Of a stretch of 64,000 bases of DNA, positions 1 to 64,000 are shown piece by piece. Position 1 is the first letter of the stretch, and every line of letters begins with the position of its first letter. Source of the stretch: Spiroplasma floricola 23-6 (GTDB lineage: Bacteria > Bacillota_I > Bacilli_A > Mycoplasmatales > Mycoplasmataceae); assembly GCF_002813555.1 (NCBI RefSeq), contig NZ_CP025057.1, forward strand, positions 1,042,001 through 1,106,000, in the 5' to 3' direction. Made by a program: the position numbers and the translations under genes. Below the pieces are notes generated by a model, which was given only the letters and a program-made list of their open reading frames with translations, was not told where the DNA came from and ran no database searches.

Positions 1-229
1 TCAAGCATAAGGATTCCCCCATTAAAATTTAATAAATGCATTTATCTAATCTAGATAACATGTTGATCATGATGCCACGTTTCAAATTAGTACAAACATA
101 TTTTACACTAATAGTAAAAATAAATAAACCATTAAGATATTAAAGTTGAAATATTTCTAAATAATAATTAAATATATTGTTGTATTTTAAACTTAATTAT
201 TATATTATTTATAGGTCCGAGGTGAAAAT
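1..229. promoter_or_regulatory. rpmB upstream region with candidate promoter
   Basis: No gene is visible between the left edge and rpmB. A plausible promoter for rpmB is TTGTTG at 177-182 and TATATT at 201-206 with an 18-base spacer, followed by the ribosome binding site GAGGTG just before the start. On the minus strand an ATG at 8-6, preceded by a GGGGGA Shine-Dalgarno-like stretch, may be the start of a divergent gene that leaves the window; only two codons are visible, so this is a guess. Confidence 0.4.
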
Positions 230-421
230 ATGGCAAGAAAAGACGGTTTAACAGGTAAAGGTCCTTTGTCAGGTAATTCAAGATCACATGCTATGAATGC
301 CAACAAAAGAAAATGAAACCTTAATTTACAGAAAGTTCAAGTAATGGATGAAAATGGTAAAGTTATGACTTTAAAAGTTTCAGCCAGAACACTTAGAACT
401 TTGAAAAAAATAACCAATTAG
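230..421 (+). CDS. rpmB: 50S ribosomal protein L28
   Basis: A 63-residue basic protein of normal L28 length that binds 23S rRNA in the large subunit. The N-terminal [20 protein letters not shown] and the later [11 protein letters not shown] segment are typical of the family. One Trp is encoded by TGA (KRKWNL). The start is fixed by GAGGTG eight bases upstream. It is monocistronic: a rho-independent terminator follows 25 bases after the stop, then tRNA-Leu. Confidence 0.97.
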
Positions 422-446
422 CAAAATAAAAAAACTACAATAAAAA

Positions 447-475
447 AAAGAAACTCAAAGAAGTTTCTTTTTTTT
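447..475 (+). terminator. rpmB terminator
   Basis: Stem AAAGAAACT/AGTTTCTTT (447-455 with 462-470) followed by a run of T. Confidence 0.85.
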
Positions 476-497
476 ATATATAATTATTATTGGTTAT

Positions 498-580
498 GCC
501 CTCTTGGCGGAATTGGTAGACGCAGCAGACTCAAAATCTGCCGAGAAATCGTATCGGTTCGACTCCGATAGAGGGCACCA
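498..580 (+). tRNA. tRNA-Leu (anticodon CAA)
   Basis: An 83-base class II tRNA with encoded CCA. Acceptor stem GCCCTCT/AGAGGGC, D arm with TGGTAGA, anticodon stem GCAGA/TCTGC with loop CTCAAAA so the anticodon at 532-534 is CAA (reads UUG), a long variable arm, and T-loop GGTTCGACTCC. It stands alone, in the same direction as rpmB. Confidence 0.96.
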
Positions 581-590
581 GTTTGAAAAT

Positions 591-623
591 AAAACAGATT
601 ACAATTATGTAATCTGTTTTTTT
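591..623. terminator. Bidirectional terminator between tRNA-Leu and the minus-strand block
   Basis: Perfect 12-bp stem AAAACAGATTAC/GTAATCTGTTTT with loop AATTAT, flanked by T on the plus side and A on the other. It can end the tRNA transcript and the converging minus-strand operon, whose last stop codon lies in the T run. Confidence 0.85.
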
Positions 624-1242
624 ATTTCGTCATTATAATCATTAATTCTTCTTTACAAACTATTTTAGGATTTACATAAGATATAAATTCATTTGAATAA
701 GCAAATGAGTTAAAAGCTTCTAGATTTGCTTCTTTGACTTCATATTTCATTCCTTCAATTGTTATTATATTTTCTTTTAAACTAAATAATGAAACATATG
801 TATAGTCTTGATAATTATTAAAATCCAAACTATTCTCCCCAGAGTTTAATTTAAATATTACAGAATTATCATTTATTACTTTTAAATTATGCTTAAAAAC
901 ATATTCAATTATTGTTAAATTCATATCATATCTTTTACTAGGATTAACTACCATTGTAATATCTTTATAGTTCATACTTTTTAAATGATAAATTGCTGCA
1001 ATGCCATCTAAAAAATCTTTTTTTGAGTTAAAAGATATAAACTCTTTGGATTTTTCTTTTATTAATTTTAGTTCACTATCTGTTACTTGATCAAAATCAG
1101 ACATTGAAATATCAATTGATACTTGTTTTTCTATTAAGTCTAAACAGCCTCTTTCAATACCCACAATTAAGTGAGTTTTTTCAAATAATTTTAAATTAAT
1201 ATTAGTTTTAGAAATAACTAGTAAAGCTTTTTTATCCTTCAA
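622..1242 (-). CDS. Thiamine pyrophosphokinase
   Basis: A 206-residue protein resembling the TPK/ThiN family, which transfers pyrophosphate from ATP to thiamine to make thiamine diphosphate in the cytosol. The segment GIERGCLDLIEKQVSIDISM followed by SDFDQV matches the G(V/I)DRG...P.(L/I)..GDFDS catalytic region of the family, and length is normal. It is the last gene of a tightly packed operon (rsgA, rpe, this gene), overlapping the end of rpe by 11 bases, which is the arrangement common in Firmicutes and Mollicutes. The Gly of GDFDS is a Ser here. Trp is absent, so the gene reads identically under both codes. Confidence 0.85.
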   Translation of the reverse strand: MKDKKALLVISKTNINLKLFEKTHLIVGIERGCLDLIEKQVSIDISMSDFDQVTDSELKLIKEKSKEFISFNSKKDFLDGIAAIYHLKSMNYKDITMVVNPSKRYDMNLTIIEYVFKHNLKVINDNSVIFKLNSGENSLDFNNYQDYTYVSLFSLKENIITIEGMKYEVKEANLEAFNSFAYSNEFISYVNPKIVCKEELMIIMTK

Positions 1243-1906
1243 GTTTTGAAATCCTCTCTTCTAGATTTTTAATTTTAGAATCTACTAAATAACTTCCAGC
1301 AACAATCATATCAACACCAGCTTCTTGAACTGACTTATAAGTATCTTCGTTAATTCCTCCATCAACTTGTATTAAATATTGATAATTATTAGTATTTCTA
1401 ATTTCATTTAGTAATCTTATTTTATCCAATGATTTTTTTATAAAACTTTGTCCGCCAAAACCAGGATTAACGCTCATTACTAAAATATTTTGTAAATTCG
1501 GTAAGTATTTCTTTATTTTATTAATTTCTGTGTTTGGATTAATTGATAAAGAAGCATTTATATTATTTTTTTTGCAAAATTTAATAAAATCTATTAATTG
1601 CTTTTTATTTAATGCTTCATAATGCATTGTAACCTGTTTAACATTTTTTTGAATAAAAGGTTTTAAATAATCTTCAACTGAGAACCCAACTATTTTAACC
1701 ATTAAATGAAGATCCATTTTAAAATCATAATTATTAACTATATCTGAAAGTATTTTTGGTCCAAAAGATAAATTTGGTACAAAGTTATAATCCATTACAT
1801 CATAGTGAATTCATTTTATTTTAGCTTTTTTTAATTTATCCAAATCTGATTTAAGTTCTAAAAAATTAGCTGTTAAAATACTTGGAGCCACTATATATTT
1901 TTTCAT
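1232..1906 (-). CDS. rpe: Ribulose-phosphate 3-epimerase
   Basis: A 224-residue TIM-barrel enzyme interconverting ribulose-5-phosphate and xylulose-5-phosphate in the pentose phosphate pathway. The true start is MKKYIVAPSILTANF at 1906, preceded by AGGAGA; a TGA-encoded Trp in KWIHYDVMD hides it under the standard code. Visible family motifs: APSIL.AN.., HYDVMD, DLHLMV, VMSVNPGFGGQSF and VDGGI, with the metal and catalytic His/Asp residues in place. Its ATG overlaps the rsgA stop (TAATG), indicating translational coupling. Confidence 0.95.
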
Positions 1907-2796
1907 TAATATTTTCTCCTTCTATTTTGTTCTTCAATTTCTAATTGAACTTTTACATAATCATTGTATATAAATTCTGGAAACACTTTTTGTTCTACAG
2001 CTTCAATAACTTTACATCCAGGAGTATTGTTGATGTGCAAACAATCACTAAATTTACAATTAACTTGCTTAAAAAATTTCATGCTCAAAGCAATATCTAT
2101 TGCCGATATTTCTTTATAATCAAATGATGAAAAGCCTGGAGTATCTCCTATTAAAGCATCTTTATAAATAAATAATTCATTTTTTGTTGTAGTATGCTTT
2201 CCTCTATTTAATGTTTTTGAAATTTCTTGAGTTCTTTCAAATAAATTTGGAATAATATGATTTAGTGTAGTTGATTTTCCTGCGCCAGTTTGTCCTGTGA
2301 ATACTGAAGTTTTAGATTCTAAACTTTTTAAAAAAGCTACTCATTCTTTATCTGTTTCTATCATATTATTTATTAAATATGTTTCATAACCTAAATTTTT
2401 ATACAGTTTTGCTTTAATAAGTTCATCATCATCTTTATTTGTTAAATCAACTTTTGTAAAAGCTAATAAAGGTTTTATATTCAATGACTCTATAAAGAAT
2501 AAATATTTATTTAGTGTATAAGTATTTAATAAAGGATCTTTTAATGAAGTTATTATTACAACTTGATCAATATTTGAAATTCTTGGTCTGTACAATTCAT
2601 TTTTTCTTTCCAAAATATTTGTTAGAGAACCTTTAAAATTTTGACTATCAATTATTTCAAACTCAACATAATCACCAGTAGTTGGTTTTTTATTACTATG
2701 TCTTATTTTACCTGTTGCCTTGCATTCAAATAACTTTTCTTCAAATAATACATATGCATATTCACTTAAAATTTTTAAAATAATGCCTTTATTCAT
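1906..2796 (-). CDS. rsgA: Ribosome small subunit-dependent GTPase A
   Basis: A 296-residue circularly permuted GTPase involved in late 30S maturation. Order: N-terminal OB-like domain, G4 motif TKVD near residue 115, later the P-loop GQTGAGKST, then a zinc-binding C-terminal segment C-x4-C-x-H-x6-C. Several Trp codons are TGA, splitting it under the standard code. Its start is two bases downstream of the kinase gene stop, and its stop overlaps the rpe start, so prkC, rsgA, rpe and TPK probably form one transcript. The same kinase-RsgA-Rpe-TPK order is known from Firmicutes. Confidence 0.95.
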
Positions 2797-2798
2797 AA

Positions 2799-3809
2799 TT
2801 AAATTACCAGTACCACAACAAGCAAAATAATAAGTACTAAAAAGATAATTATAAAGGATAAAAAGAATCTTGTTTTTACTATAATAGGTAACTTATCATA
2901 TGTGGTTCCTACTTTAATTGTTTTTTTACCTTCGCTCAAGATAAGAGTTGCTTTTTTATGATATATATATGGTTTTGAATTATCTGTAGATCTAATTTTT
3001 AATAATTCTTTTTTAACTTCATCTACAGATTCGAATCTATTTTGTGGCTCTTTTTCAATCATTTTTAATATTAGATTTTCAAGACTTTGAGGAATAGAAG
3101 GATTTATTAATTTTGGATTTGTTGGGGTTTCTTTTAAATGTTTAGCAGCTATTTTTGGAGCTTCTTTTGCAATAAAAGGAGCAGTTCCAGTTGCAAATTC
3201 GTATAACATGATACCTAAAGAATAAATGTCACTTTGAGCAGATGGAGCTTGTGCTGCAATTATCTCTGGGGGCATATATTTTGGAGTACCAATAGCTTTA
3301 TTAGTTTCTGTTGAAATACCTTCCATGACAGAGATACCAAAATCTCCTAATTTTACTTCTCCAGATTGAGTAAGCAAAACATTATCTGGTTTAATATCTC
3401 TATGAATTATTTTTAATTTATGAGCTTCTGAAAGAGCATCACAAATTCTTGAAAAATAATATTTTATTTCTTTTAAAGTCATTGAACCAAATTCTTGAAA
3501 TTTATCCTTCAAAGTTCCCCCTTCGACACATTCCAAAATAATAAATCATTCATCACCATTTTGAATAATATCAAAAAGTTTCACAACATAAGGATTTGAC
3601 CCTAACTTTGCAAAAGCCTCTTTTTCAATCTCAAATCTTTCTTGGCCAACAGGTTTAATAACTATTTCTGGAGCAACAACTTTTACAGCAACAATTGTTT
3701 TTGTAAAAATGTCATATGCTTTAAAAACAGATGCCATTCCACCTTTCCCAAGTTGACTTATTACTTCATATCGATCATTTATCATAGATCCTGGATCATA
3801 TTTATTCAT
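2799..3809 (-). CDS. prkC: Membrane-anchored Ser/Thr protein kinase (PrkC-like)
   Basis: A 336-residue Hanks-type kinase. Visible parts: glycine loop GKGGMASVF, Lys43 in AVKV, catalytic loop H136-R-D-I-K-P-D-N, DFG at 156-158, GTPKYMPPE, and an invariant Asp in DIYSLG. The C terminus is one hydrophobic segment of about 23 residues ending in VVVLVI, so the kinase is tethered by its C terminus with essentially no extracellular part: the PASTA repeats of classic PrkC are missing. The ATG at 3809 is chosen because AAGGAG lies just upstream; a longer reading would include that site. The partner phosphatase gene lies upstream, separated by the PAP2 gene. Confidence 0.93.
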
Positions 3810-3839
3810 AGCTTTGCTCCTTAACAATAATATAATAAC

Positions 3840-3869
3840 AAAAAAAGCAGATTTAAATTACTCCGCTTT
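3840..3869 (-). terminator. Terminator after the PAP2 gene
   Basis: On the minus strand, stem AAAGCGGA/TCTGCTTT with a short T run, beginning at the PAP2 stop codon. It separates PAP2 from the prkC operon. Confidence 0.65.
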
Positions 3870-5004
3870 TACTTAAAATTTTGTATTTCAGTGTTTTTTT
3901 TGTTGCCTATTTTATCTAATGAAGCATCAACAACTAGATTGGCAATTCAAATTGTTACAATTGATCACATTCAAGTAAAACTTGTATCAGTAAGTCAATG
4001 AGAACCATTTATTAAGAAACTTAATACCATAATTAATTGATGGAAGAAAAACAAGTAAATAGGAACTACTTTTTTTCAATTAATTGTTTGTTTATCTCTA
4101 GGATTAATAATAAAACAAAATCCCATGCCAACCATACCCATTTGAGCCATGTGACCAGATGGAAATGCATTTGCATTAAATAATTGATCAAGTGATCAAT
4201 TGATACTTTGGGGATTGCCAATTAGTCCATTGAAATTTCACCAAGGTTGATACTCTGGTGTAGTTACTCATTTTGGATTAAATATTATTCAATCTCCTGT
4301 TTTTTCATAATAAATATCAATTCTATTATAGATAACATATTCCATTCCTCTATAATAGTCTCTTCCCATACAAACTTTTACTGTTCCAACTAAACCATAA
4401 GTTATAAAAAAATACATTAATATTTTTACAGATATTTTTCAATATTGTTCTTCATAAAAATTCTTCTTTTTTGAAAAAACTAATTTATAATACATCAAGA
4501 TAGCAATTAAAATTATAAATTGATAAGAAAATATTAAAACTAATATAGTTCTATATTCTGATGGACTTAACAATTTTGCAATATTGTATTTAAGTTGTCC
4601 TTTACCTTCAATATCAACTCAATAATTAAATTTTCATTTTTTATAAAATTTAAAAAACATTAATGTTATTCAAACAATAATAAAAAAACAAATTGTAATT
4701 CAAGAAAATATTTCCTTTTTCATTTTCTTAGTATTTTGTAAATAAAATCAAACATAATCAAGAATTATTATAGTAACAAGTATAAATATAATATATAGCT
4801 CTGTAAAACCTAATTCATGATAAAAAATTGAGATATATTTTAAGAAATCAATCTTCATTATTTTTGAAAAAATATCCATTATTTGAAGATCAAATACAGA
4901 CGCCAAAATGAAAAAAACAAGTTGACAAAAAAAATTCCAATTAATGGAAAAATAATAAAATTCATTAGCCTTTTATTATTTTTAATAAAATAATACCTAT
5001 TCAT
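3869..5004 (-). CDS. PAP2-family membrane phosphatase, 5' end frameshifted
   Basis: A polytopic protein with the PAP2 (type 2 phosphatidic acid phosphatase) signature: FPSGHMAQMG and, later, NGSHWLTDTSF, the SGH and SRxxxxxHxxxD-like motifs, between several hydrophobic segments. It likely dephosphorylates a lipid phosphate or pyrophosphate at the membrane. The intact frame starts at the latest at ATG 4879 (336 residues). The sequence upstream encodes a convincing N terminus, MNRYYFIKNNKRL then a hydrophobic stretch, in another frame from ATG 5004. The two frames join if one base is added to the A8 run at 4927-4934, giving 378 residues. Either a sequencing error, slippage-controlled expression or recent inactivation. 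Confidence 0.8.
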
Positions 5005-5195
5005 TTAGTTCCCGTTAATAGTTGTAAAATAAAAAATTTTAAAATCTTATAATTTTAAATTATACTTTTTAATTATCAACAAAAAAGCATAAAAAAACAA
5101 TACTTTAAAGTGTAAAAAAGAAATTATTTTTTTTTAATAAAACTCTACTTCAAATAGTTTTTCATTTTTATTTTATTAATTTTTTTAAAAAAATT

Positions 5196-5957
5196 TTATT
5201 TTTCAACTTCAATTATTAAAATTGATAAATTGTCAGTTGAGGCATTATCTTTTGCATCTTCAATAATTAATTCAGCTTTATCTTTAAGCTTAACTTTTTT
5301 ATTGCTTAAAGTTGAGGCAGTAATTTCTTCATCCATGTAATCGTGAACACCATCTGTTGTAAGTATATAAGTGCCTTCTTGATTCTCTACATAATAGGTG
5401 TCAATTCTTAAAGTTTTTTGTGGACCTAATGCACTTGTAAGAACTTTTCAAAATGTAAAATCATTTGCTCTTTCATAGACTCCTGACATCTGAATATCTT
5501 TTCTTTCAGCTTCTGGAGTTGAGTTTCATAAATTTTGATCTTGAGTTATTTGAAACAGTTCATTATTTACTAACTTATAGGTTCTTGAATCTCCAACATT
5601 TATTACAAAAGCACCTACATTTGTGAATAAGATTGCTGTTAATGTAGTTCCCATATCTTTTGTTTCAAAATTTTCATTAGAGTATTCAATCATTTCAGTT
5701 AAGATGTTGCTTACTGAATTTCTTAATCATCTATTAACTTCTTTTTGAGTTAAGTTTGAAAAATCCTGTTCTTGAAAATATTCAACAAATTTTTTAACAG
5801 CTATTTCAGAAGCAATTTCACCACAAGCATGTCCACCCATACCATCACATACTATACCAAATGCTTCTCCTGATTTTTTTATTGAAAAATCAAGATTATC
5901 TTGATTTGACTTTCTGTAATTTCCTACATCAGTAAGTTTTGCATTTTTAAATTTCAT
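5196..5957 (-). CDS. prpC: PP2C-type protein phosphatase (PrpC-like)
   Basis: A 253-residue PPM/PP2C phosphatase, the usual antagonist of PrkC. Metal-binding motifs are visible: SNQDN near residue 20, CDGMGGH with D38-G39, and the C-terminal NASTDNLSILIIE with its GxxDN-like Asp. Some Trp codons are TGA. Its ATG overlaps the last 11 bases of rlmN, and rlmN-prpC-prkC is a known order in Firmicutes; here a PAP2 gene intervenes before prkC. Confidence 0.93.
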
Positions 5958-7020
5958 TTTTTATGACACCTTCCCTTTTGGCTCTTAATTGACCGCAAGC
6001 TGCATCAATATCTGCTCCAAATTCTTTTCTAACTATTGCATTAATTCCCTGTTTCTTCAGAATTTTAAAAAATTCATCAATTCTAGTTGATTTTCTATAA
6101 GGATTTTCCTCTACTTCATTGTAAGGTATCAAATTTACATAACCATTAATTCCTCTAATTATTTTTGCTAATTCATTTGCATGTTCTGGTTTATCATTAA
6201 TTCCATCAATTAAAATATATTCAAATGTTACTCTTCTATTTGTTTGATCTACATAATATCTAACAGAGTCCAATAATTTTTCTATTGGATATGCTTTATT
6301 AATAGGCATTATTTGATTTCGTACATCGTTGTTTGAAGCATGTAAAGATATAGCTAAATTTATTTGAGTTTTTAAATCTGCAAATTCTTTAATTTTTGGA
6401 ACAATACCACAAGTTGAAATTGTAATATGTCTTGCTCCAATTTCAAAACCTCTTTTATCATTAATTATTTTAACAAAGTTAAGAACATTTTCATAATTAT
6501 CAAACGGTTCTCCAATACCCATAACAACAATATGACTTACTCTAGCTCTTTTATTATCTGGATCATTTTTATATTTTTCTTTTAAATATAAATTCATTGT
6601 GTATATTTGCTTAACTATTTCATCAACAGAAAGATTTCTTTCTGTTTTTATAAGACCTGATGCACAAAATTTACATGACATTTTACAACCAACTTGAGTT
6701 GTAACACAAACTGATTGACCATATTTTTGTGGCATTAGAACTGTTTCAATAGTTTTTTTATCATCGAGCATAAATAGAATTTTAATTGTTCCATCCTTTG
6801 ACTCTTCTGTAACTAAATCTTTAAGTAAATTTGATGTAAATCTTTTCTTAATAAATTCTCTTAAATCCTTACTCAAATTAGTCATATTATCAAAATTTGT
6901 TTCCATTTTAATATAAACTCAGTCATATATTTGTTTTGCAGAAAATTTTTTAAAACCATTTTCTAAAAGAATATTTTCTAATTCTTCAATTGTATATCTA
7001 AATATGCTTGTTTGTTCCAT
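5947..7020 (-). CDS. rlmN: 23S rRNA (adenine2503-C2) methyltransferase RlmN
   Basis: A 357-residue radical SAM enzyme that methylates A2503 of 23S rRNA and A37 of some tRNAs. The iron-sulfur motif is C112-x3-C116-x2-C119 (CKMSCKFC). MGIGEPFDNYENV and HITISTCGIV are family hallmarks, and the C-terminal Cys lies in DAACGQL. A TGA-encoded Trp (DWVY) hides the first 38 residues; the start at 7020 gives MEQTSIFRYTIEELEN and has GGAGT upstream. It is probably cotranscribed with prpC. Confidence 0.96.
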
Positions 7021-7060
7021 AAATTTTTACTCCAAAATATATTTTATCACACTAATTTTT

Positions 7061-9520
7061 TTAGTTTGAAGACTTATTTTTATTTTGTTCTTTTTTATAA
7101 ACTTTTTTTAATACAAAAAATAATAAAATAGATATTCCAAAACTTAAAGGAATTAAAAATAATGCCAGAATTTTTATCACTTTAGATTTATTATTTTTAA
7201 ATTGATTATCTTGATTTTTGCTATTACTTTCATCCTTTTTATTACTTAAAAGAGTTATTTTTAAATTTTCTCCATTATCATTGAATAATTCTAAATAACC
7301 TATTTTAGAATTATCAATTAAAGAAAAACTAAACTCATTGTCTGATTCTACAATTTTAATATTGTCATTATACTTTTTTAATTCATGATTACTTTTACTA
7401 TATTTAATAATCTCATCACTTAGTTCTATTTCTTTTTCAATTATTTCTTTAAAACTTTTAACTTTTATAACACTTTTTTGTTTTTTATAATTGATATTTA
7501 ATTCAAAAACTCCTTTATCTTTTGGAAATAAAATAATTTCAGATTTATTTTTAGTAAATAAAAGATTCCTTGAATTTGACTCTATTTTTATTTGGTCCTG
7601 ATCTAACTCTTCATAATTTAAAATTTTAATTAAATTTGATGTATTCATTTCACTAATAACTATTTTTTTATCTAACAGTATTGAGCTATTTGTATTAATC
7701 ACTTTTATTTTTACTTTTTTAGTTATTTTTGTTGTACTTGAAATTATTTCAATTTCAAATACACCAGTTATTGTTGATTTAATTGAGAGTTTATTCTTTT
7801 CAAATTTTGCATTTATATTTTTATTTCTATTCACAATAACCAAATTCTCTATTGAATTAGTATCTACATTTATAAAATCACTTTTACCTTTTTCAATAAC
7901 AATAAAATCTTTTTCTAATGAAAAGTAATCTTTTAGTTTTTTAACTTCCACTTCAATTATTTTCTTATTTATTGCATCTATTGAATCTAACTCAATAAAG
8001 CCTTTCCCTACTTTTAAAGCCTTTATTTCTAAAAGATTATTTCCTTGTTTTTTAACATTTATATTACTACTGTTTTTTATTTTTATATTTTTAAAACTCT
8101 CACCATTTATAATAAAAATTTTTCTTGTCTCGTTATTATTTATTTCTATTTTCTCTTCTGTTACTTTAATATATTTAAACTTCATTTCCTCTCCCACAAC
8201 AGGGCTTTCATATACAACTTTGAATTCATTAACTTCATAATTTTTACTTGTAGTTTCAAATTTAATGTCCTTTCAATTTGACATAAGAACATCCTCATCA
8301 AATTTTTCCTCTATATGAAAAATAGTTATATAAAAAGTTAGAATACCTCCATTAGGTTTTTTATATGTATATTTAAAAACTGCAGTTTCTTCAGAATTAA
8401 ATTTTTTTATAGATACTGAGTTTTCTAAATCATTATTATCAAAGTACACATCCTGATAGTTAATTTTATATTCATTAGATAAAAAATACTTTATTTTTTT
8501 ATGATTCTCATAAATATTTTTAAACTTACTTTTATATTTTAAGCCTATAGAGTTGTTTTTCTTATTGATTTCCTTTTCTATAAAAAATACTTTTATATTT
8601 TTTATAATTATTTTATTATTTTCATAAAAATCCACTATTCCAATAATTTTATTTTTCACAAATAAATCTTGATTTAGCTTAATTTTTAACTTTAAACTAT
8701 AATTTGTTTCTTTATTCAGGTTTAGAAATTTATAGAAATTAACATCATTAAATAAGAAACTCTCAAGATTCTCTCTTCTAGCAGAATAGAAATTATTAGA
8801 ATCTACATAATAAGTATAGTAATTCTCCTTTTTATCTTGAAAAAAATCACTTCTAGAAATAAAATTACTTTTAACTGATGTTAAAAGTAAACCACCTCTA
8901 GTTGGTCCTCCTAAAAAGGATTCAAGAGCTGCTTTATCAACTATATTTGGATCTGCTAAAATTTCTTCATTTATAGTTCCTGAAATTTCAACTCCCTCAT
9001 TATTTTGTTGATAAATCTTTTTAAACTTCAGATTTAATTTAGTAAAAATAAAAGTATCAGTTCATTCATCATGATAACTGTATTCTTTTTCAATTTCTTT
9101 TATTTGTTGTCTTTTCTCAAGTTGAATTTGAAAATTAAAATTCTCTTTTACTAAATTTTGATCTAAAGAACTCATTTCTTGATCTATAACTTTGGCATTT
9201 CTTTCTAAAACACTCTTAATATTTAATTCTAAACTGGAATCAAATCAATAATCTTTCATTGTCTCTAATTTGAGTTGATCTAAAGAAATAAACTCTTCAA
9301 TAGTTGATTTATAAATACTACTTTTTTCATTATGTTTTACTTCAACGCCTTTATCAGAAAATTTAGGAATTTCTAATAAATAATATGGTGCTTTAACTAT
9401 TAAATTATTTTTTGTAGATATATCATTTTCCATTAAATTAATAACTTCAAATTTTAATAAATTAGATGAGAAAAAACCGAAGTTAAAAAATAGAAATAGT
9501 AATTTAAAAGCTTTTATCAT
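7061..9520 (-). CDS. Large membrane-anchored surface protein of unknown function
   Basis: An 819-residue protein read through several TGA-encoded Trp codons. It begins with a basic, hydrophobic signal-like segment (MIKAFKLLFLFFNFGFF) and ends with a hydrophobic segment (KILALFLIPLSFGISILLFF) followed by a Lys-rich tail, a type I membrane topology with some 750 residues outside. The body is Asn/Lys/Ile-rich, looks strand-rich and repetitive, and lacks Cys lipobox features. The start is set by GGGAGG upstream. I recognise no domain; adhesin or other surface structure is only a guess. It lies 44 bases after rsmB. Confidence 0.85.
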
Positions 9521-9564
9521 TTTTAATCCTCCCAATAAACTTATCGATAAAAAAAATGAAAAAA

Positions 9565-10818
9565 CTAATGTTTTTTCATTTTGCATATATAAAAACCATC
9601 ATTGTCATACTCAGTTCCAAAAAAAACTTTTTCATAGATTTTTTTCATATCCTTGTGTTTTTTTAAAAAAATATCAATTTGATTTTCATTTTCATTTTTA
9701 TTTATTGTACAAGTAGAATAAACTAATTCAGAGTTTTTAATTAGACATTTATAAGCTTTTTCTAAAAGATCAGATTGCAATTGAATTAAGTTTGAATTCT
9801 CCTCATTTGAATATTTCTTTAGTTTTATTTCTGGTTTCTGTCTTATAACACCATATCCAGAGCATGGAGCATCTAATAAAATATAATCATATACTTCTTC
9901 TTTTATATCAAGTGCATTTTTACAACTTAGATTTACATTTTTAACTCCTAGTCTTAAAATGTTTTCTTCAATTAATCTAATTTTATTTTTTTGAAGTTCA
10001 TAAGCATCTATAGTTCCAGTATTATTCATAATTTGTGCTAAATGAGTCAATTTGCCTCCAGGTGCTGAACACATATCTAGCACTCTTGAATTTTCTTTGG
10101 GATTTAATATAAAAGATGCAAATCCACTTACTTGATCTTGAACAGTTACATATCCATTTTTAAAAATATCTTCATTTATAATATTTGAATCTGATATGTA
10201 AAAATAATCAATTAATTGTGATTTTTCTAAATTATATTTATCCAAATATTGTTCTTCAAAATCTTTAAGAGATATCTTCAAAGTATTTAATCTTAAACTA
10301 ATTCTACTTTCTTTATTAGAATGTAAAATAAATTCTTTTGCCTCTTCTCTTGAATAGTCACTTTCAATTTTTTTAAATAATCAAAAGGGAAAGCCATTCT
10401 CCAAGGGAAAAATATTTTGCTTATTTTTTATATCTACTTTTCATAATTCTTTGTCAAGTAGTTTTTTTGATACTTTATTAACAAAACCTGAAAAATTTTC
10501 TTTAATTGTTTTTGCAATTTCTACAGATTCATTTATTACATAATAGGGTTTTGATTCTAAAAATTTTATTTGATACAAATTCATTCATAAAAGAATCTGT
10601 ATTTTATAGTCAGTTTTATTAGGATTAATGACTTTATTAACTACATATTCCAAATAAATTTTGTATTGAATAGTTCCATAGACTAATTTAAAAATAAAGG
10701 CTATGTCTTTTTTTGACATAGCTTCTTTTTTTATAAGATTATTAAGCAATTTATTTGAAAATTTATTATTTTTAAATACCTCAAATAAAATATTTAATGC
10801 TTCTTTTCTTGAATTCAT
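9565..10818 (-). CDS. rsmB: 16S rRNA (cytosine967-C5) methyltransferase RsmB
   Basis: A 417-residue RNA m5C methyltransferase. The N-terminal NusB-like part (MNSRKEALNILFEVF) is followed by the SAM-binding motif VLDMCSAPGGKLTHL, the LLDAPCSGYG motif with a catalytic Cys, and STCTI with the second Cys. TGA-encoded Trp codons sit in the central part. Its ATG overlaps the gmk stop (TAATG), so translation is coupled with gmk. Confidence 0.95.
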
Positions 10819-11702
10819 TATTTTTTGAATTGTTCTTGTTCAATACTAAAGAAGTTAACATCAATCATAAAGTGTTCAACAATTGTATTAATAAAATCAG
10901 AACTATTAAGAATATCTAATTCCTCATTTGCTAAAACATGTGCATAAGTTTTATCAGTTAATAATTCAACTAAATAATTTTTAAAATCAAAATTTTCTTT
11001 AATTTCTTGACCGCCTACTTTTTGAACATTTTCTTTTCAATTATTAACAAAATATTCATACTGCTCACTTACAATTTTAAGAACTTCTTCTTTCAATTTA
11101 AAATATATACTTTCTGAATAATCTATACTTAAACAATTTTCTTTTGTTAAAACTTCTTTAACTTTTGCAACTGCATTTTCAACACTATCAATTTCAATTA
11201 CATATTGATATTTATGTTTTAAAGGAATCTCTAAAAGTGCTTTATCTAATCTTTGTTTAATAATTTCTTCTGATTCTGTACCACGTTTTCTTAATCTTTG
11301 TTCCAAAGATTTTAAACTTGGTGGCATTAAAAATATTGATACTAGATTTTCAGGTTTTTCCTTATTAAGAACCTGAGTTGCACCTATTACTTCAATTTCT
11401 AAGATGACATTTTCACCTTTAGCTATTTTTTCATATACTGTTTTTCTTGGAGTACCATAATAATTATTTATAAATTCTGCATATTCAATTAATTCATCAT
11501 GTTGAATTGCATCTTTAAAAGTATCTCTATCTACAAAAAAATAGTTAACTCCATCTATTTCTCCTGGTCTTGGAGAACGAGTTGTCATTGAAATTGATTG
11601 CACTAGGTTTAATGATTTATCTTGTGCTAATTCCTTATTAATTGTTCCTTTACCAACTCCTGAAGGTCCAGACAAAATAATAATTTTTCCTTGTTTATTC
11701 AT
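10818..11702 (-). CDS. gmk: Guanylate kinase with a C-terminal extension
   Basis: GMP to GDP phosphorylation in nucleotide salvage. The first 200 or so residues are a standard guanylate kinase: P-loop SGPSGVGKGT at 11-20, TTRSPRPGE, GVNYFFVDRD, ILEIEVIGA. The gene continues through a TGA-encoded Trp to 294 residues, about 90 more than the usual 205-210, with a Glu/Asn/Lys-rich mostly helical extension of unknown role. The start at 11702 follows AGAGGAG; a longer upstream start would place that site inside the gene. It lies four bases after rsmD. Confidence 0.94.
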
Positions 11703-11706
11703 TCTT

Positions 11707-12270
11707 TTACTCCTCTTTTTCAAGTCTCAAAATATATAAATGCTTATTTTTAAAGTTTTTATATTTTAAAATATTAAGATTTGAAATTTTTGAAACATCT
11801 AATTCGAATTCAGATTCTATTATTAATATACCATAATTACTTAGAATTTCTTTTTCATATATATATTTAAAAAACTCATAATAATACTCAATTTTTGCAA
11901 ATGGAGGATCTAGAAAAATAAGATCAATTTTTTTATTTAAATTAACTAAATAATCTAACATTTTTTTATAATCCAGATTAAATATTTGATATTCATCACT
12001 CTCTAAACCTCTAAAATTCTGTTTTATAATTTCTAAAGCAGGTTTGTGATGATCATTTACATAAGCAAAAGAGATACCTCTTGATAATGCCTCTAATGAC
12101 AAAGCTCCACTTCCTGCAAAAAGATCCAAACATACTTTATTTTCAAAAATAAAGTAGTTATTTAAAACATTAAACATATCTTCTTTAATTCTTGTAATTG
12201 TAGGTCTTGTATTCATACCTTCTAATGTAGCTAATTTTCTTCCTCTAAAACGACCACTTATAACTTTCAT
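11707..12270 (-). CDS. rsmD: 16S rRNA (guanine966-N2) methyltransferase RsmD
   Basis: A 187-residue SAM-dependent methyltransferase. MKVISGRFRGRKLATLEGMN, RPTITRIKEDMFN and LDLFAGSGALSLEALSRG are characteristic, and LIFLDPPF is the catalytic N/DPPF motif. The start at 12270 is chosen because AAAGGA lies 10 bases upstream. First gene of the rsmD-gmk-rsmB unit; divergent from def. Confidence 0.95.
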   Translation of the reverse strand: MKVISGRFRGRKLATLEGMNTRPTITRIKEDMFNVLNNYFIFENKVCLDLFAGSGALSLEALSRGISFAYVNDHHKPALEIIKQNFRGLESDEYQIFNLDYKKMLDYLVNLNKKIDLIFLDPPFAKIEYYYEFFKYIYEKEILSNYGILIIESEFELDVSKISNLNILKYKNFKNKHLYILRLEKEE

Positions 12271-12343
12271 TTTTAATATTTCCTTTGCTTTTATATTATA
12301 CAAAAAATAATTAATATATAATCAATGTTGAGGTATTGATTTT

Positions 12344-12952
12344 ATGAAATTAGACTTAAAAAAAGATTTATTGCAAAAAGAAATTCCAACAAATAATTGA
12401 CTTTGAAAAGATAGTCAACCTGAAGTTATTAGAAATGTTTCTGTTAATGTTGAACTTCCTTTAAATAAAGAAAATGAATTAGTTATGAAAAAACTAATTG
12501 ACTTTGTAAGATACAGTCAAGATCCAGAATTAAATAAAAAAGAAAATGAAGATTACTTAAGACCCGCTGTTGGATTAGCAGCTCCTCAAATTGGTAGCAA
12601 TGTAAACATGTTTTTTGCCAGATTTGAATGAGATGTTGAAACAAACGATGTAGAAGAATTTGCAATGATTAACGCAAAGATAATTGCAAAAAGTGATCAA
12701 ATTTGTTGTTTAAGTGACGGAGAAGGATGTTTAAGTGTTGATACAAATCATAAAGGATTAGTTCCAAGAAATTATAAGATTCAAGTGCAAGGCTATGATT
12801 GATTGACCAATGAAGAAGTTGATTTAACTTTAAGAGGCTATCATGCAATTGTTTTTCAACATGAATTAGAGCACAATAATGGGCAACTTTATTACGATAG
12901 AATTAATAAAGAAGAACCAGACTTTAAAGATGAAAATTGAATAATTATATAA
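12344..12952 (+). CDS. def: Peptide deformylase
   Basis: A 202-residue metalloenzyme removing the N-formyl group from new proteins. Motif 1 GLAAPQIG at 77-84, motif 2 EGCLS with metal ligand C129, and motif 3 H173-E-L-E-H177 (Asp of the common HELDH replaced by Glu). Five Trp codons, most of them TGA, split it under the standard code. GAGGT lies upstream of the ATG, and a terminator starts at the stop codon. Confidence 0.96.
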
Positions 12953-12978
12953 AAAGTATTTAAAAATTACTTTTTTTT
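12951..12978 (+). terminator. def terminator
   Basis: Stem AAAAAGTA/TACTTTTT with an AT-rich loop and a following T run. Confidence 0.8.
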
Positions 12979-13126
12979 ATGCTTTTTTTCTCTTTTTATT
13001 TATTTTTTTTGTTAAAATACTCTTAACTATGACTTTTTAAAATATTTGGAAATGATAATACAATTTAATACTTTTAAAGTATCTTTCTACAAATTTTTAC
13101 AAAATTAAATATAAGGAGTTGATAAA

Positions 13127-14926
13127 ATGGATGACAAAAAACAAGAGTCTCTACAACAAACAAAAAGCGTAGTTGCGGATTTAGAAAAAAAAATAGAAAT
13201 AAAAAAACTAAAAGATAATATAAATCCACCAAAGAAAAAATTACCACAAGCACCCTTTCCTACTAAAGTTTATGCTTTAGGTGGATTAGAAGAAGTTGGT
13301 AAAAATACTTATTGTATAGAATACAATGATGAAATCATAATGATAGATGCTGGAGTTAAATTTCCAGACGCTACACAATTAGGTGTTAGTGCTGTAATTC
13401 CTGATTTTAGTTATTTAGTTGAAAATAATAAAAAACTAAAAGGTTTATTTATAACACACGGTCATGAAGATCATATTGGTGGTATTCCATATCTACTTCA
13501 ACAAGTAGAAGTTCCAGTAATTTACGCTCCAGCTTTAGCTGCTGCTTTAATTAGGGATAGATTAAAAGAATACAAACTACAAAATAAAACAGTTGTTAAA
13601 GAATACGTGGAAAATGACGTATATGCAACAAAAAATTTTACAATTCAATTTGCAGCAGTTAATCACTCAATACCCGATGCATTTGGAATTCACATACAAA
13701 CACCTAATGGTGCAATCTTTTCAACAGGAGATTACAAATTTGACTGAACACCATTAGGTCATGACGCAAACGTTCAAAGGTTAGCATCATGAGGAAATGA
13801 CGGAATTGAATTATTAATGGCTGATTCAACAAATGCTGAAGTTGAAGGTTATACAATTGGAGAAAGAAAAGTTATTCAAAATATTGATACACATTTTCTA
13901 AAGTCAAAAGGAAGAATTATTATTGCTTCTTTTGCATCAAATGTACACAGACTTCAACATATTATCGAATTGGCCAATAAGTATGGAAGAAGAATTCTTG
14001 TTATAGGTAGAAGTATTGAAAGAATTATAAAAATAATTAGACAAATGGGTCACTTAAATATCAATGATAAAATGTTTATTAAAGCAAATGAAATTGATAA
14101 CTTTCCAAAAAATCAAATAATGATTTTATGTACTGGAAGTCAAGGAGAACCTATGGCAGCTCTTTCTAGAATATCTAGAATGGAGCATCAAACAATTAAA
14201 ATAATTCCAGGAGATACTGTAATTATGTCTTCATCACCTATTCCAGGTAATAGAGCTGATGTTGAAAATGTAATTAATAAATTAACAAAAATTGGTGCTA
14301 ATGTAATTGAAAACAGCACAGAAAATAAAATTCACACTTCTGGTCATGCCAGTCAAGAAGAACAAAAACTATTATTCACTTTATTAAAGCCAAGATGCTT
14401 CATGCCAATGCATGGTGAATATAGAATGTTAAAAATTCACGGTGAAACTGCAACAAAAGTTAATGTTAAACCACACAATGTATTTGTAGTTGCCAATGGA
14501 GATCAAATTGAACTACACAATGGAGCAAGTCAAGTTGGAAAAAGAGTTCCAGCAGAAGCTGTCTTTATTGATGGAAAAGATATGACAGGAAAAGCAAGTA
14601 ATGTTATTAGAGAAAGAAACATATTGAGTAAAGATGGTCTAATGGCTGTAATTATTTCAATAGACTCTCAAGCAAATAAACTATCTGCTCCTCCTAGAAT
14701 TGTTTCTAGAGGAAGCTTTTATGTAAGAGATAGTGGAAATGTAATTGCTGAATCAATTAACATTGTTACAAATGCAGTACAAGAAGTTCTTAACTCACAA
14801 AAACCTACTTTTGGAGCTATAAAGAACTCAATTAAGGAATCATTATCGCCTTTCATCTTTAGATATAAAAGAAGAAATCCGTTAATCATTCCAGTTATAT
14901 TAAATAAAAAAATCGAGGTAAAGTAA
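13127..14926 (+). CDS. rnjA: Ribonuclease J
   Basis: A 599-residue metallo-beta-lactamase/beta-CASP RNase central to mRNA decay. Metal motif H111-G-H-E-D-H116, GDYKFDWTPLG, MADSTNAEVEG, then the beta-CASP part with SFASNVHRLQ, CTGSQGEP, and HTSGHAS and MPMHGEYRML. A charged extension of about 45 residues precedes the catalytic fold (MDDKKQESLQQTKS...), longer than in B. subtilis RNase J. One or more Trp are TGA. AAGGAG lies upstream of the ATG. The stop overlaps the start of the permease gene (TAATG). Confidence 0.96.
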
Positions 14927-16599
14927 TGAAAACAAAAAAAGAACAACTAGGTTTATTTTCAATTATATGAATTGGATTTACCTTTATTGCTGGAATAACA
15001 TTCACGGCAAGTTTTGGAGAAATAGTTCTTGCATCCGATGGATCAGGAATTGGTCTTCATATTATATGACTATTTGTTTTAGAAGGTTCTATAGCATTTA
15101 TGTGTGCTTGAGCTTTTGCCAAATTAGTTAGATATCACCCACAAGCAAATGGTGGAGGAAGTCAATATGTTAGAACCACATTTAGTAAATTTTGAGGTTT
15201 ATTAATGGGATTCTTCAACTATTCAGTTATTCCAGTTATTGGAATGGCTTTAATAGTTACAATGGTTAGAGCAAATTTCGGACCACAAGATGATGTAAGA
15301 TTCTGATTAGTAGGACAAAATGGAGCTGGAGATTATGGTAAATTTGGATCATGAGGTAATTTATACTTAGATTTAATAGCTTTTGCTTTATACATGTTTG
15401 CAGCAACAATTATATTCTTTGGTATCAAAAAATATAAATACGTTGGATTAATTATTGGGTACATGACATGAGGAATTACAGTTTTATTAATGATATTTGG
15501 TTTAGTTGCTGGATTTATTAATCTTCAAACAAGTAATCCTTTTGAAGTATATACACAAACAGATTTAAAAATTAGTGAATTTACAAAAGCATTTACAACT
15601 TGCTTCTTTGCTTTTGGAGGAATTGAAACTTTTATAACAACAGGTAAAAATATTAAAAACAGAAGCAAAAACATGCCTATTGCAATAATAATAATAATGA
15701 TTGCAACAACAAGCTTCTACATTGTTTTTTCACTAATAACAATGTTTGCTATTGGGGGAAAAGGATTTAGTTCAAATCCAAATACACAATTCTTTGGAGA
15801 TAATAACTTCTTAAAAGTATTTGGACCAACTTTAATTATTATTTGTACAATGTTAATGAGATTTAATTCATCATTGCAAATTACAATGTTTGGTGGTTCA
15901 ACTCTTGAACCATTATCAAGTCAAGGATATATTTCACCAGTATTTAAAAAAGAAAATAAAGAAAATGTTCCAGTAGCTGGAGTATTTTCAACAATTATAT
16001 TATTTGTAATATGTGCAACAATGTTCCTATTTATTCCAGATATTATTGAAGGAGTTACAAAATCTCCTTCTCCATTAAACTATGCAACAATTGCTAGTTG
16101 TGCATCAATATTGTTGATCGCAATTTATGGAACAATTATTCCAACAGCTATTGTTCAAGGAATAAGAAAAAATGTTAAAGTACAAATTTGAGAATATATT
16201 GCTTGAAGTATAACTGTCCTATTCTTATTATTTATATTAGGAAGTTATTTATGAACTTCATTATTAAATCCATTTACTAATCCTAAAGGTGATAAAATAG
16301 GTTCTCCTGAAAATGTACAAGCTCTTGTAAGTAGTGTATTCCAATTAGTATATGTTTCAGGTGTAATTGTATGAGCAGTAATACAATACTTCTTGTACTA
16401 CAAACCAAAAATGGCTAAGATGGATCCAAATTCTGAAAGAGCCAAAGAAATTGCTGAGTATGAAACATTATTCAGACTTCTAACTGCTGAAGAAATGCAA
16501 GCAATTGCTTTTAAAGAGGCTAAAGAAGATGAAGAATATAGACAATATAAAGCACAATTAAAAGAAGAAAAAATAAGAAATAAAGCAGTTTCAAAATAG
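14926..16599 (+). CDS. APC-superfamily amino-acid permease
   Basis: A 557-residue polytopic protein with about 12 hydrophobic segments and many TGA-encoded Trp codons. The start IWIGFTFIAGITFTASFGE and the repeated small-residue helices resemble amino acid/polyamine/organocation transporters; FAFGGIETFITTGKNIKNRSK matches the conserved FFAFGGFE..A...EEvKNP..N.P.AI loop. The C-terminal 70 residues are a cytosolic charged tail (EEMQAIAFKEAKEDEEYRQY). Substrate cannot be read. It is translationally coupled to rnjA and followed by a terminator. Confidence 0.88.
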
Positions 16600-16620
16600 T
16601 CAAAATATGACTATTTTTTT
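16593..16620 (+). terminator. Terminator of the rnjA-permease unit
   Basis: Stem AAAATAGTCA/TGACTATTTT around a short loop, followed by T; the stop codon lies within the first arm. Confidence 0.85.
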
Positions 16621-16652
16621 ATATTATAATTAACTTAATATGGAGGGTTAAA

Positions 16653-17591
16653 ATGAAAAAAATGCTTAGTTTTTTAGGTGTTACAACTTTATCTGTTGGA
16701 GCAATAACACCAGTAATTAATTATAATGTTTCTAGCACTAATAATATTATAAATGTAACTGAAAGTTATACTTATAGCATTACAAATGAAGATATGCAAA
16801 ATCTTAACTTTGTAACTGAAAATGGAATTGAAAAAGCAATTTTAAGCCCTACTGACTTAAAGAAAAATTTTGAAAAATGTGTTAATAATTTACTTGCAGC
16901 AGTTGATATTAATTTAACAAATGATTATAAAATAGAAAAAATAACTACAGATTTTATTGAAAAAGATGCTTGACAAAATAATGATGTAGATTTATTTAAT
17001 AAAAAATTTAAAGAGGCTAAGAAGAAATCAACTAGTTTGAACATTAAAGATCATTGAATAGAAATAGAAAGATATAAGGATCCAAATTCAGGTATATCTT
17101 ATTTTGTAAATGCTCTAGCAAAAATAGATGATGATAATGTTAGACTTTATGGTTCAAATTCATATAAACCAATAAAAGATTTAAACGAACTACAAGTAGA
17201 ATTTAAGAACACCTTTAACCTAGAAATGAAAATGGAAATTTCAATTGAAGGAGCAGACAAAGAAGATTGAGGATTTGAGTTACCACAAAATATAGATTTT
17301 CAAAGTAAGGAACAAATAATAAACTGACTTATGAATGAAAAAGACAAGGTTAAAGAGCATATTTATAAGATTGAAGATGCAAAATTAAATGATATTGATA
17401 GACCAGAAAATTTATATAAAGCTATCTTTTCTAATGATACATATTCAGTAGGAGAAAAAATTATTACCAATGATAATGCCCCTATAAAAGATGAATACTT
17501 TTATATTGGTATAACAAGTAAAAATGAAGCAAAAGGAGAATATAAAATGCTTGTTAAAAATACTAAAGGTACAACAAATAAAATAAAATAA
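16653..17591 (+). CDS. Secreted protein of unknown function
   Basis: A 312-residue protein read through TGA-encoded Trp codons. The N terminus MKKMLSFLGVTTLSVGAI has the basic start and hydrophobic core of a signal peptide; no Cys follows, so it is probably not a lipoprotein. The rest is hydrophilic with a mixed helix/strand look (VTESYTYSITNEDMQNLNF). No domain recognised. GGAGGG lies upstream and a terminator downstream, so it is a single-gene unit. Confidence 0.82.
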
Positions 17592-17592
17592 T

Positions 17593-17625
17593 AAAAAGAT
17601 TAGTAAATAAAACTAATTTTTTTTT
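17593..17625 (+). terminator. Terminator of the secreted-protein gene
   Basis: Stem ATTAGT/ACTAAT extended by A/T pairs, followed by nine T. Confidence 0.7.
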
Positions 17626-17666
17626 ATTACTTATTAATGATACAATTCTTTTAAGGAGGTGAGAAA

Positions 17667-18587
17667 ATGAAAGGAAATAGACAAACTTCTTCCATAAGAA
17701 CACTACTTTTTATAGCTAACGTATTTGGATTAATTATTGGATTAATTGGATTTGGTGTATTTATATATGCAATGACTAGAGTTGGTCTGATGGATCCAAA
17801 AGCAACTGGAGACATAAGTAAAACTTCGCCTTATGTTCCACTAATATTTTCAGTAGTAACATTTGCTTTTGTAACTAATACATTCTTTTGTTTATATATA
17901 ATAAATTTCTTAAAAAAAGCTGATGATATAACTTTATTAAATAATAGATATATAATTGCTTTATTTTCAATATCAATTGGAGGAATATTTACACCATTTG
18001 TTTTAGCACAAATGCAAAATATTCCAGTTGAATCAACAATTAGTCCTAAATTTACAATTTCTAAAGGTTATGGAGGTAATTCACTAGTAGCAGGTTTTAG
18101 TGCTTTAATTGTATACTTTGGATTTTCATTATTATGATATAAACAAAATATATTTGCTAGTGGACTTGCAGATATAATTTTAGTTTCTGTATTAGCTGTT
18201 GTATTATTCTGAGGAGTTTTAAATTGTTTAGTTTTTGCAACACCAGGAGCACTTGCTACTTGAAATAAAAAAGAAACTGCATATAAATTCATGAACTTTA
18301 TAGCAGTTATTAATCTTATTGTTGCAACAATAATTCTAATAATGCAATTAATTCAAAGTATTCTTTCAATTATCTCAATTTTTGCAGATATGTTTGACAG
18401 AAAAAGAGGATTTTTGGGTACTATATTCAACTCAATGTATGCTGCATATAGAATAGCAATTCAGCTATTTATTATTTACACAATAAATAAAATAATAAAA
18501 GGAATCTGAGCTAAAGGTGATCAAGTTCAATACAATGATTACTCAAAACTTGCAGAAAAACAAAGAGAATATGACATGGCAAACTAA
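17667..18587 (+). CDS. Multi-pass membrane protein of unknown function
   Basis: A 306-residue protein with about seven hydrophobic segments (for example LLFIANVFGLIIGLIGFGVF near the N terminus and IAVINLIVATIILIMQLIQ further on) and a short polar C-terminal tail. Trp codons are TGA. The perfect AAGGAGGTGA Shine-Dalgarno sequence suggests good expression. No family recognised. Confidence 0.85.
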
Positions 18588-18599
18588 AAGATTTATATA

Positions 18600-18629
18600 A
18601 AAAAATAACTCATATGAGTTATTTTTTTA
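18600..18629. terminator. Bidirectional terminator
   Basis: Palindrome AAAAATAACTCAT/ATGAGTTATTTTT between converging genes, with T on the plus side. Confidence 0.85.
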
Positions 18630-18632
18630 TAT

Positions 18633-19427
18633 TTAATAGAAAATATTTAAAAAATCTTTTCCACCACTTTTTTCAATTTTTTTAGTTAGAAAAAAAGTAT
18701 TATTAAGTAAAACTGCTCTATTTATAAAGGATTTATCAAAAGTCTCTTTTTTATTATTTAAGATATTTATCAATACACTCTCTTCTTTTTTCTTAAAACT
18801 TATTAACACGTTATTTTTATTTAAATAATGTATTCTTTTAAAATCCTGTTCATTATCTAAAACACTAATTATTTTAAAACTAAGATCAGTCAAAACAATT
18901 TCTTCATTTGATTTTTGAATTACAAAATTATTTTGAAATTGAATAATATCTACTAAATCTATTTTTATTTCTTTAATGAGTTTAATATTTTCATCAACTA
19001 ATAAAATCTTATTATCTCTTTTTATAATTAGTCCTTCATTTATTTTTTTTATTATTTGAAATTCTTCTAAATTTTCAATATTATTTAAATTTGTTGTAAA
19101 AACTTTTCCATTAATAATAAAGCTAATATATTTAGTATTATTAATAACTACAAAATTTTGAATATAATGTTCATAAATACCATAAACTTTTATATCAGTA
19201 TTAGAAATCATATCCATAGATGAAAAATGTGGATTTGGATGAGCTATAAATGTTCTTTCCAAATCTTGTTTTATTTTAATATTTTCTAAAAATATTTTTT
19301 TAGAAATTCAACATAATGTATTTATATTTCCATTTGGAATACTATCTACGAAATAAATATTTTCATCATCTAAAAAAATATTTTTTATTCACTCACTATT
19401 TTCTATTTTTCTTACTTTTAATTTCAA
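18633..19427 (-). CDS. Hypothetical protein with strand-rich repeats, TTG start
   Basis: A 264-residue protein containing TGA-encoded Trp (SEWIKN, LCWISK). The only suitable start is TTG at 19427, preceded by AAGGTGAT. The sequence is a succession of short hydrophobic strands and polar turns roughly 40 residues apart (KYISFIINGKVFTTNL, GLIIKRDNKILLVDEN, NFVIQKSNEEIVLTD), suggestive of a beta-propeller-like fold. That is inference; no catalytic motif is visible. Confidence 0.72.
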
Positions 19428-19452
19428 GTAAATCACCTTTTTAATTATAAAT

Positions 19453-19477
19453 TAAAAACACGATATTAATCGTGTTT
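19453..19477 (-). terminator. pgk terminator
   Basis: Stem AAACACGAT/ATCGTGTTT with loop ATTA (minus: TAAT), followed on the minus strand by T. Confidence 0.8.
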
Positions 19478-19485
19478 GTATCTAA

Positions 19486-20682
19486 TTATTTATTTTGAAT
19501 TGCTTCAACACCTGGTAATTTTTTACCTTCCATATATTCTAATGAAGCTCCTCCACCAGTTGATATATGAGTAAATTTGTCTTTAAATCCTAATTGAATT
19601 GCAGCTGCAGCTGAATCTCCCCCACCTATTAAAGTAAATGAGTCTTTTAGGTTAGCAATAGCTTCACAAACAGCTAATGTACCTTTATTATAGTGTTTAA
19701 ATTCAAATACTCCCATTGGTCCATTTCATGCTACTGTTTTTGCATCTTTTAAAATAGTTTTAAATAATTCAATTGATTTAGGACCGATATCTAATCCCAT
19801 TAAGTCATCTGGTAAGTCAACTCCTGTAATTGTTGGTTCAGTGTCTTTAAAATCACTGTTACATGCTGAATCAATTGGTAAAATAATTTTTCCATTAGCT
19901 TTTTCTAAATATTCTTTAGCTAAAGAAACTTTATCTTCTTCACACAATGATTTACCAATACTGTGATTTTGGGCTTTAAAGAAAGTATATGCCATTCCCC
20001 CACCAATTATAATTTTGTCAGCTTTTTCTAATAAATTATCAATAACTCCAATTTTATCAGAAACTTTTGCCCCACCAATAATTGCTACAAATGGATGCTC
20101 TGGTTTATCAATTCCTTTTGATAACATTTCTAATTCTTTTTCAACTAAAAATCCTAAGCAGCTTTCTGCTATATTTGAAGCAATTCCTACATTTGAAGCA
20201 TGAGCTCTATGAGCAGTTCCAAATGCATCATTTACAAATATATCTCCTAAACTAGCTCAGTATTTTCCTAATTGTGAATCGTTTTTTGATTCATATTTCA
20301 CAACTTCACCATTTTGAACATCTTCAAAACGTGTATTTTCAAATAAAAGAATTTCTCCTGCATTTAAGTTTTTAATTGCTGTTTCTAATTCTTCTCCTCT
20401 AGTTTGAGGAACAAATTTAATTGATTTTCCTGATAACTCTTCCAATTTTTTAGCAACTGGTGCTAAACTTTTTTTAGCTTTATCAGCTTCTTCTTTAATT
20501 CTGCTTAAATGTGAAAATAAAACAACTTTTGCTCCTTTTTCAGCTAAGTGATTAATAGTTGGCAGTGCTGCTCTAACACGATTATCATCTGTAATAACTC
20601 CATCTTTTAATGGGACGTTAAAATCAACTCTAACAAGAACAGTCTTTCCAGATACTTGAATATCATTTAATGTTTTTTTCAT
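19486..20682 (-). CDS. pgk: Phosphoglycerate kinase
   Basis: A 398-residue glycolytic enzyme making ATP and 3-phosphoglycerate from 1,3-bisphosphoglycerate. [20 protein letters not shown] plus [38 protein letters not shown] and the C-terminal GGGDSAAA are the standard motifs. Two Trp codons are TGA. The ribosome binding site GGAGAG lies in the short gap after the DUF4065 gene, so it is probably transcribed with gap and that gene. Confidence 0.97.
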
Positions 20683-20704
20683 TTTTTTGCTCTCCTATAC
20701 TTAA

Positions 20705-21217
20705 TTATTTTAAAACATTTTTTACTATAAAATCTATATAATGAAAAAAATTATTAGTATTTTCATTATGAAAATGAATAATGTCTTGATCTTTTATTAA
20801 ATTATTTCTACTAGGTTTATACAACTTTTTTCATGGAGTTTGTTCATGACAAATTGTTACAATATCTCATGACTTTAAATTTAATAGAAATTTAACTATT
20901 TCATAAGCTATTTTATTTTCTTGAGGAAAGTCTTTTTCTATTTCTAAATCAGCTTTTTCTAAATAAATTATAGGTATATCTGATTTTGAATAGATTGTAT
21001 GTTTCTTTCACAGTTCATAAATAACAGGACCTCACCTTCATGTTTCAAAATCTACATTTGCTATTTTTTCTCTAAATAATAAAAAATAAGAATAAACAAT
21101 ATAAATTATTTTTTGAATCTGAATTTGAGTTACTCTCTTAATACAATTTTGCTTTTTAACTTTAGCAATAACATTTAACATATAATTAATAAAATCTTCT
21201 TTAAAATAAAAAAACAT
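20705..21217 (-). CDS. Panacea (DUF4065, SocA-like) domain protein
   Basis: A 170-residue protein split by several TGA codons. It resembles the Panacea/DUF4065 family, which includes the Caulobacter antitoxin SocA and many antitoxins of diverse TA pairs: QIQKIIYIVYSYFLLF (the K(L)QKLLYY helix), FETWRWGPVIYELW at 57-70 (the E.W..GPV...V..E block), and SWDIVTICHEQTPWKK at 116-131 (the LS..TH...PW block). It starts after GAGGTG and sits between gap and pgk, genes normally adjacent. No toxin-like gene lies next to it, so it may be an orphan antitoxin or a protein of other function. Confidence 0.82.
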
Positions 21218-21277
21218 ATTTTCACCTCAATATTACTATCGTTGTAAAAATATGTTAAATATTTTATATTTAGAAAA

Positions 21278-22291
<1,014 letters not shown>

Positions 22292-22411
22292 ATTTAGTCG
22301 TTCCTTTCACGCTTTTATTTTATACCTTATTGCTTTATTTAGTGAATAAAATAATAACATTTTATTTCTATTTTTTCCATATGATATTTTTAATACTGGA
22401 AAATAATTCCA

Positions 22412-23311
22412 CTAATATCGCTTATTTTCACCTGTCATTTCAAATTCATTAGTTAATCCTTTGATTCTTTCTGTGAATCTAAGAGTTTTTTGTAATTCAA
22501 ATTTTTTTTGTTCTGGTCCAATTACTTTTTTATTTAAATAATATTTTTGTAGATCTGCTATAGAAAAGTTTGAAGTAAAATAAGTAATACATTTATTTTC
22601 TAATCTATGATTCAAAATACCAAATAATAATTCATCTCTACTTCAATCACTTACAATTTCTGCACCAATATCATCAAGTATTAAAATATCTACTTTAAGA
22701 CAATCATCATAAAATTTTGACAGTTCTGTTTTTTCTAATTGATTAAAAGTATCTTTAACTATTTTTACAAGCTTATTGACAGTTACAAAAATAACTTTTT
22801 TATCTTTTCTTGCATAAGTATTGGCCAATCGTTTCATTAAAAAAGTTTTACCAATACCTGGAGCTCCATATAAATAAAGACCCTTAAATGAATTATTTAC
22901 CATATTTTCTCTTATCTTTGTAAAAAGAGTTTTAGATTCTTGATTTAACTTATTTAAATCTAAAGATTCAATATATTCTCCCATTGTCTGAGTATTTTCT
23001 TTTAAATCATAATCTGCATATATTATATTTCTTAAAATTTTGTAATCTTTATTTTGAAAAGTTCAGTGTTTGCAATTTTTACTTGCTATATAAAATAAGT
23101 TATTTTTATATACTAGTTTTTGTTGAACACCAGGAATTGATTGTTTACAATATTTTATTTCTTCTTCTTTTTCACAATAAACATAATCATTTAAAAATCT
23201 ATTTATCACTAATATATTATTTTGTAAAATCTGATCGTCTATATTATATTTTTTAATTAGCTCTTTTAAATCTTTATGATTTTTTATATCATTTAAAGTA
23301 AATTTTAACAT
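22412..23311 (-). CDS. dnaI: Primosomal protein DnaI (helicase loader)
   Basis: A 299-residue AAA+ ATPase that loads the replicative helicase. Walker A is GAPGIGKTFL, Walker B LILDDIGAE, sensor-like TYFTSNFS, and the N-terminal third contains the Cys/His-bearing segment CKQSIPGVQQKLVY...CKH. The gene is split by two TGA-encoded Trp. It starts immediately after the TAG stop of dnaB with no gap, so the two are coupled, the usual dnaB-dnaI arrangement. Confidence 0.94.
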
Positions 23312-24586
23312 CTAATATTCTCCTCAATCTAATTTATCAAATGTCAAATCTTCTTTAACTTCAATTTTATAAGTTTCTTTATTTAAAGCATCATCTCATT
23401 TTGAACTTAATTCTGGTTTTAAATTAATATTAGATTTAATATTAACTTTTGATTTTTGATGAGCAACTTTTAAATATTCAAATGCCTCAGGAGCTTTTTT
23501 AAAGCCATTTTCAGACATTGTAGAAGCAATTTTATAAATATAGTTCGGAACTATTTGACCTTTATTTTTTAAGAAAACAAAATCAAATAAACAATTGATA
23601 ACTCCATTTCTTAATTTATATTTATTTTGTAAAATTTCAATTATTTCTTCAAATTTTTTATCTAACTGTTTTATTTTTTTATCTTTAGAAATTAATAAAG
23701 CTAATAAATATTCTTCTGGTTCAATTGTTTCCATTTCACTTAATTTTTGATTTTTTTGTTTTAACATATTTAATTCAACATCAAATTCTGGGATTGTTTC
23801 AGAGAATTCCTCTTTTTTAAAGATAAGTTTTGCAACTTCTTTATAAAATTTTGAGTTACTAAAAGAGCAAGAATCCTTTTCATAAATTTTTTTAATAATT
23901 TCTTTTATTTCAAATTGACTAATATTATAAGAACCAAAAACATCTTCAATTGCCTTTTTAATGATTTCATCATTTTCACTAATAGTAATATCTTCTTTTT
24001 TTAAAGCATTAAGTAAATTAGCATAATCTAAACCTTTTAATAAAGCATTTGTTCTTTTTGGTTTAGCTTTAATCATAGCAGCTTCAGATGTTTTTAATTC
24101 TTCAATCTCTCCAAAAACTTCAACAAATTTGGATGAAGTATCTTTGTAACCACTTTCTAAAGTTAACTCTCCTTCATCTCTAAAAGTAAATCTAATTAAT
24201 TCATAATCTTCTTTTTTTATTTTGCTCAATAAAGCATTATTAAATACTTTATTGTTAAAAAATTCTACTGGTTCTAAAGGTGAATATATATTAAATATTA
24301 TTGTATTTTTACTTTTATTTTCTAAAGTTCTTAATAAACCAAGAGCTTCTAATTTCTTGAAATATTTAGACAATATATTTTTAGAAATTCCTGTTATTTT
24401 AGATAATCTGGTATTTGATAAGGTTATTGTTTTAAATTCACTTATTATATAAGATTCATTTATTAATGTGAAATACAACGAAACTGCTTTTGATCCTATT
24501 ATTGGCTGATACAAGTAAGTTATTATTTTATTATTTGAACTATCTATTATATTTTTAAGAACAACTCTGTAACTAAACTCATCCAT
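23312..24586 (-). CDS. dnaB: Replication initiation and membrane attachment protein DnaB
   Basis: A 424-residue DnaB of the low-GC Gram-positive type (primosome assembly, not the helicase). The N terminus MDEFSYRVVLKNIIDSSNNK followed by YLYQPIIGSKAVSLY is typical, as are winged-helix and DnaB2/DnaD-like regions further on. TGA-encoded Trp occur near the C terminus (KWDDAL, LDWGEY). GGGAGG lies upstream of the ATG. Confidence 0.9.
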
Positions 24587-24694
24587 GAATTACCTCCCAA
24601 ATACTCTGCTTCTTAATAATAAGAAAAATGAAAAAAAATGAAATACATTTAATAATTTTTATGAAATTGACTATCATTTGTTAATAAAAATCAT

Positions 24695-24724
24695 TAAAAA
24701 AACCCTATTTTAAAGGGGTTTTTT
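24695..24724. terminator. Terminator after mutM
   Basis: Stem AAAACCCT/AGGGGTTTT with one bulged G, T-rich on both sides; it ends the polA-mutM transcript before the dnaB promoter. Confidence 0.8.
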
Positions 24725-24738
24725 AAGTTATCCACATT

Positions 24739-25572
24739 TTAATATAGATTTTGGCATTCTGGACAAAAATATGTTCCTCTACCATTAACTTTTATTTTTT
24801 CTATAATTCTTCCACAATCAAAACACGGTTTTGATTTTCTCAAGTGAACTTTTAGCTCTCTTTGAAATTTACCATCAATACCTTGTTCAGGTTGATAACT
24901 ATCGATTGTTGAACCTCCAAGCTCAATTGATCTGTTCAATATTTTTATTGAAGATTTTAAAATATCATTATAATTTTTTAAACCTAAAGCACTTGCTCTT
25001 TTTTCTGGATGAATTTTTGAATCAAAGAGAATTTCATCTGCATAAATATTGCCAATTCCTGATATTTTTGTTTGATCAAGAAGAACAGTTTTTATATGTT
25101 TATTTGATTTAGACATTATATCCATCAAATACTGACCGTTTAAAGTGCTATTAAAGGGCTCTGGGCCTATTTTATTAATAGGTTTTTCATTTCTAAAAGT
25201 TAATTTATCTTGTAAATGAAAAGTTCCAAATTTTCTTGTATCATTATATATCATAAATTTATCATCGCTTAATTCAAATATGGCTTCTACATGCTTTGTA
25301 TCATATAAAGTTCCTTTATCATATACAAATCATTTTCCTTCCATTCTTAAATGACTGATTAAAACTAAATCTTGCAATTCAAAAATGATATGTTTTGCTA
25401 TTCTTGAAATATTGTCTATTTTTCGACCTTTCAGTTTTTCTTCAAATTCACCAATTTTAATATCTGTTTTAATTAAATTTGGATAAGTTATTTTTACATT
25501 TTGAATAGTAAGACCTTTAACTTTTGAATTTAGAACTCTAACTACGGTTTCTACTTCTGGTAATTCAGGCAT
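24739..25572 (-). CDS. mutM: Formamidopyrimidine-DNA glycosylase
   Basis: A 277-residue base-excision repair enzyme for 8-oxoguanine. It begins with MPELPEVETV, where the Pro after Met is the catalytic nucleophile, carries ISGIGNIYADEILF and HPE, and ends in a zinc finger CFDCGRII...CPEC. Trp codons are TGA. Its ribosome binding site AGGAGG overlaps the end of polA, and polA-mutM is a familiar Firmicutes pair. Confidence 0.96.
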
Positions 25573-25586
25573 TATTTAAGCCTCCT

Positions 25587-28283
25587 TTATTTTAAATTAA
25601 ATCAATCACTTGCTTGTGAGTAATTAATTTCTAATTTTACAAGAGCTTCTCTATTTTTATTTGATATTTTTAGCAAATCATTGTATGCTTCTTTCATTAT
25701 ATCAAGAACCATATTTTTAACTTTTTCAAGTTCTGATTTTTTAACTAATAAAATAATTTCATCATGTATTTGAGCAACCATTTTTGATTTCAATTTATTT
25801 TTATTTAAATTTTCAAAAACATTTATCATTGCAACTTTTAATATATCTGCTGCAGTTCCTTGAATTGGAGCATTAACTGCTGCTCTTTCACCAAATTGTT
25901 TGATCATATAATTTGAGTTATTTAACTCATAAATATATCTTCTTCTATTTCCCTGAGTTTCCACATAGCCATTTTCATAACCAAATTTAATAACTTCTTC
26001 TTTAAACTTTAAAATTTGAGGAAAAGCTTTATAATATGCTTTAATATATTCTTTTGCTTGTGCTATTGATATTTTTAAGTCCTTAGCCAAACCAAAATCA
26101 CTTAATCCATAAAGAATCCCAAAGTTGAATACTTTAGCTACTCTTCTTTGCTCTGAACTTACTTTATCTTCTTCATTTAAATTGAAAATACTTCTTGCAG
26201 CTTCTGAATGTATATCTCGATCCATTGAAAAAATTTCAATTAGTTTTTCTTCTTTGACAATATCTGCAAGTACTCTTAGTTCAATTTGAGAATAATCGAA
26301 ACTTAAATAAAGATTTTCTTCATTTGTAACAAATATTTTTCTTACATTTTTTTGTTCTTCATCTCTTATAGAAATATTTTGCATGTTGGGATAACTAGAA
26401 CTTAATCTTCCTGTATTTGTAAGGGTTTGATTAAATATTGTATGAACTTTATTATCTGAATGAATAAACTTCTCAAAACCTTTTAAATATGTTGAATGCA
26501 ATTTGCTATATTTCCTAAAAGCAATAATTTTTGAAATTACTGGATGCTTATCTTCTAATAAGTCCAATGTTTCTCTATCAGTGCTTCCTTTATTATAATC
26601 TGGCAGCTTTAATTTATCAAATAAAAGCTCTTTCAATTGTTTTGGAGATCCTATATTAAAATCTTCATCAATAAATTCTTTTAAATCCCCTCGAATTTCA
26701 AACTCTAAGTTTTTTAGTAATTCTAGAATTTCTTTTTCTTGATAAGCCAATTCTTGCTTATCAACTTCAATACCTTCAACTTCCATATCAATTAAAACTT
26801 TTGCAAATGGAAATTCAATTTTTTCATATAGATTTAGTTGCTCTTTTTCTTGTAATTGCTTTATAATTTCTTTTTCATATTCTTTAATAAATAAGGATTT
26901 GCTAACTAAATAGTCCATTTTAATTTTTTCATCAATTAAATGTGTTTTTTTAACACCTTTTCCAAAAATTTCTTCAAATGTTTTTATTTCATTTGAAGAA
27001 TCAATCATAACAATGTGCTGTTCAAAAGTTGATTTAATGTTTGAATTAAGTATATAACATGCAATCATCATGTCATAGATAAAAAGTTCAGGTTTTATCT
27101 TATAGCCCATTTTTTTAAAAGCAATAACTGTCTTTTTAACATCATAAGTTTTAAACTTTGAATTTAGTAAAAAAGCTTGAAACTGATCATCTATTACAGA
27201 TTCAGTTCAATTAAAAATATTTATCTCCTTACTAGTATTAAAAGAATAATAAAAATTACCTTTTGAATTAACAATTGACAATCCTATAACATCACTTACA
27301 TGATAATTATCGTTTAAAGTTTCTAAATAAATATAATTGTGTTCATCATTAAATGTGTTATCTCATTTATCAAGTATCTTATATTCTAATTTTATTTCAT
27401 CTGTAGTTTCTTCATTTTTAGAACTGTATTTTTTAAGAAGAGAGTTCATTTCATATCTAATAAAAAAATCTCTCATGTTTGCAAAATTAATCTCTGTTTT
27501 AGTAAAATCAATTTTATCTAAATTCATATCTTTATGAATTGTTGCAATTTCTTTTGAAAGAAAAGCATCATCTTTTCCTGCTATCAATTTAAGCTGTTTT
27601 GCACCTTTAATACTTTCAATATTATTATAGATATCTTCTAAGGTTTTAAACTCTTGTAATAATTCTTTTGCAGTTTTTTCTCCAATACCTGTAACACCTT
27701 TTATATTATCTGATGAGTCTCCTCTTAAACCTTTATAATCAATAACTTGTTCAGGACTAATTCCTCATTTCTCAAATAATTTTTCTTTGTTATAAACAAT
27801 TAAATCACTTGTTCCAATTTGAGGAGATAAAACATAAGTTTTATCAGATATTAACTGATACATATCTTGATCACTTGTTAATATATGAGTTTCAGCTTCT
27901 TTATTTGATTCAAGAATTTTCGAGATAGTTCCAATAATATCATCTGCTTCATAATTGTCTGCTTCAAATCATTGAATATTTGCATTTGTTAAAAACTCTC
28001 TAACAATTGGAAATTGCATAATAAGTTCTGAAGGAGTTTTGGCTCTTCCAGCTTTATAATCTTTTAATTTATCATGTCTAAAAGTTTTTTTACCTTTATC
28101 AAATGCAACTTTTATGCAAAAATAGTCATTTTTTTCAATAATGTTCATAAGCATATTAATAAACGAATATACAGCATTTGTTGGTATACCACTTTTTGTA
28201 GTTAAAGTTGCTCTTCCATAAGAGCTATAAAATGCTCTAAAAATTAAAGCATTACCATCGACAAGCAAGAATTTATTTTTCAT
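25587..28283 (-). CDS. polA: DNA polymerase I
   Basis: An 898-residue family A polymerase for repair and Okazaki-fragment processing. N-terminal 5'-3' exonuclease domain (LLVDGNALIFRAFYS, ADDIIGT, DYKGLRGDSSDNI, GIGEKTA). The middle domain lacks the acidic residues of a proofreading exonuclease. Polymerase motifs A (FDYSQIELR), B (RRVAKVFNFGILYGLS) and C (QIHDEI) are all intact. Numerous Trp are TGA, so the gene is in several pieces under the standard code; it continues four codons past the last such TGA. Confidence 0.96.
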
Positions 28284-28311
28284 ATTTTTTCACCATTAAT
28301 TCTATAATAAC

Positions 28312-28338
28312 AAAAAAAGTACTTGTAGTACTTTTTTT
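28312..28338 (-). terminator. dnaE terminator
   Basis: Stem AAAAAAAGTACT/AGTACTTTTTTT with loop TGT, placed at the dnaE stop codon; it separates dnaE from polA. Confidence 0.8.
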
Positions 28339-31333
28339 ATATCTCTTTAATAACTTCAAGTAAAACCGCATTTATTTTATTATTAAATTTTTGAGTTTTT
28401 ATTTTAATAATTAAATTTTTACCTAAATTTAATTTGGTTTTAAAACTATCATAAACAGATGAAAATACTGTTATCATCATTATTTCAGTTTCATCTGCAA
28501 TGTCTAAAAATGCCATTTGATTGCCATTCTTATCTTTTTTAGTGACAATATTTTCTATATTAATTAAAACTTCACAAATAACTCCTTCATTTTTCAAAGT
28601 ATTTAATGTTCTTAGTTTATCTCCATTTATTATTTTTTTTCTAATAATTGATAATGGATGAGATGATACAAAAAAACCTAAATATTCTTTTTCAAAACCA
28701 ATTATCTCTTCTGGTTTATCTTTTCTTTTTTCTAATTCCAAAATAATATCTGGATCATTTAATAAAGTTGCTGTTGAAGCTAAATTAAATATCTGATCTT
28801 TTTTCAATATTAAATCTTTTCTTGAGAAACCAAAGCAATCAAATGCTCCTGAATAAACTAAAGCAATGTATCTTTGTTCGGTCAATCCCTTATCTTTCAT
28901 ATTTCCAATAAATAAAAGAATATTGTTAAATGCTGTTTTATTTGTTTTAAATAGCTCTTTAATATTTTTCAAAAATTCTGGACCAATATATTTTATTACA
29001 TTTAAAGGTATATTTATCATATTGTTATGATAAATATACACACTATTTGGATTTTTAATTGTTGGGGGATTTATATTAAATCCTGCATTCTTTATTTCAT
29101 TTAAATACTGTGAGGTTTTAACTTCATTTCTAATTGAACCATTTAATAAAGAACAATAAAAAGATGATTTATAATTTGCTTTTAAATATGCCATTCAATA
29201 ACTTATTAATGAGTATGCAATGGCATGTGATTTATTAAATCCATATAAAGCAAATTTCTCAATATAAGCTCAAATTTCTGTTGCCTTATTACTAGTATAT
29301 TGATTTTTAATTGCTGATTGTATAAATTCTTCTTTAAATTGAGCCATTAAATTCTTATCTTTTTTACCAATTGCTCGTCTAACAACATCTGCTTTACTTA
29401 AACTCATACTTGCTACTCTTTGCAAAATCTCCATAATTTGTTCTTGATAAACTATAATTCCAAAAGTTGGTTGTAATATATCTTCTATATTTTTATCAAT
29501 AGAGTATTTTAATTCTTTATTATTTTTTCTTTCAATAAATAAAGGAATATTATCTTGAGGTCCTGGTCTATATAAAGCACTAGTTAATGCTATATCATCA
29601 ACTGAGTTAACTTTCATTTTTATCAAAACATCTGTCATTCCAGGTGATTCTAATTGAAATATACCACTTGTATCTCCATTTCTTAAGAGTTCAAATGTTT
29701 TTTTGTCATTTAAAGGAATGTTTTCTAAAACTACATCCACTTTATCTACTATTTTAATGTTTCTCAAAATCTCTTGAATTATTGAAAGATTTCTTAGACC
29801 TAAAATATCTGTTTTAATTAAACCTATTTCTTCTAAATAGTTCATTGAGAATTGAGTTTGAGAGATTCCATTAATACCAATTTTTGTTGGAACAACTTTA
29901 TATAAATCTATATTTGAGAATACAACTCCAGCTGCATGAGTTCCAGTTTGTCTTGGCAGTCCAATTATTTTTTCACTTATTTCAAAAATTTGAGGATATT
30001 TTTCTTTATACTTTCTAAGTGTTTCACTATCTTCTAAAGCAAGCGATAAATCCTTTATATTTTTTTCATTAATTTGTTTTGTCATATGATTTATATCATT
30101 TATAGACACATCAAAAATTCTTCCACAATCACGCAAGGCATTTTTTATTCCAATTGTTTGAAAAGTTGTTATTGTTGCAAAATGATTTTTTCCATACTTA
30201 TTAAATAGATACTCTAAAATTTCTTCTCTTCTATCATCTTGAAAATCAAGATCAATATCTGGAAGTGTTATTCTATCTATATTTAAGAATCTTTCAAACA
30301 AAAGTTTTCACTCAATTGGATCTAATTTTGTAATTTTTAAAAGAAATGCTACTAAACTTCCTGCAGCAGATCCTCTACCTGGACCATATAAAATCTTTAA
30401 TCTAATGCACTCATAAATTATGTCATGAACTATTAAAAAATAATCTTCAAAACCCATCTTATTAATAACTTCTAATTCATAATATAATCTAGTTTTATAA
30501 AGTTTTTTATCTAAAATATTTTTTAATAACAAATATTCTTCTAATAGTTCTTCACATATTATTTTTAAGTATTCTTTTGAGGGCATTTTTTTACTATTTG
30601 GATATTTTAAAAAATGCTTTTCATAATTGAAAATATTTTCAATATCAATTAAAGAAGTAATTTTTGAAATATTATTTACATGATTTTCAACTTTTATATA
30701 ATTTGAAATTAACTCTTTTGAAAAATAATAATTTTTTTCTAAATTTGAAAGTTCTGTAATTAATTTTCCTTCTTTAATTGCAATCAAAGTTTTATAAACT
30801 GGATATTCATTTTCATGAAGAAAGTTAATTTCATTTGCAAAAACTACATTAGAGTGCTTTTTAAAATAAGAAGAATTATGTTTTGTAATCCCTATATAGA
30901 AATTTTTATCACTTAATATTGATTTAAATTTTTCTAAATATTTATCAACATTTTCAACTGAAAAACTAGATATAACTATAAGATCATTAGATATTGTTTT
31001 TCAAAATAGACTTTCTAAGTGTTCTAAATTAATTTTGTCATTTTGATTAATATAAGAACTAATATAACTTATTTCTTCAAAACCCTTATTATTTTTTGCA
31101 TATATTAAAATATTTCCAAAAGATAAATCAAAACTTAATCCAATAACTGGTTTAAGTTTTTTTTCTTTTGCTTTTTCATAAAACTCTGCAGCACCATACA
31201 TTGTATTCTTATCAGCATAAAAGGCAAAATCATGATTATTTAACTTTAAAAAATTCAAATAATCTTCTATTCTAATTGTAGAATTTAAGAAATTATAACA
31301 ACTTTGAACATTAAATAAATTTAAATACTCCAT
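28337..31333 (-). CDS. dnaE: DNA polymerase III alpha subunit, DnaE type
   Basis: A 998-residue family C polymerase, read through TGA-encoded Trp. Catalytic motif LPDIDLDFQDDRR, GPGRGSAAGSLVAF, ALYRPGPQDN and GTHAAGVVFS are present, and an OB fold occupies the last 100 residues (VICEVLINIENIV). The PHP domain is degenerate: at the HxHS metal site the sequence reads NVQS, so it probably has no nuclease activity. In Mollicutes a PolC polymerase usually does leading-strand synthesis and DnaE assists. The ATG at 31333 is chosen because GAGGT lies just upstream; the GTG four codons earlier would overlap it. Confidence 0.95.
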
Positions 31334-31715
31334 ATAAGACCTCACTTTTCTTATTTTACATCATTAATAAAAAAACACCATTTTATTAGTTTAAACATAT
31401 CTTAGTAAGTATATTTTTTATAGTTAGCTTTATATTTCATTGTAAAATTTTTAAAGATTTTCCTTTTAATTTAAAAACCTTTTTAATAATTTTGACTTAT
31501 AAAATAAATGTAAAAATATATTTTATAAAATAGCTCTATTCTATTTTTAAAATTAAATATTAAAAAATCTTCTAAATTAGAAAACCGGTATTATAATATT
31601 ATTTTTATTATAAGTTTTATATTTAGAAGATTATATTTAATAAATTTAGAAACTATTTTAAATTATTTAACTTTTTTTATCTTATTAAAGAAGATTTAAA
31701 CTATTTTAAGAGAGT
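31334..31715. other. Intergenic region upstream of dnaE with a long hairpin
   Basis: No coding potential seen. It holds the dnaE ribosome binding site and presumably its promoter, many A/T-rich runs, and at 31562-31632 a nested inverted repeat: outer arms AATCTTCTAAAT/ATTTAGAAGATT, inner arms TTATAATA/TATTATAA, followed on the minus strand by T6. This looks like a large terminator for the gene ending at 31716. Confidence 0.55.
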
Positions 31716-32471
31716 TTAAATTTCAGATAATTTTAACTCCTGCTTATCTAAAAGCGAGAAAAAATTCTCTATTAAAATCGTTGATATTTTATTAGCTTCA
31801 TATAAATTTTGTCCTACTATAATTTGTAAGTTTAGTGGATTTTTTGCATAAAATCAAAATAAACTACCATTTGCTCTTAAATATCAAAAAAATATTTTTA
31901 TTTTTTTATAATTATCTTCAGTTTTCTTTAAATTTGCTATTTTTCTTTTTAAGTACTTTTGACATCTTTGAAAATGCTTATTAACTTGATCAATTTTGCT
32001 TGTATCTTCTATTTCAAAGGATTTATAACTTAATTTTTTTGGCATTTCTTGTCTTAATTCTTTAAATCCATCTAATGCTTCTTTTTTATTTAAAAACTTT
32101 ACTTTTTTTAATCTTTTATATATTAGAAAATAAGCAAATATTAAAATTTCTAATAAGCAAATAAAATATATAATTGAAATTACAATAATATAACTTAAAA
32201 ATTCTTTCTCTTCTGGTTTTATTAAAAAAGCTGCTCATATATATATAGAAGTCATTAAAACAAAAACAACAAATGTTTGAATATAAAACTTATAAAGCTC
32301 TCTTTTAAGAACTAAAAAATCCTTTTTAAAATTACTATAATTATTAAATGCGCTAATTACATTTTGAATTATAATTTTATAAGAATAAATCGAAAGTTGA
32401 ATAAAAATTGGAACCAATAAAGAAAATGTTAACCCTACAATTATTATAATTAGATATCCTTGTCAATCCAT
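31716..32471 (-). CDS. Membrane protein paired with a secreted hydrophobic protein
   Basis: A 251-residue protein with an N-terminal hydrophobic segment (YLIIIIVGLTFSLLVPIFI) and two more near residues 65-85 and 95-120, then a long Lys-rich cytosolic helical part. Four Trp are TGA. GAGGGGG lies upstream of the ATG, 16 bases after the stop of the secreted protein gene, so the two are cotranscribed. The size and topology would fit an immunity-type or accessory membrane protein for that partner, but no family is recognised. Confidence 0.75.
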
Positions 32472-32487
32472 TTTTTATATACCCCCT

Positions 32488-33444
32488 CTAAAAATTATAA
32501 TTAATTCAACTTGCTACTGCTACTGCAATTGATATAACTGCTACTACTGCTGGCATAGCTCAAATAAATGGTGTTGCAGTTGCTGTGAAACTTACTAATA
32601 CTGTTTTAGCAATTCTTCCTAAAGCTTGAGCTGCATTTATTGCAACACTACCTGCATTCCTAGCTTTATCTCATTTCTCGGCTTTTTCATCATAAGCAAG
32701 TAAAGCTCCTGATAAACCAGCTGTCACAAGACCTGAACCAATAGAAATTGCTGTACAACCTGCTGCCCATGGAATAGTTGCTCCAAGAGTTCAAGGAGCT
32801 GCCGCATAGAAACCTGCAGCTGCTACTGCAGAAGCTGCAGTTAAAGTTACAAATGAAATCTTTGCAGTTTTTAATCTTGATACTAATTCTCCATTTTTTT
32901 GATAAGCACTTGAAAATGAAATATTATATTTTTCCACATTTTCACTATTATTTATATAATTAAAACTCTCTTTATAAGAATTTTTTAATTTTGTTTCTTC
33001 TAAATATGAGTTAGTTAATGTACTATAATTTTGCTCCTGATATGTTGATATTTGTTTATTATATTCCTTTTCAAACTGAGGATATTTTGCTTTAATAAAG
33101 TCTAATGCTTTATCTAGACTAATATTTTGTTCAGTAAATTTATTAATTATTTTTTCAGATTCTTCTTTAGCTTTTTGTAAATAAGTATCTTTAATATTGT
33201 TTTGACTTAATTGTTTATTAACTATATTTTTATTGTTAGATACATCATTTGCAAATTGCAATGGCATATCTCTATTAAAAATATCAAAAGTCATTTTTTT
33301 TACTTCTGCTCATTCTACAGAATTTAAATTACTTTCATCACTTTTTACATTATTATGAATAACATTTTTTGATGAAGATAATGTTACACTAAAAGCTGAA
33401 GATGATAATCCTACTGATGTTAAAATTGATAGTAATTTTTTCAT
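32488..33444 (-). CDS. Secreted protein with Ala/Gly-rich hydrophobic hairpins
   Basis: A 318-residue protein. MKKLLSILTSVGLSSSAFSV is a signal-peptide-like start with no lipobox. Residues of roughly 50-215 are hydrophilic and helical. They are followed by two long small-residue hydrophobic stretches (ISFVTLTAASAVAAAGFYAA..., about 60 residues, and TATPFIWAMPAVVAVISIAV near the end). Such buried hydrophobic hairpins resemble those of pore-forming toxins, but this is only a compositional likeness. AAGAGG lies upstream. Cotranscribed with the following membrane protein. Confidence 0.78.
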
Positions 33445-33611
33445 ATATAATTCCTCTTAAATTATCTTTCTATATCATAATTATATTTCCATAACACTTA
33501 AATATTCTTTTATAATATAAAAACTCTTTTAAGTTTTCAGCATTTTATAGTAATTTTATTTCTATGATTTCTATTTATATTTTTTTGTAATTAGACATAT
33601 AAATAAATAAT

Positions 33612-33686
33612 AAAAAAAATCTTCTAAGTTATAGAATTTAATCTTATGATAAAATTTTCTATCATAAATTCTATATCTTGAAGATT
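33612..33686 (-). terminator. Long hairpin terminator after the J-domain gene
   Basis: On the minus strand, arms AATCTTC/GAAGATT at the base, then ATAGAATTTATGATA against TATCATAA...AATTCTAT, followed by T8. The basal arms match those of the hairpin at 31562-31632, so the two hairpins bracket the secreted/membrane protein pair. Confidence 0.6.
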
Positions 33687-33709
33687 ACATTTATTATTTA
33701 AATAATTTT

Positions 33710-34117
33710 TTATTTTCTTCTATTAAAATCTTCTACAATTGTTTCATAAGCATTATTAATTTTTGTCATTTCTGCTTGTGCTTCAACCTTATTTGGGTTT
33801 TTATCAGGGTGATTTTTTTTAGCCAACTCTATATATCTTTTCTTAACTTCCTTTAAAGAACATCCTCTAACTAAACCAAGAGCTTGATAAGCTTGTTCTA
33901 ATTGAGATTCTCCTTGATAAAAATCTGAATAAGATCTTGATTGATCATAACCTGCTCCTCCAACTGTATCTTCATTTGAATAACGACTTTGACTATTATC
34001 ATTATTTCTTGTTCTTCCTCCATTTCTTCGTCTTCTTCCACCAAAAAGTAAATCAAATATAAAAATAATAAAAATAACATTCAATATTCTAAATATAAAC
34101 CTTAATAATTCATCCAT
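33710..34117 (-). CDS. Membrane-anchored J-domain protein
   Basis: A 135-residue protein with an N-terminal hydrophobic anchor (FIFRILNVIFIIFIFDLLF), an Arg/Gly/Asn-rich linker, and a C-terminal J domain: QAYQALGL then KKRYIELAKKNHPDKNPNK with the HPD that stimulates Hsp70 ATPase. It lacks the Gly/Phe and zinc regions of DnaJ, so it is a type III J protein that would recruit DnaK to the membrane. Position between a tail-anchored protein and the secreted pair hints at a role in export or membrane protein handling. Confidence 0.88.
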   Translation of the reverse strand: MDELLRFIFRILNVIFIIFIFDLLFGGRRRRNGGRTRNNDNSQSRYSNEDTVGGAGYDQSRSYSDFYQGESQLEQAYQALGLVRGCSLKEVKKRYIELAKKNHPDKNPNKVEAQAEMTKINNAYETIVEDFNRRK

Positions 34118-34131
34118 ACTCTCACTTCTTT

Positions 34132-34425
34132 CTATTTAACAACAAGTCACACGATTAATAAAACTATTAACAATAATATAATTATATACGCTGTTAGTTT
34201 ATAAATGAAATAATTTGCCTTTCCTTTTTTATTTTTATTATTAATTTCAGGTTTTTTTTCTTTTAAATGTTGTTTTTTTATTTCAGTTATAATTAGAGAT
34301 TCGTCTTGATAGTTTTCAATTTCAAATTCTTGATCATAGCCTAATGTTTCACTGTTAATTACATTACCATTAAAAACTCCAAATTTATTATTTTGTTGCT
34401 TTTTCTTTTTTTTGCTATTTTTCAA
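34132..34425 (-). CDS. Small tail-anchored protein, TTG start
   Basis: A 97-residue protein with a very basic start (KNSKKKKKQQNNK), a charged middle and a C-terminal hydrophobic anchor (YIIILLLIVLLIVWLVV) containing a TGA-encoded Trp. The start is TTG at 34425 with AAGGTGAG upstream, overlapping the last 11 bases of thiI. No family recognised. Confidence 0.65.
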
Positions 34426-35599
34426 CTAACTCACCTTCTCTTCATATATATATTTTAATTAAATTTTTAACAGTATACTCAATCATTTCATCTAATAGTA
34501 AACTTTCTTCTTGTTTAATAGCTATAAATGTTTTTGGTTTTGTAACAGGATTTTTGGGAACATACATTGAACACACATCATCAAAAGGCAATATTGATGT
34601 TTCATATGTATCTATTTTTTTTGATATTTCTATAATTTCTTCTTTATCATATGTTAACACTGGTCTTAATATTGGTAAATCAGATACTTGATTTATAACA
34701 TGAATTGATTCAATGGTTTGACTTGCAACTTGTCCTAATGATTCACCTGTAATTATTGCTTGTGCTCCTATAATATTTGATAACTTGTTTGCAATTCTGA
34801 TAAATATTCTTCTCATAATTGTAATTCTGTATGATTCTTCTTTAATGTGCATTAACTCTTTTAAGATCATAGAGAAATCACAAACATAAAGTGAAAAATT
34901 AGCTTGATTATATTTTTCTATTTTACTTGCTAATTTAAAAACTTTGTCCAATGCTTCTTTAGAAGTATGGGGAGGTGTCATAAAATGTAAGAAATCAACT
35001 TGCATTCCTCTCTTTAAAGTTAAATAGCTTGCAACTGGTGAATCAATTCCTCCACTAAGCAATGATAATCCCTTACTACTTACTCCAACAGGAAGTCCTT
35101 TTAAAGCACTAATTCTAGATGTAAATATAAAAGCACCATTATGTTTTATAATAACTGTTAATTTTAATTCTGGATTGTGAACATCTACTTTAATATTTTG
35201 ATTATTTTTTAATATATTTACAGCAATTTTTGTCTTTAGCTCCTGAGAATTTATTGCAAAGCCTTTATCTTTTCTTTCAACTTCAACTTTAAAAGTGCCT
35301 AAATGATTTTTGCATATTTCCAAAGTTTTGTTTAAAATAATTTCTTCATTTTTTTCAACAATTTCAACTATTGACAAAGAGTATATTCCAAAGATATTTT
35401 GCAGTATACTACATATTTCATCTAATTTTGATTGTTCTTTTATTTCTAAAACTAAGTTATTGTGATCTTTTTTATAAACTATAATTTCTTTATATTTCTT
35501 AAGCTTAAATTTGATATTTTGTATTAACTTACTTATAAAAGTATTTCTATTATTTCCTTTTAAAGTTAATTCTCCATATCTTATTAATACGTTTTTCAT
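34415..35599 (-). CDS. thiI: tRNA 4-thiouridine sulfurtransferase ThiI
   Basis: A 394-residue enzyme that thiolates U8 of tRNA; in organisms without thiamine synthesis this is its main role. Start MKNVLIRYGELTLKGNNR is typical, then a THUMP domain, then the PP-loop SGGIDSPVASYLTLKRG, and GESLGQVASQT further on. No rhodanese domain, as in other Firmicutes relatives. The real end lies beyond a TGA-encoded Trp (IYIWREGE). Confidence 0.95.
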
Positions 35600-35610
35600 T
35601 GATTCCCTCT

Positions 35611-37365
35611 TTATCTAATTCGATTTTCTTTTAGTTTCATTAATATTTGTAAAGAATAACCAATCAATTGATCTAATTCTCTTTCTTTGAATAATTTTTC
35701 ACAATTATAAATAACTTGCTCAATTCCTTCAACTTTACCAACATATCTTTCTAAATACACAATTATCTCTTGTGAAATGTAATCTAAAAAGATTGTGTCA
35801 TTTAAATCTCTTGCAAGTATAAGTGTATCTTGATTGCATATTTCAATTTGATTTGAAATTCTTTCTTTTTCTTCTTGAGTTGTTATTTTTTGTAAATTTT
35901 CACGTGAATATTTTAATAATCTCAAGTGTAATTCTTGAATTGAATCAATAAATCTTTCTAACTCATAAATTGATTTAAATTGATTAATTTTAACATCAAG
36001 TTGATTTAAAATTGATTGAATAAAAATAACTTGATTAACTAATGAATCAATATTTGTGCTTTTGCTTTCAACTATTTTTGCTGATTTTTCTAATGCTGAC
36101 ATGTCTTTTAATGATTGTTCCATTAATTTTAACATTTCAGTTTTAATTTCAAATAAATTAATCTCTTCTCCGTTATTAGTTCCTAAATCAATTTGAGAAA
36201 ATAATAAATCTGCTTTAGCTTTTGTTTTTCTAAAAGCTGCTTTGGCAATTTCAAAGTCATTTCTTTCTTTTGAAAATTGCTTTGTAATATCTTCAATTCT
36301 TGTAAAATCTCTTTCAAGTAGTCTTGATGAATGCTCTATCATATCAAATTTATTTCTAATACTTGGAGTTTTAACTTCGAAAAATGATTTTAGATTATCT
36401 TCATTTTCAACTGCACTTTTAAATGAATTTATTTGGTTAAATACCTCTTTTAAAGTTCTATTAGCTTTTTTAAATTGCAGTTTTTGTAATTCATTGTTAA
36501 TTTTAATTCTTAAATTATCTATATAATTTTCAAGTTCTCCATATTTCATTGCATTTAAATGTAAGTTTTTTCTAACTGGTCCGAAAGTTATATGTTTATT
36601 TTTTAATTCAGTCATCATTTGAGGAATAACTGTTGTTATTGTAGATATAACATAAGGAATTGAATCTAAAAGTTCAATTAAAAAAATTAAAGCCTGATCT
36701 ATTTTTAATAGATAATCTCAACTTTCTTTGTATCTTCCTTCATCTAATTTGAAATAAAACTCTTCAAAAAGACTTTCTATTTGATCAATTGTATCTTTTA
36801 ATTTATCTTGATCAATTGCAATATCTTTAAATGTTGTCATAATAACTTCATCTTTTAGTATTCTGAATAACTCTTTTTGAAATGTTAAAGAATCTCTTTG
36901 AATAAATTCAATTTCTAAATTATTCATTGTTTCAATAAAAATTTCATGAACACTCTTATTAATAGTCATTGTCTTTTGATAAACTGCTTGAAATTTCTTT
37001 AAATTATTCAAACTTGGTCTAGTATTCTTTTTATCTTCAATTAAAGCTACAAAGTCTCTAAATACTTTTTGCATTTCTATTTCAAAAAGTATTTCATATT
37101 TAGTTCTTCAAATCATTAGTTCTTTTTCAAAACTTCCAGTTTCATCAAAAATCATTGATATTCTCATTAAACGATATTTTAATGGTGATTTTTTTAAATC
37201 ATCTATTAAATCAATTGTTTTTGCAGCAGTTTGAAGAATTCTTTTATAAATACTCATCAAAACTAGAATAATTATTGCTGCAAAAAGGCAAGCAAAAAAT
37301 ATACATATTGCGCTTATGTATATCGGATTTTTAAATATTTGATCAATATTTCATAGTGGCCCCAT
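35611..37365 (-). CDS. ezrA: EzrA-like septation ring regulator
   Basis: A 584-residue protein with a single N-terminal transmembrane helix (ISAICIFFACLFAAIIILVL) and a long Glu/Lys/Leu-rich helical body, the architecture of EzrA, which is anchored with the body in the cytosol and modulates FtsZ assembly. In B. subtilis thiI-region synteny also places ezrA near thiI. TGA-encoded Trp divide it under the standard code. Identification rests on topology, length and neighbourhood rather than a sharp motif. Confidence 0.78.
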
Positions 37366-37470
37366 TTTTTACTTCCTTAAAATCAAAATCATTATATCAT
37401 ATACAAAATTATTGAGTATTTTTTTCAAATAACTTATTTTTTAAACCCAATTTGATATATAATTATTTTT

Positions 37471-37630
37471 GGTTAATCTGCAATTAAACACTGTAAAACA
37501 ATTAGTCTATAACTTATTTAAAAGTAACCCCTGCAGATGAAGGGCGAAATATATACTTCCTTTACTGGAGTTTAACCTTAGTTATGATTTTCCAAATAAT
37601 ATATATAATAGAAAAAAGAGGATATAGAAA
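37471..37630 (+). promoter_or_regulatory. Structured rpsD leader (putative S4-binding)
   Basis: Long untranslated leader. GGTTAA at 37471-37476 can pair with TTAACC at 37572-37577, and inside it ATCTGCA at 37476-37482 pairs with TGCAGAT at 37532-37538, with the GC-rich run CCCC...GGG between. A TATAAT box lies at 37458-37463 just upstream. S4 is known to repress its own mRNA through such leaders in Firmicutes; the identity here is inferred from position and pairing. Confidence 0.55.
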
Positions 37631-38248
37631 ATGTCAAGATATACAGGATCTACATTTAAAAAAGCTAGAAGATATGGATTTTCTATCTTAGAAACTGGTA
37701 AAGAGTTCTCAAAAGGTAAAAAAAGAACTACTGCTCCAGGTCAACATGGTGCAAGAAGAACAAAACTATCAGGTTATGGTCAACAAATGCAAGAAAAACA
37801 AAAAGTTAAATTTATGTATGGTTTAACAGAAAGACAATTTAGAAATACTTATGCAAGAGCTAAAAAAATTAAAGGAATTACAGGAACAATTTTCTTACAA
37901 CAATTAGAATCAAGATTAGATAATGTAATTTACAGAATGGGATTATCTTTAACAAGACAAGGTGCAAGACAATTAGTTTCACACGGTCATATTTTAGTTA
38001 ATGGTAAAAAATTAGATATTCCTTCATATGCAGTTAAAATAGGAGACATAATATCAGTTAAAGATAAAATGCAAAAAAATGATAAAATTGTTGAGTCATT
38101 AGCATCAAATGCAGGAACAGTTGAATTTGTAAAATTTGACAAAGCAAAAATGACTGGTTCATTATTAAGATTACCAGAAAGAAAAGAATTAAATCAAGAA
38201 ATCAATGAAGCATTAATTGTTGAATGATACAATCGTTTAATTAAATAA
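37631..38248 (+). CDS. rpsD: 30S ribosomal protein S4
   Basis: A 205-residue primary 16S rRNA-binding protein. [20 protein letters not shown] and the S4 RNA-binding domain ([32 protein letters not shown]) are typical. A TGA-encoded Trp near the C terminus (VEWYNRLIK) adds seven residues beyond the standard-code end. No Cys zinc finger is present, as in the C-minus S4 type. Ends in a strong terminator. Confidence 0.97.
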
Positions 38249-38250
38249 TA

Positions 38251-38280
38251 AAAAAGCAATAAATATTATTGCTTTTTTTT
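38251..38280 (+). terminator. rpsD terminator
   Basis: Stem AAAAAGCAATAA/TTATTGCTTTTT and T8. Confidence 0.88.
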
Positions 38281-38294
38281 AGCTAAAAATTCAT

Positions 38295-38329
38295 AAAAAA
38301 AGTAATTAGTTTTATTCTCTAATTACTTT
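38295..38329 (-). terminator. Terminator overlapping the end of the tsaC-like gene
   Basis: Minus-strand stem AAAGTAATTAG/CTAATTACTTT followed by T; the gene's stop codon lies in the loop. Confidence 0.75.
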
Positions 38330-38821
38330 ATTGTTAACTAAATCTATGATTTTAGATGGTTTTCCTTTAAGTTCTCCATCTCAAAAAACTTCGCTTATAT
38401 TTATATTAAATAGATCTAACTCTTCTTTTTTGCTTAAATATGGATTATTTGAATAATTAACACTTGTTGAAAATATCAATCCTGTTTTATTAATTATCTT
38501 TACCAAGTCTTTTCTTTTAACTTTTCTTAAAGCTATACTCTCATTTTTATAAGTATTCACTATTTGAGTAATTGGAATCTTTGATTTAACATTCTTTTTA
38601 AATTTTTTATTAATATTAATAATTTTTTTCAATTGCTTTAATTTAGAAAACAGTACAATTAATTGCTTTGATTCTTGAGATCTTTTGATTTTATTAATTC
38701 TTACTCTATTTTCTTCATTGTACAAAGCACTAAGTCCATATATACTATCTGTTGGCAATATGACAATTTTATTTTCTTGTAATATATTTATTGCTTTTAA
38801 AATATCATTTTTTGCAAGCAT
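38312..38821 (-). CDS. TsaC/Sua5/YrdC-family threonylcarbamoyl-AMP synthase
   Basis: A 169-residue protein for the first step of tRNA t6A37 synthesis. ILPTDSIYGLSALYN, KIKRSQESKQLIVLFS, and SVNYSNNP correspond to the family's TDT.YGL, K.R....PL..L and ...S.N.SG.P blocks. It has the short TsaC length without the Sua5 C-terminal domain. The C terminus extends beyond a TGA-encoded Trp (VFWDGELKGKPSK), which supplies the family's final G..S.I.D segment. Its start overlaps the stop of the upstream SDR gene by one base. Confidence 0.9.
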
Positions 38822-39624
38822 TATTTTGTTTTCCTTTGATAGTTATAGACTGAATTTAAAACAACGTATTCGGGCATTATTTTTGTTAATTTTTTAGCCA
38901 ATTTATTAAAAGTTCCAAATATAATGTAGTTCTTCTTTTTTGCTTTTAAAGCTTTTTTTAAACTATTTTTTGCATAAACAGAAGAACTAATAGTTTTTGA
39001 GTTATTTCTTATTTTTGCTCTCTGCTCATTACTACTTCTATTCCAAAAATCAGTTTTCAATGCTCCTGGACAAATAGTTATAACCCTTGCTTTAGATTTA
39101 AGTTTCTTTAATTCCGTATTTATTGCAATACCAAAACTTAAAACATATGCTTTTGAAGCATAATAACTTGAAAATACAGGACCTGGTGTAAAAGAACCCA
39201 TTGAAGCAATATTTATAACTCTTCCTTTATTTTTTTGTATAAAATATTGAGTAAATTTCTTAGTAAGAATATGTAATGATTTAATATTTAAATCAATCAT
39301 GTTCATTTCTTTTTCCAGATCTGTTTCATGAAAATAACCTCAAACTCCATAACCTGCATTATTTATAACTATTTCAATGTCTAAATTCTTTGATTTTTCA
39401 AATAGTTTATATGAGTTATTTAAATCGCTTAAATCTAAGTTTCAAGTTTCTATTTTTAAATTACTATATTTTTTTTGAAGTTCTTGTAAACTATCTGTAT
39501 TTCTTGCAACAGCAATAATGTTATACTCTAACTTTAATAACTCTTCACAATAAGCATAACCTAATCCTTTGCTAGCACCAGTTACTATAGCATAAGCTTC
39601 TTTATTTAGATTTTTTTTCATCAT
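38821..39624 (-). CDS. Short-chain dehydrogenase/reductase
   Basis: A 267-residue classical SDR oxidoreductase. Cofactor motif VTGASKGLGYAYC, NNAGYG, and the catalytic YxxxK in YYASK preceded by Ser residues; the length fits the short-chain family with a C-terminal basic tail. Substrate is unknown. It begins inside pgsA (23-base overlap) with two successive ATG codons and only a weak AGAG ribosome binding site, so expression is probably coupled. Confidence 0.9.
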
Positions 39625-40267
39625 TTTTCTCTGTAGAACTATCAAATAAAACTTTTTTATTTGCATTTATATAAATTACAGCAGATAAAATTGAAAGAAC
39701 TACTGTTACATACATTGGAATTAAAATAACTTGATTAATTCATCCAAATTGATTGAAATTATCTCAACATTGAGCTCCTAAGAAAAATAAAATACTCAAT
39801 CCAACCATTTCCGCAGTTGCTCTAATTTTTCCCATTTTATTTGCAGCCATTACAACAGCTGAATTTGCTAAAATTTGTCTTACAACATCTATTATAAAAT
39901 CTCTACATATTAAAATAATACACAATCATATTGGTAAAATACCAAAACAAGCAAATATAATTAATACTGAATTAGTTAGTAATTTATCTGCAATTGCATC
40001 AAAAAACTTACCAAAATTAGTAACCATATTGTACTTTCTTGCAACATAGCCATCTAACATATCTGTTAAACTTGCTACTATAAACAATATTCCTGCTATT
40101 AGATAAGTTAAAGGTAAATGATAGTTTCCTATTGAGAATACATTTAGATTCCCTAGTTGTGTTATAGCTTCATAATTAACTCAGCTAGCTGGAGTTAATA
40201 ATAACAATATTACTATTACAGGTATTAATAATACCCTTACAAATGTAATTTTATTTGCCAAATTCAT
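39602..40267 (-). CDS. pgsA: CDP-diacylglycerol-glycerol-3-phosphate 3-phosphatidyltransferase
   Basis: A 221-residue integral membrane enzyme of phosphatidylglycerol synthesis. The CDP-alcohol phosphotransferase signature is complete: DMLDGYVARKY, then NFGKFFDAIADK (D-x2-D-G-x2-A-R-x8-G-x3-D-x3-D). MNLANKITFVRVLLIP is the typical N terminus. Three TGA-encoded Trp codons hide it under the standard code. GAGGG lies upstream. Confidence 0.94.
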
Positions 40268-40725
40268 AAACTTGCCCTCTTTTCACATATTCTTATTATA
40301 ATACAACACCATTAACTAAACTAATTAATATTAATTAAAAGGTTATAAAATAATTTCCTTATATTGAAAGTTCTTTATAACAAGAAAATATTAGTTTAAG
40401 TTATTTATTGCTAAATCCTTACTTTTCAATAAAAAATTAATAATTTTAGAAGAGTTTTAACTATTAAATATTTTTGATCATTATGTTTAAAATGAAAATT
40501 AGTTAACTCTAAACTATTTAAATTTTTTATAATAATAACTAGTTTATTTACTTCCTTTTTTAAAAAAAGTAACATTTATTTTTTTATGGAAACAGAGCAA
40601 GCAAAAAATATTGAAGAAAGAGAAGAAAAAATAATTTAGAAAAGTATCTATTGTCCCTTTACATTCTTTTTAATAGAAACACTTTTATAATAGTTTTTTT
40701 ATTCTTTAAAGTATTTCATTATATA
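40268..40725. other. Gene-free region upstream of pgsA
   Basis: About 460 bases of A/T-rich DNA with no credible gene. It includes an inverted repeat GTTATAAA...TTTATAAC near 40342-40383 and a 17-codon plus-strand ORF starting at 40587 that has no ribosome binding site. Presumably it contains the pgsA promoter. Confidence 0.5.
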
Positions 40726-40764
40726 AATAATAAAAATCACGAATACTCGTGATTTTTATTATGC
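40726..40764. terminator. Strong bidirectional terminator
   Basis: Near-perfect 16-bp inverted repeat with core ATCACGA/TCGTGAT and loop ATAC; A- and T-rich flanks allow function on both strands. The stop codon of the gene ending at 40759 is inside the hairpin. Confidence 0.85.
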
Positions 40765-41490
40765 TCTGACTTTATTTTCTTTATAAGATTTTTGATTAAT
40801 TACATTTGAAAATATCTCTATATTAACAATTAATCCCATAAATTCAGCATTTGCTGATGATAATTTTACAATATCATGAATTCACCCATATTCATCAACT
40901 AATGCATCATAATTAATAAAATAATCTAATCTTTTAATTTCATCTTGTTTTAATAAAACTTCTTTTGCTCAACAAAGAATATCACTAACATTTTCGCTTT
41001 TTGAAATTTTATTTAAGCTATTTAAAAAGTCTGAAATTTTCTCATTATTTATAAATCTAAATGATAGGTTTTCATATTTATTTATAACTCTTTGAGAATT
41101 TGATGCTAATTTTCTAACCACAAATTTTTCATTTAAATCTATTAAATTTTTTTCATGTTCAGTGTATTTTAGGAAATTCAAATCATGAAAAGCCTCTTTT
41201 ATTTTTCTAAATCCTTCAGTTGCTGAAGATAAAAGAATTTCTGTACTTGCATAAAAAATATGATTAGCTTTTTTGGTTGTTAATAAATCTTGATTTTCTT
41301 GTCTTAATTGATTCAATTGATCAATTATTAAATCTATACCTTCAAAATTATCTGTACTAATTTTTTCAAATAGATTATCTACAGAGATTCTTATATCTTT
41401 CCCATTTAATTTTAGGTTTTTAAAACAATCCTCATTAAAATAGTTTAATAATTCTTCTACAGTATTTTTTAAAATTAAGTCAAAATTCAT
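40759..41490 (-). CDS. Hypothetical cytosolic helical protein
   Basis: A 243-residue protein rich in Leu, Asn, Lys and Glu, predicted helical with no signal or membrane segment. Trp codons CWAKE and GWIHD are TGA. No recognised domain. It follows tyrS by 13 bases and is probably the end of the ytxG-ytxH-tyrS transcript. Confidence 0.75.
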
Positions 41491-41503
41491 TTTTTAATTG
41501 CTC

Positions 41504-43251
<1,748 letters not shown>

Positions 43252-43265
43252 CTTAAACCTCCCAA

Positions 43266-43616
43266 TTAATCTTCTGAATTCGCAAATTCTCTTAGTTTAT
43301 CAACTAGTTTATAAACAACATCTTTATTTTTAGTTGCAACTTTAACTCATGATTTAACATTTCTTTTCGCAAAAGCATCAAATATATCGATATAATTTGT
43401 CACTCTTGCTACAGTATCAACTGTAGCATTTAGCATTTCTGATTTATAAGTTAAGTCTTCAAAAAAATAATCGACTTTCTTAGCTGCAATACCTACTTTT
43501 CTTAATGTAATTATTGTATATAAAGATAATATAATTGCTAAAACTAACAAAATAATTATCATAACTGTTTGAGTGGTTTCAACGCCTGTTGAGGCATAAA
43601 TAAGTCCTAAGTTCAT
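43266..43616 (-). CDS. DUF948 (YtxG-like) membrane protein
   Basis: A 116-residue protein with an N-terminal transmembrane helix (MIIILLVLAIILSLYTIITL) followed by a helical segment VGIAAKKVDYFFEDLTYKSE, the DUF948 layout. A TGA-encoded Trp (SWVKVAT) precedes the true C terminus. AGGAGA lies upstream of ATG 43616, which is preferred over upstream in-frame ATG codons. Operon with ytxH-like and tyrS. Confidence 0.82.
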
Positions 43617-43778
43617 ACATATTCTCCTAATATTAATAAAATTATACAATAGTAATAATGTATTTTCATACAAAATTAACTAATAAATAATATTTAAAAA
43701 TGTCTTAATACTCTTCCTTATCCCATTTTATTTTTGCTTTATCAGATTAACTTTTTAGGTTTTTAACTATTTTAATAA

Positions 43779-43818
43779 TAAAAAACATATTTTATTAAGT
43801 ATAAAATATGTTTTTTAA
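43779..43818. terminator. Bidirectional terminator
   Basis: Stem AAAACATATTTTA/TAAAATATGTTTT with loop TTAAG and T6; it ends the minus-strand gene whose stop is at 43842. Confidence 0.8.
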
Positions 43819-43841
43819 ATTATATAGAAATAAATTTATTT

Positions 43842-44537
43842 TTATTTATCTTTATCAATACCAAGTCTTTCTCTTCAATTTTCACTTGGTCTTTTATCAT
43901 CTTGTTGTTTTTCCTTTTTAATTTGACTAGCTCATGTTTCTTTATTAGAGTTTCTTAATTCAACAAGTCTTCTTGCTCTCTCAGTTTCAGCATTATAAGC
44001 TTTATTATATATATATTTTCTTCTTTCTCCTAAAGATATGTTATTCTCTCTTAAAACTAATGTATTTATACCTTCTTGTACTTTATCAAATGCTTTTATA
44101 TATTGCTCTTGAAGATCAACACTTTTTTCTAATTGTTCCATATCTTCTTTATCTATTAAACTGCGTATTCTTCTATTGGTTTTTGTTATTAATCTAGAGA
44201 TTTTGACTTCTTCTTTTAAAAGTTTTTTTTCTATATTTTTTTGCTCTTTTTCAATATCTTTATATTCATTTGTAATATCTGAAATAGTTTTTTCAAGTTC
44301 CTTTTGCTGTTGATCTGTAAAAGGAAGATTTTTTTTCTTTCTTGGTTTAATTAAAGAAACTTCTTCATTACTAGAGTTAATAGTTTTTCTTTTTGGAACA
44401 TAAAAATTATTAGAAGCTACTTGTGAATTTATTAAATCATTGCTTAATTTAATTTCTTCAAGCCTTTTCTTAGCTTTTTCACTTTCCAACTTTGATTCTT
44501 TTGTTAGATCTATGTTATTACTATTTTTTTGATCCAT
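43842..44537 (-). CDS. Charged coiled-coil protein
   Basis: A 231-residue highly charged protein with predicted coiled coil (QQKELEKTISDITNEYKDIE onwards). TGA-encoded Trp codons in ETWASQ and ENWRER lie beyond the standard-code stop. No signal or membrane segment. It follows another charged protein by 12 bases; the two look like partners of a cytoskeletal or scaffold type, which is inference. Confidence 0.75.
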
Positions 44538-44549
44538 TTGAATGTCACC

Positions 44550-45500
44550 TTATTTCTTTTTATTTTGAAGTCTTCTAGGCTTAATAAGCTCTGGTTTTCT
44601 ATTTGGTTTAGTATTTTCTTTTAAAAGTTTATCAAATTCTTTTAATTTCTCTTCAAAGAATTCTTCTTTCATCGATTCATTATAAAATATTTTAGAGTCA
44701 ATTTCTTGAATTGTTTTTTCAACTTCATCTTCAATATTTTGAAACTTAATTTCTTTTAATTTTAATAGCTTTTGTTTTACCTCATCTTTAATAGAATTAT
44801 TTTGCATTTGACTTTTTGAAACTGCTAAGAATATATTTCTCTTTGGTTCAACTTCTTTTTCCTTTGATACTTTGGAATTTGATTTTACTTTATTTTGTTT
44901 ATTAAGCTCTTCTCTTTCATTTTGAACTCTTTGAGATAATCTTCTAACTCTTTCCAGTTCTGATTCAACTGGTTTCATTGAATTTTGTTCTAGAAATTCT
45001 TTTGCTCTTTGTGAATAACTTATTGTATTGTTTTTTATTTTTTCTACATCAGTGTAAAGATCTGCATCTACTCCCCCTGATTTTCTCAATTCTTCAATTT
45101 TTTGTAATTTAGCAATTACTGGATCAGTTTCTAAAATATGATTTTGTATACTTTGTGTATTTTTTCTAGCATTATCAATTATAGAACCAAGAACTCCTTC
45201 AGTTTTTTTTGGTTGATTATCAGCTTGTCCAATATTTTTTTTAATATTTTTTAGCTTTTCCTTAATTAAAACGTTTTCTGAATCTGAATTATCTTCTGCT
45301 TCCAAGTGTTTTTTATTTAATTGTCTTGTAATATCTTCTATAGATATTTTTTTTGCATTAGGATCATCAGTAAATATTGGATCCATATTTAACATTGGGT
45401 CATTATTATAAGTTCAATGATTAGGGTTTCTATCTTCATATTTTTCTTCAGAATTTTTAACTTTCTGAGTTTTCTTTCTTTTTCTTAAAAAGAATTTCAT
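44550..45500 (-). CDS. Charged coiled-coil protein
   Basis: A 316-residue protein starting MKFFLRKRKKTQKVKNSEEK at 45500 with AGGGGTG upstream; a TGA-encoded Trp (NHWTYNND) hides the first 35 residues. It is rich in Lys, Glu, Asn and Gln with heptad-like stretches, and ends in a basic KPRRLQNKKK tail. No domain recognised. Operon with the preceding charged protein. Confidence 0.75.
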
Positions 45501-45533
45501 AAGTAACACCCCTTTTCATTTAAGCGAAAGCAA

Positions 45534-46577
45534 CTAACTATATTTTATACTTTTTATTTTATTTGAAAAACTATTTTCTCTTCCAAATTTTGCTTGTTTT
45601 TTACCATTAATTAGAACTATATCACCTGTAAAACCTATTTTATTTTTTGTAATTGCATCTCCAACTCCATATATATCAACTGGTGTATTTTGTGATTCAA
45701 ACATTTTAATTTTTTCTTCATTAAATCCTGAAGAAACTATTATTTTTACTTTATTGTGTCCATTTAAATCAAGTTTTTCTCTTAACATTTTAACTAGTGT
45801 TGGATTAACTCCATGTAATTCTTGACTATTTTCTTGCATATCTTGAAGTGATTTATCTACTAATGAAGGAGAAGTATCTAATCTTACTGCATAAATCTCA
45901 TCTTTAAAGGCATTACATACCTTTATAGAGTCACTTATACAATCATTGTTATAATCAACTAATATAATTAAATTATTTTTTGGGAAAACTTCTTTATATG
46001 CTTTTGTTGCTTCTATTAAATCTCCATCAAATGAAGCAATTAATGCATGAGGCATTGTTCCATTTAAATTTGGCTCTTCTGCTAAAAATTCAAATGAAGC
46101 AGCAGTTACTAAGTTTTTAATTCCTCCAATTGCTGATGCATAACCATCTATTTGTTGATTTGTATAATAGTCCATTCTGTCATTCATATTTAGCACAGTT
46201 TTGCCATTTGCAGCTGATGCTATTTTTTTAGCATTTGTTGCAATTGTTGAAGCTCTTGATAATATACCATCAAAAAGTCCCTCAAAATGAGCAAAATCAC
46301 TGTACTTTCCTGTTATTTTTAGTACTGGTTCTAAACTATTGACAATTTCACCCTCATCAACTGCTTCAACAAATAAATCTTTTATTTTTGATAATCTAAG
46401 AATTTCTTTAATTATTTCAATACCACAAATTACTGTTTGATCATTTCTTTGAAATCATTGCATTGTAACTAATTGATCTGGTTTAAATTTATTTAATATT
46501 TCTTTAGTTTTTTTAAAATAATCTGCAGAATAATAATCTTCAAAAATTCTCAGATCTATATTAAATCTATTTTTCAT
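45534..46577 (-). CDS. pncB: Nicotinate phosphoribosyltransferase
   Basis: A 347-residue NAD salvage enzyme joining nicotinate to PRPP. DYYSADYFKKT, MQWFQRND with TGA-encoded Trp, GTMPHALIASFDGD, VRLDTSPSL and SSGFNEEKI, GVGDAI are family motifs of the short mycoplasma/archaeal type. Its ATG overlaps the last 11 bases of the upstream gene. Confidence 0.93.
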
Positions 46578-47151
46578 TTAGAACCTCTCATATTGATCTT
46601 CCAATATATGAATCATCAACATCTCATTCCATAATTCCAGTTTTATTATATTTTTCATCTCTAATTTCAAGTTCTTTTGCAGAACACAACATCCCAAAAG
46701 AATCAAAACCTTTTAATTTACCTTGATTAATTTGAGTTCCATCAGGCATTCATGAACCAAGTGTTGCTAATGTTGTAAATAAGTTTTTTCTAGCATTTGC
46801 AGCTCCACAAACTATTTGAATAGTTTCTTTTCCAGTATCTACTTTGCAAATAGATAAATGAGTGTCTGGTATTTTTTCACATTCTACAATTTTTGCAATT
46901 ATAAATTGATTTTCAAATTTAAAATCACCTAAGTATTTTTTAATAAACGGTTCAGCTTTTTTTTGAACTCTTTTATCTTCTAAATTAAAATTATCATCTG
47001 ATTCAAAATTAAAAATATTTAAACCTATAACTTCATTTTCATGAAATAGAATCTCATAATCTTGTTCTTTTTTTGTACTTATCACTTTTTTATTTTTAAA
47101 TAAAACCACTATAGTATTGAAGTTTTTAACATATTTTAAAAATATTTTCAT
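46567..47151 (-). CDS. YtpR-like tRNA-binding domain protein
   Basis: A 194-residue protein: an N-terminal part of about 85 residues, then a tRNA-binding (EMAP/OB) domain as in PheT: FIIAKIVECEKIPDTHLSIC, QIVCGAANARKN, TLGSWMPDGTQI, GFDSFGMLCSAKEL. YtpR paralogs of the PheT N terminus are common in Firmicutes; the biological role is unclear. The start at 47151 is preferred because AAGGTAA lies upstream. Three Trp are TGA. Confidence 0.88.
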
Positions 47152-47230
47152 TTGAATTACCTTCATTTCTATTGGAATAACTTCAAAACAATTATATAAT
47201 ATAATAAATCTTTTATATAGAGGAGGAATT

Positions 47231-48082
47231 ATGAAAATTGCAATATTAATTGACTCTTCTTGCGGAATTAAAGATACAAAAAAGTATAAAAATTTGTACC
47301 TTATTCCATTGATGATTACTAAAGAAGATGGCCAACAAATAGCTGATGATGAAAATTTGAGTTCTGATGAATTTTACCAATTAAATGATTCACAATTACT
47401 TAAAACATCACAGTCTATTCCTGGTAATGTTATGAGAAAATGAGATGACTTATTAAAGCAATACGATGAAGTTGTTTGTCTATTGCTTTCAAAAGGTCTT
47501 TCAGGACAATACAATACTTTTAAAATGTTTTCACAAGAAGGTGAATATAAAGATAAGATACACGTAGTTGATACTAATGGAGTGAGTATAGCTCTTAAAC
47601 GCCAATTAGAATTAGTTATGAAATTAATTGAAGAAGGAAAAACGGGACAAGAAATAAAAGATATAGTTGAACAATATTACAATCAAATTGTGGGCTACAT
47701 AATCCCAAAATCACTTGATCAATTAGTGCGTGGAGGAAGAATTAGTAAGGCTGCTGCTAGACTTGCAAAAATATTAAAAATAACTCCAATACTTAAATAT
47801 AATGGAGAAATTGACAAGCAAGGAAAAACCAGAACATTTAAAAAAGCTGTTGAAGAAGCACTTAAATTATTAAAATCAAAATATCCAAAAAATAAAATTA
47901 TTGATATATCGTATTCAAGAGCAGATGCTGAAACACTTGAAATTGTTAAAAAAGTTGTTGAAAAATTAGATTTAGAAATTGGTCTGTGAGATGAATTAGC
48001 AAATACAATTACTTGTCATACAGGTAGAGAAACATTTGCATTTATGCCATACCAAGTTTGAGGAGAAAAATTATGAAAATAG
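47231..48082 (+). CDS. DegV family fatty-acid-binding protein, copy 1
   Basis: A 283-residue DegV/FakB-like protein that binds a fatty acid for phosphorylation by FakA. AILIDSSCGI (DSS.), TSQSIPGNVM (TSQ.SP), LSKGLSGQYNT, LVRGGRISKAA and CHTGRETFA cover the ligand site. The gene starts after GAGGAGG and ends through two TGA-encoded Trp, overlapping copy 2 by 10 bases. It is a tandem duplicate, with a central block almost identical to copy 2. Confidence 0.93.
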
Positions 48083-48924
48083 CTGTAATTACAGATTCAT
48101 CAAGTGGTATAAAAAATATAAAGGATTATAGGGATTTATATTTGGTTCCATTGATGATTACTAAAGAAGATGGTCAGCAAATAGCTGACGATGAAAGTTT
48201 TGAAGCTGATGAATTTTATCAATTAAATGATTCTCAACTGTTAAAAACTTCTCAATCAGTTCCAGGAACAATGTTAAAAAAATGAGATGAATTATTAAAA
48301 AGTTATGATCATGTTATTTGTTTATTACTTTCAAAAGGTCTTTCAGGACAATACAATACTTTTAAAATGTTTTCACAAGAAGATGAGTATAAAGATAAAG
48401 TGCATGTAATTGATACAAATAGCGTAAGTATAGTTCTTAAACGTCAAATAGAGTTAATTATGAAGTTACTTGAAGAAAAGAAAACAGCTCAAGAAATAGT
48501 TGAAATAATTGAAAAAGATTACAATAAAGTTGTTGGATATATTATTCCAAAATCACTTGATCAATTAGTGCGTGGAGGAAGAATCAGCAAAGCTGCTGCA
48601 GGTCTTGCAAAAATATTAAAAATAACTCCAATACTTAAATATGATGGAGAAATTGACAAACAAGGAAAAACCAGAACATTTAAAAAAGCTGTTGAAGAAG
48701 CACTTAAATTATTAAAATCAAATTACCCGAAAAGTAACATAGTAGACATTTCTTATTCAAGAGTAGATGAAACAACTTTAAATCTTGTTAAAGAAATTGT
48801 GAAAGAATCAAATTATGAAATAGGCTTATTTGATGAAATGCCAAATACAATTACTTGTCACACAGGTAGAGAAACGTTTGCATTTATGCCTCATCAAATT
48901 TGAGAAGAAAAACTATGAAAATAG
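48073..48924 (+). CDS. DegV family fatty-acid-binding protein, copy 2
   Basis: A 283-residue paralog of the same length as copy 1, with AVITDSSSGI, TSQSVPGTML, LVRGGRISKAA and CHTGRETFA. Its ATG lies inside copy 1 and its ribosome binding site AGGAGA is contained in the last codons of copy 1, an arrangement repeated at its own 3' end, where a third copy has decayed. Ends in WEEKLWK with both Trp as TGA. Confidence 0.93.
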
Positions 48925-49400
48925 TTACAAATTCAGATATTAGTAGTAAAAAATATAAATAATATTAAAAATATAATATCTAGTTGCCCCTAATAATTGT
49001 TAAATACTAAGGTGAGTAAATAGATAATAATAAAAAATTAATTGTTGAGGAGTTTTATAAATTAAATTATTCTCATCAGTTAAAAATTTCTAAATCAATT
49101 ATGGGATGGATAATAAAAAATCATTTAATCAATTAGTACGGAGTTGAACAATAAATAAAACTGAAGCAAGATTTGCAAAGTTTTAAAAACAACTCCAAAA
49201 TATAATTGAGAAATTGAAAAACACAGGAAAGAAAAAATCTTTAAGAAGGCTATTAAAGAAGTATTGAGAGTGTTAAAAATATTTTGAAAAGTAGAATTTT
49301 ATAGATATATCTTATTTTATAATTAAAGAAGAAATATATAAATAAAGTAAAAAGAATCGTAATCGCTTAAAATTTAGAAATGAAAATACTAAATATTTGT
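48915..49400 (+). pseudogene. Decayed third tandem DegV copy
   Basis: The start ATGAAAATAG overlaps the end of copy 2 exactly as copy 2 overlaps copy 1. Downstream, fragments can still be aligned by eye: EEFYKLNYSHQLKISKSIMG against DEFYQLNDSQLLKTSQSVPG, then NQLVRSWTINKTEARFAK against DQLVRGGRISKAAAGLAK, then KEKIFKKAIKEVLRVLK against GKTRTFKKAVEEALKLLK. They are separated by stops, frameshifts and deletions, with no open frame longer than a few dozen codons. Confidence 0.85.
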
Positions 49401-49458
49401 AAAATACAAGTAATAAGTATTTAAATTAGCGATATGAAAAAAATAAGGAGTTTTTTAT

Positions 49459-50319
49459 ATGAAAATAGGAATATTAGTAGATAGTTCTACAGGTTTTATT
49501 GAAAAAGAACACAATACAAATAATATAAAAGTTTTACCTTTACATTTAATAGTAGATGATAAAGATGATTACTTAGATACACCAGAAGAAATTAAAAATA
49601 ATGATTTAATTACAATATTGGCAAGTGGTAAAAAAACTACTACAAGTCAAGCTTCGCCAGGAGAATTAATGAATAAATATGATGAAATGTTAAAAGAATT
49701 TGATCATATAATTCATATGACAATCCCTTCCAATCTTTCTGGTATGCATCAAACTGCAGTAATGATTGCAAATGACGAAGATTACAAAGGTAAAATTACA
49801 GTTATTGAAAACTTTTTAGCAGCAAATTGTGCTCAACTATTAGCACTAAAGTTTGATGAAATGATAAAAGAAGGAATTGAAGATCCTAAAAAATATCAAG
49901 AAGAATCTGATAAATGAACTGTTGGTTCATGAACAGCTATTATACCAAGTGATTTACAAAAAATGTCTAAAGGTGGACGAGCAAATTCATTATTAATAAC
50001 AATGCTAAAAATGATTAAAGCAAAAGTTGCTATTCAGTGATTGGCTAAACCAAAAAAAATTGGTATGGGCAGAACATATGGATCAGTCTTAGACAAAATG
50101 ATAGTAGCTTTAAAAAAAGAAATTACAGAAGATTTTGAATTACTATTAGTTTCATTACCAGAAGTAAAAAAAGCCCATATAGAACAAATAAAAAAATATT
50201 TGAAAGCTAATGATATTAAATTTAAGGAAAGCAAGATACCTACTGTTTATCCTTGGCATGCAGGAATTGATACAATAGGATTAATAGCTGTTAAAAAAAC
50301 ATTATTAGCAAAAAAATAA
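49459..50319 (+). CDS. DegV family fatty-acid-binding protein, divergent copy
   Basis: A 286-residue DegV protein of a different subgroup: GILVDSSTGF, TTTSQASPGELM, IPSNLSGMHQTA, KMSKGGRANSL and YPWHAGIDTIG. It is clearly more distant from the two tandem copies than they are from each other, so the cluster combines old and recent duplications. TGA encodes four Trp. AAGGAG lies upstream; a terminator follows. Confidence 0.92.
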
Positions 50320-50324
50320 AAAAC

Positions 50325-50350
50325 AAAAGCATTTAATTAAATGCTTTTTT
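50325..50350 (+). terminator. DegV cluster terminator
   Basis: Palindrome AAAAGCATTTAA/TTAAATGCTTTT with trailing T. Confidence 0.82.
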
Positions 50351-50407
50351 ATATGCTTAAATAAAAAATCTATACAACTTAATTTGTATAGATTTAAAAT
50401 TTCTATT

Positions 50408-50483
50408 TGGCAAGGATAGCAGGACTTGAACCCACGACACTCGGATTTGGAGTCCGATGTTCTACCAACTGAACTATATCCCT
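50408..50483 (-). tRNA. tRNA-Trp (anticodon CCA)
   Basis: A 76-base tRNA with encoded CCA. Acceptor AGGGATA/TATCCTT contains one G-T pair; anticodon stem TCGGA/TCCGA with loop CTCCAAA gives CCA (complement at 50448-50450), which reads UGG. Its sequence is almost identical to the neighbouring tRNA-Trp(UCA), so the two arose by tandem duplication. Confidence 0.95.
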
Positions 50484-50521
50484 ATTTAAAAAATACCCAT
50501 AAAGGGTATTTTATTTCTATT

Positions 50522-50597
50522 TGGCAGGGGTAGCAGGACTTGAACCCACGACACTCGGATTTGAAGTCCGATGTTCTACCAACTGAACTATACCCCT
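50522..50597 (-). tRNA. tRNA-Trp (anticodon UCA, reads UGA)
   Basis: A 76-base tRNA with encoded CCA. Acceptor AGGGGTA/TACCCCT, anticodon loop CTTCAAA giving TCA (complement at 50562-50564). This is the tRNA that makes UGA a Trp codon. It lies 38 bases upstream of the CCA-anticodon copy on the same strand; the two differ in the anticodon and a few acceptor-stem bases. Confidence 0.96.
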
Positions 50598-50654
50598 ATA
50601 AAAATACTTTTTAATTATATCATTAAAAAGTATCATATATAAAAGATGCTTATT

Positions 50655-51083
50655 TTATTTACATTTTTTACAAATTCCATGTAGTTCCAATTTAAAATGT
50701 TCTAACTCCATATCCTTATCTTTTAAAATATTTGAAAATCTAAGAAATAATTCATTTGCTAAAGAAGGACTTTCTAAATCTTCTAAAGAACCACAATGAT
50801 CACATGTAATATGCATTAATTGTGATGAAATAGCTTCATATATAATTTGTTTACCATTTATTGTATTTGCAAATAATAAATGCATTTCCAAAAATAAATC
50901 TATGTTATTATATATTGACATTACATTTACACTACCTAAATCTTTTTCTACCATTGAAATTAATTCATTAATGGTGAAATGTTTTTTTGTAGAGATTATT
51001 CTTAACATAGATAGTCTTACATCTGTAAGTTTTATTTTTTTGTTTTTAAATAATTCTAAATATTCATTCAATTTATTTTCCAT
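50655..51083 (-). CDS. Fur-family metalloregulator
   Basis: A 142-residue Fur/PerR/Zur-type repressor. N-terminal winged helix (KLTDVRLSMLRIISTKKHFT), then dimerisation domain with HITCDHCG and the C-terminal HGICKKCK, forming the Cys4 structural zinc site. The His-rich regulatory site of Fur is not obvious, so the sensed signal cannot be read. It follows acpP by three bases. No TGA or TGG codon in it. Confidence 0.9.
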   Translation of the reverse strand: MENKLNEYLELFKNKKIKLTDVRLSMLRIISTKKHFTINELISMVEKDLGSVNVMSIYNNIDLFLEMHLLFANTINGKQIIYEAISSQLMHITCDHCGSLEDLESPSLANELFLRFSNILKDKDMELEHFKLELHGICKKCK

Positions 51084-51086
51084 AAA

Positions 51087-51311
51087 TTATTTAGTTATTT
51101 TTTCAATAACTTCCAAAAGGTCACTTACTTTTTTCATAGATAATAAATCATCATCTGATATAGATATATTTAATTTTTCTTCTAAAGTAACTATCATATC
51201 CATTAAATCAAGTGAGTCTAATCCCATTGACTTAAATTCTGTATTTGTACTTATAGTACCTTTTGCTCCTTTATTTACAAGAGCCTTTTTTATTTCTTCA
51301 AAATAATTCAC
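51087..51311 (-). CDS. acpP: Acyl carrier protein
   Basis: A 74-residue carrier protein with the phosphopantetheine attachment site GLDSLDLMD. Acidic, four-helix composition and length are normal. The start is GTG at 51311, preceded by AAGGTGAT. In Mollicutes without fatty acid synthesis it probably serves acyl transfer for lipid assembly, consistent with the nearby DegV genes. Confidence 0.93.
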   Translation of the reverse strand: MNYFEEIKKALVNKGAKGTISTNTEFKSMGLDSLDLMDMIVTLEEKLNISISDDDLLSMKKVSDLLEVIEKITK

Positions 51312-51359
51312 ACTAATCACCTTTTATAATTATATATTAAATTAGCTTAAAATTTCAAG

Positions 51360-51714
51360 TATATATTTTATTAGGTTGTGGGAAAAAGTAAGGGGGTAAT
51401 GATCCTAATAATTAATTTGGATTAACCAAATTTAGACCATATTCAAGTAAATATTTAAAAACTGCTTTTGAGTTTTTTATTTCACAAAGATATTAACATA
51501 AATAATTTTAAAAAACTAAATAAATTTCTTTTTTTACCGAAAAACGAAGTTTTTGGTAACAGGATAAGGAATACTATCACTTTTTTTGGAAAACCCTTTA
51601 TTAAAGGGTTTTTTACCAAAAAAAATGCTAGCATTCGCAATTTTTGTGCTAGCATAAATACTAGCTCAAAAAGAACTTGGAGGCCAAGTTTGCAGTTTAA
51701 TAGATTTTAAAAAT
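51360..51714. other. Gene-free junction with four stem-loops next to the transposase
   Basis: No gene seen. Four successive stem-loops lie at 51534-51559 (TTACC/GGTAA plus AAAAAC/GTTTTT), 51590-51612 (AAAACCCTTT/AAAGGGTTTT), 51625-51655 (ATGCTAGCA/TGCTAGCAT) and 51674-51690 (AACTTGG/CCAAGTT). Read on the minus strand, downstream of the transposase, the last two are each followed by a T run and act as tandem terminators; the others may be subterminal IS structures. The left edge of the accessory DNA lies somewhere here. Confidence 0.6.
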
Positions 51715-53094
51715 TTAATGTATTAATTTTCTAATTAGTTCATTATATCCAGTTTTTTTATAATCTAAAATAGAAATTTTAACACTTTTTAAATTTCTTT
51801 TTTCTAAGTTATTAGACTTATTTGAAATAAATATTTTTTGATTATCATATATTTGATCTTCTAAATTTTCTTTAAACTTAAAATAAATTATTTCTAAAAT
51901 ATCAATATTATTAATTTTTGTTGCTTTTAAATTAATAAGTAACTCAAATGTTTTTTTATTATAAATTTTTGCTCCATAACCTTTAATAGATTTTACTAAG
52001 TGACTTACTGCAGATTCAGCAAAACATCCAATATATCAATCTTTAAAATGATTTTCAATTCCTTTAATATTATTTGAAATATATTTAATAGCTTCTTTAA
52101 TTCTTTTATTTTTTAAACCTATTGAATCAACATTTTCATATAAAAAATTAATTAAAGATTTAATATTTTTAGAGTCATATTTTTCAATAGCTAATTCATA
52201 TAGTTTCATTAATTTACTTTTATTTTTACTTCTTTTATAAGGAAAACAGAAATATATTTTTTGAAATAAATGAAATTTATCTAAAACAAATTCAGCTCCT
52301 AAAAAATTTGCAATTTCTAAAATTCAATTTGCTCCATCACCACAAATCACAAATTTTTTATTAGTTAAAGTTCCATAATTTTTTTCTATTTCTTGTTGTA
52401 ATCAACATGAATAATCATAAGTATTACAGGAATTACCTTTTAAAAAAGTTTTTAAAAATACTTTTTTATTAATTAATTTATTTCTTTTGCCTTCCTTAAT
52501 TTTTCCTTGATACGCAACAGCAACTCTAACTCTAATTCATCTTTTCTTGTTTTTAAATCTAACTGTTGTTCAACAATCATCTATGTCTACATAAACAGGC
52601 AAATCATTTTTAAATTCATCTTTAGTTAAGTCTAACTTTTTAAAATTAAATTCAGCATTACGTTTTAAAATATTTGATATTGTTCTTTTTGTTATATTTG
52701 ATTTTTTAATCTTTTCTCAAACTATAATATGACTTTCACCATGGTTAAATGATTCAAGAATTTCTTTTTCTAAAGAAAATGATATTCTTTGATATTTTTC
52801 TATTTCCATATAAGGATCTGCCAAAAAACTACATTTACCATTATATTTATTTATAAATTTTGTTCTTTTATAAGTAACTTCTCCAAATTTAGTAATTATA
52901 GTTCTTTTGATATTTCTTTCTTTTATAATTCATCCTTTATTCACTCTTCACTTTGAATTTACAACTTCTTCATCTATTTTTTCCAAACTTAATTTAAAAT
53001 CGTTTTTTAATTTTAAAAAATACTTTTCTTCTAAATTATTTAAAAGATTTATTTGATTTATAGAATTAAATTCACTAGCAAATATTTCATTCAT
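51715..53094 (-). mobile_element. ISLre2/UPF0236-family transposase
   Basis: A 459-residue protein, full length for the family, visible only when TGA is read as Trp (about ten sites). Matching features: VYVDIDDCWTTVR with D170/D172/D173, VICGDGANWI with D253, FVLDKFHL with D272, and a late AESAVSHLVKS with E360 before a family-like GYGAK...LLINLKATK segment. These are the blocks by which ISLre2 transposases are recognised. The frame is uninterrupted, so the gene may be active. Terminal inverted repeats and target duplications could not be defined by eye. Confidence 0.88.
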
Positions 53095-53147
53095 AATAAT
53101 TCCTTCCCTTTTTATACTCATTACTTTTTTATTTTATTATATTAAAA

Positions 53148-53175
53148 TAAAAAAACACCAAATATTATGGTGTTT
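53148..53175 (-). terminator. Terminator of the 163-residue ICE protein gene
   Basis: Minus-strand stem AAACACCA/TGGTGTTT with an AT loop and T run, 25 bases after the stop at 53200. Confidence 0.8.
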
Positions 53176-53199
53176 AATTAGTTTTTATTTTGATTAATT

Positions 53200-53691
53200 T
53201 TAAAAATTGATTTCTCCTTCTTGAACATCAATTTCTTTTTGTTCATTTGGAGAAGGTAAATTTACATCAATTGCTTCTTTTACTCATATTTGTTTAGCTT
53301 CTTTTGCTCAAGCAATTGTGTCTTGATTAATTTTTAAAAGATCTGAAAATAAAGTATTAGCTTTAATAATTTGCTTATCATACTCTTTTATTTCTTTATC
53401 TTTGTTTTTTTCTTTATCTAAAACATCAATTGTAATTTCTCCACTATTTGGAATAGCTACTTGAACAAATGGTGATTCTTTATTTTCAGATAAAGAAAAT
53501 GTTTTACCTTCTTCTTTTGAAAATTCAATATTTTTAATTAACTTAGTTGAAAGTGTAATATATTTTTTTTCTTTATCATTATTTATAATTTCTAAAACAG
53601 CAAATTCATTTCCATTAGAATTTAAATAAGTTTTTTTAACAGCATTTCTATGTAAATAAACATTTGTAAATTTTTTATTAACTTCGCTCAT
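53200..53691 (-). CDS. Hypothetical island protein
   Basis: A 163-residue hydrophilic protein. Its first 95 residues alternate strands (NVYLHRNAVKKTYLN, EFAVLEIINNDKEKKYITLS), reminiscent of a small OB-like or nucleic-acid-handling domain, followed by an acidic tail (EQKEIDVQEGEINF). Two TGA-encoded Trp in the tail extend it past the standard-code end. AGGAGG lies upstream, and a palindrome plus two hairpins lie in its 5' region. No family recognised. Confidence 0.72.
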
Positions 53692-53721
53692 TTTAATTTC
53701 CTCCTATTAAGCTTTAGTTTA

Positions 53722-53741
53722 AATTTTCCCCAGGGAAAATT
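53722..53741. promoter_or_regulatory. Palindromic site, copy A
   Basis: AATTTTCCC-CA-GGGAAAATT, 9-bp arms, 30 bases upstream of the start at 53691. Nearly the same palindrome precedes two other island genes, which suggests an operator for a shared regulator. Confidence 0.55.
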
Positions 53742-53755
53742 AGATTGAAAAAACT

Positions 53756-53851
53756 CTAGTTGTACTAGATTCTTTTTAAAATAAAAAAAAGAGTTGAAAG
53801 GACAATTAAAGACAAAAAAAGATAGAATACTAGTACAACTAGTGCTCTATC
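53756..53851 (-). repeat. Two-hairpin CTAG element, copy A
   Basis: Read on the minus strand: a hairpin with outer arms GATAGA/TCTATC around ACTAGT-TGT-ACTAGT, followed by T7, and then a second hairpin CTAGT-ACA-ACTAG followed by T6. CTAGTTGTACTAG of the first and CTAGTACAACTAG of the second are exact reverse complements, so each could also pair with the other. It lies between the stop of the 1006-residue gene and the next gene. Confidence 0.7.
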
Positions 53852-53878
53852 AACCTTAATTAAATAATAACATAAATT

Positions 53879-56800
53879 TTACTTTATTCTTTTATTTTTT
53901 TTATTTTTCCTTCATCAAATAATAAAAACTATTAATCCTGTTAAAGGAATAATTAATGAAATTATTCATCATAAATTTTGCTTATTATATTTAGTTTTAT
54001 CTTTCTTTTCTTCTTTCTTTTCAGGAATATTTGGTGGTTTTGGTCTATCAGGGGCAATTTCTTTACTTGTTGGATCATTAATAATTTTATAACTTGTAAA
54101 ACCACTTAACTTAATTGATTCATCACTAGAATTAATAAATATTTCTAAGTTTTTTTGATTTTTTGAATTTAAAAAGTTATTTATTATTTCATCAAAATTA
54201 TCTAATTCTTTAATATCTTTGCCATTTTGTGAATTAATTGAAATATAGTAATCCTTTTTATAATCATAATTTCAATTAACCTTATTTGGTTTGTAAATTT
54301 CAAGAATTTTTTCAACATATTCATAAATATAATTTTGAACAAATTTTTCTTTTTTTTCATTTGAAGTATCAGTAAAGTTATATTTAATTTCTTTTAAATT
54401 AGCTATTTTTGATAAATCTAATACCTTACTTTCTTCAAAATCTTTATTATTAATAATATTGAATTCTTTTTTTCCTGTTAATAGAGTTGAAGTATTTAAT
54501 GATTTAATAAATAAATTAATTCTTTTAATTTTATTATTTTCATTTAAATCAACAAAATTATTAAAATCTAGATTTTCTATTTGATTTTCAGTTGAATCAC
54601 AAATTATATAATCAGTTTTATAAATTGCTTTATCACTAAATTTTTGCATATATTTTTTAACATGCTCAATAATTTTATTCTTAACTTCAATAGGATTTAT
54701 TTCATTCATTTTTAAGTTACTAATATTCAAATTATTTAAGTCTTTAAAACTTACAGGAATTTGGGGAACATCAACTTTTTGAGAAATTTGATCACTTACA
54801 TATTTTTTTCAATACATAATTACTTGTTCATAAGTTAACTGCTCTATTTTTTGACTAGTATTAATTGTTGTATAAGCTATTAAATAATTTTTTAAATGAA
54901 CTCCTTGCAATGAATCTCAAAACTTAGATATGTTTTGATCTTTAGCAATAAAATCTAAACTAGAAAATTTTGTATAATCTTTAGTTTTATTAGATATGTA
55001 AAGCAGTTTATGAATCGTACTTCCCTTTGTAGCTAAAACTTTTTCATTACCTGGATTAGAAGGATCTATTTCTTTTTCAACATAATCTTTTAAATAAATT
55101 ACATAATGTCATAAGCCTTCTTTTGATCATTGTTCATTTAAATTTAAACTTATTTTTTCTTCTTTTTCAATTATTTCAAGTTTTTCATTTAATTTTAATC
55201 TATCAACTTGATAAACTTTTGACATATCAAATTTATCAAGAAGTGTAACTCCACTATTTGCAACACTTGCTTCAGCAATAATTCCTTTATTTATATCTTT
55301 AAAATCTTTTATTCTATTTCCGTATTTATCAAGTGGATCTTGATAGAAAGGAAACTTCATATTTCTTTCAAGAAAAATATATTCATTTCTCATTCCTGTT
55401 TTAGGATTAATTGAAGGATCATAATCAGGATTAGGTTTTCCATCTCCTAAAGTTTTTTCAATTAATTTACTTTGCTCTAAATTTTCTTTTGGATTTCATC
55501 CAAGTCATCGATAATTTAATTGATTTGAAAGTGATTGAATATTAATATTTAAACTTAACTTTGTAATTCTTCCAACATTTTTAATACCATTTACTTCAAT
55601 TTTATAAGTATCTACACTATCATCTAACTTAATTCTATAAATATTGTTAAATACAGGTACTTCTTTACCATTAACTGTCATTATTTCAGATTCACTAATT
55701 GCAGAAAATGTAACATCAACTGAATTATGATAAATTAAAGTATTATTTTTTGGATCATATTCAGGTTTATCAATAACCAATTCATTATTATCTGTATTTG
55801 GACTTACAATTTTTCCTGGAACAACTTGTAATCTTTTTTGAGCACTTCTTTGATAATATAAATCTGTTAATTTTACATTAATTGGCATAATTACATTAGT
55901 TAAAAATTGATTATTTCCTGATATTTGTTGTTCATCTTTAAAAGTTATTGAAACATAACTTTTCTCATCATTAAAAGTATCATTTCTTTTTAAAATTGGT
56001 TTGTTAAATCATGCAGAGTAATCTATTCCAAATGCTAATTTTAATCTTTTTTCAATTTCATCAATTATTAACTGTTTATTAGATTTTTTAAAGTTATCAA
56101 CACTACCGTTTTTTTCTACTGATGAAATATTAGGAGAAGTATCACTTGCAATGGTAAATGAGTTTTCTAAACTTTTTTTAATTTTATTTTTTAAATTACT
56201 TTGATTAAAGCTGGATTTAAAATTTATTCATTCATGATCAACTACTATTAAACTTGCATGGTTTACAGTTGAACCCCCTTTTCAATAAACAGCTGCACTT
56301 AATTTTCACTTTAAAGTTAAATCATTTCCGTTTCAAACTCATCCAAAATCCATATTAGCATGAGCTTTATTTGTTTCATTGTGATAAGCTGTTAAATTAA
56401 TTCATTGATTAGAAGTATTTAATGTATAATTTTTATTTACTCTTAAAGTTGCATTTATATCTTTAGCTTTACTGTCACTTCAACCAGTTGAAGAATCTCA
56501 TGTATTGTAATTGTAATAAAAATCTACCTCAATATTTTTATAGTTATCTAAAAAAATCTGTTTATTAGGTGCATATTGTAATATATTAATTGTTTTAAGA
56601 TTTCACTCAAAATTGTATCAACTTGCATTACCTACTTTTGAATAAGTTCTGTCATCAGAACCTCGATAGTAAGGCAAAGAACTATCTCTACTACTATCAA
56701 TATAAAGTCTTTTAAGACTATTGTAAAAATCACCATAAAAATTAAAACTTGGATATGTTGGATTATAGTTATAATTTGAAACTAATTTATCTGTATTACT

Positions 56801-56899
56801 TTCTAAATTAGCTATCTGATTATTTTCAAGAAAAATTGGTTTTGTTGGAACATAAACTAAATTTAAACATATTATTAAACTTAATATTAATTTTTTCAT
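53879..56899 (-). CDS. Large surface protein of the island
   Basis: A 1006-residue protein read through some 20 TGA-encoded Trp codons. It starts with a signal peptide (MKKLILSLIICLNLVYVPTK) and ends in a Lys/Glu-rich, Pro-containing linker (APDRPKPPNIPEKKEEKKDK), one transmembrane segment and a basic tail. The ectodomain is about 930 residues, Asn- and aromatic-rich at first, then helical. It resembles in layout the plasmid- and ICE-borne adhesion-type proteins of spiroplasmas and mycoplasmas, but I recognise no domain. Flanked on both sides by the repeated hairpin elements. Confidence 0.83.
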
Positions 56900-56915
56900 A
56901 CTTTTTTCCTTTCTA

Positions 56916-56931
56916 TTTTCCCTGGGGAAAA
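56916..56931. promoter_or_regulatory. Palindromic site, copy B
   Basis: TTTTCCC-TG-GGGAAAA, 16 bases upstream of the 1006-residue gene start and directly before its ribosome binding site. Same palindrome and spacing as copy C. Confidence 0.55.
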
Positions 56932-56954
56932 ATTAATAATGATAAATAAAAAAA

Positions 56955-57026
56955 CTAGCTGCTGCTAGTTTTCAAAATATTAATTTAAACAAAAAAATAG
57001 AGTCCTAGTGCTGCTAGTGCTCTATT
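56955..57026 (-). repeat. Two-hairpin CTAG element, copy B
   Basis: Minus strand: hairpin with arms AATAGAG/CTCTATT enclosing CTAGCAGCACTAG, then T7, about 27 bases, then a second hairpin with CTAGC/GCTAG arms and T6-7. The spacer TTAAATTAATATTTTG is shared with copy C. Located between the reverse transcriptase gene and the surface protein gene. Confidence 0.7.
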
Positions 57027-57120
57027 TACCTTACAAATATAATAACATAATTTTAGATAAAAAAATTTCTATTTATTTACTATATTTTGCAACTAGCTTA
57101 TATTTTATAATAATTTATAG

Positions 57121-58887
57121 TTATAAATTATTAATATTTATAAAATCGATATCTTTTGAAACAAATTCAATAAAAGGATCGTTAGTTTTTAGAATATTTT
57201 CACAAAAAGTTTTATTATTATTAAAATTAAATTTTTTTAGTTCAATAAGAAAATAAAAATATTTTGTATATCAAATATTTTTATAAACTTTTTGCTTCTC
57301 TAAAAAAGATTCAAAAAAATTTTCAAGTATCAAAAGATTTTGCTCTGATATCTGATTATATTCAATACTTAGATAATTTGTACAAATAGCTAATGAAAAA
57401 ATATTAATTTTCATTTTAGTTTTTACAAACATTTCTATCAATTGATTTGGATTTTGTTTTAACTTTATTAAAATTGAATAAAGATATATTGAAGATATAT
57501 CATCATAATTTTCAACGCTTAAAATTAAATTTTCTATTTTTGATTGATAATAACTAACAACATTATTATCAGTATTATTTTTAATTAAAAAATAAAGAAT
57601 TTCATATAATACACTTGATAAATTTGACTTTAAAATTAATAAATTAACAAAATACGAGAATAAACACTCTACAACTTCTTGATCTATTTTTATTTCTTTT
57701 TCATTTAATTCTTTAATATAATTTTTAAACCTAATAACACAATATTTTATTTTTTGATTTTCAAGAGAATTTAATGAGCTTATAAGTTCAAAAGCTAAAT
57801 TTAAATTTAAGTACTTATTTTTAATTTTATCTAAAATTAAATTAAAAAAAGTAGTTTGTGTATCAAAATCATCATAAAAATTTAATATTTTCGTTTTTTG
57901 ATCATTAATTCTAAGATTTATTTTACTAATTATTTCTTTAAATTTACTTTTTATTAATTTTAGTTCATTTTCATTATTGCTATAAAATTCAAAATCATCT
58001 TTATAATGTAAAAAAGAAATTTCATTTTCATGTTTTAATTCATTAGATATAAATGCCAAAAGTAGTTCAGAGAAAATATTAGACGAATAAGGACCAGTTA
58101 TTAATTTATCAGTTTGATTTTCATTTTGAATTTGCACAATTGATTCTAAAGAACTTGTAAAAGAATTTAATCTTGATTCTTTTATTTTTAAATTTTCTTT
58201 TAAAAAATTTAAAAAAGCTGGTTGACCAAATATATGAGTATATACACTATTATAAAACTCTTTAATATCTAGTTTTAAAATTTTTAAAACTCCAATCATT
58301 TTATTATATTTCAATAATTTATTTTTATTAAAAGTATTTTTAATTTTATTATTATCAATATATGTCTTTCTATCTTCTTCATTTTCAATAATATCAAAAG
58401 AAATATCATAAGAATCTTGCAAGTATTCAATTTTTGAAATTTTACCCATTTCTATAACTTTTTGTAAATTTTCTTTATTACTACTTATTATTTTAAATAT
58501 TTCCTCTTTATACTCTAAAAGAAATATAATTGAAATAAAAAAACTCAGAAAATTTGGTATTGATATTTTTCTTTCTTCTCCATTGTTTTTACTTATATAA
58601 AATACAGTAGGTTCAGTTCCTTTAGGTATTTTTCCTCCTATATATTCATTTTTCTTTTTTAAAAAATTTAAAAAACCTGAGCAATTTTTGTCATTTTTTA
58701 ACTTAGAGTAATTTTCATCATTTGAATTTATAAAAAAATTTATAGTTTTTATAAATAATTCCTTATTATTTTTTTTAAAAAAACAAGGAGGAAGTTCTCT
58801 AAAAAAACCTGACTCAAAAAAAACATCTAATTCTTTTTCATTTATTTCATCGTTTTCAACTTGCTTAAGAATTTTTTTTATATCCAT
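57121..58887 (-). CDS. Reverse transcriptase, Abi/DRT-like, with helical C-terminal region
   Basis: A 588-residue protein. Polymerase motif A is LKLDIKEFYNSVYTH with D207; motif B-like ITGPYSSNIFSELLLAFI at 263-280; motif C HYKDDFEFY with D297-D298. The YTH after motif A and the TGP.SSNI.SE block are features of the abortive-infection and defence-associated (UG/Abi, DRT) reverse transcriptases, not of group II introns: no maturase or endonuclease domain follows. Residues 340-588 look like helical repeats, as in the C-terminal region of AbiA/AbiK-like proteins. The only Trp (W539, TGA) and 49 further residues lie beyond the standard-code end. AAGGAG lies upstream. Likely anti-phage; exact subtype not assignable by eye. 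Confidence 0.85.
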
Positions 58888-58949
58888 TTTATGCTTTATC
58901 TCCTTATATATAAAGTTTTAAAAAATTAAAAATAAATATTGATTTATTA

Positions 58950-59204
58950 TTATAAATAATAAAAATAATTTATAATAATAAAATGTAATTTCTTTAATAA
59001 ATTTTGTAAAAAAATATTATTCATTACATTTTTATGTACTACTATTAGTTTTTTTATTAGTTCCACCCTTAGATTTAACTTTAGTCATCCTTTTTCTTCT
59101 TTTTCCTTTAAAGTCTTATTTAATTTTTTATAGTGTTTTCTTTCTTCTATTTCAGCCTTTTTTCCTAAACCTAAAATTCAAGATATAATATTCAAAATTC
59201 CCAT
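58950..59204 (-). CDS. Small hypothetical protein, uncertain 3' end
   Basis: Reads MGILNIISWILGLGKKAEIE, then a charged helix, for up to 84 residues if two TGA are Trp. AAGGAAGG precedes the ATG. After about residue 38 the composition changes to a very AT-rich, hydrophobic tail, whereas another frame from the ATG near 59088 gives a sensible basic end (MTKVKSKGGTNKKTNSST, stop). A one-base shift in the A-rich stretch may therefore have occurred. The N terminus resembles that of the 175-residue gene upstream (ALGWLLGV). Confidence 0.45.
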
Positions 59205-59440
59205 TTTTTACCTTCCTTTTAATAATTATATAAAAAAGATATGTTTATTTTCAATATCTTTTAGTTATTTTTTTATTCTTTTTATCAATTAATTTATTAA
59301 TATATATCTTTTTTATTTTGTTTATTAAGTTCTTTAATAAATTGATTTTCATATTTAGCTTGTATTTTATTAGCTTTTTTGTATTACCAATTGAAATAAA
59401 GTGATTAACTTATAATAATAGAAACTCCTAAATTTTCAAG
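59205..59440. other. Gap between small ORF and HEPN-motif gene
   Basis: No gene with a start codon. On the minus strand a 27-codon open stretch reads KKANKIQAKYENQFIKELNK and further to a stop, a protein-like composition without a start, so possibly a relic of a small charged gene. Confidence 0.35.
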
Positions 59441-60124
59441 TTATATCATATAATTTTTCACAACTGTAACATAATATAGAATACATGACATAAATTCATA
59501 TGTATAATTTTTTACTATATTTATTATGTTTCCCCTAGCTTCTTTTGGTAAATATATTAGTCTAGTATGATGCGTTATTTGATTTCTAATATTTTTTAAA
59601 TAATTCTTATAAAAACCTATATTATCAATTGTTTCAATAAATTCAGAATTTCTAAAGTAGATTTTTCTTAAATAATCTTCAATTTCACTGTCTAATTCTA
59701 ATTTTAAATAACTACTATTATAATTTGAGTTAGATGTTTTTCTGAGTGTTTCTAAAACATCTAGTCTATTTATTATGCTTAAAATAACCATTTCTATTTC
59801 ATTTCGATTAAATTCTAGATATGAAACATCAATATTATTAATAAGTTCTAGTTTTACACAAATTCAATTATTAAAAGAGAAAGTATCATTTTTAATATCA
59901 TTATCCAATAATTCAGAATTTCAAATTTTTAAAGTTAAAAGATTGATAATATTTTTTAAAAAAAGACTAATTTCAAAAAAATTATGGATATTTATACCAT
60001 TATTTCTAAGAAAGTTATCAAATTTAATTAAAATATCATTATAAATGGATGACTCATTTTTTATTAAAAATTCCTTATAATTTTTGAGTATTAATTCTAT
60101 TGTTTCTTTATTTTCAATATACAT
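59441..60124 (-). CDS. HEPN-motif protein next to the reverse transcriptase
   Basis: A 227-residue helical protein with two TGA-encoded Trp. Its key feature is KNIRNQITHHTRL: R180-N-Q-I-T-H185 fits the R-(N)-x3-H (RX4H) active site of HEPN RNases, and the helix before it (SEFIETIDNIGFYKNYLKNI) gives the expected helical hairpin context. HEPN domains are common toxins and effectors in defence systems, and AbiA carries one fused to its reverse transcriptase. Here it is a separate gene on the same strand upstream of the RT. Its ribosome binding site is weak. The assignment rests on the motif and on predicted helicity. Confidence 0.65.
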
Positions 60125-60150
60125 ATTATTTTAACTTTTTTCTAAATTAT

Positions 60151-60441
60151 TTATTTAGAAGTTCATTTCTGACCTTTCATAGATCTATATTTTTGTGTAA
60201 AGTCTTTTTTACCTTTTTCAATATTGCAACTATAATGAACTGCAACTCAATTTGATGTAACCCCATTTGATTTATTTCCATCTAAATGATCTACATTTCA
60301 ACCATTATTAGGATTTGAATCTGAATTTCATTTAGTACCATGATTCATATTTTTTTGACATAAATAACACATTCTATATTGCTTTGAGTTTAAATTCTCT
60401 CATTCAATAGCATTTTCTCAAGCATAATAAAATTTATTCAT
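60151..60441 (-). CDS. Small HNH-type endonuclease-like protein
   Basis: A 96-residue protein with six or more TGA-encoded Trp, so it is invisible under the standard code. C25-x2-C28 (MCYLCQK), D51-H52 (NVDHLDGNKSNG), N64 and H69-x2-C72-N73 (HYSCNIEKG) match the HNH fold, with His replacing one zinc Cys. Likely a metal-dependent nickase or nuclease. It begins five bases after the stop of the upstream gene and ends 26 bases before the HEPN-motif gene. It could belong to the defence cassette or be an accessory of the element. Confidence 0.78.
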
Positions 60442-60446
60442 ATTTT

Positions 60447-60974
60447 TTACCTTTGTCTTTCTCTATTATTACTATTTTTTAAATCCCTAATTTGTTTTTC
60501 TAATTCTAGTATTCTTTTTTCTTTTTCAAGCATTTCAATTTTATCTATTTCAGATTTTTTTTGATTTAACATTTCTTGATCGATTTCTTCTGCTATTTTT
60601 AAAATTTCATCATCTGTTTTCTTTCTCTTTATTTTTACTTTTCATTTTTCAATAAGATAATATTTTCCTGAATCACCTTTATATTGAGGTTTTTTTGCTT
60701 CAGAAACTAAATCATCAATATATTTATATGCTATTTTTTCTATATATGTACTACCAGAAAATACATATTTTTTTGGAAAACTATTTACTAAATCTGAAAT
60801 ATATAAATCCAATCTAAAACTTTCAAAACCTGGTAACTCTTTTACAAATTTTTCAAGTTTAGAAACTAATTTATTTCTTGTATTCTCATAATCCTCTCTT
60901 TGATTTTTTGAATATTGTCTTTGTTCTGCAGGAGGAACTCCAAGCAATCAACCTAGTGCTTTAAATACTGACAT
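60447..60974 (-). CDS. Hypothetical island protein with coiled-coil C terminus
   Basis: A 175-residue protein starting MSVFKALGWLLGVPPAEQRQ, with a short amphipathic hydrophobic N terminus. A globular middle follows (FESFRLDLYISDLVNSFPKK), then a Lys/Glu-rich coiled coil (DEILKIAEEIDQEMLNQKKS). TGA encodes two Trp. AAAGGAAA lies upstream. It heads the run HNH, HEPN-motif, small ORF, RT after a terminator, so the promoter for the cassette is probably just before it. No domain recognised. Confidence 0.7.
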
Positions 60975-61013
60975 ATTAAATTTCCTTTCTATAATACTTT
61001 AATTTTATTATAC

Positions 61014-61047
61014 TAAAAAAAGCATTTTTTTAAATAAAAATGCTTTT
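61014..61047. terminator. Terminator after the Mbov_0396-like gene
   Basis: Stem AAAAAGCATTTTT/AAAAATGCTTTTT with a short A/T loop and flanking A/T runs; separates the conjugation genes from the cassette. Confidence 0.8.
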
Positions 61048-61050
61048 TGA

Positions 61051-62703
61051 CTATTCATTATTAATTTTAGATTTTTTTTCTAATTTAGAATTAATTTTTT
61101 CTAATTTAAAATTAAATTTATTTTGTCTTTTTTCTAAAATATTAACTTTTTTGGTTGGTTTTGAAATTTGTTTAGCATATTTATTTTCAAGTTCTAATGC
61201 CTTTTTAGCAATAAGTGGATTTTTACTGTTTTTTAAATTAGATACTAGATTCTCATGCTTTTTAAAGTTAGAGTTTTCAATTTTTTCTACATTTTTTTTA
61301 AGAGTATTTTTAAGTAAACCTGAATAAGTACTATTTACTTTATTTCTTTTTACAACAAATCTATTAATAGTATTTGCTCCTGCAATTACACCAAAATTAG
61401 TTGCTACACCTTTAACAACGTTTTTACTAGTTTCTCTCATACTTGCTCAACCTTTTCTTGAAAACAAACCTCCAGCAAATGCAACACCACTTGTTGCACC
61501 TCTTGCAACTCTTCCAATAACACTTGGAAAGCCCTTCATTTTTTGACTTATATTTTGAGCAGCTGCAAGATTTTGTTTACCCCCAGCAATTGAACCATCT
61601 GGGTCCGAAGCAGAAAAGTTTTGTACTTTATCAGCAGCTCTATTTAATGCATTAGTTGCACCATTTGAACCTTTAGATTTAAATAAAGCCATCATTCCAG
61701 CTCCTCCAGCAGCTCATCCAAGTGCTTTCATTCCAGCACCAAATATACCTTTACCGTGTTTTGCACTTAATAAAGCATTCTGACCTTCACTGTGTGTTAC
61801 ACCTTCTCCACCAGTAAAACTAGCTATAATTTGAGGAGCAACAAGTGCAAATGTTGACACACCAAGAATTACAACAATTAGTAAAAACATTTTTGTTGAA
61901 AATTCAAATTTATTAATTGATTTTGAAATAAATAGCATTAAGAAATTAATCATTACTATGTAACTTAAAATATTTCCTATACTTACGAATGCTTTTGCAA
62001 TAACCATGTCTTTTCATTGTTTCATTCTTATACCATGATCATTTACCATTCATGCTGCAACAAGTGGTCCAATTAAAAATAATAAAAATAATTCAATACT
62101 TTTTTGAACAATTGCCATACATAACATTATTAAAGTATAAAGTAAAAACGCAACTGCTAATATTTCTACAACTATATTATAATTTTTAATATTTCCAGGA
62201 ACCGAGTAATCACTAGGAATGTTTCCAAAATCGCCTTTCCAATCAGGGTCACCCATTTTATATAACAAATCTGCTAAATTTGCATTTTTTAAACCAAAAG
62301 CTAATTGAAAAGCTTTTTGTAAAAATTCGATTAAAAAAGTTAATCCATAAAAGCCAATTGGTATAAAAAATACAAAAACTATTGCAAGTCCAGTTGATTT
62401 TAAAGATTTTACAATTCTGGTTTTTCAGTCCAAATCTTCATTAAAAGTATAAGTCATGTACTGAATTGTAAAAATTAAAACAGCTACAAAACCACCAATA
62501 ATACAAAATGCTCAAAAGCTTTGTGGTATATTTTCAATTCTAAAGTCTTTTTGACCATTAAAAAGTACATCATAAATAATTCCAGTTGTTAAATACTCAA
62601 ATACTCCTTGAACTACAGAAATTAACTGTAAAGGACCTTGAATAAAAACAAATCAAATAACTTTAAGAATTACTTCTCAAATAGCTTCTCCTATAAATCC
62701 CAT
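61051..62703 (-). CDS. Polytopic conjugation protein (Mbov_0396-like ICE transmembrane protein)
   Basis: A 550-residue protein split into several pieces by TGA-encoded Trp. The first 320 residues have about eight transmembrane segments with the character of VirB6/TrbL channel proteins (FVAVLIFTIQYMTYTFNEDL, ILAVAFLLYTLIMLCMAIVQ). The remainder is cytosolic, Gly/Ala-rich then Lys/Asn-rich. Topology, the preceding pilin-like gene and the overall order match the Mbov_0395-Mbov_0396 pair of mycoplasma ICEs. TAGGAGTT lies upstream of the ATG. Confidence 0.82.
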
Positions 62704-62721
62704 ATCTTTAACTCCTATCTT

Positions 62722-63030
62722 TTAATTTTTTAAAAATATTGCAGAAAATACTCCTGCTGCAATAGTTGCAGAAAATACAAGTGCAGCCCCAATTGAAGCT
62801 CAAATTATGTCTCTAATTGCAGCACTTCTCCCTTCAACATCTCCATCGCTTGATGCTTTAGCAATTCTAAAACCTATTTTTACTAAAACAAATACTAAAA
62901 ATAAACTGATTAAACTACAAACTGCTGTAACTGCAGCAAGTCCATAACCTCAAATATAATCTGTAATAGGCTTAAAATCTGGTACATCTGCAAGAAATAC
63001 TATATTTAATTTTGCAATAAAATTTTTCAT
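62722..63030 (-). CDS. Pilin-like conjugal transfer protein (Mbov_0395-like)
   Basis: A 102-residue protein with two transmembrane segments (VCSLISLFLVFVLVKIGF and GAALVFSATIAAGVFSAIFL) separated by a polar loop KASSDGDVEGRSAAIRD, the pattern of VirB2-type and Mbov_0395-family pilin-like proteins. Two Trp are TGA. A strong AGGAAGGAAG precedes the ATG. Directly followed by the Mbov_0396-like gene, as in mycoplasma ICEs. Confidence 0.8.
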
Positions 63031-63050
63031 ATGTTTTCTTCCTTCCTAAA

Positions 63051-63311
63051 TTACATTTCATATTCAATTTCATCTTTATTTAATTCTGATAATAATTCTC
63101 TTTCGATTACATCTTCAATTGCTAGTTCTAAACTTGAATAATCTTTAAGCAAAGTTCCAGAATTATTTTTAGAATTAAGCACTTCTAAATCATCTATTTC
63201 GTTTTCATTTAAATTTTGATTATTTATTAATTCATCTCTTATATGTTCAGCTATTTTTTCAATAACTTCATGATGTGTTAAACTATTTAAAATTAATTCT
63301 TTTAATTCCAT
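63051..63311 (-). CDS. Small acidic hypothetical protein
   Basis: An 86-residue acidic helical protein (MELKELILNSLTHHEVIEKI...) without Trp or membrane segment. It starts 16 bases after palindrome copy C and precedes the pilin-like gene by 20 bases, so it heads the conjugation operon. No domain recognised. Confidence 0.7.
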   Translation of the reverse strand: MELKELILNSLTHHEVIEKIAEHIRDELINNQNLNENEIDDLEVLNSKNNSGTLLKDYSSLELAIEDVIERELLSELNKDEIEYEM

Positions 63312-63327
63312 GTTTTTTTCCTTCCTA

Positions 63328-63343
63328 TTTTCCCTGGGGAAAA
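63328..63343. promoter_or_regulatory. Palindromic site, copy C
   Basis: TTTTCCC-TG-GGGAAAA, 16 bases upstream of the start at 63311, identical in core and spacing to copy B. Confidence 0.55.
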
Positions 63344-63367
63344 TTTAATAATGATAAATAAAAAAAA

Positions 63368-63439
63368 CTAGCAGCTGCTAGTTTTCAAAATATTAATTTA
63401 AACAAAAAAATAGAGTCCTAGCGTTGCCAGTGCTCTATT
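63368..63439 (-). repeat. Two-hairpin CTAG element, copy C
   Basis: Minus strand: arms AATAGAG/CTCTATT around CTGGCAACGCTAG (one mismatch in the inner stem), T7, a spacer like that of copy B, then the perfect palindrome CTAGCAGCTGCTAG and T7. Confidence 0.7.
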
Positions 63440-63466
63440 TACCTTAATTTAAGTATAACATAAATT

Positions 63467-63829
63467 TTAAAATTCAAAGTCAATTTCATTATCTTTTAAA
63501 ACTTTTTGAAGTGTATTTATTTTTTTTTCTTGTTCTTTGAACTTGTTTTCTTGTTCTTTGAACTTGTTTTCCTGTTCTAATAAAATTTCATTTATTTTTT
63601 CTTCTCAAATTTTATTATTTTTTTCAATTTCTACACTACATTTTGACATATCTAGTTTAAACTCCTTAATACAATTTCCAATATCTTTATTATACTTAAT
63701 TTTTTGTTTATTTGTTAAATTTAGATCATTCAAAAATTGTTTAACTTCTTTAGGAGAATTACCATCATAAGAAATACCAACAATAATTTCATTATCTTTA
63801 TTTTCAACTGTAATAATAATTCTTTTCAT
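63467..63829 (-). CDS. Hypothetical protein with coiled-coil repeats
   Basis: A 120-residue protein. The N-terminal part (IIITVENKDNEIIVGISYDG) may be a small strand-rich domain; after a TGA-encoded Trp comes a Glu/Lys coiled coil with an exact heptad repeat KFKEQEN. AAAGGAG lies upstream of the ATG. No family recognised. Confidence 0.7.
63530..63571. repeat. Tandem 21-bp repeat inside a coiled-coil gene
   Basis: Two identical 21-bp units at 63530-63550 and 63551-63571, with a partial third, encoding seven-residue KFKEQEN heptads. In-frame copy changes would alter coiled-coil length without disrupting the gene. Confidence 0.75.
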
Positions 63830-63866
63830 TTTGTTCTCCTTTCTTAGAAAATGAGTAAATAAAAAA

Positions 63867-63921
63867 CTAGCAGCTGCTAGTAAACAAAAAAATAGAGTCC
63901 TAGCGCTGCTAGTGCTCTATT
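63867..63921 (-). repeat. Two-hairpin CTAG element, copy D
   Basis: Minus strand: arms AATAGAG/CTCTATT around CTAGCAGCGCTAG, T7, only 10 bases of spacer, then palindrome CTAGCAGCTGCTAG and T6. Unlike the other copies it lacks the TTTTCCC palindrome downstream. Confidence 0.7.
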
Positions 63922-63948
63922 TACCTTAATTAAAGTATAACATAGATT

Positions 63949-64000
63949 TTAAAATGACGGCTCTTGGTTTTTATCATTTAAATTTCTAATTTCTAATTTA
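63949..64000 (-). CDS. C-terminal end of a gene leaving the window
   Basis: The last 16 codons and a TAA stop of a minus-strand gene, reading LEIRNLNDKNQEPSF before the stop. Its direction and its position upstream of element D make it part of the same island operon series. Too short to identify. Confidence 0.55.
   Translation of the reverse strand, partial: KLEIRNLNDKNQEPSF

What the first reader, a model, noticed from the sequence alone, without database searches (positions are those of the whole stretch)
20705..21217. Panacea (DUF4065) gene inserted between gap and pgk
gap and pgk are usually adjacent. Here a 170-residue Panacea-like gene lies between them, with its own good ribosome binding site and short spacers, so it should be expressed with glycolysis genes. 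Panacea proteins are mostly antitoxins paired with varied toxins, yet no toxin gene is nearby. It may neutralise a toxin or phage protein elsewhere, or have a new role.
Basis: partly seen in the sequence, partly recalled or inferred. Interest (0 to 1): 0.5.

Follow-up and report, generated by a model that had tools for sequence, protein, structure and literature searches.

The report
Lone antitoxin-like gene behind gap terminator
A single antitoxin-like (Panacea) gene sits between two sugar-burning genes in one branch of the insect bacterium Spiroplasma, inherited there for a long time without any toxin beside it, and its start signal is hidden inside the stop signal of the gene before it, so it is probably made rarely rather than together with its neighbours.

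Summary
The gene is real: window 20705-21217, minus strand, 170 codons, TGA = Trp. It is a Panacea (SocA-like) protein (Pfam 29.4 bits, cut-off 25.7), with a confident Panacea-like model. It is not a recent toxin-antitoxin insertion. The order gap-Panacea-pgk occurs in 17 of 20 genomes of the genus (16 intact, one broken) and in one genome of another genus. Three sister genomes lost the gene, and their nearest relative carries the broken copy. dN/dS is 0.07-0.33. No adjacent partner is seen. The two partner families found beside other mollicute Panaceas have no match in this genome, and ClpP is missing, which rules out SocA's known ClpXP route.

A terminator-like hairpin with a U-tract follows gap in all 44 family loci examined. 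In the 17 carriers of this genus, that hairpin contains the Panacea ribosome-binding site and start codon, and its U-tract encodes Phe-Phe. pgk keeps a promoter-like box at the Panacea 3' end. Codon usage and dS resemble poorly expressed genes. My best reading is a domesticated solo antitoxin-like binding protein, kept at low, conditional level and acting in trans. Its partner is unknown.

The parts
20705..21217 (-). Panacea (SocA-like, PF13274) gene, 170 codons, code 4
   Evidence: model pLDDT 93.4, pTM 0.90
21213..21256 (-). Hairpin: outer stem AACATATTTTTAC / GTGAAAATATGTT, inner stem CGATA / TATTG with tetraloop; contains the ribosome-binding site GAGGTG and the ATG of the Panacea gene; read here as the gap terminator
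   Evidence: (z = -6.3)
21203..21212 (-). U-rich tract after the hairpin; the same bases encode the start of the protein (Phe-Phe-Tyr)
   Evidence: TTTTTTTAT after the ATG is invariant in 17 of 17
20707..20712 (-). TAAAAT, -10-like box of pgk overlapping the Panacea stop codon
   Evidence: at -29 to -34 from the pgk ATG in 17 of 18 Panacea carriers (TATAAT at -34 in the other, G013); stays with pgk in G003, where another gene intervenes. The hexamer alone is weak evidence in such AT-rich DNA (one of the set turns up in 56-81% of shuffles)
21278..22291 (-). gap (glyceraldehyde-3-phosphate dehydrogenase), conserved upstream neighbour
   Evidence: product name recalled from the sequence
19486..20682 (-). 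pgk (phosphoglycerate kinase), conserved downstream neighbour
   Evidence: product name recalled from the sequence

Best explanation
A solo Panacea gene entered the space between the gap terminator and the pgk promoter in an ancestor of this Spiroplasma clade and has been inherited there since. Its start codon became fused with the 3' arm of the gap terminator. Shown: old, single-copy in this genome, under purifying selection, no partner nearby, start inside a conserved hairpin plus U-tract. Inferred: most transcripts stop after gap, and those that read through carry a closed start site, so the protein is made at a low and conditional level. Inferred and least certain: like stand-alone PanA antitoxins it acts by direct binding, in trans, to a toxin or to a phage or mobile-element protein encoded elsewhere or arriving from outside (an insurance antitoxin), and not through ClpXP.
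For: Order gap-Panacea-pgk in 17 of 20 genomes of the genus and in G024. One Panacea clade for the genus plus G024, support 0.996. dN/dS 0.07-0.33 in 8 pairs. The motifs QIQK, W-x-W/Y-GPV and H-x-Q-TPW are kept in the genus; by motif (my mapping) W62 and H124 match the two residues, Y56 and H120, whose change abolishes neutralisation in Bartonella PanA (PMC10440598, section 10 read). Hairpin at the start in 17 of 17, z = -6.3 in the window; terminator-like hairpin after gap in 44 of 44 family loci. C-ending codons 3 of 65 in the Panacea gene against 26 of 81 in gap, 17 of 104 in pgk and 7 of 97 in dnaI.
Against: No partner has been found. Fic-family and PemK-family genes do not track the gene; the two mollicute partner families are absent from G000. 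No expression data for the gene were seen. It was lost once without visible cost. In the three loss genomes pgk shows no promoter-like box and seems to be reached by read-through, so the hairpin may leak a lot. The hairpin is AU-rich, and the tool's terminator scan, which wants 3 G-C pairs and a loop of 3-8, did not list it.
Confidence: 0.5

Rival explanations
1. A domesticated housekeeping regulator or adaptor: the Panacea protein binds a cellular protein (for example delivers it to Lon or FtsH, or regulates an enzyme) and no longer has anything to do with toxins.
For: Long vertical inheritance at one place with purifying selection; a second genus keeps another solo Panacea at a fixed place between a DHH phosphoesterase gene and ftsY, so fixed solo Panaceas recur. 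SocA itself works as an adaptor (PMC5422525, passages).
Against: ClpP is below cut-off in 20 of 20 genomes of the genus, while 13 of 14 control genomes ring, so the SocA route is closed. The gene is dispensable: 3 of 20 lack it and 1 has it broken.
Confidence: 0.27
2. A co-expressed member of a glycolytic operon, coupling toxin control or a new role to glycolysis.
For: Same strand, 60- and 22-nt spacers, order kept in 17 of 20.
Against: Terminator-like hairpin after gap in 44 of 44 family loci; pgk promoter-like box at the gene's end; low-expression codon usage and dS. Family members without the gene mostly have gap and pgk next to each other anyway (26 of 30 loci read), so the pair is ancestral.
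Confidence: 0.08
3. A decaying relic of a toxin-antitoxin pair whose toxin was lost.
For: Solo gene; broken in G005 (about nine residues missing and a frame change) and gone in its three sister genomes.
Against: Intact in 16 of 20 genomes with dN/dS 0.07-0.33, 29 invariant residues and a full-length frame down to about 50% identity: decay is confined to one branch.
Confidence: 0.08

Closest known systems
Stand-alone PanA antitoxins (Kurata et al. 2022, PMC8832971; Ernits et al. 2023, PMC10440598)
   Same: Panacea domain only, no room for an HTH or PAD1 extension in 170 residues; two strands between helices 2 and 3; aromatic-GPV and His-x-x-x-PW motifs kept.
   Different: No partner gene; vertically inherited at one place, whereas the published PanA tree shows high mobility (section 5 part 1 read); start site inside a neighbour's terminator-like hairpin.
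SocA, the ClpXP adaptor antitoxin of Caulobacter
   Same: Homologous over residues 15-139 (NCBIfam 47.5 bits).
   Different: Score far below the equivalog cut-off of 190; ClpP absent from the genus; no toxin neighbour.
Solo Panaceas in other Mollicutes
   Same: Genus g29 of family f7 keeps a solo Panacea between a DHH phosphoesterase gene and ftsY. Kurata et al. report 25 DUF4065 homologues in one phytoplasma, only 3 in TA-like loci.
   Different: Different branch and place; I did not look for a start-site hairpin there.
Panacea pairs in Mollicutes (G056, G086, G047, G048, G090, G040)
   Same: Same domain; the G056, G086 and G090 proteins are at 27-34% identity to this one.
   Different: Those have an adjacent partner, either PemK-like in looks (Pfam only 13.1 bits, below cut-off) or a 110-135 residue family without a Pfam name.

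Membership tests
Panacea / SocA_Panacea (PF13274) | Pfam model score over the curated cut-off | tested here: met
   29.4 bits against 25.7 for the protein translated with code 4. In the six-frame genome search G000's own gene scored 19 bits, below the cut-off, probably because its TGA codons count as stops there
Panacea / SocA_Panacea (PF13274) | Compact helical fold with two strands between helix 2 and helix 3 | tested here: met
   AlphaFold2 model, mean pLDDT 93.4: H6-23, H31-48, E57-60, E63-65, then helices, against the published description
Panacea / SocA_Panacea (PF13274) | Fold match to a solved Panacea structure | tested here: inconclusive
   No Foldseek match at E <= 0.001; best second-look match 7yk3_D, an entry titled DarTG toxin-antitoxin complex, Z 6.7, rmsd 4.6, 136 aligned; no convincing PDB sequence relative
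[quoted passage not shown]
   The adjacent genes are gap and pgk in 16 of 17 genomes of the genus; in G003 a 264-codon ORF without Pfam match lies before pgk
PanAT type II toxin-antitoxin system | Neutralises a toxin when co-expressed | not testable with these tools
   Needs an experiment
SocA, ClpXP adaptor (type VI) | NCBIfam SocA equivalog cut-off | tested here: not met
   47.5 bits against 190
SocA, ClpXP adaptor (type VI) | ClpXP protease present | tested here: not met
   PF00574 (ClpP): 0 of 20 genomes over cut-off, control 13 of 14
Intrinsic (rho-independent) terminator | Stable hairpin followed at once by a U-tract | tested here: met
   17 of 17 carriers fold alike, -11.9 to -18.8 kcal/mol, U-tract invariant. 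Termination itself is not shown, and the scan did not list it
Known regulatory RNA family (Rfam) | Match to an Rfam model | tested here: not met
   No match at E <= 1 in window 19000-23500

The most novel reading that the evidence does not exclude
The hairpin is a dedicated regulatory RNA as well as the gap terminator: the conserved inner hairpin CGAUA-loop-UAUUG next to the ribosome-binding site is a binding site or sensor (for the Panacea protein itself, or for temperature or another signal), so that one element decides both whether transcription passes gap and whether the antitoxin-like protein is translated.
Probability: 0.2. Interest if true: 0.6.

Novelty: new variant of a known kind. 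Interest (0 to 1): 0.4.

Why it matters
Panacea proteins are studied as mobile antitoxins with swapping toxins. A Panacea that stays at one chromosomal place through a genus, without a toxin, offers a way to ask what a domesticated antitoxin does. One clade offers a natural experiment: the gene is broken in one genome and deleted in its three sisters, so genes lost with it are candidate partners. The overlap of a terminator with a start codon is a compact way to keep a protein scarce in a genome with few regulators.

Tried and rejected
Recent insertion: rejected, because gene order, the species tree and the RNA element agree on old vertical inheritance. Hidden partner next door: none; the only extra gene is a 264-codon ORF in G003, without Pfam match. 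Partner elsewhere: the PemK-looking family (A3) has no match at E <= 0.01 in any of the 20 genomes of the genus. The 110-135 residue family (A5) matches only G008 within the genus, beside that genome's second Panacea. Pfam PemK: 2 of 20 over cut-off; G000 17.2 bits, below cut-off. Pfam Fic: 13 of 20 over cut-off, none in G000, present in all three genomes that lost the gene, so it does not track. Two weak extra Panacea hits in G000 (E 0.012 and 0.117) were not pursued. Fold search: no solved Panacea relative stood out; the absence is not evidence. Rfam: nothing. PADLOC: nothing. A search of genome contigs with A1 returned only two distant loci, L064 and L065, not used further. The inner helix of the RNA shows no two-sided changes; only two outer pairs do, so the inner hairpin rests on sequence conservation and folding. 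Further pair types were no better than shuffles (217 of 500 reached them), and the number of pairs with two-sided changes was reached by 33 of 500. A genome-wide co-loss comparison was not made.

Full report
What is there. The window comes from a 1,284,130-base mollicute genome (window = G000:C1:1042001-1106000) that reads TGA as Trp. The finding's gene lies at 20705-21217 on the minus strand and encodes 170 residues. Pfam gives SocA_Panacea at 29.4 bits, over the cut-off of 25.7. NCBIfam gives a sub-cut-off relation to SocA (47.5 bits, cut-off 190). Two PHROG families of unknown function match at 4e-18 and 2.1e-16. AlphaFold2 with 17 aligned sequences gives mean pLDDT 93.4 and pTM 0.90, with two strands between helices 2 and 3, as described for Panacea (PMC10440598, section 10 read). 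Foldseek found no solved relative at E <= 0.001. The second-look aligner put 7yk3_D, from an entry titled DarTG toxin-antitoxin complex, first at Z 6.7, rmsd 4.6, 136 aligned. That is only suggestive.

Relatives and history. Of 149 genomes searched by protein, 26 match at E <= 0.01. Within the genus it is 17 of 20 (genus size). In all 17 the gene lies between gap and pgk. In G003 an extra 264-codon ORF lies between it and pgk. G024, of another genus, has the same order at 36% identity. Thirty further family loci were fetched by pgk (of 42 matches in 43 genomes): none shows the gene beside pgk, and 26 have gap within the fetched flank. The genus appears to be the Apis clade of Spiroplasma: one member, G011, is 1,560,007 bases in one contig, as published for S. 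clarkii (1.56 Mb, no plasmid; PMC6007557, passages). Other species names are recalled from genome sizes and were not tested.

A tree of gap plus pgk proteins groups the three genomes without the gene (G006, G012, G017; support 100) and makes G005 their sister (98). G005's copy lacks about nine residues at the end of helix 1 and changes frame between residues 102 and 110. So the gene decayed and was lost once. The place of G024 and of the g11 genomes is unresolved (support 30), so the exact time of gain is open. In a tree of 40 Panacea proteins (10 of the 16 intact genus members, G024, 4 distant hits, and 25 of the 30 loci), the genus and G024 form one group with support 0.996.

Selection and expression level. 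In eight pairs, dN/dS of the gene is 0.069-0.329, in the range of its neighbours. Its dS is higher than that of gap and of pgk in 8 of 8 pairs (for example 1.29 against 0.21 and 0.28 in G018-G007) and nearer to that of dnaI. C-ending codons in six amino acids make up 3 of 65, against 26 of 81 in gap, 17 of 104 in pgk and 7 of 97 in dnaI. Both point to low expression. In S. diminutum the glycolysis genes are at or above the 75th percentile of expression (PMC5726471, passages); I saw no value for the Panacea gene.

The start site is inside a hairpin. The first 26 alignment columns after the gap stop vary freely (1 invariant), while the next 40 columns up to the ATG hold 16 invariant ones. In 17 of 17 carriers of the genus the stretch folds into a like structure: an outer stem (AACAUAUUUUUAC / GUGAAAAUAUGUU in the window), an inner stem (CGAUA / UAUUG), then a U-tract that is also the codons for Phe-Phe. 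The inner stem is altered in G008, G011, G013 and G015. The window's fold is -15.3 kcal/mol against a shuffle mean of -4.5, z = -6.3. On the alignment, 93.3% of cells pair, against 35.7-61.7% for slid versions. Two outer pairs show changes on both sides (U-A to A-U and C-G; A-U to C-G); 0 of 500 shuffles reach the percentage paired and 1 of 500 the covariation score. But 33 of 500 reach the number of such pairs and 217 of 500 the number of pair types. A covariance model finds the element once in each of the 17 carriers (E <= 1.7e-6); the next matches among 60 genomes are at E 0.0032 or worse. The carriers' own sequences built the model, so this shows uniqueness, not discovery. Rfam has nothing.

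It is most simply the gap terminator. In 44 of 44 family loci with the gap 3' end in hand, a hairpin followed by a U-rich stretch lies just after gap. Best energies run from -5.6 to -22.0 (median -13.9) against a median of -2.1 in 132 simple base shuffles, three per locus; in one locus (L043) a shuffle did better. The three genomes without the gene keep a long hairpin with the same outer arms and U-tract. In G024 a plain terminator-like hairpin ends before the start codon. The tool's own terminator scan did not list the window's hairpin, because it asks for three G-C pairs and a loop of 3-8. At the other end, TAAAAT stands 29-34 bases before the pgk ATG in 17 of 18 carriers (TATAAT at -34 in the other, G013) and in none of the three loss genomes. 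A hexamer of the set occurs in 56-81% of shuffles, so presence alone is weak; the fixed position, and its staying with pgk in G003, speak for a promoter. In the loss genomes pgk seems to depend on read-through, so the terminator must leak there.

No partner. Other mollicute Panaceas do have adjacent partners. One is a 134-200 residue protein with a PemK-like look (Pfam 13.1 bits, below cut-off) in G056 and G086. The other is a 110-135 residue family in genomes such as G047, G048, G090 and G040. The first has no match in the genus. The second matches only G008 there, next to a second Panacea. Fic and PemK do not follow the gene. ClpP is missing from the whole genus, which closes SocA's ClpXP mechanism (PMC5422525, passages). 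Only around half of published DUF4065 proteins were found in TA-like pairs (PMC8832971, section 5 part 1 read), so a solo Panacea is not by itself strange.

How it most likely works. Shown: an old, selected, solo Panacea gene whose start is enclosed in a conserved terminator-like hairpin. Inferred: low and conditional expression, by leak past the terminator or by a promoter I could not identify; the scan lists TTAACA-17-TAATAT inside the hairpin, a weak match in AT-rich DNA. Inferred: action by direct binding, since the domain stands alone and the motif residues matching those needed for neutralisation elsewhere are kept (W62 for Y56, H124 for H120; my mapping by motif). The target may be an incoming toxin or phage protein, which would explain loss in one lineage, or a cellular protein.

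Novelty. No paper in the library holds both DUF4065 and Spiroplasma. The only paper holding both SocA and Spiroplasma is, by its title, an unrelated methods guide (listing). The main texts of Kurata and Ernits hold none of the words Mollicutes, Spiroplasma, Tenericutes or Mycoplasma, though Kurata names a phytoplasma as a Mollicute bacterium. I rate it a new variant of a known kind.

Noticed in passing
L133, L134, L137 (genus g29 of family f7), about 1399-1986: A solo Panacea gene kept at a fixed place between a DHH phosphoesterase gene and ftsY; PF13274 hits near base 7,300 of the contig recur in several genomes of that genus. A second case of a vertically kept solo Panacea.
   Followed up: partly
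L022, L032 (G086), L023, L031 (G056): Panacea genes overlapping or abutting a 134-200 residue partner with a PemK-like look, repeated several times in small genomes.
   Followed up: partly
L109, L116, L117, L024: A second partner family of 110-135 residues beside Panacea genes, without a Pfam or NCBIfam name.
   Followed up: partly
L034, L035, L036 (G006, G012, G017), gap-pgk spacer: The deletion that removed the Panacea gene seems also to have removed the pgk promoter-like box, leaving pgk behind a long hairpin with a U-tract.
   Followed up: partly
L128 (G016), G003:C1:894108-894434, G008:C1:1103731-1103937: Second Panacea genes in three genomes of the genus; the G003 one lies about 2.2 kb from a Fic-domain match.
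   Followed up: no
L017:664-1458: A 264-codon ORF without Pfam match lies between the Panacea gene and pgk in G003 only.
   Followed up: no
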